DNA from: Vibrio hippocampi
Lineage (GTDB): Bacteria; Pseudomonadota; Gammaproteobacteria; Enterobacterales; Vibrionaceae
NCBI RefSeq assembly: GCF_921292975.1
Contig: NZ_CAKLCM010000003.1
Span: forward strand, 1,364,001-1,428,000
Length of the DNA: 64,000 bases
Direction: 5' to 3'
The notes below the pieces were generated by a model. It worked only from the letters and a program-made list of their open reading frames with translations, did no database searches and was not told where the DNA came from. Shown piece after piece: positions 1 to 64,000 of this stretch. A program made the position numbers and the translations under genes. Every line of letters starts with the position of its first letter. The stretch's first letter is position 1.

Positions 1-312
1 TAAGCGAGCGGCCAGTGCACCATGACCTAACCCCACTTGTCGTTGCTGTGCAACGCTACCCGGTTTACAAAACGCTTGTAGCCCTTCACCCAGTATCTGT
101 GCGGCTTCTACTGCCGATGACGCGTGTCGATAGAGAGCCAGTGCCGTGCCCAATGTATAAGCGTCGCCTGCGTTATCGAAAGCAATGGGTTGGGTATCAA
201 GCACCCACTGTTTTGCATTAATACCGTGTTGTAAGCAGTACTGGTGTGCCTGTTCAATTGAATCAAGATGGATTTGACTCAGTAGCGATTCGATTTTGCT
301 ATTCATATTCAT
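1..312 (-). CDS. GGGtGRT family protein, N-terminal part (cut by window edge)
   Basis: Reading leftward from an ATG at 312, the frame stays open to the window edge (104 codons). The protein begins MNMNSKIESLL and carries segments typical of the GGGtGRT family: a QPIAFDNAGDAYTLG stretch, a GEGLQAFCKPGSVA stretch and VGLGHG near residue 97. The family is conserved but has no assigned reaction that I know. The start lies 9 bases after the stop of the NifU-like gene, with GAGGG just upstream, so the two are co-transcribed and probably translationally linked. This pairing is known from other bacteria. The catalytic or binding role is unknown; the family call rests on sequence memory. The C-terminal part, which would carry the naming motif, is outside the window. 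Confidence 0.75.
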   Translation of the reverse strand, partial: MNMNSKIESLLSQIHLDSIEQAHQYCLQHGINAKQWVLDTQPIAFDNAGDAYTLGTALALYRHASSAVEAAQILGEGLQAFCKPGSVAQQRQVGLGHGALAARL

Positions 313-320
313 ACCCTCGG

Positions 321-1013
321 TTACGCCTGACGTGGATTGATCGTTGTAACGGCCTCTTCAAAGCGACCATAAGTGCCTATTGCTTGCTCCATCGCTTCTT
401 CGGCGCTCACTCCATCCGTGATCTTGTTCATCATCAAACCCAAATTTAGATAGCGATAGCCGATAATTTCGCGCTGCTCATCGAGAGCTAACTCCATCAC
501 ATACCCTTCCGCCACTTCCATGTATCTGGGTCCTTTCGTCACCGTCGAGTAACTCGTTCCGACCTGACTTCTTTGAGTTTTCCCCAAGTCTTCCAGCCCT
601 GACCCCACCTCAAGTCCATCGGCAGAAAACGCAGACTGGGTACGCCCATAAGCAAATTGCAAGAAGATCTCCCGCATCGCCACATTGATCGCGTCGCACA
701 CCAAATCGGTATTCATCGCCTCCAATATCGTTTTACCTGCAAGTATTTCAGAAGCCATTGCTGCAGAGTGTGTCATACCCGAGCAACCTATCGTTTCGAT
801 TAGCGCTTCTTGAATAACACCTTGCTTGACATTGAGAGTCAGTTTGGCTGCGCCTTGTTGTGGAGCACAAGTACCGACCCCGTGACTTAAGCCGGAGATA
901 GCAATCACGTCTTTGGGATTAACCCAACGCCCTTCCATAGGAATAGGACTAGACGCGTGGAGATCACCCCGCGCTATCGGGCACATTGATTGAATATCTT
1001 GAGTGTATTGCAT
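321..1013 (-). CDS. NifU/IscU-like iron-sulfur cluster assembly scaffold-related protein
   Basis: A 230-residue cytoplasmic protein of the NifU N-terminal-like scaffold group that accompanies GGGtGRT genes. It has four cysteines in its N-terminal half (about residues 11, 49, 78 and 105), in the contexts GVGTCAPQQGAA, IGCSGMTHSAA and LVCDAIN, plausible cluster or metal ligands but not the exact IscU pattern. The C-terminal half (YMEVAEGYVMELALDEQ) is unlike IscU. The first gene of a two-gene unit, it is preceded by a 150-base leader holding a fluoride riboswitch, and its AGGA ribosome site sits 7 bases before the ATG inside a predicted hairpin. Classical isc genes are not adjacent. A role in Fe-S assembly is inferred from family only. 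Confidence 0.7.
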   Translation of the reverse strand: MQYTQDIQSMCPIARGDLHASSPIPMEGRWVNPKDVIAISGLSHGVGTCAPQQGAAKLTLNVKQGVIQEALIETIGCSGMTHSAAMASEILAGKTILEAMNTDLVCDAINVAMREIFLQFAYGRTQSAFSADGLEVGSGLEDLGKTQRSQVGTSYSTVTKGPRYMEVAEGYVMELALDEQREIIGYRYLNLGLMMNKITDGVSAEEAMEQAIGTYGRFEEAVTTINPRQA

Positions 1014-1017
1014 GTCG

Positions 1018-1111
1018 TTTTCCTAAAAGCAGGAAAACAGGTATAGAAGAGTGGCATTCACCCACAGTTTGCTCCCCACGATAGCGAGGCAAAACAGATA
1101 TACCTGTTTTC
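1018..1111 (-). promoter_or_regulatory. Predicted expression platform of the fluoride riboswitch (competing helices, start-site sequestration)
   Basis: Three mutually exclusive pairings are visible in the leader RNA. (1) TTTTCCT (1031-1037) with AGGAAAA (1018-1024) forms a hairpin that buries the AGGA ribosome site. (2) The 13-base arm 1099-1111 is perfectly complementary to 1033-1045, and this would pull the anti-ribosome-site arm away. (3) The same 1105-1111 region can instead close a local hairpin AAAACAG/CTGTTTT with a 6-base loop. In addition 1113-1122, overlapping the aptamer 3' strand, can pair with 1061-1070 over 10 bases. Which state is the fluoride-bound one is inference. Confidence 0.55.
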
Positions 1112-1117
1112 AAAACT

Positions 1118-1167
1118 GTAGGAGTCATCAGCCAGAATGGCGGTTAAGTAGGTGGAACCCCATCACC
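1118..1167 (-). promoter_or_regulatory. Fluoride riboswitch aptamer (crcB motif)
   Basis: Read on the minus strand, the segment follows the crcB/fluoride aptamer: GGTGATGGGGTTCCACC forms P1 (GGTG/CACC), then AACCGCC, a GCCA-TTC-TGGC hairpin, and the conserved GGCTGATGACTCCTAC at the 3' end. GGGGT can pair with ACTCC as the pseudoknot, with one wobble pair. It starts about 154 bases before the NifU-like ATG. Fluoride aptamers usually precede fluoride exporters (fluC/crcB, clc-type), enolase or pyrophosphatase genes; here the downstream genes are different. Confidence 0.88.
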
Positions 1168-1177
1168 TTTCGCCAAA

Positions 1178-1209
1178 CATAGTAGATCTAGATCACACTT
1201 TCCCGCAAG
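1178..1209 (-). promoter_or_regulatory. Candidate promoter with CRP-like site for the riboswitch operon
   Basis: On the minus strand TTGCGG, an 18-base spacer and TACTAT form a plausible -35/-10 pair that would start transcription shortly before the fluoride aptamer. A CRP-like sequence (1182-1197, 13 of 16 positions of TGTGATCTAGATCACA, weak in one half) lies in the spacer, where it would more likely repress than activate. Read from the plus strand, the same site could serve the small gene at 1383. Prediction by eye. Confidence 0.35.
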
Positions 1210-1382
1210 AAGAAACACTAGACCAATTAATTATAAAAAACTGAGGAGTTATTCAATTTATCTTTTTGGATACTTGCGTATTATTCGCCAGCGGATGACA
1301 TTAGCAGTGAATTATTAGATTAATTGGCTAAAAGTTAACATTGTTCACCACTAAAATGTCATAAAATACCGCTAACCTATCG

Positions 1383-1601
1383 GTGAAATTAAACTACAAC
1401 GTTGAAAGGCTAAACTCAATTATGTTGGATGATAAAAACTTTCAGTTAATGAAAAATACATTAGAAGGGAAAGTAAAAAACATTGACGTTATCCCTCGTT
1501 GCAGCAAGGAATCGCTCATCGCCGCACTTGATAGTGCATCCTGTATCAATGACCTGATTGGCATCAACAAGGCTATCTTGCAATTGATCAGCAAGGGTTG
1601 A
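1383..1601 (+). CDS. Small hypothetical protein (72 aa)
   Basis: Not recognised. The frame opens with GTG at 1383 (MKLNYNVERL) and runs 72 residues with two cysteines and an amphipathic, mostly helical-looking C-terminus (CINDLIGINKAILQLI). No clear ribosome site precedes the GTG; an internal ATG at 1422 with AAAGG about 11 bases upstream is an alternative start giving 59 residues. It stands alone between the riboswitch operon and the hutZ terminator, pointing away from the first. Composition is AT-rich. It could be a real Vibrio-specific small protein or a chance frame. Confidence 0.4.
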   Translation: MKLNYNVERLNSIMLDDKNFQLMKNTLEGKVKNIDVIPRCSKESLIAALDSASCINDLIGINKAILQLISKG

Positions 1602-1652
1602 GGACAGTGATCAGTAAAACAAAAACATATTGATCAGCATGGCTTAAAGAAA

Positions 1653-1680
1653 CGGCCCAGTCGAATCATCGACTGGGCCG
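1653..1680. terminator. Bidirectional terminator between small ORF and hutZ
   Basis: A perfect 11-bp GC-rich stem (CGGCCCAGTCG) with a 6-base loop. On the minus strand it is followed by TTTCTTT, ending the hutWXZ operon; on the plus strand by TATTATT. Confidence 0.8.
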
Positions 1681-1715
1681 TATTATTACCGGTACCACTG
1701 CTTTAACTAATAAAA

Positions 1716-2255
1716 TTAAGCTTCTGTCTCGTCTTTCACTTTACGATGCCCTTCTTGAAGATGGACAAAATCGACAAGATCATCACCAGATACTTGATAT
1801 GCCTGGCCAAAGCCTTTTACAAACAGACCTTGCTCAGCCTTTAAGTTAAACAGTACAAAATCTTCAAGCTGGCTTAGACCATCAATGATCTCACCAAATC
1901 GCTCTTGCATTTGACCGACAACCTGTGTCCACTGTTCACTGTCACGTTCTACGACCGACGCTGTTGCATCAAAGGTTAAACGCTTACGTGCAAACAACTG
2001 TTTACTGTCTGCTTCGTCTTCGATCAACATCAGCGACACATTGGGGTTAGCAAGAAGGTTTCTAGCATGGCGTGCAATTTGAGAAATCAGCACAAAGTAG
2101 CCTTGTTGATTTTGAACAAAAGGGGCGTAACTCACATTTGGGCGCCCATTTTCATCAACCGTTGCTAATTGAATGGTCTTCTTCTGTTGGCGAAACTCTT
2201 TAATTTCTGGACCGAGACGTCCTTGCAAACGCTCTTGTTTAACCTGTTGATCCAT
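1716..2255 (-). CDS. hutZ: HutZ heme-degrading/heme-utilisation protein
   Basis: A 179-residue protein of the split-barrel FMN-binding-like fold (LATVDENGRPNVSYAPF near residue 30). In V. cholerae HutZ opens the heme ring to biliverdin and releases iron; its axial heme ligand is His170, hydrogen-bonded to Asp132. Both fall at exactly these positions here (EGHRK ending, H170; D132), so the enzyme should be active. It is the last gene of hutW-hutX-hutZ, ends at a strong terminator, and is divergent from the tonB-hut uptake operon. HutX normally delivers heme to it in the cytoplasm. Expected to be iron-repressed together with hutW. Confidence 0.95.
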   Translation of the reverse strand: MDQQVKQERLQGRLGPEIKEFRQQKKTIQLATVDENGRPNVSYAPFVQNQQGYFVLISQIARHARNLLANPNVSLMLIEDEADSKQLFARKRLTFDATASVVERDSEQWTQVVGQMQERFGEIIDGLSQLEDFVLFNLKAEQGLFVKGFGQAYQVSGDDLVDFVHLQEGHRKVKDETEA

Positions 2256-2419
2256 GTTCTTTACCTCACTTTCCTGTCTGGTGCGAGCACCATTATTCTA
2301 TTTATGAATTCGGCTTTAATAACGGAATTTGAACGCTTTTAGTTTTGTATGCGCTGTTGAGCATTTCCGTACATAAAGCCCTCAAGTTAAGCCAGTATGA
2401 CTGGCTTAACTTGGCTTAA

Positions 2420-2938
2420 TTAGTTTTTCAATTGTTGCTGTAGTGCCTTAAAACGATCCACTTGATCTTGAATCAAGACACGCTTTTTGTCTCGTCCAAG
2501 ATAGATTTTAAATACGCTGTTTCCGTCGGCATTAAAGAAGCCAAAATAGTGGCTCTCGCTGCCCATAAAAGGCTTGCTGACTAGCGCGACATCGGTGATC
2601 AGATCAAGCTTAAGGTGACCATGCAACTCGCCCTCTTTACCCATCAAGTTATAGTAGCCGCGTGCCACTTTTCCCTTAGGAAAAGACGCTTTAACTTCAA
2701 ATATTGAACCAAATGAGTGAACAATAGTGGTCACTTTACCCCACTCAGGTAGTGACTCTAGCAGTTCTTGTGTCATGTCACCGGATGCGGTCGCTACCAT
2801 CTCATCCGGTAGTGCAAAAACAACCTCTTTCTCTGAAACAGACAGCTTTTCTGCAATTGCGGCTGGCAATAGTTGAGGCTCAGTTTCCAATACTGCAGCC
2901 ACTTTTTGCTTTAGTTGATTTGACATCTTATGTTCCAT
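2420..2938 (-). CDS. hutX: HutX cytoplasmic heme carrier
   Basis: A 172-residue HutX/ChuX/HuvX-family protein (FALPDEMV near residue 40, TTIVHSFGSIFEVKASFPKGK in the middle, ESHYFGFF near 130). In Vibrio it binds heme in the cytoplasm and passes it to HutZ. The start at 2938 lies 9 bases after the hutW stop and has AGGA 9 bases upstream; an internal Met (MSNQLK, four residues in) is the alternative start. It sits between hutW and hutZ in one operon, with a 160-base gap before hutZ that shows no clear terminator. Confidence 0.95.
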   Translation of the reverse strand: MEHKMSNQLKQKVAAVLETEPQLLPAAIAEKLSVSEKEVVFALPDEMVATASGDMTQELLESLPEWGKVTTIVHSFGSIFEVKASFPKGKVARGYYNLMGKEGELHGHLKLDLITDVALVSKPFMGSESHYFGFFNADGNSVFKIYLGRDKKRVLIQDQVDRFKALQQQLKN

Positions 2939-2947
2939 TGTTAATTG

Positions 2948-4336
2948 TTATCCTGCGAGCCTATGGTGCCCCATAGACTTATTGTTTGCTGTTGATTTGA
3001 CTAATGTATTCATGGCTTGAATGGCGGCTTGAGCCAAAGTCACTGCCCAAAAACTGCCAGCCAGAGTCAGGACAAGATAGTCCTCTTGTACTTCGACTAA
3101 TTGGTTGCGTTGCCAGACCTCAAACACAGGTTTGAGTAGGTCAAAAGTGTCATGTCCCTGAAACTGAGGTAGCTGACTGCGCCTAATAATACCGCTATCA
3201 AATCCCGCTTTTATTGCCGACTCAATTTCTTGCAGCGGTCCTTGTTTCATCATCATGGCAATCGTTGATTCACCTTTTTGCATCGCACTCATGTAGGTGT
3301 CTAATGAACGATGATGCATCACTCCGTAACCGCCTATGTTACCACCCGCACCACAACCGATCGGCAAAACTTCGGCATACGTTTTTGCTAAGCTGTTGTA
3401 TTGGCTGCGCTCACGATTACTTCTCGCCCAGTGGTTAACACTCAACTGCTTGATGTGGTGTTTAGCCATAAAAGCGCTTCCAAGCTCATACATACTGGCT
3501 TTATCTACCGTTGATGCTGGAGAGGGAATACGTCCTTTTTCAACCATGTTAAGCATAGGCGCATCGCCACCAATCACTAATTGATAAAGATCGACGCCGT
3601 GCGCCCCTGTATCAAGAAAATCAATGAGATCTTGTTCAAAAACATCAAGAGTCTGATACGGTAATCCGTAAAGTAGATCGATCACGATGGGCGCTTCATC
3701 TCGAGCACTCAATGCGGCGACACGCTCCAAAACCACTTCTCGATCATCCAATCGCTTAGCACTACGTCTAACTTTAGTATCAAAGCTCTGTACTCCGAAA
3801 GAGAAGCGATTAAAACCACCTTCCAACGCCCGCTCAAACATCTCATCGCTGAATCGATTCGTTCGTCCCTCTAGGGTCATTTCACAATCTGTCGTCAGAG
3901 GGAAATTCTCACGAATCGCTTTACCAAGTTGTTCAATCTGAACAGGTGAAAGGTCGGTCGGTGTTCCGCCGCCAATATAAACGGCATTGAAACGACCAGC
4001 CTGCGTCCAAGGTAATGAGGCTTTCTGCTTAATTTCCGTCAGCAATGCCTGAAAATAGTCATCAACTAACTGACGACTCGCCGCATTCTGGAAAAAGTTG
4101 CAAAACGTGCATCTAACACGACAAAACGGGATGTGGATATAAAGACAGCGGCTTTTAGTCCGCTGCTCATTTACCGAGGTGATCGACTGGAAAATACTCT
4201 CTTTATCCTGCTGGCTCACCGGCATGCTCATACCACCAGCATGGGCAGAATGCTTCTTAACAAAGGCATAGCGGAGAGGGTCAGGGGTGGAGGTGCCAAA
4301 ATGTGAATCGTCTAATTGATTCAGGTCTATTTTCAT
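2948..4336 (-). CDS. hutW: HutW heme-utilisation radical SAM protein
   Basis: A 462-residue radical SAM enzyme of the HemN/HemW-like HutW/ChuW group. The 4Fe-4S-SAM motif CxxxCxxC is at C72, C76 and C79 (PFCRVRCTFCNFF), followed by YIGGGTPTDL typical of HemN-like proteins. ChuW-type enzymes open heme anaerobically by radical chemistry and free iron; HutW is the Vibrio counterpart. It is the first gene of hutWXZ, with its start at 4336 facing the tonB gene across a 167-bp promoter region that holds Fur-like sequences. Together with HutZ this gives both an oxygen-independent and an oxygen-dependent heme-opening route. Confidence 0.93.
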   Translation of the reverse strand: MKIDLNQLDDSHFGTSTPDPLRYAFVKKHSAHAGGMSMPVSQQDKESIFQSITSVNEQRTKSRCLYIHIPFCRVRCTFCNFFQNAASRQLVDDYFQALLTEIKQKASLPWTQAGRFNAVYIGGGTPTDLSPVQIEQLGKAIRENFPLTTDCEMTLEGRTNRFSDEMFERALEGGFNRFSFGVQSFDTKVRRSAKRLDDREVVLERVAALSARDEAPIVIDLLYGLPYQTLDVFEQDLIDFLDTGAHGVDLYQLVIGGDAPMLNMVEKGRIPSPASTVDKASMYELGSAFMAKHHIKQLSVNHWARSNRERSQYNSLAKTYAEVLPIGCGAGGNIGGYGVMHHRSLDTYMSAMQKGESTIAMMMKQGPLQEIESAIKAGFDSGIIRRSQLPQFQGHDTFDLLKPVFEVWQRNQLVEVQEDYLVLTLAGSFWAVTLAQAAIQAMNTLVKSTANNKSMGHHRLAG

Positions 4337-4413
4337 AACGTACTCGTTGTTACAGATAGCCTAAACCGAGTAGGCCAAATTTAAATCTCGATCGATCATA
4401 ATTGGTGACAATT

Positions 4414-4444
4414 GATAATGCAATTGATAATTGCTTTCATTTAT
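4414..4444. promoter_or_regulatory. Candidate Fur box(es) in the hutW/tonB divergent promoter
   Basis: Two GATAAT hexamers 12 bases apart (4414-4419 and 4426-4431) are followed by TCATT. The second matches 11 of 19 positions of GATAATGATAATCATTATC. The position between two iron-uptake operons supports Fur control; exact footprint unknown. Confidence 0.6.
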
Positions 4445-4503
4445 ATTTCGTTGCATACTTTACGCGATTGTTTTGAAGAGATGTTATTAGAGGTTCTCTA
4501 AAA

Positions 4504-5289
4504 GTGAACGTTGCACGATATGCCGTTGCTGGCGCGATTTCGGTGGGCCTCCACCTTGCGTTTATGTTAGCCAATGAAACTAAGCCTGTTTTTGCCATGC
4601 CTGCGGGTAGCACGTCTACGTCTGTTTCTCTCTCTTTTGTTGCCCCAACACCTAAAGCCCAAGCCCAGGAACCGATTAAAGAGCCTGCGCCAGAGCCAGT
4701 TAAACCAGAGACATCACAACCTCAAGAAGTCGTTGAAACAAAAAAACAAATCGTGGAACCGACACCTACGCCACCGAAACCCGTTGAAAAAACGGTGAAA
4801 AAGCCCGTAGAAAAAAAAGTCCCTAAGAAAAAAACCACAAAGCCAAAACCTAAAAAGCCGGTCGAACCGAAACCCGTCGCCCAGCAGAAACAGAAAAAGC
4901 CTAAGCCACCGGAAACTTCCCCAAAACCACCGGAGCCCAAAGAAAATACGACTGAGCCAACACCAGAAGAAACACCACAAATCGTCAATAGCGGGGTTTC
5001 GAGCAAGCCTATCGTTGTTGAAAAACCTTCGTTTTTGAGCAAGCCCGTTAGTCCAAGATACCCACGTATCGCAAGAAAAAGAGGCATTGAAGGCACCGCC
5101 ACCTATGAGATTTGGATTAATGCTCAAGGTCAGCAAACACAACATATTCTGATTTCATCATCCGGTGCTGAAATCCTCGATAAATCGGCGCTTGATGCCA
5201 TTAAACAGTGGAAGTTTTCCACCCATAAAATAGACGGTGTCGCGATTGCACACCGAATTCGGATCCCTGTTCGCTTTAATTTGGATTAA
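4504..5289 (+). CDS. tonB: TonB energy transducer (TonB1 type)
   Basis: A 261-residue TonB. It starts with GTG (AGAGG about 10 bases upstream), has an N-terminal membrane anchor (YAVAGAISVGLHLAFML), a long Pro/Lys/Glu-rich periplasmic linker (about residues 50-165, runs of PKPVEK-like repeats) and a C-terminal TonB domain (SPRYPRIARKRGIEGTATYEI ... LDAIKQWKF). It couples inner-membrane proton motive force through ExbB-ExbD to outer-membrane heme and siderophore receptors. First gene of tonB-exbB-exbD-hutBCD, 2 bases before exbB, the arrangement of V. cholerae TonB1. Strong antisense open frames across the linker are composition artefacts. Confidence 0.95.
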   Translation: MNVARYAVAGAISVGLHLAFMLANETKPVFAMPAGSTSTSVSLSFVAPTPKAQAQEPIKEPAPEPVKPETSQPQEVVETKKQIVEPTPTPPKPVEKTVKKPVEKKVPKKKTTKPKPKKPVEPKPVAQQKQKKPKPPETSPKPPEPKENTTEPTPEETPQIVNSGVSSKPIVVEKPSFLSKPVSPRYPRIARKRGIEGTATYEIWINAQGQQTQHILISSSGAEILDKSALDAIKQWKFSTHKIDGVAIAHRIRIPVRFNLD

Positions 5290-5291
5290 TC

Positions 5292-5990
5292 ATGGAACAA
5301 CTGCATTACATTGAACAACAACTCGGATTGATGGCTTGGCCACTCATTATTTGCTCAGCGATTACCGCTATGATCATTATCGAGCGCCTATTTCAAATCG
5401 CGATTAGTGCTGGCAGCGGTCACCGTGCGCTGCGCCAATCTCTAAAACAGACCTCCGCACATAGTGAAAAAGAGATCGAAGCGCTAGCAAAGAGCTTTAG
5501 CAGTAAGCGCCCTTTACTCTACAAAGGCGTCGCTATGCTGTTAGCGCATCACTCATTCGCTAAATCACTACGCGAAGATGCCGCTTCTATTTGGCTACAA
5601 GACAAACGACACCAACTGCATTCTGGACTGAGATTGCTCTCGCTCATTGGTGTCATTAGCCCTCTTATCGGTCTTTTGGGTACCGTACTTGGTCTTATTG
5701 AGATGTTCAAAGGGATTGCGGCGGCTTCGGGTAACGTCACACCCAATGATCTTGCCGATGGTCTTGGGCTAGCAATGCGCACGACAGCGGTCGGTCTGAT
5801 CATTGCGCTTCCTGCTATTTCGGGCGCACAACTCATTGGTCTTTGGGCAGACAGAATCATCGCTAAGTTGGAGCACACTCTCAACTATGCCAACTTATGG
5901 CTTGAGGGTGTCGAGATTCAACACTCTCGCCGTGATCCTGTGAAGGTAGACAACATCGATAAACTTCAGGCGACAGCGCAACATGATTAG
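5292..5990 (+). CDS. exbB: ExbB proton-channel subunit
   Basis: A 232-residue MotA/TolQ/ExbB-family inner-membrane protein. Three hydrophobic helices are seen, near residues 13-35, 115-140 (LSLIGVISPLIGLLGTVLGLIEMF) and 158-180 (GLAMRTTAVGLIIALPAI), the last two being the conserved channel helices. It forms the pentameric stator that with ExbD powers TonB. Translation begins 2 bases after tonB and its 3' end overlaps exbD by 8 bases, so the three are made together. Probably dedicated to heme uptake given the hut neighbours. Confidence 0.95.
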   Translation: MEQLHYIEQQLGLMAWPLIICSAITAMIIIERLFQIAISAGSGHRALRQSLKQTSAHSEKEIEALAKSFSSKRPLLYKGVAMLLAHHSFAKSLREDAASIWLQDKRHQLHSGLRLLSLIGVISPLIGLLGTVLGLIEMFKGIAAASGNVTPNDLADGLGLAMRTTAVGLIIALPAISGAQLIGLWADRIIAKLEHTLNYANLWLEGVEIQHSRRDPVKVDNIDKLQATAQHD

Positions 5991-6399
5991 AGCCTCAAAC
6001 TCCACGGAATCGAATAGCCTCTTTCCAGATCTCACGCCATTACTGGATATTATCTTTATCGTCATGGTGTTTCTGATGCTGACGGCATCGGTCAAACTGG
6101 AATCCCTACAGGTGGATTTACCGACGACAGACAGCAGTGCCGTCACGGAAGTTGATAGCCAATCACTCACCGTCAATATACTCGCCAATGAGCCGTATTG
6201 GGCAATTAACAAGCACCAGTATATCGACTGGGATAACTTCACTTTGGCTCTGCTAGAACAATCTCAATCATCTAAGCAACCCATCATTATTGGGGCTGAA
6301 AAAACCGCTGACGTTCAACATCTGGTGAAACTGTTGGCTTTTATGCAAGAAAACAATATCCCAGCGACTCAGTTATTAACTGAACAAGAGTCTCATTAG
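5983..6399 (+). CDS. exbD: ExbD proton-channel subunit
   Basis: A 138-residue ExbD/TolR protein. A short cytoplasmic N-terminus is followed by LFPDLTPLLDIIFIVMVFLMLTAS, the single membrane helix with the conserved Asp (LLDIIF, near residue 25) that carries protons. The C-terminal periplasmic domain follows. The start overlaps exbB by 8 bases and hutB begins 16 bases later. It works inside the ExbB pentamer to drive TonB. Confidence 0.95.
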   Translation: MIRASNSTESNSLFPDLTPLLDIIFIVMVFLMLTASVKLESLQVDLPTTDSSAVTEVDSQSLTVNILANEPYWAINKHQYIDWDNFTLALLEQSQSSKQPIIIGAEKTADVQHLVKLLAFMQENNIPATQLLTEQESH

Positions 6400-6415
6400 C
6401 AAGGAAAGTAAGATA

Positions 6416-7276
6416 ATGAATAGAAAAACAATAAAACAGATAGGACTGGTTGCCGTTGCTTCTTTGCTGGGCAATTTTTCAGTGACTGCGGCTGAATCTG
6501 AGTCGCAACAAAAAATCATCAGTGTTGGCTATGCCATCACCGAGCTCGTCTATGCACTTGATGCGCAAGATCAATTGGTCGGCGTCGATGTCACCAGTAT
6601 CACTGAAGGCGATGAGATCCCAAAAGTGGGCTATCACCGTGCGCTATCCGCGGAAGGTTTACTTGCCCTTCAACCCGATAGGCTGATCGGCTCGGAGGTG
6701 ATGGGTCCTAAATCGACACTGGATCAACTGCAACGTGCTGGGATTGATATTCAAATAACCAATGAAGAACCAACAGTGGCGGGACTCAAAGAGCGTATTG
6801 AACAGATAGCCAAGCTCGTTTCTCGTGAAGACAAAGTGGCTGAACTCCACCATCAGGTCAACGACAAAGTCACGGCACTCGAAGCGAATCAACCCAAAGC
6901 CACCGAAGCGAAAAAAGTATTATTCCTGCTCATTCATGAAGGACGCCCAGCAAATGTGGCGGGACTGAATACCATTCCGGATGGCATCATCAAACTCGCT
7001 GGTGGCATCAACACTGCCGATTCGGTTGAATCTTACAAGCCGCTTTCTAACGAAGCGATGATCGCCATGCAACCTGACGTCATTCTCGTCAGTGGTCGCA
7101 GCTATCAAACGCTGGGTGGTGTTGACGGTGTGCTGAAAGCACTGCCATCGCTTGCCGCGACGCCTGCTGGTCAGAACAAGCAAATTCTGACGGTAGACGG
7201 TCATGCGATTGTCGGTGGGCTTGGTCTACGCAGTTTAAGTGAAGCGGCTCGTATCAACGAACTGCTTTATCCTTGA
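6416..7276 (+). CDS. hutB: HutB periplasmic heme-binding protein
   Basis: A 286-residue ABC-transporter binding protein of the heme group (HutB/HmuT/PhuT, cluster A-II). The signal peptide is residues 1-25 (GLVAVASLLGNFSVTAAES). The start of the mature protein KIISVGYAITELVYAL and the middle KVGYHRALSAEGLLALQPDRLIG are characteristic; the Tyr in KVGYHR is a likely heme ligand by analogy with the family. AAGGAAAG precedes the ATG. It takes heme in the periplasm and hands it to HutCD. Iron control is expected through the shared upstream promoter. Confidence 0.94.
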   Translation: MNRKTIKQIGLVAVASLLGNFSVTAAESESQQKIISVGYAITELVYALDAQDQLVGVDVTSITEGDEIPKVGYHRALSAEGLLALQPDRLIGSEVMGPKSTLDQLQRAGIDIQITNEEPTVAGLKERIEQIAKLVSREDKVAELHHQVNDKVTALEANQPKATEAKKVLFLLIHEGRPANVAGLNTIPDGIIKLAGGINTADSVESYKPLSNEAMIAMQPDVILVSGRSYQTLGGVDGVLKALPSLAATPAGQNKQILTVDGHAIVGGLGLRSLSEAARINELLYP

Positions 7277-7319
7277 TTTTATCTCGATGGCACCAGTCTC
7301 GATGACACTAATCACGGCG

Positions 7320-7372
7320 ACGCTATTTACAAAAAAACGATTCCAAGAGAAACGATTCACTGTAAATAGCGT
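7320..7372. repeat. Inverted repeat in the hutB-hutC gap
   Basis: ACGCTATTTAC (7320-7330) is repeated in inverse at 7362-7372, 31 bases apart, with two direct AACGATTC copies inside the loop. It could lower expression of hutCD relative to hutB (attenuator or RNA-stabilising hairpin). No T-run follows, so it is not a classic terminator. Confidence 0.55.
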
Positions 7373-7427
7373 CTACTAAAGATGGCTCAGTGTCTTACCT
7401 ATTATCTAATCAGCTAGTTAATTTTTT

Positions 7428-8462
7428 ATGTTACGACGTGTTCCCAGTACCGTAGTTTTTTGTGGATTTGCAGCCATGCTGTTTGTATTTGCAGTCTACT
7501 CAATCACCGTTGGTCCAATGGCGATCTCTTTTAAAGAGAGCCTGACCTCATTGTTGGTTCGATCCAACTCTTTAGCGCCTCATATTAACTTGGTGATCCA
7601 CGATATTCGCTTGCCAAGAACCCTACTGTGTATGCTTGTGGGCGCTATCCTGGCACTATGTGGCGCAGTGATGCAGGGGTTATTTCGCAACCCATTAGCA
7701 GAGCCCGGAATTATTGGTGTGTCCGCGGGCGCTTCTTTGGGAGCCGCGATTGCCATCGTTGGTTTCTCTGCCATTGGTGTTCAATTCCCTGAGTTACTCA
7801 CTCTAGCCATCGTACCTGTGTTTGCTTTTCTAGGCGGCGCTCTAACCACGATTCTGGTCTACACATTAGGTAGCAGCAAAATGGGGACGTCCGTCACCAT
7901 CATGCTGCTTGCAGGTGTTGCCATTAGTGCCTTATCTGGGGCGGGCATCGGCTACTTAAATTTCGTTGCCGATGATCAAATGCTAAGAGATTTATCTCTC
8001 TGGTCTATGGGCTCACTCGCTGGCGGAAGCTGGGGTAATATCGCTTTAGCCGCAGTGACACTCGTGGCGCTTTTCGTGTACTTCTACCGAAAATCCATGG
8101 CACTCAATGCGCTGCTATTGGGTGAATCCGAAGCCAAGCATTTGGGCATCAATGTGCAAGCCCTCAAACGCCAGCTTATCCTGCTAACGGCAATTGGTGT
8201 GGGTGTAACGGTGAGTATCGCAGGGATGATTGGTTTTATCGGCTTAGTCATTCCGCATCTGTGTCGTATGCTATCCGGTCCAGATCATCGAACACTGCTC
8301 CCTTTGTCTGCTCTGCTCGGAGCCCTTTTACTGACCGCCGCAGATATGTTTGCCAGAGTCGCTGTCACTCCTGCTGAACTGCCTGTCGGTATTGTTACCG
8401 CAATTGTAGGCGCGCCTTTCTTCTTATATTTATTGCTTCAACAAAAAGGGCGAATTCTATGA
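7428..8462 (+). CDS. hutC: HutC heme ABC transporter permease
   Basis: A 344-residue FecCD-family permease with about ten hydrophobic helices. Family marks: DIRLPRTLLCMLVGAILALCGAVMQGLFRNPLAEPGIIGVSAGA (residues 52-100, the FecCD signature including RNPLAxP) and VGFIGLVIPHLCRM near residue 275. It moves heme from HutB across the inner membrane with HutD. The start at 7428 follows a 151-base gap containing an inverted repeat; the 3' end overlaps hutD by 4 bases (ATGA). Confidence 0.95.
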   Translation: MLRRVPSTVVFCGFAAMLFVFAVYSITVGPMAISFKESLTSLLVRSNSLAPHINLVIHDIRLPRTLLCMLVGAILALCGAVMQGLFRNPLAEPGIIGVSAGASLGAAIAIVGFSAIGVQFPELLTLAIVPVFAFLGGALTTILVYTLGSSKMGTSVTIMLLAGVAISALSGAGIGYLNFVADDQMLRDLSLWSMGSLAGGSWGNIALAAVTLVALFVYFYRKSMALNALLLGESEAKHLGINVQALKRQLILLTAIGVGVTVSIAGMIGFIGLVIPHLCRMLSGPDHRTLLPLSALLGALLLTAADMFARVAVTPAELPVGIVTAIVGAPFFLYLLLQQKGRIL

Positions 8463-9247
8463 TTACCGGCGAGTCAAATCGTGCATTATCTGTCTCTAAT
8501 GTGTCGATCAAGTTTGGGCATCAAGTCATCCTCGATAACCTCGACATAAGCCTTTACTCAGGTCAAGTGACGGCGTTGCTTGGACCAAACGGCGCAGGCA
8601 AAAGTACACTGCTTAAATTACTTTGTGGCGAAACGACTTCTTCATGTGAAGTAAAATATTTCGGAGAGACTCGAGAGAAGTGGGGACCTGAAAAGCTTTC
8701 CAAACACCTTGGCTTGCTCCCGCAACATAGTACGCTTTCTTTCCCTTTTTTAGCACAAGAAGTCGTAGAGTTAGGGGCAATTCCTCTTGATACGACCCAT
8801 CGTGAAACCAAGCAACTTGCTCAGCAATATATGCAAAGAGCCGATGTCACTCATCTCGCCGATAGACTCTATCCATCCCTGTCTGGGGGCGAGAAACAAC
8901 GCGTCCATCTTGCAAGAGTGTTGACCCAGCTGCATCATGCTGGCGACAAAAAGATTTTGATGTTAGACGAGCCAACTTCGGCACTGGATCTTGCTCATCA
9001 GCACAATACGTTAGCGCTGGCAAAGGAGCTTGCCGAGCAGGGCTGTGCCGTGGTTATCGTGCTGCATGATCTGAACTTAGCGGCGCAATATTCCGACCGA
9101 ATCTTGGTACTTAATAACGGGAAAATCGTCGCTGATGGTACGCCTTGGCAGACCATTACCAGTAAAATGATTGCCGACGTATATGGCTATGAAACCCTCA
9201 TTAATAGCCACCCTGAAAAAGATATTCCCGTGGTATTACCTAAATAA
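8459..9247 (+). CDS. hutD: HutD heme ABC transporter ATPase
   Basis: A 262-residue ABC ATPase with Walker A GPNGAGKST near residue 42, Q-loop LLPQHS near 90, signature LSGGEKQR near 142 and Walker B KILMLDEPTSALD near 163, then the H-loop VLHDLN. It energises HutC for heme import. The last gene of the operon, overlapping hutC by 4 bases, it ends just before a strong bidirectional terminator. Confidence 0.95.
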   Translation: MITGESNRALSVSNVSIKFGHQVILDNLDISLYSGQVTALLGPNGAGKSTLLKLLCGETTSSCEVKYFGETREKWGPEKLSKHLGLLPQHSTLSFPFLAQEVVELGAIPLDTTHRETKQLAQQYMQRADVTHLADRLYPSLSGGEKQRVHLARVLTQLHHAGDKKILMLDEPTSALDLAHQHNTLALAKELAEQGCAVVIVLHDLNLAAQYSDRILVLNNGKIVADGTPWQTITSKMIADVYGYETLINSHPEKDIPVVLPK

Positions 9248-9274
9248 GAAAACCGAAATAAAAAGTCGAAATAA

Positions 9275-9304
9275 AAAAGAGCCGATACATGTATCGGCTC
9301 TTTT
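9275..9304. terminator. Bidirectional terminator between hutD and the TetR gene
   Basis: A perfect palindrome, 15 bp per arm (AAAAGAGCCGATACA and its reverse complement), with A-run and T-run flanks, serving the two converging genes. Confidence 0.9.
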
Positions 9305-9329
9305 CAACTGTGTTCGCAGACTACTGAAT

Positions 9330-9791
9330 CTATCGGCTTAATTGAATTAATGAACGCCCCATTAACCACTCAAGCTCTTTATCACTACCTTCACCGTAAC
9401 GAGTCTCAACTAATTTATACAAGCGGGCAATGCCTTGCTGAGCGAACTCGTGAGAGGTTTCCGATGTGACGACATGGTGGAACAGTAATCTTAAAATCGC
9501 TAAAAACTCAGAATCTTCTAGTGCAGCGACCCAGCTTTTGCTAAAGCCTTCCATACCCTGTTCGAACTCCAAGTGTTCAATGAACATCTTAAAAATTCGA
9601 CCATCAAGTGCGGCAGTAAAATCCGTTTTTTTAGGGAAGTGGTGACTAATCCCCGTACGCGAAATCCCCGTCTGCTGACTCAATGTTGTGTATGACATTT
9701 TGTCGTAACCTAGGCGGATGATTTGATCCACGACGGCTTCCATAATTTTCTGAATCGTGATTTCAGTATCTTCTTTGCTACGCTTTGGCAT
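9330..9791 (-). CDS. TetR-family transcriptional regulator
   Basis: A 153-residue regulator with an N-terminal TetR helix-turn-helix (MSYTTLSQQTGISRTGISHHF, about residues 31-51) and a short ligand domain. I start it at the Met of MPKRSK (9791), which has AAGGGAAG upstream; the open frame extends 22 codons further but without a ribosome site. TetR proteins usually repress nearby genes and respond to small ligands; the target is unknown. It converges on hutD and is followed upstream by a 450-bp gap, so it is not part of the hut operon. Confidence 0.8.
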   Translation of the reverse strand: MPKRSKEDTEITIQKIMEAVVDQIIRLGYDKMSYTTLSQQTGISRTGISHHFPKKTDFTAALDGRIFKMFIEHLEFEQGMEGFSKSWVAALEDSEFLAILRLLFHHVVTSETSHEFAQQGIARLYKLVETRYGEGSDKELEWLMGRSLIQLSR

Positions 9792-10248
9792 ATCTAAAGT
9801 TCTTCCCTTATCGGTTGTCTTGCGATCACTGTATGCTATACCATAATTAAAGCACACTCATAGGAAATTACTATTATTAGTGGTGACAATTTGTAACGAA
9901 TTGACCCAGAAATGACAGAAATAGTGGACTTTCTCAATGAGTTAATACAAAGACAAACCATTCTTTTATAAAACAAATACGTTACCTTATTACATTCTAT
10001 AAAGTGTACCATCTATCAACTCACGATGTTCCATCCCAGCAATAATTCCCTTATCACCCAGCCATTTATGTGATCGAAATCACTGTTAAACATCTAAAAA
10101 TACGCATGCAGTTTCATCCTAAAGCCTAACCAACCGCCAGAATAATCTTCATTATTGGTAACTAAAATTGATCTTATTGCCGATATATTGCTGGATACCG
10201 TGATAACACAGAGATAGAATGAGGGCATATTTTGTAAGAGGTATCAAC
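9792..10248. promoter_or_regulatory. Intergenic region with a CRP-like site
   Basis: This 457-bp gap separates the divergent TetR gene and yfcZ-like gene. It contains TGTGA-N6-TCACT at 10069-10084 (9 of 10 symmetric positions of a CRP/FNR-type site), about 165 bases before the yfcZ-like start. No protein-coding frame or repeat is supported in the rest. Confidence 0.45.
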
Positions 10249-10545
10249 ATGTCTAATACATACGAAGAGCCAACAGTATGTGACGCTTGTGGCGTTGCAG
10301 GCGAAATGGGTTTTGTGATCAAAGAAGGTGATGAAGTCGCACAGGTACAACTGTTTGCGGAATCCAAAGCTCAACTCGAAGCAGAAATTCAAAAGTACAT
10401 TGAATTGGCTCAGTCAGTCTCTGCGCAAGTTCAGTACGATTTGACTGAACTTACTGAAGAATCAAAACAATTGACCGCTCAATTTAAATTTGAAGTCAGT
10501 GCAGAAAAGCTAATTTTCGAACTAAAGACCCGCTCTTTAGCGTAA
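10249..10545 (+). CDS. YfcZ/YiiS family protein (DUF406)
   Basis: A 98-residue cytoplasmic protein of the YfcZ/YiiS (DUF406) family. It has EEPTVCDACGVAGEMGFVIKEGDE at the N-terminus (CxxC pair) and an acidic, helical remainder. Function unknown; E. coli homologues are small abundant proteins. The start MSNTYEEP at 10249 is chosen because AGAGG lies 7 bases upstream; a longer frame from 10219 lacks one. Single-gene unit followed by a hairpin terminator. A CRP-like site upstream hints at carbon control. Confidence 0.8.
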   Translation: MSNTYEEPTVCDACGVAGEMGFVIKEGDEVAQVQLFAESKAQLEAEIQKYIELAQSVSAQVQYDLTELTEESKQLTAQFKFEVSAEKLIFELKTRSLA

Positions 10546-10561
10546 AATTATCTCTGCCTGT

Positions 10562-10584
10562 AAAGCGAGCGATATGCTCGCTTT
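10562..10584 (+). terminator. Terminator after the yfcZ-like gene
   Basis: A 9-bp stem AAAGCGAGC/GCTCGCTTT with a 5-base loop followed by AATTTTAT. Confidence 0.75.
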
Positions 10585-10623
10585 AATTTTATCTGACAGT
10601 AACACTTTAAGACTGAGCTCGAG

Positions 10624-11229
10624 ATGTTCAAACGTTCCTTCGCATTGCTTGTTACCACAGCGCTATTACCCTGTTTGAGTGTTGCAGAGCCGTTATCGCG
10701 CCACCAGTTACTCAATCACTTAGATAGCTACGGCAACCTAGACCTGCGCAGCCGTCAATTTGCCCAGTTACCCGACAACCTCACTGTGAGCGGTAACCTC
10801 GATATTTCTCGAACGCGAATACAATCCCTACCCAAGCAACTGATTGTTCAGGGAAGCCTTAAAGCGCAAGACTGTCAATTGGTCACTATTCCAACTGGCA
10901 CGCAAATATTGGGCTATGTGGATTTATCTCGAAGCAAACTGACCTCATGGCCAAGAGGCTTTGTTCCTGGTGGCTATGTCAGCCTGAATGATACGCCAAT
11001 CAAACAGCTCCCTAATAATATGCGTATCAAAGGCGATTTAAGTCTATTACGAACTCCCCTCACACGACTCCCAGAAAACCTATATGTTCAGGGTGACCTC
11101 TATATTGGGGGATCAAATATTTCTGAGTTTCCAACCACCATGACAGTGGGAGGCAACATTTACCTTGGCGGAAATAAAATAACTCAATGGCCAGAGACGT
11201 TGAATTTAGGGGGCGCTGTCGCACCTTAA
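10624..11229 (+). CDS. Secreted leucine-rich-repeat-like protein
   Basis: A 201-residue protein, unnamed. A signal peptide (residues 1-20, ending LSVA before EPLS) is followed by about seven irregular repeats of 20-22 residues of the form LPxNLxVxGNLDISRTxIxxLP (residues 40-195). LP dipeptides and a Gly at fixed spacing recall the LPX leucine-rich repeats of type III effectors such as IpaH and YopM, but no effector or ligase domain follows, so the protein is essentially signal peptide plus repeats and probably acts in periplasm or outside as a binding scaffold. Single gene; poor ribosome site (GAG 3 bases before ATG). Binding partner unknown. Confidence 0.65.
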   Translation: MFKRSFALLVTTALLPCLSVAEPLSRHQLLNHLDSYGNLDLRSRQFAQLPDNLTVSGNLDISRTRIQSLPKQLIVQGSLKAQDCQLVTIPTGTQILGYVDLSRSKLTSWPRGFVPGGYVSLNDTPIKQLPNNMRIKGDLSLLRTPLTRLPENLYVQGDLYIGGSNISEFPTTMTVGGNIYLGGNKITQWPETLNLGGAVAP

Positions 11230-11257
11230 TGGAAGTGATTGCTGCCGTTCTTCAAGC

Positions 11258-11335
11258 GAGTTGTTGGAGTGAGTTCTTGCAGTGAGTTATTGGCGATAGT
11301 TCTCGAAGATAATGCTTGAAGATAATGAAAGTTCT
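11258..11335. repeat. 13-bp degenerate tandem repeat, about 6 units
   Basis: Successive 13-mers GAGTTGTTGGAGT, GAGTTCTTGCAGT, GAGTTATTGGCGA, TAGTTCTCGAAGA, TAATGCTTGAAGA and TAATGAAAGTTCT fill the gap between the LRR-like gene and the converging GGDEF gene. Confidence 0.7.
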
Positions 11336-11340
11336 CACCA

Positions 11341-12534
11341 TTAGGCTTTAATAGCAATAGGTTGTTCACTAAGGAGATCACCGTCGCTCACTCGGTTTCT
11401 ACCTTGTTCTTTCGCTTGATAGAGTGCTTTATCAGCCCTACTTACCAAGGAGTCCCAAAGTTCATTTTGGTTGAGTTGAGCCACTCCAAAACTGCACGTC
11501 ACTGTCTGTCCCGCTATTTCGTTTTGAGGGATCAGAAGAACTTGTTTTCTAATCGTCTCCGCTAACTCGATGGCACTGTCTAGATTTGCTCCATCGATAA
11601 CAATCATGACCTCATCGCCACCGAACCGGAATGCCGTAGCATCAGCGTTAATTTGCTGGCGAATCACTTCCGACACCTTACGCAATACTCTATCACCAAC
11701 GATATGACCACAGTCGTCATTAATGCGCTTAAAGCGATCAACATCCAGCATAATGATGCTCATGGGTTTTAATCGCATCAAACGACCCGCAAAACGTTTT
11801 CTAACATGCATTTCAAGAGCACGACGATTTCTTAATTTAGTCAAAGGGTCGAAATAAGACAACTCATGAATCGACTGCACTAACCGCGCATACAGCAACC
11901 AGAGCATACTAAAACTGATCGAAACCACCAAAATGATACTAAACAGGAAGGTCAACTGATGAACCATTCCCGTTTCCATATAGTCGTCAATCTCTGCAGA
12001 AAGGAAGGTATAAATGGTACGAAACAACATATACAAGCCAAAAAAAGCAAATGACCCTGAAAGCATATTAACCGCAAGTTTAAAGTCATTGCGTTGGCCT
12101 TTGTAAACGACATACGCAGTCGTTATACAAATCGTCGATAAATAGAAACTGATGATCATTACCCGAGCTCTGGTCGAAGGAAACTGGGTAGTAAAATAAA
12201 CTAAAAAGGTAATGACGAGCGGCAGACCGGTTGCAACCGCAAAAGCCATGTTTTTGTTGTATTGTCGAATAATGCACAAACTGTACAAATTCAATTGAAA
12301 AGCCATCAGTATAATGAGATTGCCGACAACAATGCTCGCCCAATCAGGCACGACTCCTCGCAGACCAATAAGCATTGGTCCTAAGCCTATACCTAAAATA
12401 GCCACTGCAAACATGGTGAGACCAGAAACTCTCAATTGAGTTCTCTGAAACAACATAAAGCCGAGCGCGTAAATAAAGGAGAACAAAATTATAATGAAAT
12501 TAAGCGTTCTCATGTCGAGAGAAAACGCGTCCAT
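11341..12534 (-). CDS. Membrane diguanylate cyclase (GGDEF protein)
   Basis: A 397-residue protein with seven or so hydrophobic helices (residues about 10-225) followed by a GGDEF domain (SYFDPLTKLRNRRAL ... LDVDRFKRINDDCGH ... FRFGGDEVMIVI). It should make c-di-GMP at the inner membrane. The signature reads GGDEV rather than GGDEF, and the position of the inhibitory RxxD site reads INAD, so product inhibition is probably lost; the metal/GTP residues (D in LDVDRFK, GGDE) are kept. I start at MDAFSLDM (12534), with GAGG 7 bases upstream. A perfect CRP-type palindrome lies about 220 bases upstream. The PilZ gene at 20115 is a possible downstream receptor. Confidence 0.88.
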   Translation of the reverse strand: MDAFSLDMRTLNFIIILFSFIYALGFMLFQRTQLRVSGLTMFAVAILGIGLGPMLIGLRGVVPDWASIVVGNLIILMAFQLNLYSLCIIRQYNKNMAFAVATGLPLVITFLVYFTTQFPSTRARVMIISFYLSTICITTAYVVYKGQRNDFKLAVNMLSGSFAFFGLYMLFRTIYTFLSAEIDDYMETGMVHQLTFLFSIILVVSISFSMLWLLYARLVQSIHELSYFDPLTKLRNRRALEMHVRKRFAGRLMRLKPMSIIMLDVDRFKRINDDCGHIVGDRVLRKVSEVIRQQINADATAFRFGGDEVMIVIDGANLDSAIELAETIRKQVLLIPQNEIAGQTVTCSFGVAQLNQNELWDSLVSRADKALYQAKEQGRNRVSDGDLLSEQPIAIKA

Positions 12535-12594
12535 GCAGGTACCTCGAATGGTCATTGAAACTAAAATCTAAACACCACGCGCTAAACTCATTCT

Positions 12595-12644
12595 TATACC
12601 CAAGTTACCTCAAGATGCAGAGTTTCAGAGGTGACTTGGGTATC
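12595..12644. repeat. Dispersed ~50 bp palindromic repeat, copy 1
   Basis: TATACCCAAGTTACCTC and GAGGTGACTTGGGTAT enclose a short AAGATGCAGAGTTTCA loop. Other copies are at 19700, 19841 and 27187. Confidence 0.8.
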
Positions 12645-12755
12645 TATAGCGACCTGTATCTTCCAGGACAACAACGGCGCACACTATGCACTATAGTTTA
12701 TAAATCCAAGTCACTTGTCGATATTAGTATTAATAACACTGATAATATTATTTTT

Positions 12756-12771
12756 TGTGACAAAAATCACA
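12756..12771. promoter_or_regulatory. CRP-type site upstream of the GGDEF gene
   Basis: TGTGA-CAAAAA-TCACA, a perfect symmetric CRP half-site pair, 222 bases upstream of the GGDEF start and beyond the 3' end of mepA. It would place the c-di-GMP synthase under cAMP-CRP. Confidence 0.5.
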
Positions 12772-12835
12772 GACAGTAACCTCTTGAGTTCATCAATAAC
12801 CCTATGAAGTTTGGGTGAATTTTAACTTTTCTCCG

Positions 12836-13813
12836 TTAAGGCGTTGATAGAAGAGCAATACACGTTGGGTACGTTGGTTTAGATTGCTTCGGCGGGCTTT
12901 TTTTAACTACTTTCACTTTGGGTTTATCGACCGCCGTTTTAGGTTTAGCCGTGGGTCGCCATGAAGCTAATTCAGCACCACAGCCATCCCCTTTGGGCGG
13001 GACCGCCTGTTCAATACATTCGCTACTGTTTTCTGGGCAGTTAAGTCTGACGTGAAAATGATAATAGTGTCCCCACCAGGGTCTGACTTTTCTTAACCAA
13101 TCGCGTTGCTTCCACTCCTGCTCACACAATTTATTTTTGATCAGTGGATGGACAAAAATACGGGCAACACGGGGATCGTCGGCTGCTAACTGCAACAATA
13201 GCGAGTGATTATCTGTCCATTTATCTTCTTTAAAACGATAGTTTTTAATATCGACAACGGGATATGGCGTGGGATCTTGTAACTGGTTGGCTTCAAGAGG
13301 GGCTAATGGTAATCGCAGCCAAATGTCAGCGTCTAAACCGGTTTGATGGCTCGTGTGCCCAGAGGTAAATCGTCCCCCTCTCGGCATTGCTATATCGCCC
13401 ACTAATAACTGCCCTACGCCCAACCTTTGAGTTTTGTTGGCTAAGTCAGTGAGATAACGAATCATACTCGTATGCCCATAGTAACGGTTTCGATTGCTGC
13501 GAATCACTTGATAGCCATCACCACTCAGCGCTAAACTTTTTCCTCCGACAAGACAACCATTAGCATAACTGCCGATAGCATCAGAAGTCCCCTGAGTGGG
13601 TGTCAGTACTTCTGACCAAGTTTGATAACCAGCGTATGCCGCTTCCAAGGGCAAGCATATTAAGCTTAAGGCAAGCCACCATGCACGCAGCTTTACCTTG
13701 CTAATGAGTGCGTTAGTTCTATCAATCATAGCTCTTTCAACAATAGCTCTTTCGCTAATGGCTCTTTCGATAATAGCTCTTTCGCAAATAGATTTTTCGC
13801 AAACTGTACTCAT
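12836..13813 (-). CDS. mepA: MepA-like murein endopeptidase with a repeat-encoded N-terminal extension
   Basis: A 325-residue LAS-family metallo-endopeptidase that cuts D-Ala-mDAP cross-links in peptidoglycan. The catalytic/zinc motifs are SGHTSHQTGLDADIW (HxxxxxxD) and HYYHFHVRL near the C-terminus. The start at MSTVCEK (13813) has GAGG 7 bases upstream. This gives a 28-residue leader with four ERA(I/M) pentapeptide repeats before MIDRTNALISK and the export signal (WWLALSLICLPLEAAYA), so the signal begins about 35 residues in. An alternative start at the internal Met (13729) would remove the repeats but has a weaker ribosome site. The C-terminus has a basic Lys/Pro tail. Confidence 0.85.
   Translation of the reverse strand: MSTVCEKSICERAIIERAISERAIVERAMIDRTNALISKVKLRAWWLALSLICLPLEAAYAGYQTWSEVLTPTQGTSDAIGSYANGCLVGGKSLALSGDGYQVIRSNRNRYYGHTSMIRYLTDLANKTQRLGVGQLLVGDIAMPRGGRFTSGHTSHQTGLDADIWLRLPLAPLEANQLQDPTPYPVVDIKNYRFKEDKWTDNHSLLLQLAADDPRVARIFVHPLIKNKLCEQEWKQRDWLRKVRPWWGHYYHFHVRLNCPENSSECIEQAVPPKGDGCGAELASWRPTAKPKTAVDKPKVKVVKKSPPKQSKPTYPTCIALLSTP
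13727..13801. repeat. 15-bp tandem repeat inside mepA (five units)
   Basis: Five 15-base units of the form AATAGCTCTTTCGNN (13727-13741, 13742-13756, 13757-13771, 13772-13786, 13787-13801). Since 15 is a multiple of 3 the unit is translated in frame as ERAII, ERAIS, ERAIV and ERAMI. Confidence 0.85.
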
Positions 13814-13924
13814 ACTTTTGCCTCGTACCTGTGGTGTCAACAACGCCATCATTAGGATAGGAAACTTTACGGTCGTTTTTTTGCAAAGGATAATAAATAA
13901 AGTCAGTGAGACTAAATAACAAGA

Positions 13925-13954
13925 CATTCAGCCCATTGTCCCATGGACTGAATG
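13925..13954 (-). terminator. Hairpin after add
   Basis: CATTCAG-C-CCAT and ATGG-A-CTGAATG form an 11-bp stem with one mismatch between the add stop and the mepA start. The T-run is weak (TCTTGTTATTT on the minus strand). Confidence 0.5.
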
Positions 13955-13999
13955 ACAGCAGCGTCTGAGGTTTTAGTCTTGCGTGCTGTGGATGAACAA

Positions 14000-15076
<1,077 letters not shown>

Positions 15077-15118
15077 TTAGCTACTACAAAGAGTCAGGAA
15101 AAATTAATTACCTTTACT

Positions 15119-15186
15119 CTTCGTAATCAGCACTTTACGGGGACTGGTAGAAACCCCCAAACCATATCATTGGGGTTATACGAAGC
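15119..15186 (-). promoter_or_regulatory. Adenine (purine-class) riboswitch upstream of add
   Basis: The minus-strand RNA closes P1 (CTTCGTA/TACGAAG), has the L2 loop TGATATGG, the invariant J2/3 TTTCTACC and the J3/1 stretch CTGATTACG with U at the base-specificity position, hence adenine rather than guanine. Loops and J2/3 are identical to the V. vulnificus add aptamer. P3 has one mismatch. CTCTTAA in the downstream leader can pair with the add ribosome site TTAAGGG, which suggests translational control. Confidence 0.93.
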
Positions 15187-15256
15187 AAACCCGATCACTA
15201 TAACCGAGCTTGCTTTTGAAAAAAAGTAAACCGTTGAAGTTAATCGTAATTAACGA

Positions 15257-15538
15257 TTATAAATATTCACAAAGATAAGCCGTCGCCACTTTAACTTCTA
15301 CGTCGAAGAAAGAGTCTCCAGTGACATTGAAAGCGTCACCAGCCTTAAAGCTTGCCCACTCTTGTTCGCCTTCACGTTTAACGATCAACTCACCTTTTAC
15401 TACGGTCATTTTTTCTGGCTTGCCTGTACCAAATTGATAAGTGCCCGGCAACATGACACCAACACTGCTCTCGCCATCATCTTGTCTAAAAGCAAGCGAC
15501 TTGACCTGAGCGTCAAAATAGCTATTTTCCTTAATCAT
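15257..15538 (-). CDS. ppnP: Pyrimidine/purine nucleoside phosphorylase PpnP
   Basis: A 93-residue cupin of the YaiE/PpnP (DUF1255) family: MIKENSYFDAQVKSLAF, LPGTYQFGTGKPEKMTVVKGEL and a C-terminal FDVEVKVATAYLCEYL. The family splits nucleosides with phosphate to base and ribose-1-phosphate, with broad purine and pyrimidine range. Directly upstream of the add riboswitch on the same strand, so adenosine could go via adenine to hypoxanthine. AGGAAA precedes the ATG. Confidence 0.92.
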   Translation of the reverse strand: MIKENSYFDAQVKSLAFRQDDGESSVGVMLPGTYQFGTGKPEKMTVVKGELIVKREGEQEWASFKAGDAFNVTGDSFFDVEVKVATAYLCEYL

Positions 15539-15691
15539 ACGACTTTCCTAAATTAATAACCGAATTGGATTTATGGTTTTACCGCACTAAATCTATTAAA
15601 ACAAGTTGTTATTTAATTGAGCCTTCTGTAATTTAATTAACAATCCCATTCGCTCAGTAATATTGGATTTAGACACAGGAAGGTGTGCGTT

Positions 15692-16144
15692 GTGGCAGTT
15701 TATAGGGACAGTCGACAAACCTACATGATGATTGGCTTAGGTACGATCTTTCTCTCTTTAGTGATCATTATCGTGATGGCCTTTGTAACCAGCAAAGGAA
15801 CCTACGTTGCGCCAGATAATATCCATGGTGAATGGATAGAAATTGGTACACCTAACCAGCAAACAGAGGTGTTGCAATTTTCTGACCGTGGCGTTCATCG
15901 AGACTACAAACTTATTGCGACCAAATACCAATTCAATGGTCGAATTGCCACCGTTAAAACCGGTAGTGGACTGTGGGTTTATGAAAAAGTGGGGTCAAAA
16001 AGTTCCCCGCAATTGCGCCGCATTACACCTCGCATGCCACCACAACGATTTATACTCAAAGGTTACCAGCATACCCTTTCTGGTAGTTCAAGTGGCTCTG
16101 GCACCAACAGGCGTGACGCCGTTAAAAAACACTTTGGCGACTAA
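15692..16144 (+). CDS. DUF2850 domain membrane protein
   Basis: A 150-residue protein of the DUF2850 family, which I know only from Vibrio and close relatives. It has one N-terminal membrane helix (MMIGLGTIFLSLVIIIVMAFV) and a predicted extracytoplasmic beta-rich domain (HGEWIEIGTPNQQTEVLQFSDRGVH). Function unknown. The GTG at 15692 is preferred over the GTG at 15683 because AGGAAGG lies 8 bases upstream. A long overlapping frame in another phase continues into the ArsR gene but is not a separate protein. Confidence 0.8.
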   Translation: MAVYRDSRQTYMMIGLGTIFLSLVIIIVMAFVTSKGTYVAPDNIHGEWIEIGTPNQQTEVLQFSDRGVHRDYKLIATKYQFNGRIATVKTGSGLWVYEKVGSKSSPQLRRITPRMPPQRFILKGYQHTLSGSSSGSGTNRRDAVKKHFGD

Positions 16145-16235
16145 TAATCCGCTTAGGAGTGAAAAAGAGCTAGAGCTGATATTTAATTTCCATTATTATC
16201 GAAATACTCTGTTAACTGTCGTTAGGCTTTCTATT

Positions 16236-16529
16236 ATGCAAATCGAAACTGCTGCTAAAGCTCTTAAAGAACTCGGTCATGTCACTCGTCTAGCAATCTA
16301 CCGCCAAATCGTCAAAGCAGGGCATAAAGGCATCCCCGTCGGTGAAATTCAAGAACGATTACAGATCCCTGCCTCCACACTTTCCCACCACATATCCAGT
16401 CTTGCGTCTGCTCAACTGCTCGAACAACGCCGTGAAGGTAGAGTCTTGTATTGTGTCGCCAAATATAACCATCTAGAACAAGTGATCGGTTTTCTTCAGG
16501 ACGAGTGCTGCGTTGACGAATCTTGCTAA
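16236..16529 (+). CDS. ArsR-family winged-helix regulator
   Basis: A 97-residue ArsR/SmtB regulator: AAKALKELGHVTRLAIYRQIVKAG, then the recognition helix IPASTLSHHISSLASAQLLEQRREGRVLYC. The C-terminus has a cysteine-rich tail (DECCVDESC), which could bind arsenite or another thiol-seeking ligand. No metal or arsenic resistance gene is adjacent, so its target is unknown. ATG at 16236 with TTAGG about 9 bases upstream. It follows DUF2850 by 92 bases. Confidence 0.85.
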   Translation: MQIETAAKALKELGHVTRLAIYRQIVKAGHKGIPVGEIQERLQIPASTLSHHISSLASAQLLEQRREGRVLYCVAKYNHLEQVIGFLQDECCVDESC

Positions 16530-16578
16530 TAACCAGGAAACTTAACCACTTAATAAATAAGGAAAAAGAACCAAATTA

Positions 16579-16592
16579 GTGACATGAGTCAC
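16579..16592. promoter_or_regulatory. Palindrome upstream of the chemoreceptor gene
   Basis: GTGAC-ATGA-GTCAC, a perfect 14-bp palindrome in the 200-bp gap before the chemoreceptor. It resembles a CRP/FNR-type site with a short spacer. Regulator unknown. Confidence 0.3.
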
Positions 16593-16728
16593 GATAAATC
16601 GCCTAAATGCCATTTATTTTCATTTTCGGTTAACACTTGTCTTATTTCATTACATAATCCTCATTCGTTTAATTACGCAAGCAGCGCGTACACACCAAAA
16701 AATCAAGGACGTAAAAGGTGATATTAAA

Positions 16729-18342
16729 ATGAGGCTTAAAGACTTATCGATCCGTACCAAGTTACAGGGGATCGTTGTTATCGCTATGTTGATTCTTTTC
16801 TCAACAGGTATTATTAACCTGATCGTGCAAAATAATGTCAACTATGAACAACGAAAATCTTCAGTCAAAAGTAATGTAGAGATTGCAACAAATCTCGTTA
16901 GATACTACCAAAAGCAAGCTTCATCCATGGGTCTAGAGCAAGCCCAGCAAGCCGCAAAACAAGCCATAAAATCTCTCCGCTACGATGGCAATAACTACTT
17001 TTGGATCACCGATGGTAGCAATCGAATTGTAATGCACTCTACCCGCCCTGAACTCGATGGTGTTAATGCAACATCTAAGACTGATTCGAAAGGCAAATTG
17101 ATGTGGCAAGAGATGAGCAACATTGCCAAAACTCAACAACAAGGCTTCCTTACTTACCACTGGCGCAATGCAAAAGGAGTAGACGATGAAAAAGTCTCCT
17201 TTGTTAGTTACGTTGCAGAATGGAATTGGATTATTGGCTCCGGCGTGCAGACCTCTGATATTCAAGCCGCCTTTAATTCAAGTATATGGGAAGAGATCAT
17301 TATTAACTCACTCGCTGCACTTTTGCTTATTGTCATCTGTTTAGCCGTCGCTCGAAATATCATTATTCCTATCGAAGACTTAGTGAAGGATGTCAAGCAG
17401 ATCGCTAACGGTCAACTGAGCATAAAAAACAAACAACAACGTGGTGATGAGATTGGTACCTTAGCAACCGAGCTACAGCGTATGGTGTCCGTGCTCAACA
17501 GCACAATAGATACCGCAAAAGTTTCGTCGCAATCATCCAGCATGCTCTCAAGCAGCCTTGCCGCCGCCAGTGAACAGACCTCCACCAGCATCCAATCTCA
17601 AAGCGAACAGCTTGAGCAATTGTCAGCGGCAATGAATGAAATGACGAGTACCATTCAAAATATCGCTTCAAATTGCGACCAAACAGCAAGCGCGACGGAA
17701 GAAAGCAAAGAATATGCGGCGAAAGGGAGTCGCAGTATGGGCTATACCCTAACCAATATTGCAGCCGTTTCCGACGACATTAATAATACCCAACAACTGA
17801 TGGAAGCATTGCAGCAAGGCGTTAATGATATTGGCAATGTGCTTGTCGTGATTGATGAAGTGTCAGAGCAAACCAACCTACTGGCGCTGAATGCAGCGAT
17901 TGAAGCGGCTCGTGCTGGAGAGCAGGGGCGTGGGTTTGCTGTCGTTGCGGATGAAGTTCGCAACCTAGCCAGTCGAACTCAAGAGTCAACGACTCAGGTA
18001 CAGACAACGATTGAACAACTGAATCAGCGTACGGCAAGCGTTATCGCGGTGATGTCTTCTAATCAAGCAAAAATCTCTGAGAGTGTTGAGCTAGCGACTC
18101 AAACACAAGAAGAGTTAAATACCGCCGTTATCCAGCTCAACAGCAGTCACGATATGGTTTCTCAAATCGCCGCAGCTGCCGAGCAGCAAGGTATCGTTGC
18201 CAACGACATCAATGAAAGTGTCAACGTCGTTCACCTATCAATTAACGAAATTCGCCAAGCCAGCTTGAGCTTAGCGGAACAGTCTCAATCAATGGCCGAA
18301 GCCAGTGATGACTTAAACCAAAAGCTCGGTTACTTCAGCTAA
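16729..18342 (+). CDS. Methyl-accepting chemotaxis protein with single Cache domain
   Basis: A 537-residue chemoreceptor. TM1 is residues 11-31; the periplasmic single Cache domain (residues 35-185) has the family pattern [22 protein letters not shown] and [11 protein letters not shown]2 is near 190-210; then HAMP and the long signalling coiled coil with the conserved tip [38 protein letters not shown]. It senses a small periplasmic ligand, unidentified, and signals to CheA/CheW. Stands alone and ends at a hairpin terminator. No C-terminal pentapeptide tether is seen. Confidence 0.93.
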
Positions 18343-18357
18343 CCGTTGCACCAACAA

Positions 18358-18386
18358 AAAGCGATGCGGTTTTAGCGCGTCGCTTT
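18358..18386 (+). terminator. Terminator after the chemoreceptor gene
   Basis: An 11-bp stem AAAGCGATGCG/CGCGTCGCTTT (one G-U) with a T-rich 3' flank (CTTTAT). Confidence 0.7.
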
Positions 18387-18460
18387 CTTTATATCTCAAC
18401 GGTATTTTTACCGTGATGCAAATTTGGAAAAGCGCATCACCTTAACAACCACCCATCACC

Positions 18461-19018
18461 CTAACAACCACTCACGATAGCACCCGTGTGATACACCTCT
18501 GCGCTGGCTTTGTTAATGTAAAAAGCATAACAACCCTCAGACTGCAAAGTGTAGCCTCTGGGCCAAATGTAAGAAGCTCTGTCTAACCCACCATTGGAGT
18601 CGAGTGGGAAACCAGGCACTTCAACGTAGTTTCCCTTGCCAACGTACATATTGCCTAAGATACAAAACTCCGGTTCATCGCATGGATCTTCCCACCAGTT
18701 GCGGGTCCAAGAGCTAGGAACATCAATATGCAACAAAGCCCTTAACGTATCGGCGCTGGCCGCTGGCATATTGCCCGTTAAAGAAATGTTCTCTCCGGCA
18801 TAATCAATGGATTGGGTCGCATTATCAATGATGATACGTGACTCTGCCAATTTAAGTGAGGAAGCGAGGGCAGCACTGACACCTTCAACCGTCGCCTGCT
18901 TTGAGTCTTGCTGTAAATTCAAAAAGCGCGGAGCAGCAATCACGGCTAAAACGGCCATTATCACAATCGAAATTACCATTTCGATTAAGGTAAAACCTCT
19001 AAGATGATAGGTTGTCAT
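18461..19018 (-). CDS. Type IV pilin/pseudopilin-like protein
   Basis: A 185-residue prepilin-like protein with a short leader ending G followed by FTLIEMVISIVIMAVLAVIAAPRFL, the class III prepilin signal with Glu5. It is processed by PilD-type peptidase. The C-terminal domain has two Cys pairs (DPCDEPEFC; SEGC ... SGC). MSHA minor pilin or type II secretion pseudopilin are possible; it stands alone, away from a pilus operon. I start at MTTYHLRG (19018), with GGGGAG 6 bases upstream. Confidence 0.85.
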   Translation of the reverse strand: MTTYHLRGFTLIEMVISIVIMAVLAVIAAPRFLNLQQDSKQATVEGVSAALASSLKLAESRIIIDNATQSIDYAGENISLTGNMPAASADTLRALLHIDVPSSWTRNWWEDPCDEPEFCILGNMYVGKGNYVEVPGFPLDSNGGLDRASYIWPRGYTLQSEGCYAFYINKASAEVYHTGAIVSGC

Positions 19019-19149
19019 GCGCAGCTCCCCTCCATGGATCATTGTCTATTGCCACAACTTAAGCTTACGCATGTTACAAAACATCAACAATTTAGTAAAC
19101 TTTAAACCTACCATCTTTGGAATTAGTGCAATACCAACCTAGTACTGAA

Positions 19150-19671
19150 TTACCACATTAGATCATCAGGAACGACATATTGTGCATAAGGGTCGTCTTC
19201 TTCAGCAACCTCAGTCGTTGCCGCTTCATTTTGAATTACCGCTTCGCTGTCACGCTCAAGGATCTTGTTTGCCACAACCGTAGGGATAACCGCATAGCCT
19301 TGTTCTAGGCGAGCAATCGTCAGTACACCCTGACTTAACTGTTTCTGGATATCCGCTTTCACATAGACCGACTTGACCAAGCTACCGTCGGTAAAATTGT
19401 ATTTGATATCACCATCACCTAAATCTATCTGATTAAGCGTAATAAGCTGCTTAACCTGAGCTTGCATCTCTTTCGACAATTTAACCTGGTCGCGCTGTTT
19501 ATTTAGCGCCTGATCTCGCTGCTTTTGTTCAGTTTTGTTCTGCAACACCGCCTCTTTGGCTTCACGCGCCTGCACACGAGATTTCTTTGAACCTTTTTTG
19601 GCTTTTTTAAGTTTCTTCTCGTTGACCAGACCCGCTTTTAGCATCTGCTCTTGTAGTGAGAGTTTAGACAT
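19150..19671 (-). CDS. DUF2058 (YaiL-like) protein
   Basis: A 173-residue protein of the DUF2058 family (E. coli YaiL, annotated as a nucleoprotein). The N-terminal third is very basic and helical (KKLKKAKKGSKKSRVQAREAKEAV), suited to nucleic-acid binding, and the second half is a small folded domain (YNFTDGSLVKSVYV ... YAVIPTVVANKI) with an acidic tail. Function unproven. The promoter side carries two copies of the dispersed palindromic repeat. Confidence 0.85.
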   Translation of the reverse strand: MSKLSLQEQMLKAGLVNEKKLKKAKKGSKKSRVQAREAKEAVLQNKTEQKQRDQALNKQRDQVKLSKEMQAQVKQLITLNQIDLGDGDIKYNFTDGSLVKSVYVKADIQKQLSQGVLTIARLEQGYAVIPTVVANKILERDSEAVIQNEAATTEVAEEDDPYAQYVVPDDLMW

Positions 19672-19699
19672 TAGATAACCCTTAACTTATTCCATCGAC

Positions 19700-19742
19700 A
19701 TATCCCCAAGTAACCTCAAGATGCGAGGTCACTTGGGGATAG
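19700..19742. repeat. Dispersed palindromic repeat, copy 2 (short form)
   Basis: CCCCAAGTAACCTC and GAGGTCACTTGGGG around AAGATGC. It lacks the GAGTTTCA part of the loop found in copies 1 and 4. Preceded by TCCATCGACATAT, which recurs before copy 3. Confidence 0.8.
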
Positions 19743-19840
19743 TGGCAAATGTTCCCAAGAAACCTGCTTCTAAGCAAGCTATTCACCACAAATTCTTGGT
19801 TTTTTATACCGGTATGGATAAGACCATGTTATCCATTGAT

Positions 19841-19889
19841 ATATCCCCAAATTACCGCAAGGTGCAGAGTTCAGAGGTAACTTGGGATA
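19841..19889. repeat. Dispersed palindromic repeat, copy 3
   Basis: ATATCCCCAAATTACCGC ... AGAGGTAACTTGGGATAG, more diverged in the left arm. Copies 2 and 3 lie 140 bp apart in the 443-bp gap between DUF2058 and the PilZ gene; their left flanks are also similar, suggesting local duplication. Nothing else recognisable is in this gap. Confidence 0.75.
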
Positions 19890-20114
19890 GACCTTATCGC
19901 CAGCTTCGTTTGACGATAGATTAGGCAGCCACATGCTAATCATGCCTGACCTTTGTTCATGTGTTTGTTCATGACTTGTACAGGCAACAAAATAAACCGC
20001 ATGATTTACACTAATTCTGTTTGCATATTGATACATGAATAAATACACTTTTCGTGATGGATAAAAATTAAAAATTCTTAACGACAAACACCCCATCGTC
20101 AGGAAATTAGACTA

Positions 20115-20843
20115 GTGGCGCAAGATAATACCAAACAAGACTCCGATACTCCGATACAACGCTCGGCTCAAACCTTAAACAGTACCGATGCTCTATCACT
20201 GATAGAACATGGTGGTGACATCACGATCACGATCACCACTCCGGTTGGAACATCATTTCGTTGTAACAGTCAGTTCATCGGCTGTCACACAGACAACAAG
20301 ATCCTGATTGAAATACCCAATATTGACGACAGCGATGTCAAATATTTCTTTCAAGAAGGCTTTTGGCTCACCATTCGTGCTATCTCTCAACGTGGCGAAG
20401 GTGGTGTGGTGCAGTTTCGTTCGCAACTCATGCACATTATTGAGGAGCCGATCAGGTTACTCGCACTCTCAGTCCCTCAATCAATGCAAGTGACGAATCT
20501 ACGCAAAGAGCCAAGGTATGACTTAAATCTTGGTGGGCAATTAGAGGTAGGTGAACGCCGAGTTCAGTGCGAACTCAGAGACATGTCAAAAAGTGGTTGC
20601 CGCTTTATTCTTCCAGCTCTGGGCAAATCGCTCGATATTGGACAACCTGTTGCGATCCATGTCCAATCTTCGGCGGGCAAATCCCGTTTTTTCCCTCCTC
20701 TCTCTGGACTGATTTGTAACCTACAAAAATTCAATCACTACATCGCGTATGGAATTAAATTTGATACGCCGGGAGAGCGCAATGGGAAAGCGCTATTGGC
20801 GCAATTAAAATTTGATGGCACTAAATTGAAACTCCGATCCTAG
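20115..20843 (+). CDS. PilZ-domain c-di-GMP receptor (PlzD/YcgR-like)
   Basis: A 242-residue protein with an N-terminal YcgR-like domain (residues 30-120) and a C-terminal PilZ domain. The c-di-GMP motif is intact: RKEPR (RxxxR, near residue 130) and DMSKSGCRF (D/NxSxxG, near 157). V. cholerae PlzD has this two-domain plan and affects motility. GTG start with AGGAAA upstream. It could read out c-di-GMP made by the membrane GGDEF protein 8 kb away, though this is not shown. Confidence 0.9.
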   Translation: MAQDNTKQDSDTPIQRSAQTLNSTDALSLIEHGGDITITITTPVGTSFRCNSQFIGCHTDNKILIEIPNIDDSDVKYFFQEGFWLTIRAISQRGEGGVVQFRSQLMHIIEEPIRLLALSVPQSMQVTNLRKEPRYDLNLGGQLEVGERRVQCELRDMSKSGCRFILPALGKSLDIGQPVAIHVQSSAGKSRFFPPLSGLICNLQKFNHYIAYGIKFDTPGERNGKALLAQLKFDGTKLKLRS

Positions 20844-20900
20844 CAAGGTTCGAAATGATAACCACCTACTGAAGTCGGTGCTTTAGGGCTGAAAATGAAA

Positions 20901-20922
20901 AAGAGAGCCTTTTTGCTCTCTT
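20901..20922. terminator. Bidirectional terminator between PilZ and LonB-like genes
   Basis: AAGAGAGC/GCTCTCTT stem flanked by A-rich and T-rich tracts, between converging genes. Confidence 0.75.
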
Positions 20923-20981
20923 CTTCACTTCATTGGCGTTACTTTCAGGTCATTATTGCTACATTGCACATAGCTACATAG

Positions 20982-23342
20982 CTACTTCTTAAGCGCATTC
21001 AGCCTTGCTTGAGCAATACCAAATACGGTATCAATCGGATAGCTTCCTTCTAAAGAAGGTGTGCCCGCTAACTTACCCGTAAATAACTCAACGGCCTCGG
21101 TCACATGCTCAATCGCCCAGATATGAAACTCACCTTTATCGACCGCTTTAACGATATCAGCACGTAACATCAAGTTATGGACGTTCGATTTTGGTATCAC
21201 CACACCCTGCGTGGAAGACCGTCCTTTAATCTTACAGACATCAAAGAAGCCTTCGATCTTCTCATTGACGCCACCAATAGGTTGAGATTCTCCAAACTGA
21301 TTCATTGAGCCAGTTATGGCAATATCTTGACGATTAGGTTGTCCAGAAAACGCCGATACGACCGCACAAAACTCAGCCATGCTGGCAGAGTCGCCATCGA
21401 CGCCACCATAAGACTGCTCAAAGGTAATCGTCGTCGTGAGTGGGACTTTGGCTGTTTTACCAAACACCGAGGATAAATAGGCCGTCAAAATCATGACCCC
21501 TTTGGAGTGAATACTCCCACCAAGATCGACGCTTCTTTCAATATCAATAACCTCACCGTCTCCATAGGAAGTAGTCGCCGTGATACGGTTTGGCGCACCA
21601 AACATATGGTCGCTGGTCGCAAGCACAGAAAGAGCATTGACCTGACCTATCGCTTCCCCGTCGGTTTTGATCAAAGTGGTGCCATTGATAAACCCTTGCA
21701 TCACACTATCTTGCAGACGGTTGACTCGCATTTTCTGATATTCCAGTGCCTGTTCAACATGCCCCGCTCGAATAAGGTTAGATTTGGCATTTCGAGCCAC
21801 ATAGTTCGACTCTCTCAGTAAGTTAGCGATATGCGCAGAATGTAGGGAGAGTTTATTCTGCTCACCTGCAAGGCGAGCGCTATGCTCAATAATGCGTGCA
21901 ATCGCTTTACGGTCGCAGTGCAACATCGCGTTGTCGTGGACAATACTGGAAATAAAACGGGCGTAATGCAATTCAGAATCTGGCGTTCTCTGCATTTCAT
22001 CTTCAAAATCAGCAGTAACACGAAACAGTTCGCTAAACTCAGCGTCATAATGCTGCAGCAACTGATAAGTGCGATAGTCGCCAAACAAAATAATCTTTAC
22101 ATCAAGAGGAATAGGTTGAGGATCCAGAGACACAGTACCAGTCAATGTGACTTCTTTTTCCAGAGACGTGAAACTCAGCTGACGGGAACGTAATGCGCGC
22201 TTCAAACCATCCCAAACATAAGGCTGTTCCAGCACTTTCACCGCATCCATTAACAACACACCGCCATTCGCTTTATGCAAACTGCCTGCACGAATCAGTG
22301 AAAAATCGGTAAACACCGTTCCCTTGAAGGTCGCCGTTTCAATATAGCCAAACAGGGAGTGATAGTTCGGATTCTCTTCCACGATGATAGGAAAATCTTG
22401 GCATGATTGGCTTACTAATACGTTTACCTTGTAGCGTCTTGGGAATTTTTTATCCAAAGAGGCCGTCGCCATTTCCCCCTGCTCCAGGCCTTGTTCCAGA
22501 AAGATGTCGACATTTTCACAGATATCTTTTTGCAAAGCTGAGGCGTATTTTTTTATCTCTGGATAGCCGTTATAGGACTTTTTCAGTTTCTTAATGAGGT
22601 GGCTAATCACACCCAAGGTCACTTCTTCATTCAGTTTCTGAATATTATCGGTGTACGTTTCTTCCCAGGTGGTCAACTCTCTCGCCATATTGCGCAAGCT
22701 GATTTCTAACTCATCAATGGTGCTGCCAAAGTGCTCTTGTTGCTCAGCCGGCAATTCATCAAACGTCTCTTCGGTATGAAGATCTTCACCATTCATCGCC
22801 ACAAACTGATAATCACCTTGCGGGGTTACCGTTAAGCTTATTTCTTTTTCTTTGGCTTCATCAGAGAGCTTTTGTAGCTCCGCTTGCTGTTTACGGGCGA
22901 GATCATTCTTGAGTCGCTCTGCACGACCAAAATAGAGTTCGTTGTCAAAAGCCATTGGGATAGCTTTAACCAGTTTAGCGATCAACTTTTCAACGTCACT
23001 CTTAAGATTAACACCCGTTCCACACGGCAGTTTAAGTACTTGAGGAGTACGAGGATCGTCAAAGTTAGTCACATAACACCAATCAAAGAGCGCGCCACAG
23101 TCATGAGCATGACGGCTTAAGTAGCGCAAAATCATGGTACGCTTGCCAAGGCCATTCTGACCTATCGCATAGATGTTATAACCTTTCTCTTTGATAGACA
23201 TGGCGAACTCGACCGCTTTTTGGGCGCGTTCTTGCCCTACGATTTCATCGATCGGCGGAAGTTCTTTGGTCGACTTGCAAGGCAGCTTTTCCAGCTCCGC
23301 TGAATGGTAAAGTTGTTGAGCCTCTAAATGCTGTATTGCCAT
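20982..23342 (-). CDS. Lon-like ATP-dependent protease (LonB/YcbZ family)
   Basis: A 786-residue Lon-family protease. Walker A-like GQNGLGKRT near residue 62, a central coiled-coil insertion (residues 150-270), AAA+ module with NGGVLLMDAVKVL near 360, and a C-terminal Lon proteolytic domain with the Ser-Lys dyad: GVDGDSASMAE (Ser) and GVNEKIEGFF (Lys). It lacks the LonA substrate-binding N-terminal domain, which matches E. coli YcbZ/LonH and the annotation Lon protease family protein. Walker A is GxxGxGKR rather than GKS/T followed by T, so ATP turnover is likely but unproven. Substrates unknown; single gene. Confidence 0.88.
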   Translation of the reverse strand: MAIQHLEAQQLYHSAELEKLPCKSTKELPPIDEIVGQERAQKAVEFAMSIKEKGYNIYAIGQNGLGKRTMILRYLSRHAHDCGALFDWCYVTNFDDPRTPQVLKLPCGTGVNLKSDVEKLIAKLVKAIPMAFDNELYFGRAERLKNDLARKQQAELQKLSDEAKEKEISLTVTPQGDYQFVAMNGEDLHTEETFDELPAEQQEHFGSTIDELEISLRNMARELTTWEETYTDNIQKLNEEVTLGVISHLIKKLKKSYNGYPEIKKYASALQKDICENVDIFLEQGLEQGEMATASLDKKFPRRYKVNVLVSQSCQDFPIIVEENPNYHSLFGYIETATFKGTVFTDFSLIRAGSLHKANGGVLLMDAVKVLEQPYVWDGLKRALRSRQLSFTSLEKEVTLTGTVSLDPQPIPLDVKIILFGDYRTYQLLQHYDAEFSELFRVTADFEDEMQRTPDSELHYARFISSIVHDNAMLHCDRKAIARIIEHSARLAGEQNKLSLHSAHIANLLRESNYVARNAKSNLIRAGHVEQALEYQKMRVNRLQDSVMQGFINGTTLIKTDGEAIGQVNALSVLATSDHMFGAPNRITATTSYGDGEVIDIERSVDLGGSIHSKGVMILTAYLSSVFGKTAKVPLTTTITFEQSYGGVDGDSASMAEFCAVVSAFSGQPNRQDIAITGSMNQFGESQPIGGVNEKIEGFFDVCKIKGRSSTQGVVIPKSNVHNLMLRADIVKAVDKGEFHIWAIEHVTEAVELFTGKLAGTPSLEGSYPIDTVFGIAQARLNALKK

Positions 23343-23456
23343 ACACAGCTCCTCATTAATTTCCTTATTTAACTAGAGTTTAGCTGAATTAATATGGCAA
23401 TTTAGTGATTTGGTGTGGGTTTGAGCCTGTTTGCTTATTTTTTGAACTGTTTTGGG

Positions 23457-24035
23457 TTATTTTCTCGCAACACCCATGAGCACCGCTTGCTCTCCAAACT
23501 CGGTTTTAATAGAAAACGGTGTCGTCACGACCACCTCTGAAAACCCTGCTTTTTCGAGAGTCAGCTGAGACTGCTCAAGGGTGAGCCCAGTTTCGTCTCC
23601 TTCCTGTGCCAACCAATCCCAGTGGACAAATACGCCATATTCATCCAATAAGGTATAAATCAAATTGACCGTTTCTTGTAGGTTTGGAACAAAGCCACAC
23701 ACAGACGATGCCACAACAATGTCAAATTGAGGGCGAAAAGCCGGATGCTGTGCAATAAGACCGCGAGTTAAACTGTCTACAACAGGTTCAACATTGTCGA
23801 GACCTTTTTTCTCCAACTCTTCAATCATGGCTTCGCTACTGTCTAATGCCACGACTTGTTTTACTTTTGACGCCATATGTTGGCTCAATAATCCGGTGCC
23901 ACAACCAAAATCAAGAACGATTTTTCCGGAAAGTTTGGTGGTTTGCTGTAAATGACGAAAACAGGCGCGAGCAAAATCCGCAGTAGCGCTGTTGCCTTCC
24001 CATGTTGCCGCACATTCATCCCATTGATTTGACAT
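23457..24035 (-). CDS. Class I SAM-dependent methyltransferase
   Basis: A 192-residue methyltransferase: SAM motif I VLDFGCGTGLLSQHMA near residue 42, acidic loop VVALDSSEAMIEEL, and FDIVVASSVCGFV as motif IV region. The start at MSNQWDEC (24035) has GGGG 6 bases upstream; the longer frame to 24083 lacks a ribosome site. Substrate unknown. Divergent from the LysR gene, across a region of 18-bp repeats. Confidence 0.82.
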   Translation of the reverse strand: MSNQWDECAATWEGNSATADFARACFRHLQQTTKLSGKIVLDFGCGTGLLSQHMASKVKQVVALDSSEAMIEELEKKGLDNVEPVVDSLTRGLIAQHPAFRPQFDIVVASSVCGFVPNLQETVNLIYTLLDEYGVFVHWDWLAQEGDETGLTLEQSQLTLEKAGFSEVVVTTPFSIKTEFGEQAVLMGVARK

Positions 24036-24192
24036 TCGATACCCCATTATCTTCATATCATCAACAATAAAAACTAGAATCAAGATTAAACCAAACCCAG
24101 TGACACTTTCTAGCGTAAATTCAACTTTTTAGTCCTCATCTGGCAATATTGTGCTAATTTCGTATGCAGCGCACTAGGTAGCGATTATCATT

Positions 24193-24282
24193 CACAAGTG
24201 GGCTAACGCTCGCAAGTAAGTCACTGACCGCATGTAAGTCACTGCGCGCAAGTAAGTGAATGATTGCAGGTAAACGGATGAT
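24193..24282. repeat. 18-bp tandem repeat (five units) upstream of the LysR gene
   Basis: Five consecutive 18-base units, best seen as CGCAAGTAAGTCACTGAC (24211), CGCATGTAAGTCACTGCG (24229), CGCAAGTAAGTGAATGAT (24247) and a more diverged first (24193) and last (24265) unit. They fill the methyltransferase/LysR divergent promoter. Could bind a regulator in array or be a neutral expansion. Confidence 0.85.
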
Positions 24283-24358
24283 GTTTTCTTTAGCTTAAAC
24301 CGCTATGATTTCCCATCACTCCAAAGGTATTGATCATTTTCATAATACAGAGCCCAAC

Positions 24359-25237
24359 ATGAACCTCTCTCAAATCGAAGCTTTCTGTACTGTTGCTGAT
24401 ACTGGATCGGTATCGGAGGCGGCACGAGTGCTTGACTGCAACCGCACTAAGTTAAGTATGGCAATCAAAGCACTTGAGAAAGAACTCGATACCTCACTAT
24501 TTGTGCGTAGCAAGAACAATGTCACCTTGTCGGAGACAGGCAAAGCGATCTATAAGGACTGCGAAAACTTGCTGGTCACCGCTTCCAGAATTAAGCAGAC
24601 CTGCGCACAAGTTTCGGGTGAGTATGAAACTGAAGTGTGGATTGCCCACGACGATTCTTTGCCCGACAAACTTTGGCAAGATCTAACCATTGCCTTGAAC
24701 CAACATTATGCAGCCATTTCATTTAACGTAGTGTTAGCGTCGTCGGGTGATTTAGCCAATTTAGTTGAAACCAGTCAGGTGGACTTTGCCTTTGGCGTGG
24801 ATTATGAAGCCGTTGATGATCCAAGGCTGATCTATCAACCTCTGGGTAAAATTCGCATGATGTCAGTTTGCCGAGCGGATCATAGGCTGTCAAAACTGCC
24901 ACGGGTTTCTGATGAAGTGCTACGTGACGCGATGCAGGTTTCGCTGGCTTATCTCAATGAAAAAGACAATCCAGAACTTCAGCCGTTCTCCCTCCAGTAC
25001 ATTGGCTTCTCCAGCTTTGAGTACATGCTAAAAACAATTCTGTCGGAAGGTTTATGGGGCGTATTGCCTGAGCCATTGATTCGTCAATATTTACGTGAAC
25101 AACAACTCTCTGTCATCAAACATACCTATGGATTAACACAAGCTGATTACTGTATGTACACCTCTGCGGGCATGTCTGAGCATCCGGCGATGAGTTGGCT
25201 AGCCGACCAAATCGCAGACTTTTTGTTTACATTTTGA
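24359..25237 (+). CDS. LysR-family transcriptional regulator
   Basis: A 292-residue LysR regulator: N-terminal helix-turn-helix (MNLSQIEAFCTVADTGSVSEAARVLDCNRTKLSMAIKALEKEL) and a periplasmic-binding-protein-like effector domain. I start at MNLSQIEAF (24359); the frame opens 18 codons earlier. Target and ligand unknown. The divergent methyltransferase gene is the natural candidate target. Confidence 0.88.
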   Translation: MNLSQIEAFCTVADTGSVSEAARVLDCNRTKLSMAIKALEKELDTSLFVRSKNNVTLSETGKAIYKDCENLLVTASRIKQTCAQVSGEYETEVWIAHDDSLPDKLWQDLTIALNQHYAAISFNVVLASSGDLANLVETSQVDFAFGVDYEAVDDPRLIYQPLGKIRMMSVCRADHRLSKLPRVSDEVLRDAMQVSLAYLNEKDNPELQPFSLQYIGFSSFEYMLKTILSEGLWGVLPEPLIRQYLREQQLSVIKHTYGLTQADYCMYTSAGMSEHPAMSWLADQIADFLFTF

Positions 25238-25472
25238 TCGGCGTTGATTTCAGCCCTCTCTCGCCGATCATTACCCAGAAAACCGTCACAACAACAATAC
25301 TCATCACAGTGACTGTCATTTATTTTGACAGTAAAATATCAATTTATCTTGTTGATTTTATAATAAATTCGCCAATCCATAACCAGCGCTCGTTAATCCA
25401 AAGCAATTTGCAGTTTGAAAACTCGCCTCAGTCTTACAAGAATAGAGGCATACTTTAACCAAGGATTTTTCC
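25238..25472. other. Gap between LysR and the CDF-like gene
   Basis: AT-rich sequence with an A/T-rich stretch (TTTATTTTGACAGTAAAATATC) near 25320-25350 that could hold the promoter of the transporter. AAGGA precedes the transporter ATG. No gene or repeat seen. Confidence 0.3.
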
Positions 25473-26180
25473 ATGAAACTGCAATTCCAACATCAAGAGA
25501 CGCGTATTCTTACCTTCTCAGCCCTTATTGCGACCGCATTCGCGGTTGGTGGCTTAGTCGTTGGAATACTAATGGGCTCATTAGTGATTGCGTTTGATGG
25601 CGTCTACTCTCTCATTAGCCTGCTGTTAACTTTATTGTCACTGACTGTAGCGGGTCAGTTGAAGCAACCGAAGTCTAAACTTAGTGAGTTCGCTCGCCAC
25701 AAGGTGGAATCGGTCGTGGTGATTGTTAAAGCCAGTGTCATTTTAATGCTGGTTATCGCATCACTTTATTCCGCGATCGAAGCGATGTTTACTGGCGGTC
25801 GACCCGTCAATACCTCGGTAGCAACACTATTTGGTCTCGTTAACGTCGTCGGTTGTGGTTACGCTTGGTGGTATATTGCCCAACGTGCCGACGTGATGAA
25901 CTCGGTGCTGGTTGATGCAGAATCGAAACAGTGGAAAATGGATACGCTGCTTAGCGTGGCAGTGACCATCGGTTTTATTGCTACTTATGCCGTTGAACTG
26001 TCACCGTTTGCCTCTTTCAGCCATTATGCCGACCCTATGATGATGATCTTAATGTCCGTGTATTTCATCAAAGTGCCGGCGGACATGCTTCGCCAAGCGC
26101 ACCGCTCATTGCTCACCGATACGCCGACTATTCAAAGCGCAGTGCTGATGGACGTTGAGCGACCTTTTGTTCTGAGATAA
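25473..26180 (+). CDS. Short cation-diffusion-facilitator-like transporter
   Basis: A 235-residue membrane protein with six hydrophobic helices (about residues 14-38, 40-62, 85-105, 115-135, 158-178, 185-205), of the cation-efflux superfamily. The metal-site Asp residues are in AFDGVYSLISL (TM2) and VDAESKQWKMDTLLS (before TM5). The usual cytoplasmic C-terminal metal-sensing domain is missing; the protein ends about 30 residues after TM6. Probably exports a divalent cation across the inner membrane; the metal is unknown. ATG with AAGGA upstream. Single gene. Confidence 0.72.
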   Translation: MKLQFQHQETRILTFSALIATAFAVGGLVVGILMGSLVIAFDGVYSLISLLLTLLSLTVAGQLKQPKSKLSEFARHKVESVVVIVKASVILMLVIASLYSAIEAMFTGGRPVNTSVATLFGLVNVVGCGYAWWYIAQRADVMNSVLVDAESKQWKMDTLLSVAVTIGFIATYAVELSPFASFSHYADPMMMILMSVYFIKVPADMLRQAHRSLLTDTPTIQSAVLMDVERPFVLR

Positions 26181-26183
26181 CCC

Positions 26184-27113
26184 TCAATCATTGATTGATG
26201 CCTCGATAGCTTGACGTTTATCGGGGCTTTTTCTTGTCGCCCAATAACAAATAAGTGAGCCTACTGTCACCATTGCCACCCCTTTCCAAAAGGAATCGGT
26301 CAATGCGACCGCAAGAAACAGCGATGAGAACAGGGTTGATATCACGGGCGTAAAGTAAGAAAAAGTCGCCAATAGCACCATGTCTCCTTTCAAAATCGCG
26401 TAGTTCCAACAGGCGTAACCCGCCCCCATCACCACACCCGCCAACAACAACATTGACACTGATGACAAGGAAAACGTCATTCCCGACTCATTGCTAAGAA
26501 AGTACTGAATCCAGAGGGTGATCGCCGTAGCGATAAAAAACAGTACGATGGCGTTTTTCCCCTCGCTAAGATTGGCGGTCGCGTGACAGTAAAACGCCCA
26601 GATAAAGGCCGCACTGAACGCCATCAAATAGGTAGCGGGGTTCGTCGCAATATTTTGCTTGAGCACCGAAACGGATAACGCTTGGTCACCGGATATGCAC
26701 CAGCAAACCCCAATAAACGCTAAAAGCACACTTGGATAGACCCACAAACTCACTTTTTGTCGACTGGTCATTACGGTTAACAGCACCGTTAAAGCAGGCC
26801 AAAGGTAATTGATTACCGCCATCTCCATCGCTTGATGGCGATCGTTTGCCATCCCGAGAGCAAGGGATAAAAAGATTTCATAACAGACAAACAGTGCCCC
26901 ACCAATCAGTAAGTACTTAGTACTAAACTGTTCCCAGTTGGGTAAACCCATCACCATCACCAATGCAATGGCACTGACGCTGTAGAGCATCGCCGCGCCA
27001 CCTATTGGTCCAAATAACTCAGCAATGTTACGAGTCAACGCAATCAAGCAACTCCAAAGTAAAATAGCCGCAATACCCAATAAGGTCGCTGGGTTTAAAG
27101 GTCGGTGAATCAT
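26184..27113 (-). CDS. yddG: EamA/DMT exporter, YddG-like (aromatic amino acid efflux)
   Basis: A 309-residue drug/metabolite-transporter protein with ten hydrophobic helices. It follows YddG closely in layout (PATLLGIAAILLWSCLIALTRNIAE at the N-terminus, MEMAVINYLWPALTVLL in TM4, MGAGYACWNYAILKGDM in TM8). YddG exports aromatic amino acids and some other compounds. Start at MIHRPLN (27113) with AAGGA 7 bases upstream. It converges 4 bases from the CDF-like gene. Substrate is inferred. Confidence 0.8.
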   Translation of the reverse strand: MIHRPLNPATLLGIAAILLWSCLIALTRNIAELFGPIGGAAMLYSVSAIALVMVMGLPNWEQFSTKYLLIGGALFVCYEIFLSLALGMANDRHQAMEMAVINYLWPALTVLLTVMTSRQKVSLWVYPSVLLAFIGVCWCISGDQALSVSVLKQNIATNPATYLMAFSAAFIWAFYCHATANLSEGKNAIVLFFIATAITLWIQYFLSNESGMTFSLSSVSMLLLAGVVMGAGYACWNYAILKGDMVLLATFSYFTPVISTLFSSLFLAVALTDSFWKGVAMVTVGSLICYWATRKSPDKRQAIEASIND

Positions 27114-27186
27114 CGAGTCGTCCTTATCAACAAAACAGACAAACAAAAAAACAAGCAAAAAGTAATAAACAAAGAGAGCCTAAAGA

Positions 27187-27237
27187 CTATACCCAAGCAA
27201 CCTCAAGATGAAGAGTTCAGAGGTAACTTGGGTATAG
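27187..27237. repeat. Dispersed palindromic repeat, copy 4
   Basis: CTATACCCAAGCAACCTC and GAGGTAACTTGGGTATAG enclose AAGATGAAGAGTTCA; 51 bp, the most complete copy. It lies in the divergent promoter between yddG and the phospholipase D-family gene. Confidence 0.85.
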
Positions 27238-27338
27238 ATAGCGCTAAGTAACCGAAAAATAGCTGTTTTTAGCAAATTAAATAGAATCACAATCTGCCTT
27301 AGTCTAAGCTTGATACATCGTTCATTACTACTACGCTT

Positions 27339-28868
27339 ATGTCTCAACGTTTTCTTTACACCTGTATCTTTGTTGTCCACTGCTTATTTATCACTGGATG
27401 TGCCTCTTCGAGTATCGATCCAGATCGGTATGAAAAAGTGGCTTCTTACCATATGTCCGTTCAGGATGATAGCAAAATAGTCCGCTACTTCGCTCCACAA
27501 GTAGACCAAACGGCATTAGACGCTGACACCGGGTTTTACCCTCTCGATAAGGGACATGATGCGCTATTAGCTCGCCTCGCGATCATCGAAACTGCCGAGC
27601 AATCCATCGACGTTCAATATTACATTTTTCGCAACGATGAATCCGGTGGTGTGCTTACATGGCGACTTTACGAGGCGGCTCAACGAGGTGTTCGTGTGCG
27701 AATTTTGCTCGACGATATGCAAAAACGTCGCGACCAAGATCTGATACTGATTAGTCAACATCCTAACATTGAAGTGCGGCTGTTTAACCCGCATCAATAC
27801 CGAACCGCTCGTGGACTGGCAATGGTAAACGACTTTAATCGTCTCAATCATCGCATGCACAATAAATCTCTCACGGTAGACAGCTATGTTTCCATCGTTG
27901 GAGGACGCAATGTGGGTAACGAGTACTACTCAGTCGAGTCTGCGGTCGAATTTTCAGACCTTGATGTAATGATGGTTGGCAAAGCCACCGATGAAGTCAA
28001 TCAACAATTCGATCTGTATTGGAATAGCGAGTACAGCATCCCCGTCGAGTGGCTAGCAGAGCCCAGTGACGCCAACCTAGATCAAGTGGTAATAACCCAA
28101 GTATCACAACGAAATTTGCTGCAAAAGTTTTCCAGCGGACAGTATAGCTTTGCCAAACTGCCATTTTATGACCAGATGATAAAAGGGGAGGTTGCTCTAC
28201 TGTGGGGACAAGGGGAACTGTTCTACGACTTACCCAACAAACCAGAGAGCAAACATAGCACCTTGATTGATAGCCTCTCGGAAGTGCTCAAACAAAGCAA
28301 CCACTCCTTTGTGCTTATTTCTCCTTATTTTGTTCCAACAGACGCAGGAACCGAAATGTTGGTGAATGCCGCTAAAGAGGGAAGAGAGATCATCATTGTC
28401 ACTAACTCACTGGCCTCAAATGATGTGTTTGCGGTGCATGGTTGGTATGCAAAATATCGTGAACGCTTAATCCGAGGGGGTATTCAGCTTTGGGAGGTCA
28501 AATCAAAAGCCTATATTGATAAAAACTGGAGTTGGACAGGAAGCAGTCGCTCTAGCCTACATGCCAAAGCGATGATTATTGACCAAACAAAACTGTTTGT
28601 CGGTTCGATGAACTGGGATCCGAGATCGGCACTTCTTAATACTGAAATGGGTGTGTTAATTAAACACCCCCAGTACGCAGAACAGGGCTATCAACAGCTC
28701 AAGCAAGGACTACCCATTGGCGCCTACCAATTAAAAATAGTGGATGATGAATTGGTCTGGATCGATCATGAAAACGACCAAGTGTTCACATCAGAACCTG
28801 ACGCCAGTATTTGGCGTCGATTTGGTGCCTGGTTCAGTGGGATTCTACCTATTGAGGAACAGCTTTAA
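27339..28868 (+). CDS. Phospholipase D-family lipoprotein (cardiolipin synthase C-like)
   Basis: A 509-residue PLD-superfamily protein with two HKD motifs: HNKSLTVD near residue 174 and HAKAMIID near 408. A lipoprotein signal is present (residues 1-20, LFITGC, lipidated Cys21). Length and motif spacing fit ClsC, which makes cardiolipin from phosphatidylglycerol and phosphatidylethanolamine; a phospholipase role is the alternative. Likely anchored in an envelope membrane. The 3' end overlaps the GntR gene by 4 bases, converging. Confidence 0.82.
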   Translation: MSQRFLYTCIFVVHCLFITGCASSSIDPDRYEKVASYHMSVQDDSKIVRYFAPQVDQTALDADTGFYPLDKGHDALLARLAIIETAEQSIDVQYYIFRNDESGGVLTWRLYEAAQRGVRVRILLDDMQKRRDQDLILISQHPNIEVRLFNPHQYRTARGLAMVNDFNRLNHRMHNKSLTVDSYVSIVGGRNVGNEYYSVESAVEFSDLDVMMVGKATDEVNQQFDLYWNSEYSIPVEWLAEPSDANLDQVVITQVSQRNLLQKFSSGQYSFAKLPFYDQMIKGEVALLWGQGELFYDLPNKPESKHSTLIDSLSEVLKQSNHSFVLISPYFVPTDAGTEMLVNAAKEGREIIIVTNSLASNDVFAVHGWYAKYRERLIRGGIQLWEVKSKAYIDKNWSWTGSSRSSLHAKAMIIDQTKLFVGSMNWDPRSALLNTEMGVLIKHPQYAEQGYQQLKQGLPIGAYQLKIVDDELVWIDHENDQVFTSEPDASIWRRFGAWFSGILPIEEQL

Positions 28869-29587
28869 CTCTGTTCCCCGCCTCCGTTTATTTGGGCGAC
28901 TGATTCGATGCTAATCGCATCATGTCGCCAATATTCAATATCACAATCCACCAATTCACCATGTTGGTTGTAGTTGACCCGTTCCACCTTAATTGCTGAT
29001 GCTCCTTGTGTCGCACGCAGTGCTTGGGCAATATCACCAGTCAAAGAGGTAATGGTAATCCGATACCGAACGCGACTGTATGTGGTGTTATAGCTTTCAC
29101 GGTAAATATCAGTCAAAGAGGCACTTTCAAGATCTTGTTCCAGTAAGTTAGGAAAAGCCTCGGGTCGAATAAAGTTAGTCACAAACATGACTGGACGCTG
29201 CTCAAGATAACGTACCCTTTCGATCCTAAACACATCACTAAACGGTGGCAGTTCTAATAACTCTGCGGCTTTTTTGGTCGCCATCATCGCTTTCGCTTCC
29301 AATAACTCGGTACGAGGCACCCGATTTTGACGCTTAGCCATACTGGAAAAATTCAACGTTTGCGTTGGGTCATACCGTAAAGGCATCGGCGCAATAAACC
29401 ACCCTCTTCGATCCTCTCGGTAAATACGCCCTTCTGCCTCAAGGGACGAAAGCGCTTCGCGCAGCGTCACTCGAGTGGTATCGAAACTCTCTGCCAGTTT
29501 TCGTTCTGCGGGTAGTTTCTGCGCTGGAGCCAACATACCCGCTTCGATCTGCTCAACTAATGCCTCTTTTATTTTTACGTATTGCAC
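28865..29587 (-). CDS. phnR: GntR/UTRA-family regulator of 2-aminoethylphosphonate genes
   Basis: A 240-residue regulator: N-terminal GntR helix-turn-helix (LPAERKLAESFDTTRVTLREALSSLEAEGRI) and UTRA ligand domain (residues 85-230). It is divergent from phnW-pbfA-phnX, the position of PhnR/AepR-type AEP regulators. A palindrome TGGTATAGTCCA at the phnW promoter is a candidate operator. It probably responds to AEP or phosphonoacetaldehyde; the exact ligand is not known from sequence. The symbol is by context. Confidence 0.75.
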   Translation of the reverse strand: MQYVKIKEALVEQIEAGMLAPAQKLPAERKLAESFDTTRVTLREALSSLEAEGRIYREDRRGWFIAPMPLRYDPTQTLNFSSMAKRQNRVPRTELLEAKAMMATKKAAELLELPPFSDVFRIERVRYLEQRPVMFVTNFIRPEAFPNLLEQDLESASLTDIYRESYNTTYSRVRYRITITSLTGDIAQALRATQGASAIKVERVNYNQHGELVDCDIEYWRHDAISIESVAQINGGGEQS

Positions 29588-29603
29588 TGTTTTTCCTTTC
29601 TAT

Positions 29604-29673
29604 TGCTTTTACGCTGATGCTCTGGCGCCAATGCTCTTGCGCCATTGCTTTGGCACTGATTTTCTTGCACTGA
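29604..29673. repeat. 14-bp degenerate tandem repeat (five units)
   Basis: TGCTTTTACGCTGA, TGCTCTGGCGCCAA, TGCTCTTGCGCCAT, TGCTTTGGCACTGA and TTTTCTTGCACTGA in succession, immediately upstream of the GntR gene. It occupies part of the 415-bp gap to phnW; the rest of the gap is AT-rich promoter sequence. Confidence 0.75.
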
Positions 29674-29975
29674 CCACTGACGCCTAGCCTACCTGTCCCG
29701 CAGCGCCTAATTTAGCGGTCGTTGTTAAAGCTCCGGACAATGATTGCAAGAGTATCCATCGAATTTCAATGTCTACATTTTATCGCCAAAATCAACTTGG
29801 TATGAACCAGAGTTAAAACTCACTTTATTAAGCCAACATTACCATTAAATGACACAAAAATGGCGGTATTTATCGGTTGAATTACGTCGATTTGCTTGGA
29901 TTAAACTTTTATTAAATCTAAATGGATGGGTTTGATTTCAACCAAAACGCTTGCTAAAGTCAATAACAACCAAAC

Positions 29976-29987
29976 TGGTATAGTCCA
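29976..29987. promoter_or_regulatory. Candidate GntR/UTRA operator at phnW
   Basis: TGGTATAGTCCA, near-palindromic, 16 bases before the phnW start; it resembles the TGGTATAGACCA type reported for PhnF-like regulators. Its position close to the start fits repression. Confidence 0.5.
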
Positions 29988-30002
29988 AAATGGATAAGCA
30001 AG

Positions 30003-31106
30003 ATGAAAAACGAATATTTGCTCTTAACCCCTGGGCCACTTTCCACGACTGAAAGTGTGCGCGAAGCCATGTTAAAAGACTGGTGTACTTGGGATGATGA
30101 ATACAATAAAGATATTGTCGAAGTGATTCGCCATAAGCTCACCAAGCTCGCAACAAACCATGACGGCTACACCAGTGTCTTGATGCAAGGCAGCGGCACC
30201 GCCTCTGTCGAAGCGACCATTGGCAGTGCTTTGGGTAAGCATGACAAATTGCTGGTGGTGGACAATGGTGCCTATGGCGCTCGCATGGCACAGATTGCCG
30301 ATTGCCTGAACATCGCCAACCTCCGAATTGCTCCGGGAGAAGTGCAACAGCCGGATCTTCAACAGCTTGAAGACATTTTGAAAACAGACCAAGCGATTAG
30401 CCATGTCGCTATCGTACACTGTGAAACCACCACAGGGATGCTCAATCCGATTGAGAAAGTTGCCACCCTCGCCAAGCAATACGGCAAAGTTGTCATTTTA
30501 GATGCCATGTCTAGTTTCGGTGGGATCCCAATGGATATTGGGGATTTGCAGATCGACTTTATGATCAGCTCTGCCAACAAGTGTATACAAGGCGTACCCG
30601 GATTTGGTTTTGTCATCGCTAAACAAACCGAACTTGAAAAATGCCAAGGTCAAGCGCGCTCACTGAGCTTAGATCTTTACGACCAATGGCACTGCATGCA
30701 CACCAACCACGGTAAATGGCGCTTTACCTCCCCGACACACACTGTGCGAGCTTTCTATCAAGCGCTTATCGAACTTGAGCAAGAAGGCGGTATAAGCCGC
30801 AGGCATCAACGTTACAACCGCAATCAGCAGACGCTGGTAGATGGCATGATATCACTCGGGTTTGAACCACTGTTACCCACAGAATTGCACTCGCCCATCA
30901 TTACCTCTTTTTATGCTCCGCAACAGGATGAATTCGAGTTCAAAACGTTTTATGAATTACTCAAACAGCAGGGCTTTGTGATCTATCCCGGCAAGGTGTC
31001 ACATGCCGATTGTTTCCGCATCGGAAACATTGGCGATGTTCATCCTTCGGACATTGAACGCTTAATTGTCGCTGTGCAGAACGCGATGTATTGGGAGCAA
31101 AAATGA
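30003..31106 (+). CDS. phnW: 2-aminoethylphosphonate:pyruvate transaminase PhnW
   Basis: A 367-residue fold-type I PLP enzyme that moves the amino group of 2-aminoethylphosphonate to pyruvate, giving phosphonoacetaldehyde and alanine. [16 protein letters not shown] at the start and the PLP lysine K193 ([13 protein letters not shown]), with D167 ([10 protein letters not shown]), are diagnostic. First gene of phnW-pbfA-phnX. AGCAAG precedes the ATG. The last 7 codons and the stop are followed by a second copy of the same 20 bases (31106-31125). Confidence 0.96.
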
Positions 31107-31125
31107 TGTATTGGGAGCAAAAATA
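31086..31125 (+). repeat. 20-bp tandem duplication at the phnW/pbfA junction
   Basis: ATGTATTGGGAGCAAAAATG and ATGTATTGGGAGCAAAAATA lie head to tail. The first copy encodes the PhnW end (MYWEQK); the second supplies the GGGAG ribosome site for pbfA, whose ATG follows immediately. Confidence 0.95.
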
Positions 31126-32508
31126 ATGGTCGTTGCACACAACCAAGCCAACCACCTGCGCAGTGAAGGGGATGTCAACAATACACCCGCACGAGCCGAA
31201 TGGACGCAGAGCATCCAAGACGAGGCCACCCAAGCCTTACTTAAACGGGATAGCGATGTATTCTTACATCAATCCATGTCGACTCCGTGCCTTGATTCAT
31301 TACAAGCCGCTGATGGCATCTATATCGAGGATACTCGTGGCAAGCGTTATATGGACTTTCACGGTAACAACGTCCATCAACTCGGCTATGGGCATCCCAA
31401 CGTCATTCAACGTGTAACGGAGCAGATGCAGGCACTGCCTTTCTCTCCTCGTCGTTTCACTAATGATACCGCCATTAGTTGTGCCGAGAAGCTGACTGAG
31501 ATTTGTGGGGGCGAACTCAATCGGGTGTTGTTTGCGCCCGGTGGTACATCCGTCGTCGGTATGGCATTAAAACTGGCGCGCTTTATCACCGGTAACGCCA
31601 AAGTGGTTTCTCTGTGGGATTCATTTCATGGTGCCTCACTCGATGCCATTTCCGTAGGTGGTGAAGCGTGTTTTCGTGAAGGTATGGGACCTCTGATGGC
31701 AGGTGTTGAACGTATCCCTCCTGCGATAGCTTATCGCGGCGCTTTCCCGCATCCAGAAGGCAGCGATCTTCATTATGCTGATTATCTTGAATATGTGATT
31801 GAGAAAGAAGGCGGCATTGGGGCATTTATCGCCGAAGGTATTCGCAATACTGACGTGCAGATCCCGAGTAAAGCCTATTGGAAACGCATCCGAGAGATCT
31901 GCGATAAACACAACGTTATGTTGATTATCGACGATATTCCTAACGGAATGGGGCGTTGCGGAGAGTGGTTTACCTACCAAGCCTTCGACATCGAACCCGA
32001 CATTCTGTGCATTGGTAAAGGACTTGGAGGTGGGTTGGTTCCTCTTGCCGCGATGGTCACCAAGGACCAATACAATCAAGCGGCGGAGCTTTCATTAGGT
32101 CACTACACCCATGAAAAAAGCCCGCTAGGCTGCGCTGCTGCACTCGCCACGATTGAAACCATTGAACAAGAAAAACTGTTAGATAAGGTTCAACGACACG
32201 CTCTGTTGGTAAAGCAACGCTTAGAACAGATGAAACGCCGCTATTCCGTTATCGGTGATGTTCGTGGGATGGGCTTACTTTGGGGAGTCGAACTGGTCAC
32301 CGATAGAGTCACCAAGCAACGTGCTTACGATGAAGCCGAACAGGTTCTCTACCACTGCTTAAACCAAGGACTCAGTTTCAAAGTCTCACAAGGTAATGTC
32401 ATCCAACTGAGTCCACCGCTGATTATCTCACGCCAGCAACTTAACCAAGCCCTTGATATGTTTGAACACGCTATTGCGACGGTAAATAAGGAATTTAATT
32501 ATGAATGA
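31126..32508 (+). CDS. pbfA: (R)-1-hydroxy-2-aminoethylphosphonate ammonia-lyase PbfA
   Basis: A 460-residue class-III-aminotransferase-like PLP protein; the Schiff-base lysine is K298 ([19 protein letters not shown]) and D269/D270 ([15 protein letters not shown]) is the PLP-aspartate region. Between phnW and phnX this is the PbfA type, which removes ammonia from (R)-1-hydroxy-2-aminoethylphosphonate to give phosphonoacetaldehyde, so hydroxylated AEP can enter PhnX. Start at MVVAHNQ (31126), behind the duplicated GGGAG; a longer upstream frame is not used. Overlaps phnX by 8 bases. The ordinary reading, a transaminase, is less likely from context. Confidence 0.88.
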
Positions 32509-33343
32509 TCACACAACGAACAAACACAAAAACAACTCACCCATTGAAGGGGTTATTTTCGACTGGGCAGGTACGATTGTTGATTTTGGTTCCTTTGCAC
32601 CCACCAGCATCTTTGTCGAGGCATTTAAGCAAGGATTCGATTTTGAGATCACTTTGGATGAAGCGCGTGAGCCGATGGGCATCGGAAAATGGGACCACAT
32701 TAAAGCAGTGGGTCAACTTCCATCAGTAAAAGCACGTTGGATAGCACAATTTGGTCAAGAGATGAGTCATGACGACATCGACCGAATCTACGCGGCGTTT
32801 ATGCCACTGCAAAAAGCCAAAGTAGCTGACCATGCACAACCAATTTTAAATGCGGTCGACGTAGTGGAAAGCCTTAAAGCGCAAGGGATAAAAATTGGCT
32901 CATGTTCTGGCTATCCAAGAGAGGTGATGGATGTACTTTCTCCTGTCGCGGCAGACTATGGATATAAGCCAGACTGTATCGTTGCCACCGATGACTTGCC
33001 ACAAGGTGGGCGACCGGCTCCATTTATGGCGCTTAAAAATGTGATTGAATTAGGCATTGGCAGTGTGGCTCACTGCGTTAAAGTCGATGATGCAGCGCCC
33101 GGCATCGAGGAAGGGCATAATGCCGGTATGTGGACCGTCGGGTTACTGCTGTCAGGCAATGAAGCCGGTTTGACCTACGATGAATATCTTAATGCCGATG
33201 CCGACACGCTGGAGCAAGCAAGAGAACGTGCCAGAGTTAAACTCGGCAAGGCGAAACCGCATTATTTGATCGACACCATCGCCGAACTACCTGAAGTTAT
33301 TCGCGATATTGAAGCGCGCTTACAGGCGAACCAGCGCCCTTAG
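32501..33343 (+). CDS. phnX: Phosphonoacetaldehyde hydrolase PhnX
   Basis: A 280-residue HAD-superfamily C-P hydrolase (phosphonatase) that converts phosphonoacetaldehyde to acetaldehyde and phosphate. The nucleophile is D21 ([11 protein letters not shown]) and the Schiff-base lysine in the cap is K63 (MGIGKWDHI); [10 protein letters not shown] and [14 protein letters not shown] are later family motifs. Start overlaps pbfA by 8 bases. Final step of the AEP route; followed by a 15-bp repeat run and a strong terminator. Confidence 0.96.
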
Positions 33344-33370
33344 CTCTTATCAAAAAACTTTTATCAAAAT

Positions 33371-33430
33371 AGCTCTGATTGAAAAAGCACTGATTGAAAA
33401 AGCTCTGTTCAAAAAAGCGCTCACTCTAAA
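33371..33430. repeat. 15-bp tandem repeat (four units) after phnX
   Basis: AGCTCTGATTGAAAA, AGCACTGATTGAAAA, AGCTCTGTTCAAAAA and AGCGCTCACTCTAAA, beginning 27 bases after the phnX stop. Confidence 0.8.
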
Positions 33431-33457
33431 ATTGCAAACCAAAACAGTTCAAGCCAA

Positions 33458-33493
33458 CACTAAATAGCTCGTCATCTGACGGGCTATTTAGTG
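33458..33493. terminator. Long hairpin between phnX and the lipase-like gene
   Basis: A 17-bp near-perfect stem (CACTAAATAGC-T-CGTCA, TC loop) ending the phn operon and the converging lipase gene; its 3' arm touches the lipase stop. Confidence 0.85.
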
Positions 33494-33494
33494 T

Positions 33495-34289
33495 TTATTG
33501 TGTCTTCTGTTCGCTGAATCGATCAGGCGTAAAAGTGCCTGTCCTGAAATAGTTCAGTATCAATCCTGCTACATGGGGATCTCTTCTAAGTCTATCGTGC
33601 TTTACATTGACCTCGATAAAATCTGTCATTCCTTGCAGTTGTGCTGATGATACAGAAACCAACCCATCATTCGTGGCTTCAAACATCCCACTCAATGCTG
33701 GATAGGTTCGAGTACCAGCGATAACACCAAACGCATAGTTTGGCTCAGGCAAAGAATTAGGAAAACTCGCGTCATCTGTCGTCAACGATTCCGCGGTGCC
33801 TCCAACCAAAGAAATCAGCCAAGATCCGGAGAAGAAATCAGCCACGTCACTGCCGTGGTTTGGTGTACCCAGTAACACCACCCTGCCCATTAACTCCGAG
33901 TCAACAAAATCGGTGTGTTTGTCCAAATAATCTCTAATCACTAAACCACCCAATGAGTGACCAACAAAATGAATTTTGCCTTGTTGCTCTTCCTCAGGGT
34001 AATCGGGATACCAGTCATTAATACAGCGTGTTAGTTCATTGGCGCTGCTGTCCAAGGTATGCTGCAGTGTTTGGCGGATAGTGGGATAGTCAACCACACA
34101 GACTTGATAGTGCTGCTCCTTAAAAATGGACGCCATCGTTTTCATCGACCAAGCACTTCTGGCGAGTCCATGTACCACGATAATATGTTGCTGCTGAGTG
34201 CCTCCTACCTCCACAGGTTCCTCTGTATTTGGTCGACTGCAACCCGCTAAAGACAGCAACGTTAAAATTATTATGATTCGCCAGTTCAT
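33495..34289 (-). CDS. Alpha/beta-hydrolase lipoprotein (lipase-like)
   Basis: A 264-residue protein with a lipoprotein signal (LLSLAGC, Cys17) and an alpha/beta-hydrolase fold: HGLARSAWSM oxyanion region, nucleophile elbow GHSLGG near residue 112, TPNHGSDVADFF and TNDGLVSV (Asp) with HDRLRRDPHV (His) near the end. The motifs suit a triacylglycerol lipase or PGAP1-like esterase at the cell envelope. Substrate unknown. AAAGGTG precedes the ATG. Just upstream is a 14-bp TTGTTTTTCATTTC repeat. Confidence 0.8.
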   Translation of the reverse strand: MNWRIIIILTLLSLAGCSRPNTEEPVEVGGTQQQHIIVVHGLARSAWSMKTMASIFKEQHYQVCVVDYPTIRQTLQHTLDSSANELTRCINDWYPDYPEEEQQGKIHFVGHSLGGLVIRDYLDKHTDFVDSELMGRVVLLGTPNHGSDVADFFSGSWLISLVGGTAESLTTDDASFPNSLPEPNYAFGVIAGTRTYPALSGMFEATNDGLVSVSSAQLQGMTDFIEVNVKHDRLRRDPHVAGLILNYFRTGTFTPDRFSEQKTQ

Positions 34290-34298
34290 AGTTCACCT

Positions 34299-34340
34299 TT
34301 GTTTTTCATTTCTTGTTTTTCATTTCTTGCTTTTCGCTTG
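34299..34340. repeat. 14-bp tandem repeat (three units) before the lipase gene
   Basis: Two identical TTGTTTTTCATTTC units and a diverged third (TTGCTTTTCGCTTG), directly upstream of the ribosome site. Confidence 0.8.
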
Positions 34341-34630
34341 TCGATGTTATGGCTGTTCAAGTGACTGTGGTTTGAAGTTCTAGTTCGTCATCACAATGAC
34401 ATATACCCATAATAATTCATTGATAGTATGGCATGTTTTTTTAATGCAAGCTTGTCGCAACCAAGAGTAACTAAACGTGACAAAAAACCAAATTAATTGG
34501 GGTTGGTAGCAGATCATTGATAGGTCGTTATGTGTCAGTTGCTATGATCAGTTGCTAAGTATCCGTTACGATGCGTCAGTAGCTATGTATTAGGAGCTAT
34601 GTATTAGTCACTATGAATCAATAGGAAAAT
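34341..34630. other. Gap with degenerate repeats upstream of the GNAT gene
   Basis: The 34531-34620 part repeats CAGTTGCTATGAT/CAGTTGCTAAGTAT and GAGCTATGTATTA/GTAGCTATGTATTA, again with units of about 14 bases. The earlier part is plain AT-rich sequence. TAGGAAA just before 34631 is the ribosome site. Confidence 0.5.
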
Positions 34631-35053
34631 ATGGAAGTTAAATTTTTACAGCTTAATAACGAATACCCAGCCGTTTTAGAAGTCCTGCGCCAACTGCGTA
34701 GCAACTATGATGTTAGCGTACTCGCAGAGCAAATTGAAAGACAGAAAGCGTCCGGTTACCAGATAGTTTATGTCACTTCTGCACAAGGGATCTTAGCGGT
34801 TGCGGGGTTTAACACGGGGGAAAAACTGGCGTGGGGGAAATACTTATACATCGACGAACTCGTCACCAACCACCACTTTCGCTCACAAGGTGTGGGGAAG
34901 TTTCTTCTCGATTGGCTCAAAAGTTATGCCAAACAACTGAACTGTGACCAAGTTCATTTAGATTCTGGCGTACAACGTTTTGCGGCACACAAGTTCTATC
35001 TACGAGAAGATTTCAATATTGTCAGCCACCATTTTTCCTATCATTTAGACTAG
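34631..35053 (+). CDS. GNAT-family N-acetyltransferase
   Basis: A 140-residue Gcn5-related acetyltransferase with the acetyl-CoA loop VTNHHFRSQGVGKFLLDWLKSYA (RxxGxG/A, near residue 88) and YIDELV before it. Cytoplasmic; substrate unknown. Single gene between repeat runs and a double hairpin. Confidence 0.82.
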   Translation: MEVKFLQLNNEYPAVLEVLRQLRSNYDVSVLAEQIERQKASGYQIVYVTSAQGILAVAGFNTGEKLAWGKYLYIDELVTNHHFRSQGVGKFLLDWLKSYAKQLNCDQVHLDSGVQRFAAHKFYLREDFNIVSHHFSYHLD

Positions 35054-35087
35054 TGCAACATGACCGCGTCCGATTGAAGTTGGTGTC

Positions 35088-35139
35088 GTCACTCTCAATA
35101 TTGCTGAGATTGAAGAGTGACCCGCTTTAACCGCGGGTC
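35088..35139. terminator. Two tandem hairpins between GNAT and cbpA-like genes
   Basis: GTCACTCT/AGAGTGAC (35088-35121) and GACCCGC/GCGGGTC (35119-35139, followed by AATTTAAG) lie between converging genes. Confidence 0.65.
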
Positions 35140-35155
35140 AATTTAAGCACTTTAA

Positions 35156-36073
35156 TTAGGACGCTAAACTGGCACTAAGCTGACGTAGCAACTCTTTTTG
35201 GTGGTCATTTAAATTCGTCGGTACTTGCACCTGAATTTTGACTAAAAGATCGCCAGCGTTGCCTTTTCGGTTCGTCACCCCTTTGCCGGTTATCTTAAAC
35301 TTACGACCCGTTTGAGTGCCTTCCGGTATTTTTAGCTTAAAGCGACTATCAAAGGCGTCAACCTCCACCTCGCCGCCCAATGCAGCCTTCACCATATCGA
35401 TGGGCGTTGTGACAATAAGATCGTCATTTTCGCGTTCAATATAGGGGTGTGGTCGAGTCGCCACAATAAGCAACAAATCACCTGCGGGACCACCATGAGT
35501 TCCAGGTTCACCCTTACCTGCGTAGCGAATTTTCTCACCATCACGGATGCCCGCTGGAATTTTAACGTTGATTCTCTTGGTTGCCCCAGCAATTGGGAGT
35601 TCTACTTCTTTCTCTGTGCCTTTAATCGCTTCGATCAAATCCACAGTAAGGGTAAACTCCTTATTGGCGCCTTTCTCAGGTCTTGCTTGACGACTTCTAG
35701 CCTGAGAAAAAATATCTTCAAAACCACCCGAGCTCGATCCACCAAAGCCAGAACCACCAAAACCCTGCCCACGCTGACGAAAAGCACTACCAAATATGTC
35801 ATCAAAACCGCTTTGGTGACCACCTTGATAACCGCCCTGACCGCCGGACTCAAATGCCGAGTGCCCAAATTGATCATACTGGCGGCGCTTTTCTTTGTTT
35901 GAGAGTATCTCGTAGGCTTGCTTAATTTCTTTAAAACGCGCTTCAGCTATCTCACTCCCCGGATTCTTGTCGGGATGAAATTTCATTGCCAATTTCTTGT
36001 ACGCTTTTTTAATTTCTGTTTCAGACGCCTGTTTCGAAACGCCTAACACACCATAATAATCTTTATTTGGCAT
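35156..36073 (-). CDS. cbpA: CbpA-like DnaJ-class co-chaperone
   Basis: A 305-residue J-domain protein: J domain residues 4-70 with HPD (FHPDKNPG), a Gly/Phe-rich linker (residues 76-135), and two C-terminal beta domains, without the Cys-rich zinc finger of DnaJ. This is the CbpA/DjlA-type class II plan. It stimulates DnaK ATPase and hands over substrates. cbpM is not next to it. Start MPNKDYYGVLG is the canonical J-domain start. Confidence 0.88.
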   Translation of the reverse strand: MPNKDYYGVLGVSKQASETEIKKAYKKLAMKFHPDKNPGSEIAEARFKEIKQAYEILSNKEKRRQYDQFGHSAFESGGQGGYQGGHQSGFDDIFGSAFRQRGQGFGGSGFGGSSSGGFEDIFSQARSRQARPEKGANKEFTLTVDLIEAIKGTEKEVELPIAGATKRINVKIPAGIRDGEKIRYAGKGEPGTHGGPAGDLLLIVATRPHPYIERENDDLIVTTPIDMVKAALGGEVEVDAFDSRFKLKIPEGTQTGRKFKITGKGVTNRKGNAGDLLVKIQVQVPTNLNDHQKELLRQLSASLAS

Positions 36074-36590
36074 CCCTAATTACTCACCTAATCTACGTTG
36101 CTTTGGGACCGTCGTGCTTTCACACTTAAACATTGCAAGTTTATGTATTTATCCCCATAACTCAAGATATTATACGGTTCTCTAGCGCTGAAAGCCGAAA
36201 AGCTCCCTTACTTCGTGGTCTTACCACCAATAAATCCCTAAAACTTGTCTGGACATCCCCCCACCTGTAATGGTTATGTAACAACGTGCGTATAGCGTTA
36301 GGTTTTTGTACTACCTGAACTAGGTAAGCTGTACTGACGAATTTCATGACGATGTTTTACAGTAAGTTACACCTTATCAATTTGTTAACTTACTGACGCC
36401 ATAGTGGATTTATCCTTTGTTACATTTTATGGGATGAATTGCATAACTAGCAGCTGTACTAATAGCTGAGAAAGATTATTGACGTAATTGCGTGTGGCTA
36501 ACAATCTAGCTGGTTTAACTTTCATATTTATACCGGTTTAACGCAGCTCTTCACGTCTTTTGTGCTTGTAATAGAAGGAGTAGTTATACA
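36074..36590. promoter_or_regulatory. Long glgC leader with inverted repeat
   Basis: A 517-bp gap. CAGTAAGTTA (36360-36369) is repeated in inverse at 36386-36395, a perfect 10-bp inverted repeat. The last part holds GAAGGAG, the glgC ribosome site. Small frames here have no support. A promoter pair for both flanking genes must be here. Confidence 0.5.
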
Positions 36591-37901
36591 ATGCCAAAGG
36601 AAAACCAATATTCACACATTTCGAGCAACGCCCGACTCCGTAATACCACTGCAATGATCCTTGCAGGAGGAAAGGGAACTCGGCTCAAAGAGCTAACTTC
36701 AAACATTGCCAAACCCGCGGTTTCATTTGGTGGTAAATTCAAAATTATTGACTTTGCTCTATCCAATTGCATTAACTCCGGTATTCGCAATGTTGGCGTT
36801 CTAACCCAGTACATGGCACAAGATCTTATCCAACATATCCAGTCAGGCTGGCAATCAACCTACTCTGCTTTAGGAGAAGGTGTACATATTATTCCCGCTC
36901 AACAGCGAATCGATGAAAACTGGTATCGCGGTACTGCGGATGCTATCTATCAAAACTTAGATATCATTAAGCGCAGAGCGCATACCGAGCGAATTCTTAT
37001 CTTGGGTGGCGATCATATTTACAAGATGGATTACTCTCGAATGATCAACTTTCATGTTGAGAGCGGTGCTGATGTCACCGTCGCTTGTATCCAAAAACCT
37101 ATCGAACAGGCGTCTGAATTTGGTGTCATGGGTCTTAACGACGAAGGCGATATCATTAACTTCGTAGAAAAACCCGCTAATCCAACACCTATGCCAAACG
37201 ACTCATCTAAAGCGCTCATTTCAATGGGTATTTACATCTTTAATCTTGATGTTTTAGATGAGGAACTAAAAAACGCACTGCATAGCCCAGACTATAAGCA
37301 CGATTTTGGTCACAACATCATTCCGAGTTTGATTGGACGCTGCAAGATTAAAGGCTACGTGTTTACCGAGCGCGGGCACCCTGGTCAAAATGGCTATTGG
37401 CGCGATGTGGGTCATGTCGACGAATATTATGCTGCAACAATGGATTTGCTAGCACCCACGCCTGAGCTCGATATCTATGATACCAACTGGCCAATCATGA
37501 CCAACCAGGTACAACGCCCAGGAGCGAAGTTCCTCTTCAACGATCCAAACCGAAGAGGTTTCGCGGTTGATTCCGTTGTCGGTGCAGGCGCTATCATTTC
37601 CGGCGCTCAAGTGACACATAGCTTAATTTCCTATGATGTTCGCATTGAAGATTTCAGCGAAGTAACCGACTGCATCTTGCTCCCTGGGGCTAAAGTGGGT
37701 CAAAACTGCAAACTCAATAAAGTCATCGTCGGTGAAAATTGCACCATCCCTGACGGTGTTGAGATCGGTTTCGACCTTGAGCAAGACAAGCACAAATATA
37801 CCGTCACTGAAGAAGGTATTGTTCTAGTCAGTTCTGAAATGTTCCACTCGCAAGATAAACCCGTCAAGCCTGCTACACCTTCAGAGCCTATCTCGGCTTA
37901 A
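36591..37901 (+). CDS. glgC: Glucose-1-phosphate adenylyltransferase GlgC
   Basis: A 436-residue ADP-glucose pyrophosphorylase, first committed step of glycogen synthesis. Motifs: AMILAGGKGTRLKELT near residue 21 (nucleotide loop), GTADAIYQN near 117, ILGGDHIYKMDY near 142, FVEKP near 194, and a C-terminal left-handed beta-helix. GAAGGAG gives a strong ribosome site 9 bases upstream. Single gene, with a long leader and a strong terminator; no other glycogen genes are adjacent, which fits Vibrio with scattered glg genes. Confidence 0.95.
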   Translation: MPKENQYSHISSNARLRNTTAMILAGGKGTRLKELTSNIAKPAVSFGGKFKIIDFALSNCINSGIRNVGVLTQYMAQDLIQHIQSGWQSTYSALGEGVHIIPAQQRIDENWYRGTADAIYQNLDIIKRRAHTERILILGGDHIYKMDYSRMINFHVESGADVTVACIQKPIEQASEFGVMGLNDEGDIINFVEKPANPTPMPNDSSKALISMGIYIFNLDVLDEELKNALHSPDYKHDFGHNIIPSLIGRCKIKGYVFTERGHPGQNGYWRDVGHVDEYYAATMDLLAPTPELDIYDTNWPIMTNQVQRPGAKFLFNDPNRRGFAVDSVVGAGAIISGAQVTHSLISYDVRIEDFSEVTDCILLPGAKVGQNCKLNKVIVGENCTIPDGVEIGFDLEQDKHKYTVTEEGIVLVSSEMFHSQDKPVKPATPSEPISA

Positions 37902-37907
37902 ACCTGC

Positions 37908-37943
37908 AATAACTGCCCACCACCCCAACTGTGGGCAGTTATT
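37908..37943 (+). terminator. Terminator after glgC
   Basis: A perfect 13-bp stem AATAACTGCCCAC with a 10-base loop, followed by TTCATAG. Confidence 0.85.
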
Positions 37944-38108
37944 TTCATAGTGCAATATCACGTCCAAACCATCTTGTTCAATTTCCTTCCCCCTGCTATT
38001 CGCTTTAGGTTCTTATATCTCATAACTAACTGAATCTTGAGCTTAGTTACGGTTGGGTATAAAGTTTCTAAACAACATTACACTCTGGTTGTAATTTAAG
38101 GAGAGATC

Positions 38109-38966
38109 ATGAGCAACGAATACACACCACCACAAGTTTGGAAAAACGACACGCAAGGCGGCAACAAGTGGGCCAACATCAATCGCCCTGAGGCTGGCGC
38201 GAGACATGAACAAACTCTTCCCGTTGGTGAACACCCTCTGCAGCTCTACTCCTTAGGCACACCCAACGGGCAAAAAGTCACCATCATGTTGGAAGAGTTA
38301 TTAGCCTTGGGTATCAGTGAAGCGGAATATGATGCTCATCTAATTAAGATTGGTGAGGGAGATCAGTTCTCTAGTGGTTTCGTTAACGTCAACCCGAATT
38401 CAAAGATCCCTGCTCTAGTCGATACGTCCACTAAAGAGGTGGTCAACGTGTTCGAATCGGCGTCCATTTTGGTCTACCTTGCTGAGAAATTTGACCAGTT
38501 TCTTCCCACCAATGGTCCGGAGCGCACCAGCACCTTTAATTGGCTTTTTTGGGCACAAGGTTCTGCGCCATTTCTAGGGGGTGGCTTCGGACACTTCTAC
38601 GCGTATGCTGATGTCAAACAAGAGTACCCAATAAACCGATTTGCGATGGAAGCGAAGAGACAGCTGGATGTACTCGATAAGCAACTCGCTAATAACACGT
38701 TTGTCGCTGGCGAAGAGTACACCATCGCGGATATGGCGATTTGGCCTTGGTATGGCAACTTAGTTTTAGGACGACTTTATGACGCCGCTGAGTTTCTACA
38801 GGTCGAGTCTTATCACCATGTAGTACGTTGGGCCAAAATGATTGATGAGAGGACAGCCGTTGCAAGAGGGCGCATTGTCAACAGACCCTTTGGTGAAGAG
38901 TGGGAAAAAGTCATTGAACGTCATAGCGCGAAAGATATTGATGATATTCTAAGTCTGAAGCCGTAA
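38109..38966 (+). CDS. yghU: Glutathione S-transferase YghU-like
   Basis: A 285-residue Nu-class glutathione transferase: N-terminal extension YTPPQVWKNDTQGGNKWANINRPEAGARHEQTLPVG typical of YghU, a thioredoxin-like domain (SLGTPNGQKVTIMLEE, NPNSKIPALVD, FESASILVYLAEKF) and an all-helical C-terminal half. YghU homologues have glutathione-disulfide-bond reductase activity. AAGGAGAG 6 bases before the ATG. Single gene; downstream are the GCCTAGA repeats. Confidence 0.92.
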   Translation: MSNEYTPPQVWKNDTQGGNKWANINRPEAGARHEQTLPVGEHPLQLYSLGTPNGQKVTIMLEELLALGISEAEYDAHLIKIGEGDQFSSGFVNVNPNSKIPALVDTSTKEVVNVFESASILVYLAEKFDQFLPTNGPERTSTFNWLFWAQGSAPFLGGGFGHFYAYADVKQEYPINRFAMEAKRQLDVLDKQLANNTFVAGEEYTIADMAIWPWYGNLVLGRLYDAAEFLQVESYHHVVRWAKMIDERTAVARGRIVNRPFGEEWEKVIERHSAKDIDDILSLKP

Positions 38967-39008
38967 CCAACATTCGCATGTCGTATCAAATATTTGTTAG
39001 GTTTTGGG

Positions 39009-39106
39009 TTTTAGGTGCTAGGTCTTAGGTTCTAGGGTGTAGGTTGATATGACCCGTAAAAGTAGCCTAGAGCCTAGAGCCTAGAGCCTAGAGCCTAGAG
39101 CCTAGA
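39009..39106. repeat. Inverted heptamer arrays (GCCTAGA)6 and (TNNTAGG)5
   Basis: Six perfect GCCTAGA units at 39065-39106 face five degenerate units TTTTAGG, TGCTAGG, TCTTAGG, TTCTAGG and GTGTAGG at 39009-39043 in the opposite orientation. The pair can form a long imperfect hairpin between yghU and the DUF2256 gene. Confidence 0.9.
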
Positions 39107-39180
39107 AGATTCTAGCTAGGGTGATCAAATCCGCTAGGTTTGACGTATCCACAAGGTAGTATTTTTACATATGGATAGAC

Positions 39181-39366
39181 ATGCACCGCAAAGCACATCT
39201 GCCTTGCAAACTCTGCCCGGTTTGCTTACGAAATTTCGTGTGGCGCAAAAAATGGCAACGCTGCTGGGAAGAGGTCATTTACTGTTCCCAGCGATGCCGA
39301 GCCACTAAAAAATCAACCCTAAATAAAACCTCTACCACGGGACAATCGTCCCATCGTAGGCGATAA
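39181..39366 (+). CDS. DUF2256 small zinc-ribbon-like protein
   Basis: A 61-residue protein of the DUF2256 family: LPCKLCPVCLRNFVWRKKWQRCWEEVIYCSQRCRATK, with two CxxC/CxxxC pairs that probably bind zinc. The family is often found beside photolyase/cryptochrome genes, as here. Function unknown. Its last 35 bases overlap the 3' end of the SDR gene on the other strand. GGAT precedes the ATG. Confidence 0.85.
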   Translation: MHRKAHLPCKLCPVCLRNFVWRKKWQRCWEEVIYCSQRCRATKKSTLNKTSTTGQSSHRRR

Positions 39367-40051
39367 ACTGTCCACTGGCTTCTGGCCGATGACACTGCAA
39401 AATATGGATGATGTCGCACGCCACTTTCTCGGGTCGAAACAACTTACCTTGAGGAACATTAGCTTGGAATGGTTTAGAGAGTTCACTATCTGTCGTCCCC
39501 GGATGAAGCGCTAAAACCACACCTGACTGAACCGTTCTGCCCCACTCTATCGACAGAGTCTTGAGCGCCATATTTAACGCCGCTTTGGAAGATCGATAGC
39601 TATACCAACCCCCAAGACGATTATCCTCAATGCTGCCAACCCGAGCCGAAATCACAGCAAAACGTGGATGGGTGCTTTTTTTCAGTGCGGGTGTGAAGTG
39701 CTTAGCGAGTAACAAGGTTGGCAGTGTATTAATCTGAATATTTTGCATAAAGAAATCGCCGTCAAAACTACCGATGCTCTTTTCAGGCTTTACTTGTTCG
39801 TTATGTAATATGCCCACACAATTAATTAACCAATCCAAATTTTCGATATTGCTAGAAAGTCGTTCAATCTGTCGCTCATCCGTCAAATCCAGTTTCACCC
39901 ACGTTACCCTCGATTCAGGATCTAATGTTGCAGATTCTGGCTGGCTTCTATGGTAAGTGCCCCATATCTTGGCATCCGGAAATTGCTTGAATGTCTGTTG
40001 CAGCAATGCAAACCCTATCGCCCCTGAAGCACCTAGAATCAATATATTCAT
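39332..40051 (-). CDS. Short-chain dehydrogenase/reductase (CsgA/YqjQ type)
   Basis: A 239-residue SDR: NILILGASGAIGFALLQQ (nucleotide loop), LINCVGILHNE in the middle, catalytic YSYRSSKAALNMALK (YxxxK, near residue 148), and a C-terminal GQFIAYDGTIVPW. Substrate unknown. It starts at the last base of the photolyase stop, so it is translated with it; SDRs of this type commonly accompany photolyase clusters in marine bacteria. Confidence 0.85.
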   Translation of the reverse strand: MNILILGASGAIGFALLQQTFKQFPDAKIWGTYHRSQPESATLDPESRVTWVKLDLTDERQIERLSSNIENLDWLINCVGILHNEQVKPEKSIGSFDGDFFMQNIQINTLPTLLLAKHFTPALKKSTHPRFAVISARVGSIEDNRLGGWYSYRSSKAALNMALKTLSIEWGRTVQSGVVLALHPGTTDSELSKPFQANVPQGKLFRPEKVACDIIHILQCHRPEASGQFIAYDGTIVPW

Positions 40052-41607
40052 TACAACGCCTCAATATTGGATAACACGCTTTGGGCTTGAGCAAGGATCT
40101 CCGATTGCTGACTGTCCTCTAGCCCATCCCAGTAGCGGTAAATCATGCCAACCCTTGGGTTGACGCCAATTCTCTGTCGATGTTTAACCATAAAATTCCA
40201 ATACAGACTGTTGAAGGGACAGGCATCACAACCGACTTTCTGCTTCACGTCGTAATGACACCCCTTACAGTGATCACTCATTTTGTTGATATAAGCGCCG
40301 CTTGCCGCATAAGGTTTAGTCGCAACCATTCCACCATCAGAGAACAACGCCATACCTCGAGTATTAGGCATCTCTACCCATTCTATGGCGTCTATATAAA
40401 TCCCCAGATACCAAGCATCCACTTCATCGGGCGCAATACCTGCCAACAAACAGAAATTCCCTGTCACCATCAACCTTTGAATATGGTGGGCATAAGCATA
40501 TTTTAAAGACTGCCCAATCGCCGCTTTCATACACGACATCTTGGTGTCACCGGTCCAAAAAAACTCAGGTAAATTCCGTTCAGCCACCAAAGCATTTAAC
40601 GTCTTGTACTCGGGCATGTTTGCCCAATACATTCCTCGAATATACTCTCTCCACCCCAAAATCTGCCGCACAAAGCCCTCTATCTGAGACAAGTCGATTG
40701 CTGGGTTTTCTTGATAGGCCGCGATGGCGGCTTCAATCACTTCTATGGGCTGAATTAGCTTACAATTAAGCGAAAACGAGAGTCGACTATGATAGAGGGT
40801 CCAACTGTCTAAACTATTTTCAGTCATTGCATCCTGATAACGACCAAAGTTGGGTAAACACTGCTCACAAAAGTGCGCCAGTAGCAACATGCCCTCTTCG
40901 CGACTTGTGGGCCAAATCAAGTCCCCCTCAGCCTCTCCAATGGTCTGTACGCCGTGAGTGTCGAGTCGCTGCTTAATATCTGTAATGTCATGGGAGAACA
41001 GCAGAGCCATTGGAATTTTAGCGATGGCAGACTTGGTCAGCTTGTTTCTATTATTGGCATCATAGTTCCAACGTCCTCCTTGAGGTTGGTCTTGTTGCAT
41101 AAGAAACCCTGTCTGCCTTCGCATATGACGATAGAAAAACTCCATTTTGACGTGTTTTCCATGAGGGAAGTACTTTTCTATCTGCTGGTAATCCAGAAAA
41201 AAATGTTCACTATCAACTAGTTCGATTTCAATATCAGCGAGCGTTAGGTCGAGAACTTTCATGAACAGTCGATATTCATCAGGTCGCTGGAATTCAACTT
41301 TAAATGGTTGATATTCATCAACCAAGTGAGTCACTAAGCCCGAAAAGTCCGTAAAATTAGCCGTGTCATCCAGCGTTAATAACAACACATTGTGCCCTTC
41401 GTTTTGTCTCTCTTGAGCAAAGCGACGCATAGCCAAGAAAAAGGCGGCCACTTTTTGAATATGATGCGTGGTGTACGTGACTTCTTGATGCATCTCGGCC
41501 ACAATGTACATCACGCTTGAATCGACCGTTTCAAACCAAGAGTGTTGAGCATTTAACTGATCGCCGAATACAAAACGTAGTGTTTCAATATGTTTTTCCA
41601 TACTCAT
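40051..41607 (-). CDS. Fe-S cluster-containing photolyase/cryptochrome (FeS-BCP, PhrB-like)
   Basis: A 518-residue protein of the bacterial (6-4) photolyase/FeS-BCP group. The four Fe-S cysteines are the one in KMSCMKAAIG and C-x2-C-x12-C in DHCKGCHYDVKQKVGCDACPFN, the PhrB spacing. FAD-binding segments (GRYQDAM ... GWREYIRGMYW) are present. PhrB-type enzymes repair (6-4) photoproducts with light. The 5' end overlaps the Cry-DASH gene by 23 bases. Substrate and activity are inferred. Confidence 0.9.
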   Translation of the reverse strand: MSMEKHIETLRFVFGDQLNAQHSWFETVDSSVMYIVAEMHQEVTYTTHHIQKVAAFFLAMRRFAQERQNEGHNVLLLTLDDTANFTDFSGLVTHLVDEYQPFKVEFQRPDEYRLFMKVLDLTLADIEIELVDSEHFFLDYQQIEKYFPHGKHVKMEFFYRHMRRQTGFLMQQDQPQGGRWNYDANNRNKLTKSAIAKIPMALLFSHDITDIKQRLDTHGVQTIGEAEGDLIWPTSREEGMLLLAHFCEQCLPNFGRYQDAMTENSLDSWTLYHSRLSFSLNCKLIQPIEVIEAAIAAYQENPAIDLSQIEGFVRQILGWREYIRGMYWANMPEYKTLNALVAERNLPEFFWTGDTKMSCMKAAIGQSLKYAYAHHIQRLMVTGNFCLLAGIAPDEVDAWYLGIYIDAIEWVEMPNTRGMALFSDGGMVATKPYAASGAYINKMSDHCKGCHYDVKQKVGCDACPFNSLYWNFMVKHRQRIGVNPRVGMIYRYWDGLEDSQQSEILAQAQSVLSNIEAL

Positions 41608-42961
41608 TCTCTGTTTCCATACTGTCTATTGGCCAATCCGTGATATCGACGCTATTGAGTGACATTGTGGTGGCGTCACCATGCCATTTGCTAATAAACA
41701 TACGCTGCGGATCAAACTGTTCTGTCTGTTTGTTGAGGTCGAAGTGTCGCGAAGGCTGGGGATCGGCGCCTACGCCAGCAATATATTGCCAATTCCCCCA
41801 GTTAGAACCGACATCGTAATCAATAAGGTGTACCTCAAAGAACGCCGCGCCGTAACGCCAATCCAATTGCAATTCATTAACTAGGCAGCTCGCCACAATT
41901 TGCCTTCCTCGGTTCGACATATAGCCCGTCGCCACCAATTGATGCATCAAAGCATTAACTAAAGGATAAGGTGTATTACCTAGCTGCCACATTTTAAGGC
42001 GTTGAGGATAGAGACTGGTGTGTGGGGGGTTCGGTTTAATACCTTTAAACCTAAATAGCTGAGGGCCGAACTTCATCGCATACCAAAAAAAATACTCTCT
42101 CCACAGCAACTCAAAATATATCCAGTAGGTAGAATCGTTGGCGCCATTCACTGTTTCATACTGCTTGAGTTCACGTAATATCCATTTTGGCGATACGCAC
42201 CCGAGCGCCAACCAAGGAGAGAATTGAGTGGAATAATTCTCGCCATCAATCGCATTGCGCGTCTGCTTATAATGACTGGCAAAACTACCCGCAAAGTACT
42301 GACGGCAATGCGCCTGACCAGTGTGTTCCCCACCAACAAACCCATTGATATTCTGGACTGTATCCGCATCACTATTGATGGTATTCAGCGAAGCGATATC
42401 AATATGTTTCAATTCAACTGGCAAGCTCGGCGGAAGGAACCGACAGGCTAATGCCGGCTCATCAATAGGCAATGTCTCGACACGCTTTCTGAACTTAGAG
42501 AAGCTGTCAGGCAACTGTTGACAATCAAACGGCAACTGATTGGGATAGAACAAACTGGACACATAGTCGCTATGAATCGTCAATAACGGGTGTTGGGCTT
42601 GAATAGAAGACAGGGTTTTCCTCTCATCAATGCCCGCTGATGCAGAGACAAAAAGATCATGCAGTCCATATTTTGACTCGATAATGTCCAATATTTCCGC
42701 AATAGATAACGCAGTGCAATACAATTGCTGATCTCGCTGAGCTAACGACTTTGTCAGATCGAGCAGGGCTTGATGTAAGAACGTGAGTTTATACTCGCCA
42801 AAGCTCTCTGATTGAGAATATCGCTTTAAATAGGGTGATACCGTCGGCATGGTAAAAACACAAACCAAATGGTCCACCTGCGTCGAAGCGCTCAGCAATA
42901 ACTGGTTGTCTTCTACGCGCAAATCGTTGCTAAACCAGTAAACACCTACTCGCTCAGTCAT
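41585..42961 (-). CDS. DASH-family cryptochrome/photolyase
   Basis: A 458-residue cryptochrome of the DASH group: N-terminal photolyase fold (MTERVGVYWFSNDLRVEDNQ), FAD-binding core (FSPWLALGCVSPKWILREL, WIYFELLWREYFFWYAMKFG, MSNRGRQIVASCLVNELQLDWRYGAAFFE, YDVGSNWGNWQYIAGVG). DASH proteins repair pyrimidine dimers in single-stranded DNA and may act in light sensing. Start at MTERVG (42961) with AGGAG 7 bases upstream. First gene of cryDASH-FeS photolyase-SDR. Confidence 0.92.
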   Translation of the reverse strand: MTERVGVYWFSNDLRVEDNQLLLSASTQVDHLVCVFTMPTVSPYLKRYSQSESFGEYKLTFLHQALLDLTKSLAQRDQQLYCTALSIAEILDIIESKYGLHDLFVSASAGIDERKTLSSIQAQHPLLTIHSDYVSSLFYPNQLPFDCQQLPDSFSKFRKRVETLPIDEPALACRFLPPSLPVELKHIDIASLNTINSDADTVQNINGFVGGEHTGQAHCRQYFAGSFASHYKQTRNAIDGENYSTQFSPWLALGCVSPKWILRELKQYETVNGANDSTYWIYFELLWREYFFWYAMKFGPQLFRFKGIKPNPPHTSLYPQRLKMWQLGNTPYPLVNALMHQLVATGYMSNRGRQIVASCLVNELQLDWRYGAAFFEVHLIDYDVGSNWGNWQYIAGVGADPQPSRHFDLNKQTEQFDPQRMFISKWHGDATTMSLNSVDITDWPIDSMETENEYGKTY

Positions 42962-43277
42962 AGCCAAACTCCTAGAATCGCTATTCATACTTGGCATACT
43001 TTACGGCAAGTATAGGAAATTAGTTCAACTTGATATCGAGTTTAAAAAGCAACGAGGACAGAAACATCTCATCAGGCATCATTACAAAAATGGCTTATTT
43101 TGCACTAAAGACATTGATGGTACCCTGAACCTTAAGCCATAGTCCTGTCTCACATGCCATAAAAAATGCCGTCAAGCCCTGAAGAAGGGAAGCTCCCAAA
43201 GCAACGTATACAACAAAAAATCTCGAAAGCTATCAGCTAGTTAATCGACCACTAGATAACCAGAAAATAGGAATCGA
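42962..43277. other. Promoter region between Cry-DASH and NAT genes
   Basis: A 316-bp divergent gap, AT-rich. I see no repeat, RNA element or reliable operator beyond A/T-rich hexamers. The NAT ATG is preceded by AGGAATCG. Confidence 0.3.
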
Positions 43278-44027
43278 ATGAACATTAAAAGATTTTTGGA
43301 ACGAATTGGTTACAAAGGAAAGGTTTCAATTTCATATGAATGCCTATCTCAACTTCAAGAAACCTTTATTGGCTCTGTGCCCTTTGAGAATATCGATATT
43401 ATCAATAAGGTAGCACTCGATTTCTCAACCAGTGCAGTTTACGAAAAAATAGTGGAGCGTAAGCGTGGCGGTGTTTGTTTTGAAAACAACAGCTTATTTT
43501 TTTGGGCACTCTCTGAAATCGGGTTTGACGTAAGAATTATCGAAGCGGAAATGTTTCCCAAAGCACAGTTTAAGGGACATTTTGACCACATGGCTTTGAT
43601 TGTAACAATGGATGAAGTGGAGTACTTAGTCGATGTGGGTAATGGCAAATATTTCGGTCAGCCTATGTCCATCTTATCCAGTGCGGTAACTGTCGGTGAA
43701 GGAACAAACTACAAGATATCAAAGTATGCCGATGACGATTTTGTACTTTGTTTCGAGGACAATGATGGTTGGAAATTTCGCTATGCTTTCAGGCTTGCCT
43801 CTAAATCGCTAACAGACTTTAAAAAAGTGAGTACATTCATTGAAACTTCGCCGGATTCACCCTTTACACAGGCTCTACTCTCGACTGTCTACAACGGTTC
43901 TAAGCGCGTTACACTTTCTGGAAACCGACTTGTGATCACAGAAAAGTCAGGTATTCAGAAAGAAAAACAAGTACCCGAATCCGAAGTCAAAGAGACGTTA
44001 TTTACCCAGTTTGGTTTGTCATTATAG
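43278..44027 (+). CDS. Arylamine N-acetyltransferase
   Basis: A 249-residue NAT-family enzyme with the complete catalytic triad: C67 (RGGVCFENN), H104 (GHFDHMALIV) and D119 (YLVDVGNGK). It transfers acetyl from acetyl-CoA to arylamines or hydrazines through the cysteine. Length is a little under the usual 275-280 residues, and the VDVGNG form differs from the usual VDVGFG. AT-rich for the window, next to a transposase, so it may be an acquired gene. Confidence 0.88.
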   Translation: MNIKRFLERIGYKGKVSISYECLSQLQETFIGSVPFENIDIINKVALDFSTSAVYEKIVERKRGGVCFENNSLFFWALSEIGFDVRIIEAEMFPKAQFKGHFDHMALIVTMDEVEYLVDVGNGKYFGQPMSILSSAVTVGEGTNYKISKYADDDFVLCFEDNDGWKFRYAFRLASKSLTDFKKVSTFIETSPDSPFTQALLSTVYNGSKRVTLSGNRLVITEKSGIQKEKQVPESEVKETLFTQFGLSL

Positions 44028-44079
44028 ATAACGAGCGAGTTGGAGAGTTGCAGCGGAAGTTGCAGGCGCGGAAGTTGCA

Positions 44080-44090
44080 GGGACAGGCAC
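44080..44090 (-). repeat. REP-like core (GTGCCTGTCCC) upstream of RAYT
   Basis: GGGACAGGCAC on the plus strand, i.e. GTGCCTGTCCC inverted, 125 bases before the transposase start. It is the mirror of the TATGCCTGTCC cores downstream. Confidence 0.6.
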
Positions 44091-44214
44091 TATTATGAAA
44101 ATGAATCAGTCGTTTCATAAAACTTCGCAAAGTCACTCGTAAAATTCTGTTGTGATTCAGTTTTCTATCAAGTAGCGAGCTATATTGATGAAAATTCCAC
44201 CGCCGGAGCCCATC

Positions 44215-45174
44215 ATGACCCAAGCCAGAAGTCAGCAAGTGTGTTTAGAGGTAACACCCTACTATCATTGCGTCTCCCGCTGTGTTCGCCGTACATTTCT
44301 GTGCGGTTATGATGAACAATCACAAACAAGTTATGAGCATCGGCGAGGCTGGATACAGTCCAGAATCAAACAACTAAGCCAAGTTTTTTGTATCGACATC
44401 TGTGCCTATGCAGTGATGAGTAATCACTATCATGTGGTGGTACATATCAATCAACAACAGGCAGAAGCATTGTCGGATTTTGATGTGATAGAGCGGTGGA
44501 GTCAGCTTCATACAAAACCCGTGCTAATACAGCGTTTGCTTTCAAATCAGATAAAAAGTGTTGCCGAGTTAAACGCAGCCAATGAAATCGTGGAGCAGTG
44601 GCGAGAGCGCTTATACAGCCTTAGCTGGTTCATGCGCGAGCTGAACTTCGACATTGCGATGAAGGCAAACCGAGAGGAGGACTGCACTGGACACTTCTGG
44701 GAAAGTCGCTACAAAAGTCAGGCGCTATTAGATGAAAAAGCGCTGCTTGCCGCCATGGCTTATACCGACTTAAATCCTGTTCGAGCAGGCACGGCTAAAA
44801 AGCCAGAAACATCAGACTACACTTCTGTTCAAGACCGCCTCAAGGCTTTGAATCGGAGGCAACCCACCGCACCTTGCCTTCACCCGTTTATCGGAAACTC
44901 AACCCATGAAACGTTCGCTGGGATCCCTTTCAGACTCATGGATTATCTTGAACTGGTCGACTGGACTGGACGAGAATTTAGGCAAGGAAGAGCGAGTATT
45001 AATGCCGAATTACCGCCACTTCTGGAAAGGCTAAACCTGACTCAGCAAGAGTGGCTCAAGGTGTGTACTCAACTAGAAAGACAGCGGGCGATTTTAGTCG
45101 GCAGCAAAGCCTGCTTTCCATCAGCAATAGCGAAGATGCAACGGCAGCGGATGTATGGCTACTCGTTTGGATAA
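44215..45174 (+). CDS. REP-associated tyrosine transposase (RAYT, Y1/HUH family)
   Basis: A 319-residue Y1 transposase-like protein (IS200/IS605-related). The metal-binding HUH-type motif is NHYHVVVH near residue 83; the C-terminal AYTDLNPVRAGTA is the marker of RAYTs. The nucleophilic Tyr (in AAMAYTDLN) is present. RAYTs act as single-copy domesticated genes that mobilise REP repeats. Start MTQARSQ (44215) with GGAG 7 bases upstream. REP-like cores lie on both sides and no target-site duplications or IS605 ends are evident. Confidence 0.88.
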   Translation: MTQARSQQVCLEVTPYYHCVSRCVRRTFLCGYDEQSQTSYEHRRGWIQSRIKQLSQVFCIDICAYAVMSNHYHVVVHINQQQAEALSDFDVIERWSQLHTKPVLIQRLLSNQIKSVAELNAANEIVEQWRERLYSLSWFMRELNFDIAMKANREEDCTGHFWESRYKSQALLDEKALLAAMAYTDLNPVRAGTAKKPETSDYTSVQDRLKALNRRQPTAPCLHPFIGNSTHETFAGIPFRLMDYLELVDWTGREFRQGRASINAELPPLLERLNLTQQEWLKVCTQLERQRAILVGSKACFPSAIAKMQRQRMYGYSFG

Positions 45175-45354
45175 TGTAACGTCATTGATAAATCATCTAA
45201 CTGGCATCAGCAACGAAAGCTGCGCTTTCGCGTGGCTACCATTTTAGCATTTACCTCAATTTCCCTCGTTTTTGAAGGTTAGCGTTTCAACCTTGCTCAT
45301 AAACACCATGCCTTAACGCCTAAGAAAGGTAAGTTCGGCGTTGCTACTTTTTGT

Positions 45355-45446
45355 TATGACTGTCCCAAATAATAATATGCCTGTCTTGATTTGAGACACA
45401 GATAATAATATTGACATGCCTGCTTTTGATATGCCCGCCCTATCTA
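45355..45446 (+). repeat. REP-like cores downstream of RAYT
   Basis: TATGACTGTCCC (45355), TATGCCTGTC (45376), ACATGCCTGC (45414) and TATGCCCGCCCTATCTAA (45430) in the 337-bp gap before the nitroreductase gene. Spacing is irregular; the last extends into the ATCTAA tail also seen at 46380. Confidence 0.65.
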
Positions 45447-45470
45447 AGATGATGATTTACAAGACAAAAA

Positions 45471-45491
45471 AGGAGCCCCCTTGGGACTCCT
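45471..45491 (-). terminator. Terminator after the nitroreductase gene
   Basis: AGGAG and CTCCT with CCC/GGG above them form a hairpin followed on the minus strand by TTTTTTGTC. Confidence 0.75.
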
Positions 45492-45511
45492 CTCAAATTC
45501 AAACCTGTTGC

Positions 45512-46171
45512 TTAAAGCGTGGTAATCACATCTTCCACAGCAAGACGTGCTTTTGGCTTGCCGTAGTTGTAATCTTCGCCATCTTTGTGATAACCCAATG
45601 CTAGAGCAAAATCACATACATAGCCGTCTAGCTCATCTTTAAACACGTCACCGATCAATTCAGGGTCAACGCCTTCCATTGGGGTAGACGCAATGCCAAG
45701 ACGCGCAAGAACATGCAGTGTGTTGCCAAGTGCAATGTAAGTCTGAGCTTTGGTCCAGTTACCGTTGAAACCTGTCTCGTCCGTATTCAGTTCAGCAAAC
45801 CCAAACGCGCCATTTAGCATGGTGTCGTACATGTCTGCCGGTAAGTGACCTGAAGAAACTTCAGCGTCAACCACTTTACGGTAGTCATCTTTGTTGTACT
45901 TAGGGTTGTGAGCGAACAAAATCGTGTGTGACGCTTCTTTCGCATGAGGTTGGTTGAACTGGTGCATGTTTTCAAAAGTATCATGGAAACGCTGTTTCGC
46001 TTCATCAGACTCAAGAACAATAAACTTCCACGGCTGTGAGTTAATTGAAGATGCGGACAGACGGATGGATTCTTTGATGACTTCCATATCCTCTGCGCTA
46101 ATACGTTTAGCTGCATCGTATTTCTTTGCTGTGTAACGGCTATTTAGATCTTTGATAATTTGATGAGTCAC
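45512..46171 (-). CDS. nfsB: Oxygen-insensitive nitroreductase / FMN reductase (NfsB, FRase I type)
   Basis: A 219-residue FMN nitroreductase close to Vibrio fischeri flavin reductase FRase I and E. coli NfsB: HQIIKDLNSRYTAKKYD at the N-terminus, SASSINSQPWKFIV and STPMEGVDPELI. It reduces FMN and nitroaromatics with NAD(P)H; FRase I supplies FMNH2 for luciferase in luminous species. I start at the GTG (46171) giving MTHQII, as in FRase I; the ATG 3 codons upstream is too close to its GGAG. Confidence 0.9.
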   Translation of the reverse strand: MTHQIIKDLNSRYTAKKYDAAKRISAEDMEVIKESIRLSASSINSQPWKFIVLESDEAKQRFHDTFENMHQFNQPHAKEASHTILFAHNPKYNKDDYRKVVDAEVSSGHLPADMYDTMLNGAFGFAELNTDETGFNGNWTKAQTYIALGNTLHVLARLGIASTPMEGVDPELIGDVFKDELDGYVCDFALALGYHKDGEDYNYGKPKARLAVEDVITTL

Positions 46172-46315
46172 GAGCTGCATCTCCAAAAAATAATTACAGA
46201 AAGAGGGAGTTACCCACAACCAGTCTTGGTTGACGGAGCTCATGATAGGGGGAATCCAGCTAGAGATAAAGGACTATTTAATCCATTTATTATGGATAAT
46301 TAGCGCCATAATAAA

Positions 46316-46339
46316 ACAGAGCCGGCAGTTGGGCTCTGT
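46316..46339. terminator. Hairpin ACAGAGCC/GGCTCTGT, first copy
   Basis: An 8-bp stem with the same sequence as the hairpin at 46439-46463. Followed by GAGTGCTTTTTGATATGCC on the plus strand; may be a relict duplicate of the phn terminator. Confidence 0.6.
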
Positions 46340-46350
46340 GAGTGCTTTTT

Positions 46351-46419
46351 GATATGCCAGTGCTTTTGATATGCCTGTCCTATCTAAAAATAATGAAAAT
46401 ATGCCTGTCCCATCTAAAG
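46351..46419 (+). repeat. REP-like cores between the duplicated terminators
   Basis: GATATGCCAGTGC (46351), GATATGCCTGTCC-TATCTAA (46369) and ATATGCCTGTCCCATCTAAA (46400), spaced about 20-30 bases, in the same orientation as those at 45355-45446. Confidence 0.7.
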
Positions 46420-46438
46420 AAACACCATCTAAAGAGAA

Positions 46439-46463
46439 ACAGAGCCCGATAGCCAGGCTCTGT
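46439..46463 (-). terminator. Terminator of the phn (C-P lyase) operon
   Basis: ACAGAGCC/GGCTCTGT 8-bp stem followed on the minus strand by TTCTCTTT, 59 bases after the last phn gene. Repeats the 46316-46339 hairpin. Confidence 0.7.
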
Positions 46464-46521
46464 GAGCAATAGCCATTGTTCAGACGCAGTGATAGAAAGT
46501 CATACCGTCAATTAACATCAC

Positions 46522-47196
46522 TTACACCACGGATACTGATACTTGCGCTTCGAAATGTTTTAAAAATTCTTCGCAATCATTTTGAAACAGCGGCAGAGCT
46601 TGAGTAATCTGCTCATCACTCCAGTCCCACCACGCTAGAGCCTCTAAACGAGGTCCAAAGCTCGGGTCGTCAAATCTTGGTCGTAAAACACGCGCTGGAT
46701 TGCCCACCACAATGGTGTACGGCGGCACATCTTTCGTTACGACACTGCCCGCGCCGACAATCGAACCATTGCCAATCGTCACCCCCGGCAACACGATGGC
46801 ACCATGACCAATCCAAACATCATGACCAATTTTCACCTTGTCTTCCTTGCGCCAACTAAACACTTCATCGTCAATTGACGTCGGGTTACTTGAGGTCGAG
46901 TGGCTGCCTAAACCAAACTTTCCAGGGCGATAAGTAAAATGGTGTAAGGTGGGTCGCCACCAAGGATGATTACTCGGATTGACCCTAACTTGCGCCGCAA
47001 TGGACGTGAACTTGCCAATCTCGGTATACATCAGATTACAGTCATTTTGAATGTAACTGTAATCCCCTACGACCACATTGTTTAGAATGCAGCGATCACC
47101 GATTTCCGTCCAGCGCCCCAACGCCTCACCATGTAATTGACTGCTGGCAGCCACGCTAGGTTCAGGGCTGAGTGCGGCTGTTGTTGGCTCCGTCAT
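46522..47196 (-). CDS. Hexapeptide-repeat transferase of the C-P lyase operon (phosphonate metabolism protein)
   Basis: A 224-residue left-handed beta-helix acetyltransferase-like protein (DapH/DapD/GlmU-related, phosphonate metabolism hexapeptide family): CILNNVVVGDYSYIQND, then KIGHDVWIGHGAIVLPGVTIGNGSIVGAGSVVTKDVPPYTIVVGNPARVL. Start MTEPTTAAL (47196) overlaps the phnP stop (ATGA). These proteins occur at the end of phn operons and may acylate phosphonate intermediates; the reaction is not established. Last gene before the terminator. Confidence 0.83.
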   Translation of the reverse strand: MTEPTTAALSPEPSVAASSQLHGEALGRWTEIGDRCILNNVVVGDYSYIQNDCNLMYTEIGKFTSIAAQVRVNPSNHPWWRPTLHHFTYRPGKFGLGSHSTSSNPTSIDDEVFSWRKEDKVKIGHDVWIGHGAIVLPGVTIGNGSIVGAGSVVTKDVPPYTIVVGNPARVLRPRFDDPSFGPRLEALAWWDWSDEQITQALPLFQNDCEEFLKHFEAQVSVSVV

Positions 47197-47975
47197 AGAG
47201 TTATCTCCTGTCCATCGGATAAAATTTGAAAATTTGGCGTAAACTGTTCTGGATTCTGATTGGCCCAAATTATCACATCATGACTGACATGCATCAGCCC
47301 TATATTGCTTGGCTGGCATTGCTCAAAAATCGCTTTGGTTTGAATGATGTCGTTATGGTTTTTACTCAACCGCGTCTGCTCACATTCAATAGGTGGGTAG
47401 TTGCAATCGGTCACTATCCAATCGACCTTTCGCTCTTTCAGCCACGACGCCGTTTCCTCAGGTAGCCCGTTGGTATCGGTCAGATAAGCAATACAACCTC
47501 CCTGCCACTCAAATGCGTAACCAAGGCAAGGGCGCGAGTGATTTAAGGGCAGCGCGGTAATGGTCACTTGCTGCCACACAAAAGACTCAAACGGTCGAAT
47601 TCGCTGAGAAAAATCCAACATACCGGGGTATTTGTAGAGATCATCACAGCCCTGCTCATCCTCGGGTGAAATAACCGGCAATGTCGGCGCTTTGCCCCAA
47701 CGCAAATCAAATAAGGCGCTGACATGATCCATGTGATAATGAGTCAACAAAATCCTATCAATGCTACCAGCGGGAAAACGCTGCATCAGATCCGGAGCAT
47801 TGGCATCTAACAGCAGAATGCGACCATTGTGCTCAATGTAGGCTGACGACTTTTCGCGACGAAATTGGGGCTGGTTTTGTGCCTGTTGGCAGGCACTGCA
47901 ATCACAACCATAAACCGGCATCATGGCACTATTGCCTGTCCCTAACATAGTCAATTTTAAGTCTGTTGATTTCAT
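47193..47975 (-). CDS. phnP: Phosphoribosyl 1,2-cyclic phosphate phosphodiesterase PhnP
   Basis: A 260-residue metallo-beta-lactamase-fold phosphodiesterase: GCDCSACQQA (zinc-binding cysteines) near residue 24, LLTHYHMDHVSALF (HxHxDH) near 75, AYLTDTNGLPE near 163 and LMHVSHD near 240. It opens the 5-phosphoribosyl-1,2-cyclic phosphate released by C-P lyase. Overlaps phnN by 4 bases upstream and the hexapeptide transferase by 4 downstream. Confidence 0.93.
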   Translation of the reverse strand: MKSTDLKLTMLGTGNSAMMPVYGCDCSACQQAQNQPQFRREKSSAYIEHNGRILLLDANAPDLMQRFPAGSIDRILLTHYHMDHVSALFDLRWGKAPTLPVISPEDEQGCDDLYKYPGMLDFSQRIRPFESFVWQQVTITALPLNHSRPCLGYAFEWQGGCIAYLTDTNGLPEETASWLKERKVDWIVTDCNYPPIECEQTRLSKNHNDIIQTKAIFEQCQPSNIGLMHVSHDVIIWANQNPEQFTPNFQILSDGQEITL

Positions 47976-48544
47976 GCGGTTTCTCCTGACTCAAATTCTG
48001 CTCGCAACAGCGAAAATTGCTGAACGCTGTGTTCAATATTGCCACTGTTGTCGATCACACAAAGTTCCTGAGTCTGAGGCAGGGTGTATTGCGCGGCGCG
48101 GGCTAAGCGACGCTCAATGTCTTGCTCCGTCTCTCTCGCCCGATCAACTAACCTCTGGCGTAAAACCCCTTGCTCAACCTGAATCACAACCGGAATCAAT
48201 TGAGCACCAAAGCAACGCCTTGCTTGTGAAAGCTCGGCTCGGGAACCGTTAACCACGACTGAAAAACCCTTGGCAAGCCACTCCATGACTTCTTGACCAA
48301 TGCCATATTCAAGACCATGAGCTTGCCAATAAAGCGCAAACAGCCCTTTGTCTCTGCGTGAGCCAAACTCCTCAACGGTTAAAGCGACATGGTTTTCACC
48401 ACCAGAATCTGCGGACCGCGTGATATAGCGATGAGCAACAATGAGATCATCAGGGTATTGAACCCTCACCGCGTCAATCAACGTGTCCTTACCCGAACCA
48501 GACGGACCTATCACGTAATAGAGTTTTCCAGCCATATTCGCCAT
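47972..48544 (-). CDS. phnN: Ribose 1,5-bisphosphate phosphokinase PhnN
   Basis: A 190-residue kinase of the guanylate-kinase fold, P-loop GPSGSGKDT near residue 13, HRYITR near 38. It turns ribose-1,5-bisphosphate into PRPP, the last step that returns the C-P lyase ribose. Start MANMAGK (48544) 3 bases after phnM; an internal Met at residue 4 is the alternative. Confidence 0.93.
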   Translation of the reverse strand: MANMAGKLYYVIGPSGSGKDTLIDAVRVQYPDDLIVAHRYITRSADSGGENHVALTVEEFGSRRDKGLFALYWQAHGLEYGIGQEVMEWLAKGFSVVVNGSRAELSQARRCFGAQLIPVVIQVEQGVLRQRLVDRARETEQDIERRLARAAQYTLPQTQELCVIDNSGNIEHSVQQFSLLRAEFESGETA

Positions 48545-48547
48545 TGT

Positions 48548-49681
48548 TTAGAACACCTTTTTACCCTGACGCCAAACACGATCAACCAGCGGATGACCAT
48601 CAACCATTCTCGCCAGCACTAAGTCGGCTCGCTTGCCTTCGCTAATCAGACCACGGTCGTTCAATTTTAAGACTTCCGCCGGGTTCTTCGTCACCAAATG
48701 CACGGCTTGTGGCAAGGTTAGACTGTTTCGTTCATCTTCCGCCAATTTATACACCCCTTCTAACAAGCTAATCGGGTAATAATCAGAAGACAGAATATCC
48801 AGTACTCCCAATGAAGCCAGTTCATGGGCTGCCACATTGCCTGAGTGTGAACCACCCCGCACAACATTGGGCGCTCCCATCAACACCTTTAAGCCGAGTT
48901 CATGGGATTTCTTCGCCGCTTCTACCGTGGTCGGAAATTCAGCAATCGTCATGCCCAACTGTTTGGATTCCAACACATGCTCAATAGTGGCGTCATCGTG
49001 ACTGGCGGTAGAAATGCCACGTTGGTGACACTGGCGACAAATCTCGTTTCTGTGTTTCTCAGAATAGGTTTGCGACAAGGCAACCTGTTTGCTTTCATAC
49101 GCTGCCATTTCGCTATCAGAGAGGTTATGTTTCCCTTGATAATAGATTCGGTATTTCTCCACATCGACAAACTGGCGCTGACCCGGCGCATGATCCATGA
49201 GCGAGACAAGCTGCACTTGAGGGTAATCAACAAAGCGCTCAAACAGTTCTAGTGTGCTGGCATGAGGCACTTCGCAGCGCAAATGCAGTCGGTGGTCGAT
49301 ACGGGTCAGGTTACGTCTTTGACTCTCCACCACCGTATTGATAAATAGATCCAGATCGGTCTTGCGTTTCTCGTCGCTAAAATCCCCCAGAGCCACGGCG
49401 TCCAGTACCGTTGTGATACCCGAGCCGACCAGTTGAGTATCATGAGCACTCATGGCTGAGAATGGTGGCCAATCCACTTTCGGGCGTGGCGTAAAGTAGT
49501 GTTCCAGATTATCGGTATGCAGCTCAATAAAGCCGGGCATCAACAGACCATTTTCGCCATCGTAGGCGCCCGATACTTGACTCGGTGTGTCTGACATACT
49601 GGCAATTTTGCCGTCACGTAGCTCTAGCGATCCTTTGACCACTTCGTTTTCTAAAACGAGATTCACATTGGTGATAATCAT
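48548..49681 (-). CDS. phnM: Ribose-methylphosphonate triphosphate diphosphatase PhnM
   Basis: A 377-residue amidohydrolase-superfamily protein: [13 protein letters not shown] (metal ligands), [23 protein letters not shown] and ILSSDYYP. It removes pyrophosphate from alpha-ribose-1-phosphonate 5-triphosphate before C-P cleavage. Start MIITNVNLV (49681) overlaps the phnL stop by 4 bases. Confidence 0.94.
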
Positions 49682-50403
49682 GCTGCACTCTCCTGACTGG
49701 TGCATGCTGGCGTTGACTTCTTCACATCATAAAGACGGTCTGCGACCTGATTACGCGTTTCCTCATCATGGAAAATACCGACAATCGCAGCCCCACGTGA
49801 CTTGGCTTCGGCAATCAGCCCAACCACTACCGCACTATTGGTGGCATCTAAAGAGGCTGTCGGCTCATCAAGCAACAAGATGGGATAATCGACAATAAAG
49901 CCGCGAGCAATATTAACCCTTTGTTGCTCACCACCAGAGAAGGTCGCCGGAGCGAGATCCCAAAGGTGGGCAGGCACATTTAAACGAGTTAATAAATCCT
50001 CAGCTTTCGCCTTGGCGGCTTCGCAGCAACCGCCCATCTCGATCATGGGCTGCATCACCACTTCACGGGCACTGATACGAGGAATAACGCGCAAAAACTG
50101 ACTGACCCAACCGATGGTGTGTTTACGCACATTGATAATGTCTCTTGGCTGCGCGGTAGCAAGATTGACCCAATGACCTTGATGCACGACTTCAATATCA
50201 CCCGCATCCACCAAGTAATTGGCGTATAGCGCTCGTAGCAAGGTCGATTTTCCGGAGCCAGAGCGTCCATTTAATACCACACACTCACCGCTAGCGACCG
50301 AAAATGATGCGTTTTCCAATACGTTGATCTTGGCACCACTCTGGTTGTGCAACACAAATGTCTTGCTGACATTGGTTACGTTAATTTTTGTTTCCATTGA
50401 CAT
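49678..50403 (-). CDS. phnL: PhnL, ABC-type ATPase of the C-P lyase complex
   Basis: A 241-residue ABC ATPase with Walker [10 protein letters not shown] near residue 46, signature FSGGEQQR near 154 and Walker [12 protein letters not shown]. PhnL associates with the C-P lyase core, whose methyl-ribose intermediate is formed by PhnI with PhnGHL. Start with GTTCCC upstream and no strong ribosome site (GAGGG 6 bases before). 12 bases after phnK. Confidence 0.93.
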
Positions 50404-50415
50404 TGTGAGGGTTCC

Positions 50416-51246
50416 CTAGTTTTGCAGTACTGACGAAACAAGAAGCTGAGTGTAAGGATGCTGAGGATCATCTAATACCTGATCGGTTAATCCTGTCTCC
50501 ACCACTTCACTACGACGCATCACCATAAGACGGTGCGCAAGCAGACGCGCCACCGCTAAGTCATGAGTCACGATAATCACCGCGAGATTCAATTCCGTGA
50601 CCAAGCGGCGTAGCAGGTCTAGCAACTTAGCCTGTACCGACACATCAAGTCCTCCGGTTGGCTCATCCATAAAGATCAACTTTGGATGGGTGACCAAGTT
50701 ACGCGCAATTTGCAGACGCTGCTGCATACCGCCGGAAAAGGTCGTCGGCATATCGTCAATACGGTCAAGTGGGATCTCAACATCGGTCAACCATTGGCTC
50801 GCTTGCTGGCGAATATCACCATAATGACGCTGTCCTACCGCCATCAAGCGTTCACCAATATTGCCGCCCGCAGACACACGGCTGCGCAAACCATCCATGG
50901 GATGTTGATGCACTACGCCCCATTCGGTACGCAGCAATTGGCGACGCTGGCTTTCGGCCATGTCGTAAAGGCTTTCCAGTTGCGCCAGTTGATCGCTGTC
51001 TGTGCCTTTCACATAGATCACGCTGCCACTGTCCGGCGCTTGGCGACCCGACAGTGATTTCAGTAAGGTACTTTTTCCCGAACCAGATTCACCGACGATG
51101 CCTAGCACCTCACCGGGGTAAATGTCGAAAGACACATTGCTAAACCCTTTACCCGGCGCATATAACTTGGTCAGTTCGCGCACTGAAAGTAACGGCTGTT
51201 CAATCTGTGTGTCGTTATTCTCTACGACTTGCTGTAACACACTCAT
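50416..51246 (-). CDS. phnK: PhnK, ABC-type ATPase of the C-P lyase complex
   Basis: A 276-residue ABC ATPase: Walker A GESGSGKST near residue 52, signature FSGGMQQR and Walker B LIFMDEPTGGLD. It binds the PhnGHIJ core rather than a membrane permease. Start MSVLQQ (51246) overlaps the phnJ stop by one base (TAATG) with GAGGAG upstream; an in-frame ATG 9 bases earlier is less likely. The N-terminus is about 20 residues longer than in E. coli. Confidence 0.93.
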   Translation of the reverse strand: MSVLQQVVENNDTQIEQPLLSVRELTKLYAPGKGFSNVSFDIYPGEVLGIVGESGSGKSTLLKSLSGRQAPDSGSVIYVKGTDSDQLAQLESLYDMAESQRRQLLRTEWGVVHQHPMDGLRSRVSAGGNIGERLMAVGQRHYGDIRQQASQWLTDVEIPLDRIDDMPTTFSGGMQQRLQIARNLVTHPKLIFMDEPTGGLDVSVQAKLLDLLRRLVTELNLAVIIVTHDLAVARLLAHRLMVMRRSEVVETGLTDQVLDDPQHPYTQLLVSSVLQN

Positions 51247-52139
51247 TATTGGCACTCCTCAGCCAAGAGCCCTTGCTCTTGTTGGCGTTCGCCACAGTAA
51301 TCGGTATCTGAGCAAACAAACATATGACTTCCCTTATCATCCATAACCACTTCATCTAGGAAGGTATCTTCCGCACCGCAAATCGCGCATGCTTGATCCC
51401 ATTTCTGTACCTCAAATGGGTGGTCATCAAAGTCCAAACTCTTCACTTGAGTAAACGGTGGAATGGCGTAAATGCGCTTCTCTCGCCCCGCGCCAAATAG
51501 TTGCAGAGCAGCCATATTGTCCATCTTTGGATTATCAAACTTTGGAATCGGTGACGGATCCATAATGTAGCGATCGTTGACGCGCACCGGATAACCGTAT
51601 GAAGTGGCGATATGACCAAAACGAGCGATATCTTCATACAATTTCACATGCATGATTCCGTACTCTTCCAACGCATGCATCTTGCGCGTTTCGGTTTCAC
51701 GAGGCTCGATAAAACGCAGCGGTTCAGGGATCGGCACCTGATAAACTAGGATCTGATCTTTTTTCAGCGCCACTTCTGGAATACGGTGGCGCGTCTGAAT
51801 GATGGACGCATCCACCGTTTTCTCTGTCGTGTTGGCGTTCGCCACCGACTTAAAGAACTCACGGATTGAAACCGCATTGGTGGTATCGTCCGCCCCTTGG
51901 TCGATCACTTTCAACGTGTCCGTCTCGCCGATGATCGCCGCGGTCACTTGCACGCCACCCGTGCCCCAGCCGTATGGCATTGGCATCTCGCGACCGCCAA
52001 ACGGCACCTGATAACCCGGAATAGCCACGGCTTTGAGTAACGCGCGACGAATCATTCGTTTAGTCTGCTCGTCCAGATAGCCATAGTTGTAGCCACTTAC
52101 CCCTTGGGCATGGGATGTTGGTATTTGATTGGCACTCAT
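51246..52139 (-). CDS. phnJ: C-P lyase radical SAM enzyme PhnJ
   Basis: A 297-residue catalytic C-P lyase (E. coli 281). It cleaves the C-P bond of ribose-phosphonate by a radical mechanism. Its unusual Fe-S cluster binds through C-x2-C-x21-C-x5-C in QACAICGAEDTF ... MFVCSDTDYCGE, exactly the E. coli spacing; AVAIPGYQVPFGGREMPMPYGWGTGG holds the essential glycine (Gly32 in E. coli). It overlaps phnI by 4 bases and phnK by 1. Complete and likely functional. Confidence 0.96.
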   Translation of the reverse strand: MSANQIPTSHAQGVSGYNYGYLDEQTKRMIRRALLKAVAIPGYQVPFGGREMPMPYGWGTGGVQVTAAIIGETDTLKVIDQGADDTTNAVSIREFFKSVANANTTEKTVDASIIQTRHRIPEVALKKDQILVYQVPIPEPLRFIEPRETETRKMHALEEYGIMHVKLYEDIARFGHIATSYGYPVRVNDRYIMDPSPIPKFDNPKMDNMAALQLFGAGREKRIYAIPPFTQVKSLDFDDHPFEVQKWDQACAICGAEDTFLDEVVMDDKGSHMFVCSDTDYCGERQQEQGLLAEECQ

Positions 52140-53218
52140 GATTTTTGCTCCTGCATCAATTCTTCATGCTCTTTATGCATCTTGCGAAGCAACTCAAGTT
52201 CTGATTGAAAATCCACGTAATGAGGAAGTTTTAGGTGAGAAACAAAGCCCGCAGCTTCAACATTGTCCGAATGAGAAAGTACAAATTCTTCATCTTGCGC
52301 CGGTCCATCGACGGCTTCGTCATACTCGGGAGCTTGTAGAGAGCGATCCACCAAGGCCATCGACATCGCTTTACGCTCAGTGGCGCCAAACGTTAAGCCG
52401 TAACCTCGCGTCAATTTTGCTTTCTCCGTTTTGCTGCCAACAAAGCCATTCACCATCTGACACTCGGTCAACTCAATTTCACCGATATCAATGGCAAAAC
52501 CCAACTCCTCCGGTATCAACGACAAGGTGCAATGACCCGTGCGAATTTCACCGGCAAAGGGGTGATTACGACCATAACCACGCTGAGTCGAATAACCTAA
52601 CGCCAATAAGAATCCTTCATCACCACGCACCAAGTTTTGCAGTCGGGCACTGCGGTCACAGGGGTAGTTCACTGGATTCAAGGTGATGTCTTCTGGTACT
52701 TGTTGGTTATCTTGTTCCTGTTGCATCAAATCGAGATGCTCCAAGATCCCCATCACTTGCGGGCAAGGTTCCATCGCTTCATCCGCCTTTGGCACTTGAG
52801 GTGTTTCGCCCTCAGCCAACAAAGCAAAATCCAATAGACGATGGGTATAATCGTAAGTGGGACCCAACACCTGACCGCCGGGAAGATCTTTATAGGTGGC
52901 GGAAATACGACGCTCGATACGCATTTCGCTGGTATTAACGGGTTCAGACACAGCCAAACGCGACAAGGTGGTACGATAAGCTCGTAACAAGAAGATCGCC
53001 TCAACCAGATCACCACTCGCCTGTTTAACAGCAAGCGCGGCTAATTCTCTGTCATAGATACCGCCCTCGGTCATGACACGGTCAACACTGCCCGCCAATT
53101 GCTGCTCAATTTGTGCGACCGAAAGCTCTGCCAATGAGGTATCACCTCTGCGTTTCTTTGCTTGCAGTTGATGAGCACAGCTGATCGCTTTCTCACCCCC
53201 TTTAACCGCTACATACAT
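52136..53218 (-). CDS. phnI: PhnI, nucleosidase subunit of C-P lyase
   Basis: A 360-residue protein, MYVAVKGGEKAISCAHQL at the start, LGPTYDYTHRLLDFALLAEG near residue 120, LPHYVDFQSELELL near the end. With PhnG, PhnH and PhnL it exchanges adenine of ATP for the phosphonate to form ribose-1-phosphonate triphosphate. Overlaps phnH by 10 bases at its start and phnJ by 4 at its end. Confidence 0.95.
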   Translation of the reverse strand: MYVAVKGGEKAISCAHQLQAKKRRGDTSLAELSVAQIEQQLAGSVDRVMTEGGIYDRELAALAVKQASGDLVEAIFLLRAYRTTLSRLAVSEPVNTSEMRIERRISATYKDLPGGQVLGPTYDYTHRLLDFALLAEGETPQVPKADEAMEPCPQVMGILEHLDLMQQEQDNQQVPEDITLNPVNYPCDRSARLQNLVRGDEGFLLALGYSTQRGYGRNHPFAGEIRTGHCTLSLIPEELGFAIDIGEIELTECQMVNGFVGSKTEKAKLTRGYGLTFGATERKAMSMALVDRSLQAPEYDEAVDGPAQDEEFVLSHSDNVEAAGFVSHLKLPHYVDFQSELELLRKMHKEHEELMQEQKS

Positions 53219-53823
53219 GGCATCACCTTCACTTTTGTTGTGCGTGGAATAGCAACCACTTGGCGCTGGCTAACCAGAATCAAATCAATGCCAAGTGGGA
53301 ACGGGAATCGCTCCTGACGCTGTTGTAAAAACTGAATAAACTCAGCCGGAGCGCCGCCTAACTCAAGGGAGTGACTGCGCTCGATACCCGGACCACTCAA
53401 AGAGACGGTCTGCCCCATCATTTGATCTTCGATTTCGACAACGACAGTGGTCGATTGATCGGGATACTCTTCCGTGCCGAGGTTAAACACGGCAGATTGC
53501 CAATCAAACGTGGCGATATCTACCGCAGAGATAACGGCAAAAGCAGATTGCTCGCACGATGTCGTCAGCGGAGAGCCACAATAGAATCGCAGATTGTCGA
53601 CAACGGCATCTTGCGTTAACAAGCTTGGTGATAGCCAAATCGGTGTGGCATTGTCGGCCATAGTCAGAAGTAGTTGCGAGGTTGCGCTGTGCATCGTTCC
53701 AAAGCCTTCACAGCGATCCAGCGACACTTTCTGTCCTGGCTCAGACATGGCTTTTAACAGCTGTCTAAAGCAATGTTGGCTGTCATGAACCGCATCAGAA
53801 AATGCGGTAGTGATGGTGGTCAT
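53209..53823 (-). CDS. phnH: PhnH, C-P lyase subunit
   Basis: A 204-residue subunit of the C-P lyase core (PLP-transferase-like fold without the cofactor lysine). Family marks: FRQLLKAMSEPGQKVSL near residue 20 and LSGPGIERSHSLELGGAPAEF near 145. Overlaps phnI by 10 bases; 22 bases separate it from phnG. The final CMP in VKVMPCM overlaps phnI start. Confidence 0.93.
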   Translation of the reverse strand: MTTITTAFSDAVHDSQHCFRQLLKAMSEPGQKVSLDRCEGFGTMHSATSQLLLTMADNATPIWLSPSLLTQDAVVDNLRFYCGSPLTTSCEQSAFAVISAVDIATFDWQSAVFNLGTEEYPDQSTTVVVEIEDQMMGQTVSLSGPGIERSHSLELGGAPAEFIQFLQQRQERFPFPLGIDLILVSQRQVVAIPRTTKVKVMPCM

Positions 53824-53845
53824 TATTCTATCCCTAAATTAGTTA

Positions 53846-54292
53846 TTAGTCTTCGCCGCGAACCATGGTAAAGAAGTCCACTTTGCTGCTCGCAACCTCT
53901 TTCGCACGTTGTTGGTCTCGCTCTTGCTTGATGGCGGCGAGAGGCTCAATCAGCGTGCTGGTAAGCGACTCGTGAAAACGTTGGGTCTGTAGCAACCCAT
54001 CGATCACAGCGGCTAACTCAGCGTGCGCTTTGTTGCGCCCTTGCAAGTAGCTATATCCCATCTCGCCCGAACTCAGCTTTACCACGGCTCGGGTTAATGT
54101 GGTGTCACCCATATTGAAGCTGCGCCCAGTGCCTCCCATACGGGCACGAACCTGCGCCAACCCCATTTCTGGTTGACGAATAATTTGATAGTCAGCCTCG
54201 ATCTGCTGTTGCAGCCAAAGGCGTTCCAAGTCGCCGAATTGACTTTGTGCCAGTACAGACATCCAAGTTGATCGCTCGGTCACAGTCGTCAT
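53846..54292 (-). CDS. phnG: PhnG, C-P lyase subunit
   Basis: A 148-residue PhnG: WMSVLAQSQFGDLERLW at the N-terminus, IIRQPEMGLAQVRARMGGTGRSFNMGDTTLTRAVVKL in the middle and LIEPLAAIKQERD near the end. Forms the PhnG2H2I2J2 core. First enzyme gene of the operon, 4 bases after phnF. Confidence 0.93.
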   Translation of the reverse strand: MTTVTERSTWMSVLAQSQFGDLERLWLQQQIEADYQIIRQPEMGLAQVRARMGGTGRSFNMGDTTLTRAVVKLSSGEMGYSYLQGRNKAHAELAAVIDGLLQTQRFHESLTSTLIEPLAAIKQERDQQRAKEVASSKVDFFTMVRGED

Positions 54293-54296
54293 TAAA

Positions 54297-54992
54297 TTAA
54301 TGCTCCATTAAGATTTCAGTTGCATCGGAACGGCTGTTGGAGCTTGACAATTCGGCCACAACAGAGGTTCCTTTGATTAGGTTTTTGGTGTTCACTTTTA
54401 AAATCGGTGTCGTGTTATCTATCTGCAATAGTTTGCACTCTTCATTGGTTGGCATCTTCGCGCCCACACGGGTCTCTTTACGAATCAACTCAATATCCAA
54501 ACCTCGCTTGATAAACTCGTGCAGTGAGCCGTTTTGATAATTCTTCAAAATGCTCCACCATTCGATCTGCGACAAATAATGGTCAATCACAGTACGTGGA
54601 ATATCTTCGGTGCGTCTTAGGGTGCGGATATGAATGATCTTTGCCCCTTCCGTGACACCCAAATGACGCGCTATTTTTGTCGGCGCGGCGATAATGCGAT
54701 TCGAGATCACCTCACTTCTTGGTCTCGCTCCTTGCTCTAGCAAGTTTTTAGTGAAGTGAGCGCCGGAATGAATGCGATACTCGCTAGGTTGACGCACAAC
54801 CATGTTGCCTTTGCCTTGCTGACGCTGAACCATACCGCTGGTCACCAGCTCATCAATCGCTCTGCGTAGCGTGTGTCGATTGACCTCAAAACGCTTGGCC
54901 AATTGACCTTCTGAGGGTAGATAATCGCCAGGCTGATACTGCTGCTTGACTTCATTTTCTAGCACTTGGGCGATATCTAAGTAGACTGGCAT
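54297..54992 (-). CDS. phnF: PhnF, GntR/UTRA-family repressor of the C-P lyase operon
   Basis: A 231-residue GntR-family regulator: helix-turn-helix LPSEGQLAKRFEVNRHTLRRAIDELVTSGMV near residue 25 and a UTRA ligand domain. Encoded first in phnFGHIJKLMNP, so it is autoregulated. A palindrome TGTCTAGACA lies 33 bases upstream (55025). PhnF-type proteins repress the operon and are relieved by a phosphonate-pathway ligand. Confidence 0.9.
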   Translation of the reverse strand: MPVYLDIAQVLENEVKQQYQPGDYLPSEGQLAKRFEVNRHTLRRAIDELVTSGMVQRQQGKGNMVVRQPSEYRIHSGAHFTKNLLEQGARPRSEVISNRIIAAPTKIARHLGVTEGAKIIHIRTLRRTEDIPRTVIDHYLSQIEWWSILKNYQNGSLHEFIKRGLDIELIRKETRVGAKMPTNEECKLLQIDNTTPILKVNTKNLIKGTSVVAELSSSNSRSDATEILMEH

Positions 54993-55155
54993 GATTCAAC
55001 TCTCCGTTTTGCTTATCCCGAACCTGTCTAGACAAGTTTGGACACTTTCCTTATGCCAATAGACATCTTTACCAGTGATAAGCGGTGATAAATAAAGCAG
55101 CAATAACAACAATTAACTAACGGTTATTAACTGCTTGGTTTATGTAGGTTACTTT

Positions 55156-55173
55156 GACCAAGATTTATGACGC
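55156..55173 (-). promoter_or_regulatory. Candidate Pho box upstream of phnF
   Basis: GCGTCATAAATCTTGGTC on the minus strand matches CTGTCATAAATCTGTCAC at 12 of 18 positions, with GTCATAAATCT perfect and the second repeat shifted by one base. 164 bases before the phnF start. Confidence 0.5.
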
Positions 55174-55380
55174 TAACATGTCGTTTTTCTTGCATATTTG
55201 TCATGAAAACGGATAGGGGATGACTTATATAGATAAGTTAAGTGATTGATTTTATGAGATTAAAGTTAATTGCACGCCAAGCTTGTATAGACATGTATAG
55301 CGTCGATATTCACAAACTGTTGATAATCAATTTTGCTGTCGAGTGTGGACGAAAAACGGCAAATAACCCGCACAACAAAA

Positions 55381-55410
55381 AGCCCATGCAAACATAAGAT
55401 TGCATGGGCT
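55381..55410 (-). terminator. Terminator after the phnCDEE operon
   Basis: A perfect 11-bp stem AGCCCATGCAA with an 8-base loop, followed on the minus strand by TTTTTGTTG. Confidence 0.85.
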
Positions 55411-55568
55411 GTGTTTTCGAAATTATTTTCGACATGACTGCTGGCGCGATCATCCCCTTTTGGCGTAACGCAAGCCGGATGAAGCGGCTAATGATTCCGC
55501 TGCTGGCTATTCAACTGCTGACCTCTACTGAGCCAATCATTAATAACCAATAGCTAATAAACCGATCG

Positions 55569-56459
55569 CTAAGGCTGTGCCTTCAACTGCGGCTTAGTCT
55601 GTTCATAGACTTTGATTTGCTCACCAATGATGTACTTGTGACGCAATATACTCGACACCTTATCCAGCACCATAATGATCGCCACCAGAACCAGTGTAAT
55701 AAAGGTCACGACGTCCCAGTTCCAGAGGCGCATATTCTCTGCGTAAACTAAGCCGATACCTCCCGCGCCCACGAAACCCAGTACCGCCGCTGAGCGCGTA
55801 TTAGATTCCAACTGATAAAGGCTGAGCGCTAAGAATGTGGGAAACGACTGGGTAAAAATACCAAAACGATATTTTTGTAAATTAGTCGCACCCAGTGCGG
55901 TTAACCCTCGCGTTGGCTTTTTATCTGCCGCCTCATGGCTTTCGGCAAATAACTTACCAAACAGACCCAGATCTTGCACAAATACTGCCATCACACCGGC
56001 AAGTGGACCCAAGCCGACTGCTCGTACAAACATCATGCCCCATATCGCCATATCAATGCCGCGCAGCACATCAAACAAGCGGCGCATCAAGGTAGCAACA
56101 AAACGGAATGGACCCGTCATCACGTTGCGCGCAGCTAAGAAAGAGAGAGGCAGTGCCACAACCGATGCGGTGAGTGTGCCGCCAAACACAATCGCCAACG
56201 TAATGCCGATTTGCGAGAAGTAATAGCCAAATGGCCAGTTCCAGAAATCTTTCCAGATAAACATATGCAGAAAATAACTGCCGATCTTCTCGTTGCCCAT
56301 GGCGAACTGTTCTGCGCTCACTCCAAAGTGAGCAAAGAAGATCAAGTAGTAAGCCACCACAACCACAGCAGCTAATCCAACACGCCCCAGATAACGATTC
56401 TGCTGCGCGAAAATTTCTTTATTATCTTGCTCAATCTGAGCCAAAGTACCTGCTGTCAT
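55569..56459 (-). CDS. phnE: Phosphonate ABC transporter permease PhnE (second)
   Basis: A 296-residue permease with six hydrophobic helices and the EAA-type cytoplasmic loop (TRGLTALGATNLQKYRFGIFTQSFPTF near residue 200). It starts at the last base of the preceding phnE stop (TAATG), so the two permeases are co-translated and probably pair as the channel of PhnCDE. The sequence differs clearly from the first PhnE; they are related, not a recent tandem duplication. Ends 158 bases before the terminator. Confidence 0.92.
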   Translation of the reverse strand: MTAGTLAQIEQDNKEIFAQQNRYLGRVGLAAVVVVAYYLIFFAHFGVSAEQFAMGNEKIGSYFLHMFIWKDFWNWPFGYYFSQIGITLAIVFGGTLTASVVALPLSFLAARNVMTGPFRFVATLMRRLFDVLRGIDMAIWGMMFVRAVGLGPLAGVMAVFVQDLGLFGKLFAESHEAADKKPTRGLTALGATNLQKYRFGIFTQSFPTFLALSLYQLESNTRSAAVLGFVGAGGIGLVYAENMRLWNWDVVTFITLVLVAIIMVLDKVSSILRHKYIIGEQIKVYEQTKPQLKAQP

Positions 56460-57334
56460 TACCTAACATCTCCACTAATGACTTTCTTTCTCAACATCCC
56501 AGAGAGCACATCAATAATCGCGACCACCAAAATAATCAGCATCAGAGTAATACTCACTTGGTCATGGCGACCGAGGCTAATATTGGTCATCAATTCTTGT
56601 CCGATACCGCCCGCGCCCACTAAACCAAGAATGGTCGATGAACGGAAGTTAATCTCAAAACGCAAAAAGACGTAGGAGAGCACAATCGGTTTTACCTGAG
56701 GCCAGAATGCAAAACGAATACGCTGCACCGGCGTTGCACCACTTGACGTTAAGCCTCTGATCGGCTTATCGGAAATGGTTTCAATCGACTCGTAAAATAG
56801 CTTGGTCAAGCTGCCCACCGTATGCAAAGCCAGCGCCACAAAACCGGGAAAGGTTCCCACGCCATAAGCCATAACAAACATCACCGCCCAAGCTAACTCT
56901 GGCATGGTGCGTAAAAACGCCACAAAGGAGCGAACCGCCACTCTGACTGGCGCAGGCGCATAGCCATTATTTGCCGCCAAAAAAGCCAATACAATCGCGA
57001 TACACGCAGACACGAGCGTCGCTGCCATCGCCACATTGATGGTTTCCCATAGCAACGGCACCTGAATATGAAGTCTGTAACCCCAATACACCAAAGAGCC
57101 TGGTACCGCTCTTCCTGCCTCATCACGACCGGCGAACAGTGTATCCCATGACAGGTTAGGCAAAGTGTCATAAATGTAATCAAAGAAAGCAGGGGCATTA
57201 GTGATGATTTTGCTAACACTAAATTCGGCATAATGGCCAGACAACAGATAAAGCGCCATAAATAACGAAGACCACATAAAGGCATCGACTTTCTGCTTAC
57301 GTCGTATCTGTCCGTAATATTGTTCAAACTGCAT
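56459..57334 (-). CDS. phnE: Phosphonate ABC transporter permease PhnE (first)
   Basis: A 291-residue permease: MFVMAYGVGTFPGFVALALHTVGSLTKLFYESIETISDKPIRGLTSSGATPVQRI holds the typical EAA loop near residue 200, and six helices are seen. It precedes the second PhnE by one overlapping base. It imports phosphonate together with PhnD and PhnC. The 123-base gap to phnD upstream has no clear hairpin. Confidence 0.92.
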   Translation of the reverse strand: MQFEQYYGQIRRKQKVDAFMWSSLFMALYLLSGHYAEFSVSKIITNAPAFFDYIYDTLPNLSWDTLFAGRDEAGRAVPGSLVYWGYRLHIQVPLLWETINVAMAATLVSACIAIVLAFLAANNGYAPAPVRVAVRSFVAFLRTMPELAWAVMFVMAYGVGTFPGFVALALHTVGSLTKLFYESIETISDKPIRGLTSSGATPVQRIRFAFWPQVKPIVLSYVFLRFEINFRSSTILGLVGAGGIGQELMTNISLGRHDQVSITLMLIILVVAIIDVLSGMLRKKVISGDVR

Positions 57335-57457
57335 GATAAGAACCAGTGAATATGTATTGAGTGTAGAAACGAGAACTCGCTCGTGAGGTCATGTCAGAAG
57401 ACATACAATGAAATGGCAAATGGCAGTCCGAAAGCTCGGACCGCCATCAAACTCAAG

Positions 57458-58381
57458 TTAGCGTTGAGCAAACTTAGTGGCTTTTACCAGGTCGATAATT
57501 GACTGATATTCCGCAACACTTGTTTCAGCAAGGTGCAGTTGACCGCCCGCCGCTTTTGCGAAACATGCGTTATCTTCTTTATCTAGTTTTTTCACTGCCG
57601 CAACCAGTTTATCTTTAAACTCTGGGTCAAGAGAGTTGCTGACGATAGTCGGACCATTGGCAATCAGTGGCGACTTCCAGATGATGCGGATCTTGTTCAT
57701 CAAATCAGCGTCGTGCTCCATATAGCGACGAAGTGCGCCAGCAGAATAGCCTTCACTCTCTTCACCGACCAAAGACGCCCATGTTACTGCGGCATCAAAC
57801 TGACCATTCAACACGCCAACAATGTCTTGCTCATGACCGCCAGAAAACGTGACCGACTCAAAGAAGTCATTGTATTTGTTATCCATATTGCCACCTAGCG
57901 ATTGCTCCAACTGGTTGTTTGGAATCAGGTAGCCAGAGGTTGAGTTTGGATCAGCAAACGAAAATGCCTGTCCTTTCAAATCTTCAATCGAGTGATAAGG
58001 GCTGTCTGCTTTGACCAAAATAACCGAGTGATAACCACGAGAGTTATCGGTGTTGTCAGTAGTAATACCAACGAGGTCTACAGCGTTTGGATCGTTCAGG
58101 TATATCTCAGCATAAGACTTTGGCGACATATTGATCACAAGGTCAATTTTCTTACCCAGTAGACCTTGAATGACCGCGTTGTAGTCGCTTGAGTTACGGA
58201 TATTCGTTTTCACACCCAGCTCAGCATTTAAAAAGTCTGCCACACATTGGTTATCACCAATTTGGTCTGCCGCGTTTTGACCGCCAAGAATACCTAGGTT
58301 AATTTCTTCCGGAGCCGCCGCTTGAGTATTAAATGAGATAGCTGCCGCGAGTGCCAGACCTGTAGTAAGTAGCTTTTTCAT
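57458..58381 (-). CDS. phnD: Phosphonate-binding protein PhnD
   Basis: A 307-residue periplasmic phosphonate-binding protein with signal peptide (residues 1-22, AISFNTQAAA) and family segments NLGILGGQNAADQI, ADPNSTSGYLIP and FDAAVTWASLVGE. It captures phosphonate such as AEP in the periplasm and delivers it to PhnE. 67 bases after phnC. The poly-Ser/Thr loop SGYLIP is typical of the family's ligand site. Confidence 0.93.
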   Translation of the reverse strand: MKKLLTTGLALAAAISFNTQAAAPEEINLGILGGQNAADQIGDNQCVADFLNAELGVKTNIRNSSDYNAVIQGLLGKKIDLVINMSPKSYAEIYLNDPNAVDLVGITTDNTDNSRGYHSVILVKADSPYHSIEDLKGQAFSFADPNSTSGYLIPNNQLEQSLGGNMDNKYNDFFESVTFSGGHEQDIVGVLNGQFDAAVTWASLVGEESEGYSAGALRRYMEHDADLMNKIRIIWKSPLIANGPTIVSNSLDPEFKDKLVAAVKKLDKEDNACFAKAAGGQLHLAETSVAEYQSIIDLVKATKFAQR

Positions 58382-58448
58382 GTTAGTTCCTAATCGTATT
58401 TATTCTGTTCACATCATTGTGATTTTGCTAAAAAGTTTACAAAGGCGA

Positions 58449-59288
58449 TCAGTCAAGCTGATCAATTTCATCACCATATAGCTGGTGTAAAATGGTTTCG
58501 GTCAGTCCTGATGGGTGTCCATCGTAGATAACCTTGCCTTTTTCTAGGCCAATGACTCGGGTGCAATATTGCTGCACCAGTTCAATTGAATGGAGATTCA
58601 CCATCACAGCGATTCCGTCATCGCTGACTTTCTGCAGCGCTTCCATAATTCTGGTGGTGTTCTTGGGATCAAGTGAGGCAACCGGTTCGTCGGCAAGCAG
58701 AATTTTTGGGTTCTGCATCAAGGCACGACAGATAGCAACACGCTGTTGCTGACCGCCAGAAAGATTTTCGGCACGTTGCAGCGCATATGGCAGCATGTTG
58801 AGCCATTTAAGCAACGAGATCGCTTTAGCTTTGTCTTGCTTACTAAAGACTTTAAACAGTGATTTGATGGTTGAGGTATGACTCAAACGACCTAACAGCA
58901 CATTCGAAATGACATCCAAACGCGGCACTAAGCAGAAGTCCTGGAAGATCATGCCACAGTGAGTACGCCAAGCGCGTAGTTCTTTACGTGTCATCGTCAA
59001 CACATCATCGGTGGTGTTGTCACGGTGGACGTTAAGGATCTTGCCGCTGGTGGCTGGTATAGTCCCGTTTAACGTGTGCAATAACGTGGATTTACCTGCA
59101 CCAGAGCGACCAATCACGGCAACAAATTCCCCGGCACGTAGCTCTAGACTGATCCCGTTAAGGACGACTTTCCCTTCTTGATATGACTTGGTCAGCTTGT
59201 CTACCGCAAGTACTTTACGACCTGGGTTAGCATTGCAAGCTTCCGTTGCGTCATTATCAATAATCAGCTCAGGCGCGATCATGGCCAT
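58449..59288 (-). CDS. phnC: Phosphonate ABC transporter ATPase PhnC
   Basis: A 279-residue ABC ATPase: Walker [10 protein letters not shown] near residue 55, Q-loop IFQDFCLV, signature LSGGQQQR near 167 and Walker [14 protein letters not shown]. It powers phosphonate import. I start at MAMIAPEL (59288), with GGAGA 6 bases upstream; the longer frame to 59309 lacks this. First gene of phnCDEE, on the same strand as the phnF operon but separately promoted. Confidence 0.93.
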
Positions 59289-59353
59289 GTCTGTTCTCCA
59301 ATCCAACAATATATAAATTAATGGTTATTAGAACGGAGAAGTTTTAACTATTT

Positions 59354-59371
59354 TGGATAGTTTTATGACTA
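59354..59371 (-). promoter_or_regulatory. Candidate Pho box upstream of phnC
   Basis: TAGTCATAAAACTATCCA on the minus strand matches 13 of 18 positions of the Pho box CTGTCATAWAWCTGTCAC. It lies 66-83 bases upstream of the phnC start. Confidence 0.55.
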
Positions 59372-59385
59372 AACGGTGAACATCT

Positions 59386-59415
59386 CATCTAGACAAGCAG
59401 AAAGTGACCTAGACC
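59386..59415. promoter_or_regulatory. Two candidate PhnF operators upstream of phnC
   Basis: CATCTAGACA (59386-59395) and GACCTAGACC (59406-59415), both CTAGAC/TAGA-centred like the TGTCTAGACA at phnF; they are about 100-125 bases upstream of phnC, beyond the Pho-box-like site. One regulator for both operons is implied. Confidence 0.45.
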
Positions 59416-59489
59416 AGATTTTGGTTGCTCAAAAGTTAGCCCACAACACAAACATCAAGATGGGAAACTGAGGGGTTGCACAATAAAAC

Positions 59490-59514
59490 ACACCCAAGTC
59501 ATAGACTTGGGTGT
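59490..59514 (-). terminator. Terminator after yajD-like gene
   Basis: A perfect 11-bp stem ACACCCAAGTC with ATA loop; on the minus strand the following bases are TTTTATTG. Confidence 0.8.
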
Positions 59515-59523
59515 TGGGTTGGT

Positions 59524-59594
59524 GGGTATTGAGTGCTGGGTATTTGAATATAAGGGTACTTGAATATATTGCTATTTGAATATATTGCTATTTC
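59524..59594. repeat. 16-17 bp tandem repeat overlapping the 3' end of yajD
   Basis: TTGAATATATTGCTAT occurs twice exactly (59560-59575, 59576-59591) with two diverged units (GGGTATTTGAATATAA and GGGTACTTGAATATATT) before them. The last unit overlaps the yajD stop codon. Confidence 0.8.
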
Positions 59595-59932
59595 TTTATC
59601 ATGTTAGCGAGATCAGCAAACGGGTTGTAGGTTGCCCCTTGGTGGTTGTCTTCCCCCGGCTTCACTTCACTGCCATAGCGCTCATGCTCAAGGTATTTAC
59701 TGTGTTCGTGGTCGTGACAGTAAAGACATAACAATTCCCAGTTGCTTCCATCTTCAGGGTTATTGGTATGGTCGTGATCTTTATGATGCACGGTCAATTC
59801 ACGCAAATTAGAATAGACAAACTCTCTAGCACAATTGCCACACACCCAAGGATAAAGTTTTAGTGCTTTTTCACGATAATCCGATTCTTTACGAGCGTAA
59901 GCTGCACTGGTTCCGTAATAATCTGACGCCAT
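59588..59932 (-). CDS. yajD: YajD-like HNH nuclease
   Basis: A 114-residue HNH-family protein: CGNCAREF ... LTVHHKDHDHTNNPEDGSNWELLCLYCHDHEHSKYLE, with paired CxxC zinc ligands and the catalytic HH/N residues. Homologous to E. coli YajD (function not established). Start MASDYYGTS (59932), GGAA upstream; the longer frame is not used. Single gene whose stop codon lies in a 16-bp repeat. Confidence 0.88.
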   Translation of the reverse strand: MASDYYGTSAAYARKESDYREKALKLYPWVCGNCAREFVYSNLRELTVHHKDHDHTNNPEDGSNWELLCLYCHDHEHSKYLEHERYGSEVKPGEDNHQGATYNPFADLANMIKK

Positions 59933-60011
59933 ATTTCCGATTCCATCAATAGTAATAACTGAGCAGATGCTAGCATATTCGAGCATCCTAAAAAGTGACC
60001 GAGATTAAGCC

Positions 60012-61070
60012 TTACTCTGCATCAACCCTCAGCACCAGTTTACCTACGTGCTGTTTGTCTCCAAAAGCGTGTTGTGCCAGTGCAATATCTTTTAAAGCAA
60101 AGCTCTGAGCAACCAATGGCTTAATTTTCCCCTGTTCGATACGCGTGACCAAATTGGCAAACACTTGAGGAAGTAGCACGGTACAACCCAATAGTGATAG
60201 GTCCTTTAGATACAGGCTTCTCACATCAAGGTTCACCATTGCGCCGCCAATAGCCCCAGCAACCGCATAACGACCAAACGGCTTCATCACATCCAATAGC
60301 TCAGGCCACTGATTGCCCGCCACCAGATCAACCACCACATCGACATGGTTGTGACCTAAAGCCTCGATAAGATTGTCACCGCGATTGATGACCTGATCTG
60401 CTCCTAACTGCATCAATAACTCACGTTTGCTTTCACTGGTTACAGCGATCACCGTAGCGCCACGCGCCTTTGCCAACTGAACCGCAGCCGAACCAACACC
60501 GCCTGAAGCGCCGGTCACTAAAACCGTCTCGCCACGTTGAACATCAGCACGAGTGAGCATGTTTTCTGCCGTTGAATAAGAGCAAGGAAATGAGGCGAGT
60601 TCAACATCAGACAACGCCGTTTCAATTCTGTAGGCATGCTTGGCAGCCACTTTGGTATATTCCGCAAAGCCACCATCGCATTCGGAACCAAAATACCAAG
60701 CCTGAGCAAGCGCTTCACCATTACCCTCTTGCAGACATGGCTCAATAATCACTCTTTCTCCGATACGGTTTGAATCGACACCTTCACCCACCGCAACGAT
60801 ATAACCACAGACATCCGCGCCTTGAATTCGAGGGAAGACCAAAGCATTTCCAGACCAAGATGCATCGTCACTGCCATTGTCTGATTTTGAATACCAAGCA
60901 GTGCGAGTATTGATATCGGTGTTATTCACCCCTGCCGCGGCGACTTTAATCAACACCTCTCCTTTTAAAGGGACAGGCACTTTAAGGTCATCGCGATACA
61001 CCAGTTGTTCTGGACCTCCATGGCCGACCAGTTGAACCCCTTTCATGTTTTCAGGAACGGTAAACATCAT
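60012..61070 (-). CDS. Zinc-type alcohol dehydrogenase / quinone oxidoreductase-like
   Basis: A 352-residue medium-chain dehydrogenase/reductase: N-terminal VPLKGEVLIKVAAAGVNNTDINTR, GADVCGYIVAVGEGV, and the NADPH-binding GASGGVGSAAVQLAKARGATVIAV near residue 185. Zinc-ligand cysteines of true ADHs are absent, so a quinone oxidoreductase or enoyl-reductase-like role is more likely. One base after the adjacent TetR gene (2-base spacing), which probably represses both. Confidence 0.85.
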   Translation of the reverse strand: MMFTVPENMKGVQLVGHGGPEQLVYRDDLKVPVPLKGEVLIKVAAAGVNNTDINTRTAWYSKSDNGSDDASWSGNALVFPRIQGADVCGYIVAVGEGVDSNRIGERVIIEPCLQEGNGEALAQAWYFGSECDGGFAEYTKVAAKHAYRIETALSDVELASFPCSYSTAENMLTRADVQRGETVLVTGASGGVGSAAVQLAKARGATVIAVTSESKRELLMQLGADQVINRGDNLIEALGHNHVDVVVDLVAGNQWPELLDVMKPFGRYAVAGAIGGAMVNLDVRSLYLKDLSLLGCTVLLPQVFANLVTRIEQGKIKPLVAQSFALKDIALAQHAFGDKQHVGKLVLRVDAE

Positions 61071-61071
61071 T

Positions 61072-61614
61072 TTATGACTCCATAAATATCGTTAAGGCAT
61101 GATTCGCTTCAACCACAGCGGTTTGACCTAATACAGGCCACGCGGCGGCGATTCCCTCATGAAGTAAAAAAAATTGAGTGGCTAAATCGGCTCGTTGGCT
61201 CAGTTGGCCGAGTCGGTCACGGACTTCAAGCTTATGCTTCATTACAACTTGATTAATTTCATTATGATCGGGAAACGCAGCCACTGCGCTCGTTGACATG
61301 CATCCATGAGGGGCATTGGTCGACATCCAATGTGCTAGTTTCGAAAAAGTGGCTTGTAACGCCTCGACGCCTTGTTGGTGAATATCTTGCGAGCCACTGT
61401 CTTGCGATAAAAACTCAAGATAGCGCACATGACGATGCTCAAGGGCAGCAATAACCATCGCCTCTTTTGACGGGTAGTGTTTATACAGAGTGCGTAGACT
61501 GACATTACAGGCATCTTTGAGTTGCGCCACACTCGGATTCGCAAACCCCATCTGACTAAACGCTTGTTCGAGATCAGCAGCAATGGCTTGTTTCAGTGTG
61601 TTGTGTTTAAGCAT
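61072..61614 (-). CDS. TetR-family repressor of the adjacent oxidoreductase
   Basis: A 180-residue TetR regulator: helix-turn-helix MGFANPSVAQLKDACNVSLRTLYKHYPSKEAM near residue 20-50. It is transcribed ahead of the oxidoreductase, 1 base apart, and a large palindromic operator lies directly upstream. Substrate/inducer unknown. No strong ribosome site is seen (AAGCATAAG upstream). Confidence 0.88.
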   Translation of the reverse strand: MLKHNTLKQAIAADLEQAFSQMGFANPSVAQLKDACNVSLRTLYKHYPSKEAMVIAALEHRHVRYLEFLSQDSGSQDIHQQGVEALQATFSKLAHWMSTNAPHGCMSTSAVAAFPDHNEINQVVMKHKLEVRDRLGQLSQRADLATQFFLLHEGIAAAWPVLGQTAVVEANHALTIFMES

Positions 61615-61627
61615 AAGAGACTCATCA

Positions 61628-61673
61628 GGTAGAATGAATGTTCTACCCTGCAGGGTAGAACAATCATTCTACC
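61628..61673. promoter_or_regulatory. Double operator upstream of the TetR gene
   Basis: A 46-bp palindrome with 23-bp arms and one mismatch (61628-61673). It consists of two inverted-repeat sites GGTAGAA-N6-TTCTACC (each 20 bp) separated by the CTGCAG centre. A TetR dimer pair is the natural reader. It is 14 bases before the start, so it overlaps the promoter. Confidence 0.8.
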
Positions 61674-61784
61674 CCGTCAATTACAGAGTTTTCGTCGCGG
61701 TAGTTTTGCTTGCGTTGTTTTGTTTGGAGAGCGTTATTTTGCTTGCATAGCAGTGCTTCGAACATCGCCTTTTGGCAATAAAAA

Positions 61785-62372
61785 CTAACGTTTCAGTTTT
61801 TCGCTAAGATGCTGATTCACGGTAGGCCACTCACTATTAATGATGGAGAACACTACGGTGTCACGGTAGCCACCATTCGCCATTTTTTGGTGCTGACGAA
61901 GCACACCATCTTGTTTAGCGCCCAGTCGAGCGATCGCCGTTCGAGACTTCTCATTATGCCAATGTGTACAAAACGCAACAGCAATAGCACCAAGATTTTC
62001 AAAGGCATGACGAAGAAGTAACTGCTTACATTCCGTATTAACACTTGAGCGTTGATAAGATTGAGCATACCAAGTATACCCAATTTCCACTCGCTGATTC
62101 GCACTATCTGCATTGCAAAAGCGGGTCGTTCCAATCACCGTATCAGTCAATTTATCGATAACCACAAAAGGCAACGCTGTCCCTTGCTGTTGGCTATCCA
62201 AAGCCTGTTGAATATACGATTCAATGGTCCTTCCACTAGGCACTGAGGTATACCAGAGATCCCATAACTGACCATCACTGGCCGCGGCAACCAGTGCGGA
62301 TGCATGCCCCTTTTCTAGTGTCACTAATTTGACCGTTTTTGCTTCTAGTTCAATCGGGTAAAGCCACATCAT
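61785..62372 (-). CDS. GNAT acetyltransferase (RimJ/RimL type)
   Basis: A 195-residue acetyltransferase of the RimJ/RimL/SAT group: IGTTRFCNADSANQRVEIGYTWYAQSYQRSSVNTECKQLLLRHAFENLGAIAV, with the RRSSVNTE-type acetyl-CoA loop near residue 105, and CTHWHNEKSRTAIARLGAKQDGVLRQH. Substrate unknown (ribosomal protein N-terminus or small molecule). Preceded by AGGACG. Single gene. Confidence 0.83.
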   Translation of the reverse strand: MMWLYPIELEAKTVKLVTLEKGHASALVAAASDGQLWDLWYTSVPSGRTIESYIQQALDSQQQGTALPFVVIDKLTDTVIGTTRFCNADSANQRVEIGYTWYAQSYQRSSVNTECKQLLLRHAFENLGAIAVAFCTHWHNEKSRTAIARLGAKQDGVLRQHQKMANGGYRDTVVFSIINSEWPTVNQHLSEKLKR

Positions 62373-62605
62373 AACGTCCTTTTTGTTGGCTAATTGCTCA
62401 CAGAACTTGCAATATATTGCAAGTTCTCACAATAATCTCGGAGAATAAAATCAAGCTCTATATTCATGGCTTGCTATTTTATTTAGGCTTACTTGGCGAG
62501 CTATTGACTCTAATCACTATATTTAAAATCTCACTAAATTTAAATGCTCACAATTTAAAGCCTCGATCGTTCATTTAGATTTTCTACCATTTTAAGGTTT
62601 CTACC
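62373..62605. other. Intergenic gap between the two GNAT genes
   Basis: AT-rich, divergent promoter space for the two GNAT genes. The direct CTTGCAATATATTGCAAG palindrome (62406-62423) is the only pattern I see; it could be an operator. Confidence 0.4.
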
Positions 62606-63040
62606 ATGCCCATAATTGAATTTTCTTCCGGTGAACTAGATAGCCAATTGCAGCAGCAACTGAGTGCTGGTTTCGACCATCATAGCCAGTTTCAGCAAGC
62701 GCCCAGCTATGAGAAGCAACAACTCAATTGGATGCTGCAAGACAGCCAAGGCAAATTGATTGCCGCATTGACTTCTCATTTGCTTTGGGACTGGTTATAC
62801 ATCGATGAACTTTGGGTCGATGACGCGTGCCGTGGCAAGGGAATGGGCAAGAAACTGATGCAGCATGCGGAACAATATGCGCGTAAAGAAAAACTCGCGG
62901 GATTGTGGCTCTGGACGCAAAGCTGGCAAGCGCCAACGTTTTACCAGAGCCTAGGGTTTGTTGAATTTAGTCGCTTTGATAATTTTCCTAAAGGACACTA
63001 TCGCATTGGCTTAAGAAAAACGCTTAACCTCATCGACTAA
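62606..63040 (+). CDS. GNAT-family N-acetyltransferase
   Basis: A 144-residue acetyltransferase: YIDELWVDDACRGKGMGKKLMQHAEQYAR (RGKGMG acetyl-CoA loop near residue 82) and AGLWLWTQSWQAPTFYQSLGFVEFSRFDNFPKGH, typical of histone-acetyltransferase-HPA2-related proteins. Substrate unknown. Single gene; AAGG near the start. Confidence 0.85.
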   Translation: MPIIEFSSGELDSQLQQQLSAGFDHHSQFQQAPSYEKQQLNWMLQDSQGKLIAALTSHLLWDWLYIDELWVDDACRGKGMGKKLMQHAEQYARKEKLAGLWLWTQSWQAPTFYQSLGFVEFSRFDNFPKGHYRIGLRKTLNLID

Positions 63041-63173
63041 CGGAAGCGGTTAGCATCGAAGGAAACAAAACTCCGATCCCCAACCTCGGTACATAGCTCA
63101 TGTATATAGCTCAGGCCATTATTCAGACAAAAATCGGGTCGCCCCTAACAATCAGTAATCAATCGCCATTGCG

Positions 63174-64000
63174 CTAATCTAAAGTACTCAAATACTCAAC
63201 AATGGCTTGTCTATCCTGTTTGTTTTTTAGACCGGTGTAGCCCATATAAGTCCCGGGGATCAGATCTTTCGGCGACGCTAAAAACTGTTCGATCAATGAT
63301 TCACTCCAAACTGGATTTTTTGCAGCAAACTCCAACATGGCTTTTGAATAGTTTTGATAACGGTCGTCTGAGGCGACTTTACGCCCGACAATTTGGTTCA
63401 TGTTAGGGGCAATCGACGAGTTTTCCGAGTGACAAAGCGTACATTGTGAGTAAAGTTGGCGACCACGCTCAATACTGTTCTCTGGTAAGGTGTCGTTACC
63501 GCCAGCAGTGTATTTATTGCGTATCGTGAGTAGCGTTTGTGATTGAGAGTCTGTGAGTAGCGCCCTCACTTTAAGCATTGCCTGTGCCTGATCCCATGTC
63601 ATGCTGGCTTCAATGCCACCGGTTGCTTGACCATACTCTACCACCTTATCTGTGGAGATGGTTTTTCCTTGCTGTGCCGCCTCAAGCGTGCGCATCAACT
63701 GTCCGCGCTGCTCAAGAAAGTCGTTAAATTCTGCGATATTATTTTGGGCTGATTGCTGCAACAACGCGTTCTGCTGTTCCGTGAGCAGGCTTCTCACTTC
63801 TTTCGCGACCTGACCGCGCTTGATGCCGTGATTCGATGCGATACGCAAACTCACAAAACCAAAGTGCTGACTCGGTTTGCCCACCACCTCAAAATCATTA
63901 AACTCTTGATCACCTGTTGACCAACTTAGCAAGCGAGCCGCCAAATTCACCAACTCTTTCTTATCCGCTTTGCTCATTTTAATTTTGCTGCTAGACAGAG
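63174..64000 (-). CDS. c-type cytochrome with N-terminal extension (5' end outside window)
   Basis: The frame has no stop before the right edge and the Met at 63977 lacks an export signal, so the real start is probably outside. At least 267 residues are seen: a helical N-terminal part (SLLTEQQNALLQQ) and a class I cytochrome c domain (CTLCH, near residue 180; SPKDLIPGTYMGYTGLKNKQDRQAIVEYLSTL with the axial Met in GTYMGY). It should be periplasmic and carry electrons; partner unknown. Confidence 0.8.
   Translation of the reverse strand, partial: LSSSKIKMSKADKKELVNLAARLLSWSTGDQEFNDFEVVGKPSQHFGFVSLRIASNHGIKRGQVAKEVRSLLTEQQNALLQQSAQNNIAEFNDFLEQRGQLMRTLEAAQQGKTISTDKVVEYGQATGGIEASMTWDQAQAMLKVRALLTDSQSQTLLTIRNKYTAGGNDTLPENSIERGRQLYSQCTLCHSENSSIAPNMNQIVGRKVASDDRYQNYSKAMLEFAAKNPVWSESLIEQFLASPKDLIPGTYMGYTGLKNKQDRQAIVEYLSTLD

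Follow-up and report, generated by a model that had tools for sequence, protein, structure and literature searches.

In the genome of Vibrio hippocampi, an RNA of the fluoride riboswitch class (RF01734) stands directly before a NifU-like and a GGGtGRT gene, while in relatives RNAs of this class precede CLC or crcB genes. This raises the question of what the two proteins do and whether their function is related to fluoride. We analysed a stretch of 64,000 nucleotides around this locus, which is referred to as the window.

The fluoride aptamer and the operon behind it

1..312, minus strand: 5' part (104 of 326 codons) of the GGGtGRT gene (PF14057, 113.1 bits on the fragment)
321..1013, minus strand: first gene of the pair, coding for a NifU/IscU-fold protein of 230 residues (PF01592 NifU_N)
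1112-1176, minus strand: fluoride riboswitch aptamer, RF01734 (61.7 bits against a cut-off of 34, full model 1-64)

The aptamer matches RF01734 with an E-value of 1.1e-14 in the 64 kb window, and this is the only match to the model in a search of the whole genome. Its core is the canonical fluoride aptamer that the initial annotation had placed at 1118-1167. In the RF01734 alignment, the strands GGGGU (loop) and ACUCC, which we take to be the pseudoknot strands of the fluoride aptamer, pair by eye with one G-U. Judged by its sequence, the aptamer is an ordinary member of its class, with which it shares aptamer sequence, structure, and the position in a 5' leader. It differs in that, in Vibrio, it precedes the NifU-like/GGGtGRT pair without an exporter and in that its expression platform looks translational.

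The 3' end of the aptamer is separated by 98 nt from the start codon of the 230-residue gene. The GGGtGRT gene starts 8 nt after the NifU-like gene and leaves the window; the full gene (L002:8332-9312) codes for 326 residues. The arrangement of both genes as an operon behind the leader was confirmed, and so was the earlier statement that they are not followed by a fluoride exporter, crcB being located on another contig (G000:C1). Upstream of the riboswitch lies a divergent open frame of 72 aa (1383-1601, plus strand) without a Pfam or NCBIfam match.

The predicted expression platform

Leaders from 25 loci of Vibrionaceae and Shewanella, several of them near-copies, were compared, with 200 shuffles per pairing. 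Four strands recur across the 25 leaders (A, A', B, and C), and C is able to pair with either B or D.

1111..1122, minus strand: strand A, the 3' end of the aptamer, which can pair with A' in an anti-aptamer helix (A:A' energy)
1099..1111, minus strand: strand B (GAAAACAGGUAUA), right after the aptamer, partner of C (B:C energy)
1061..1071, minus strand: strand A' (CAAACUGUGGG), partner of A (shuffle test and leader alignment)
1032..1045, minus strand: strand C (UAUACCUGUUUUCC), for which both B and D, the ribosome-binding region, are possible partners (partner overlap)
1017..1024, minus strand: strand D (AGGAAAAC), Shine-Dalgarno-like, 3 nt before the ATG (sequence; sequestering hairpin in the predicted fold)

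The energy of A:A' is matched by at most 10 of the 200 shuffles in 24 of the 25 leaders (some near-identical), and this helix is altered on both sides in L003, L017, L018, and L044. The same holds for the energy of B:C in 18/25 leaders and for the pairing energy of D in 14/25, and in 19/25 the segments that pair best with B and with D have at least 5 nt in common. Helix A:A' crosses helix B:C, so that fluoride, by keeping A inside the aptamer, would leave B free to take C; this would release D and turn translation ON. As modelled, the platform is probably a fluoride-ON switch acting on translation.

A platform based on a transcription terminator was rejected because no terminator was found at 900-1450. 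Simple two-state folding was rejected as well, since the ribosome site (D) of the window leader is paired in both computed states. When the aptamer strand is held, the B:C state is the energy minimum in three of the seven leaders tried and lies 2.2-6.1 kcal/mol above the minimum in the other four (6.1 in the window leader). With D paired either way and B:C being the minimum in 3/7 leaders, the proposed platform leans on conservation more than on energies.

The two proteins

The initial annotation had identified the gene products as a NifU-like scaffold protein and a GGGtGRT protein, and both assignments hold. The NifU-like protein matches PF01592 (NifU_N) with 24.4 bits against a cut-off of 22 over residues 32-101; its counterpart in the deltaproteobacterial MAG locus L082 scores exactly at the cut-off (22.0 bits). 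The NCBIfam equivalog cut-offs for IscU and NifU are missed (33.9 of 187.9 and 26.6 of 192.4 bits, respectively). Residues 38-125 have an IscU-like fold. The IscU ligand set is presumably Cys37, Asp39, Cys63, and Cys106; in the profile alignment Gln53 corresponds to Cys37, Ala55 to Asp39, and a conserved cysteine (Cys77) to Cys63. IscU Cys106 is unaligned; the NifU-like protein has an invariant Cys106, which could be its counterpart as far as the sequence tells.

The protein thus shares with the IscU/NifU N-terminal scaffold and SufU the fold and the equivalent of Cys63, but it is longer, with an extra C-terminal part, has the Cys37 and Asp39 equivalents replaced, and has GGGtGRT as its regular partner. 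Of the best 80 loci from a GGGtGRT scan of GTDB genomes, 70 have the two genes side by side (strict motif test).

The second protein is a full-length member of the GGGtGRT family (PF14057, 553.8 bits at full length against a cut-off of 27), for which we know of no function. Its structural model gave no Foldseek match at E<=0.001, and no solved structure related in sequence was found, the two rows at E 0.58 being chance matches. Matches to a CODH-like and a SIS-like fold were too weak for an assignment. Neither protein of the pair matched a known dehydratase family, and enolase (TIGR01060, PF00113) is absent among the Pfam and NCBIfam matches of both, so that any enolase substitute formed by the pair would be non-homologous. 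No literature connecting GGGtGRT with fluoride was found under that family name, and no paper linking fluoride riboswitches to this pair was found; the founding riboswitch paper or its supplements may list it.

Some Bacteroidota genomes encode additional C-terminal GGGtGRT fragments (about positions 281-327). In G1287, G1321, and G1322 these lie close to the complete gene, while in G1232 they are on a different contig.

Pair and switch in the genus and order of the window

Among 99 genomes sampled from the genus of the window, RF01734 was found in 45 (over the cut-off in 41) and PF14057 in 35. At all 35 PF14057 loci, RF01734 is located 812-995 nt upstream on the same strand, an association far beyond chance (Fisher P about 6e-21, from genome counts not corrected for relatedness). 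Two findings that would have spoken against the initial annotation, a missing RF01734 hit and a missing co-occurrence of leader and pair in other genomes, are thus not observed. At the other six over-cut-off switches (G014, G023, G040, G059, G074, and G080), a gene of the CLC type follows on the same strand, as assigned by its GGNNLI signature and, for two of them, by Pfam. The consulted part of PMC11139923 names GNNLI as a mark of fluoride-specific CLC proteins. Within one genus, one RNA class precedes either a fluoride exporter gene or the pair.

The gene crcB is present in 92/99 genomes, and those without it are the six genomes with a CLC switch and the 1-Mb genome G025. All 35 pair genomes thus have crcB elsewhere. 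Six further RF01734 matches are below the cut-off; two of them (G031 and G089) lie inside one type of coding frame, a pyrophosphatase by eye, and for the remaining four the locus contains no pair and no CLC gene.

In a draw from the phylum, the GGGtGRT family was found in 9/349 genomes, over the cut-off in eight, seven of which belong to the genus of the window. A draw of 295 genomes from the order contained 45 with GGGtGRT, and 22 of these carry the switch: 13/13 of the window's genus, 6/6 of one genus of another family, and three more. The 23 carriers without a switch are 15 members of family f107, six of genus f111, G975, and G1173; for most of them, the scan covered 1.5 kb to either side of GGGtGRT and would miss a switch farther away. 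In G1173 (L213), GGGtGRT is split in two pieces and there is no switch at the locus, which is an apparent case of module decay.

Pair and switch in other lineages

Seven of the best 80 loci have the switch at the pair, namely all six from Vibrionaceae and Shewanella (L039-L044, with L042 from V. splendidus and L043 from V. fluminensis) and L082. When 33 genomes of this set were searched as a whole, RF01734 was detected in 10 and exceeded the cut-off in eight; it is at the pair in the same seven and elsewhere in the genome in Clostridium neonatale. The remaining sampled pair loci, largely from gut anaerobes, are mostly switch-less. The fact that this applies to most pair loci outside Vibrionaceae and Shewanella suggests that the activity of the pair is general and that fluoride control looks like an addition, by which this activity was recruited.

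Switch-led clusters are nevertheless found at a considerable distance. L034 comes from the phylum of the window but from a different class, probably the Alphaproteobacteria; a switch (55.9 bits) lies directly at its pair, and in a set of 199 genomes of its order there is no other carrier. In the phylum to which L082 belongs, GGGtGRT occurs in 8/297 genomes (seven full length), and three of these seven are in switch-led clusters. L082 has the order switch, PAP2, HAD, PAP2, crcB, DUF190, sulfatase, pair. L132 consists of a switch, CLC, a PAP2-like gene (by eye), two others, a second switch, crcB, DUF190, and the pair. In L134, a switch and a gene for a dynamin-like GTPase precede the pair, which is followed by another switch and a Na+/H+ exchanger gene. 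In L131, L133, L135, and L136, no switch was found within 12-14 kb around the pair.

In the Bacteroidota family of L072 (Draconibacterium), 36/120 genomes have GGGtGRT. In 19/33 loci examined, crcB and DUF190 are upstream of the pair on the same strand, and in 15 of these 19 crcB and DUF190 adjoin each other. In L229, L232, L236, and L243, crcB and DUF190 are about 1.1 kb apart, with an opposite-strand gene between them in the two that were inspected. Rfam places RF01734 directly before crcB in 6/18 loci (L221, L222, L230, L235, L239, and L245), and a purpose-built fluoride-switch model run on 32 loci found the same six.

In a tree of 99 rows, the switch label needs four changes, three of which are forced by starred branches. 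These changes, together with the distant switch-led clusters, indicate that several distant lineages have either acquired or retained the link to fluoride. We are confident, close to certainty, that the pair is a fluoride-response module. The initial annotation had suggested a new class of fluoride-resistance system that protects or rebuilds damaged metal centres; in spirit this stands, in that the two genes seem to form a fluoride-response module of a new type, and what changes is the proposed function (see below).

Two further observations concern these lineages. The genome that contains L082 and L119-L121 (G464) has five fluoride riboswitches and three enolase genes, one switch standing before an antiporter-like gene (by eye). 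A redox-type protein of the C_GCAxxG_C_C family (PF09719) is encoded between the pair and enolase in L072 (7058-7522), and also after the pair in several relatives.

Enolase as neighbour and as missing gene

Few enzymes are as highly conserved as enolase, which is also a classic target of fluoride. When the open frames around the best 80 loci were clustered into families, those with members at four or more loci were, besides the pair itself, a group of generic ATPases, an artefact of antisense frames, and enolase, which is thus the only non-generic neighbour family at this level. It is found at four loci (from Clostridium, Draconibacterium, Faecalibacillus, and Akkermansia), compared to 0.2-0.4 expected by chance (P 0.00008-0.001). 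In the Bacteroidota family, enolase follows the pair on the same strand in 5/33 loci. The genome of L082 has a second switch-led operon (L121) with the order HAD-crcB-DUF190-enolase. The position after crcB-DUF190 is thus taken by enolase in one operon and by sulfatase and then the pair in the other.

In 48 pair-bearing genomes searched as a whole, enolase was found in 31 and was not detected in 17, while it is present in 14/14 control genomes. Fifteen of the 17 are titled MAG and may be incomplete. Among the 17 of the 48 genomes that are not titled MAG, enolase is absent in two, both from Oscillibacter (Oscillibacter valericigenes An890 and Oscillibacter sp. 1-3; 2.8 and 4.5 Mb). The supported tree clade that holds both has 6/6 tested genomes without enolase (P about 0.001, computed by hand and post hoc). 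Enolase is present in all four tested genomes of Vibrio, Aliivibrio, Shewanella, and Photobacterium.

That gut and rumen bacteria can lose enolase has been published independently (PMC2914790, PMC6118326, PMC11187502, and PMC11257099, each in part). Isolates without enolase are reported to be rare (<0.5% of >30,000; PMC6118326), and the replacement for the missing enzyme is described as unknown in the sections consulted of PMC11187502 and PMC11257099. Enolase-positive and enolase-negative Butyrivibrio were compared, and the available portion of that study reports no substantial complementing gain (PMC6118326); this fits a substitution by the pair only if the pair is present in both groups. Extracts of B. 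proteoclasticus, an enolase-less Butyrivibrio, had very low enolase activity (PMC2914790, in part), so that any substitute in this organism would have to be labile or of another kind. For the inhibition of enolase by fluoride, the Ki is about 80 uM, and fluoride riboswitch operons often include enolase (excerpts of PMC11139923).

Iron response and proteomes

The pair and enolase respond to iron in opposite directions in Clostridium pasteurianum, where in the early phase Fe+ raises GGGtGRT 7.1-fold and the NifU-like protein 2.4-3.7-fold and enolase is 4.1-4.8-fold higher at Fe- (PMC5395762, Table 2). A second study, on Bacteroides thetaiotaomicron, agrees in part with this pattern: at low iron the pair is down 11-12.8-fold, an operon with the phosphoglycerate mutase gene gpmA is up 15-24-fold, and the enolase operon is up 2.0-7.7-fold, which is not significant (P 0.144; PMC10434189, in part).

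In chicken gut Bacteroidetes, GGGtGRT is highly expressed and NifU is expressed. Phosphoglycerate mutase and enolase are expressed weakly or not at all, from which the authors themselves inferred a diversion to serine (PMC11204068, as far as consulted). A study of a rumen proteome names GGGtGRT and NifU together with GAPDH, PEPCK, and PPDK among co-shifting proteins (part of PMC7035244).

What the pair may do

The neighbours, the iron response, the missing enolase genes, and the proteomes point to the enolase step. In our preferred reading, the pair substitutes for enolase at this step in an iron-dependent and fluoride-tolerant manner, possibly covering the whole segment from 3-phosphoglycerate to phosphoenolpyruvate (PEP); we assign it a probability of roughly 0.47, slightly below even odds. 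The RNA, the genes, the clusters, their recurrence, and the missing enolase matches were computed; the metal, the reaction, the fluoride immunity, and the direction of the switch are what we infer.

The mechanism would be as follows. The fluoride-ON riboswitch induces a two-protein enzyme module, in which the NifU/IscU-fold and GGGtGRT proteins would form one iron-dependent (probably Fe-S) enzyme. This enzyme would convert 2-phosphoglycerate to PEP, or span the conversion of 3-phosphoglycerate to PEP, and, unlike ordinary enolase, would have no Mg2+ site for fluoride to block. Vibrio has an ordinary enolase and a switch-less crcB elsewhere; there, fluoride would induce the substitute, and glycolysis could continue while enolase is poisoned. 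Many anaerobes encode the pair without fluoride control, and some appear to have dispensed with enolase entirely.

Fe-S dehydratases remove water from hydroxy acids and are oxygen-sensitive. These traits would suit the anaerobic distribution of the pair and the very low activity in Butyrivibrio extracts. A more specific proposal is that the pair is the sought enolase substitute of the enolase-less anaerobes (perhaps replacing both phosphoglycerate mutase and enolase), an oxygen-sensitive Fe-S enzyme unrelated to enolase, and that facultative bacteria have put this fluoride-immune pair under fluoride control. We regard this as tentative, with the balance leaning somewhat against it.

The alternative closest to the initial annotation is that, under fluoride damage, the pair serves to build or mend Fe-S clusters or to provide iron, with GGGtGRT as carrier or chaperone and the NifU-like protein as scaffold. 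It draws on the NifU_N domain at the cut-off, on the IscU-like fold of residues 38-125, and on the fact that both proteins track iron supply. However, the IscU ligands are not conserved (Gln at Cys37, Ala at Asp39) and the equivalog cut-offs are missed by far. Moreover, a cysteine desulfurase or assembly gene is not among the families present at four or more of the best 80 loci but enolase is, and the enolase-less genomes would be left unexplained. We consider cluster assembly or repair unlikely; the neighbours, the iron data, and the enolase-less genomes point to the enolase step rather than to metal-centre repair.

The pair might also act in central metabolism as an iron-dependent enzyme and ease fluoride stress at another step, e.g. 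by clearing a phospho-metabolite that piles up behind blocked enolase or pyrophosphatase, or in serine or glycerate metabolism. The same gene clusters and iron data would be accounted for, PAP2 and HAD phosphatases share one operon with the pair, there is a slight chance of a SIS-like phosphosugar-binding motif, and the co-shift with GAPDH, PEPCK, and PPDK in the rumen would fit (PMC7035244, in part). Taken alone, such an activity explains neither the pair genomes without enolase nor the opposite iron response of enolase, and we rate it as improbable.

Alternatively, the enolase-less genomes could represent assembly gaps, the pair being an iron protein of general function that has enolase as a neighbour by coincidence. 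The proportion of MAGs (15/17) and the small number of loci with enolase (4 of the best 80) are in line with this, but one clade is enolase-less in 6/6 genomes, including two non-MAGs of 2.8 and 4.5 Mb, and enolase loss in gut and rumen bacteria was reported independently. We thus judge it quite improbable.

A drift of the aptamer to a different ligand, with no relation of the pair to fluoride, is hardly credible, although the initial annotation had kept altered specificity as an option: its one point in favour is the exporter-less operon in Vibrio, and a changed ligand was rejected on account of the canonical core (61.7 bits) and of the RF01734 copies that precede CLC-type exporter genes (GGNNLI) in sister genomes, with the pair also being located in crcB operons of other phyla.

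A substitution at the enolase step would have two parallels. Flavodoxin and ferredoxin are exchanged such that an iron-using protein serves when iron is ample and an iron-free counterpart when it is scarce. The likeness is in working only, not in kinship, and the proposed counterpart here is the Mg2+-dependent enolase. The other parallel is the enolase that is itself controlled by a fluoride riboswitch (PMC11139923, in part), which likewise keeps the enolase step going under fluoride, as would the crcB-DUF190-enolase operon behind a switch in L121; the genes in the window, in contrast, are not enolase homologues.

If the reading as an enolase-step enzyme holds, the enzyme would be of a new kind, the riboswitch itself being ordinary. 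The pair would then address the published puzzle of the missing enolase in gut, rumen, and symbiotic bacteria, for which the fluoride switch of Vibrio points to a concrete candidate. Two expressed, uncharacterised gut proteins would be given a role, and iron would be exchanged for magnesium in an enzyme of central metabolism. As a principle of fluoride resistance, replacement of the poisoned enzyme would be added to exporting fluoride or making more enzyme.

Other features of the window

A block of heme-utilisation genes adjoins the locus (1716-6399), with genes for a PNPOx-type (HutZ-like) protein, ChuX/HutX (PF06228), and a radical SAM protein (HutW-like); it continues with TonB/ExbB/ExbD-like genes, as seen by eye. 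Farther on, a purine riboswitch (RF00167, 74.5 bits; 15104-15203, minus strand) is located ahead of a gene on the same strand (14000-15013), which by eye resembles adenosine deaminase.
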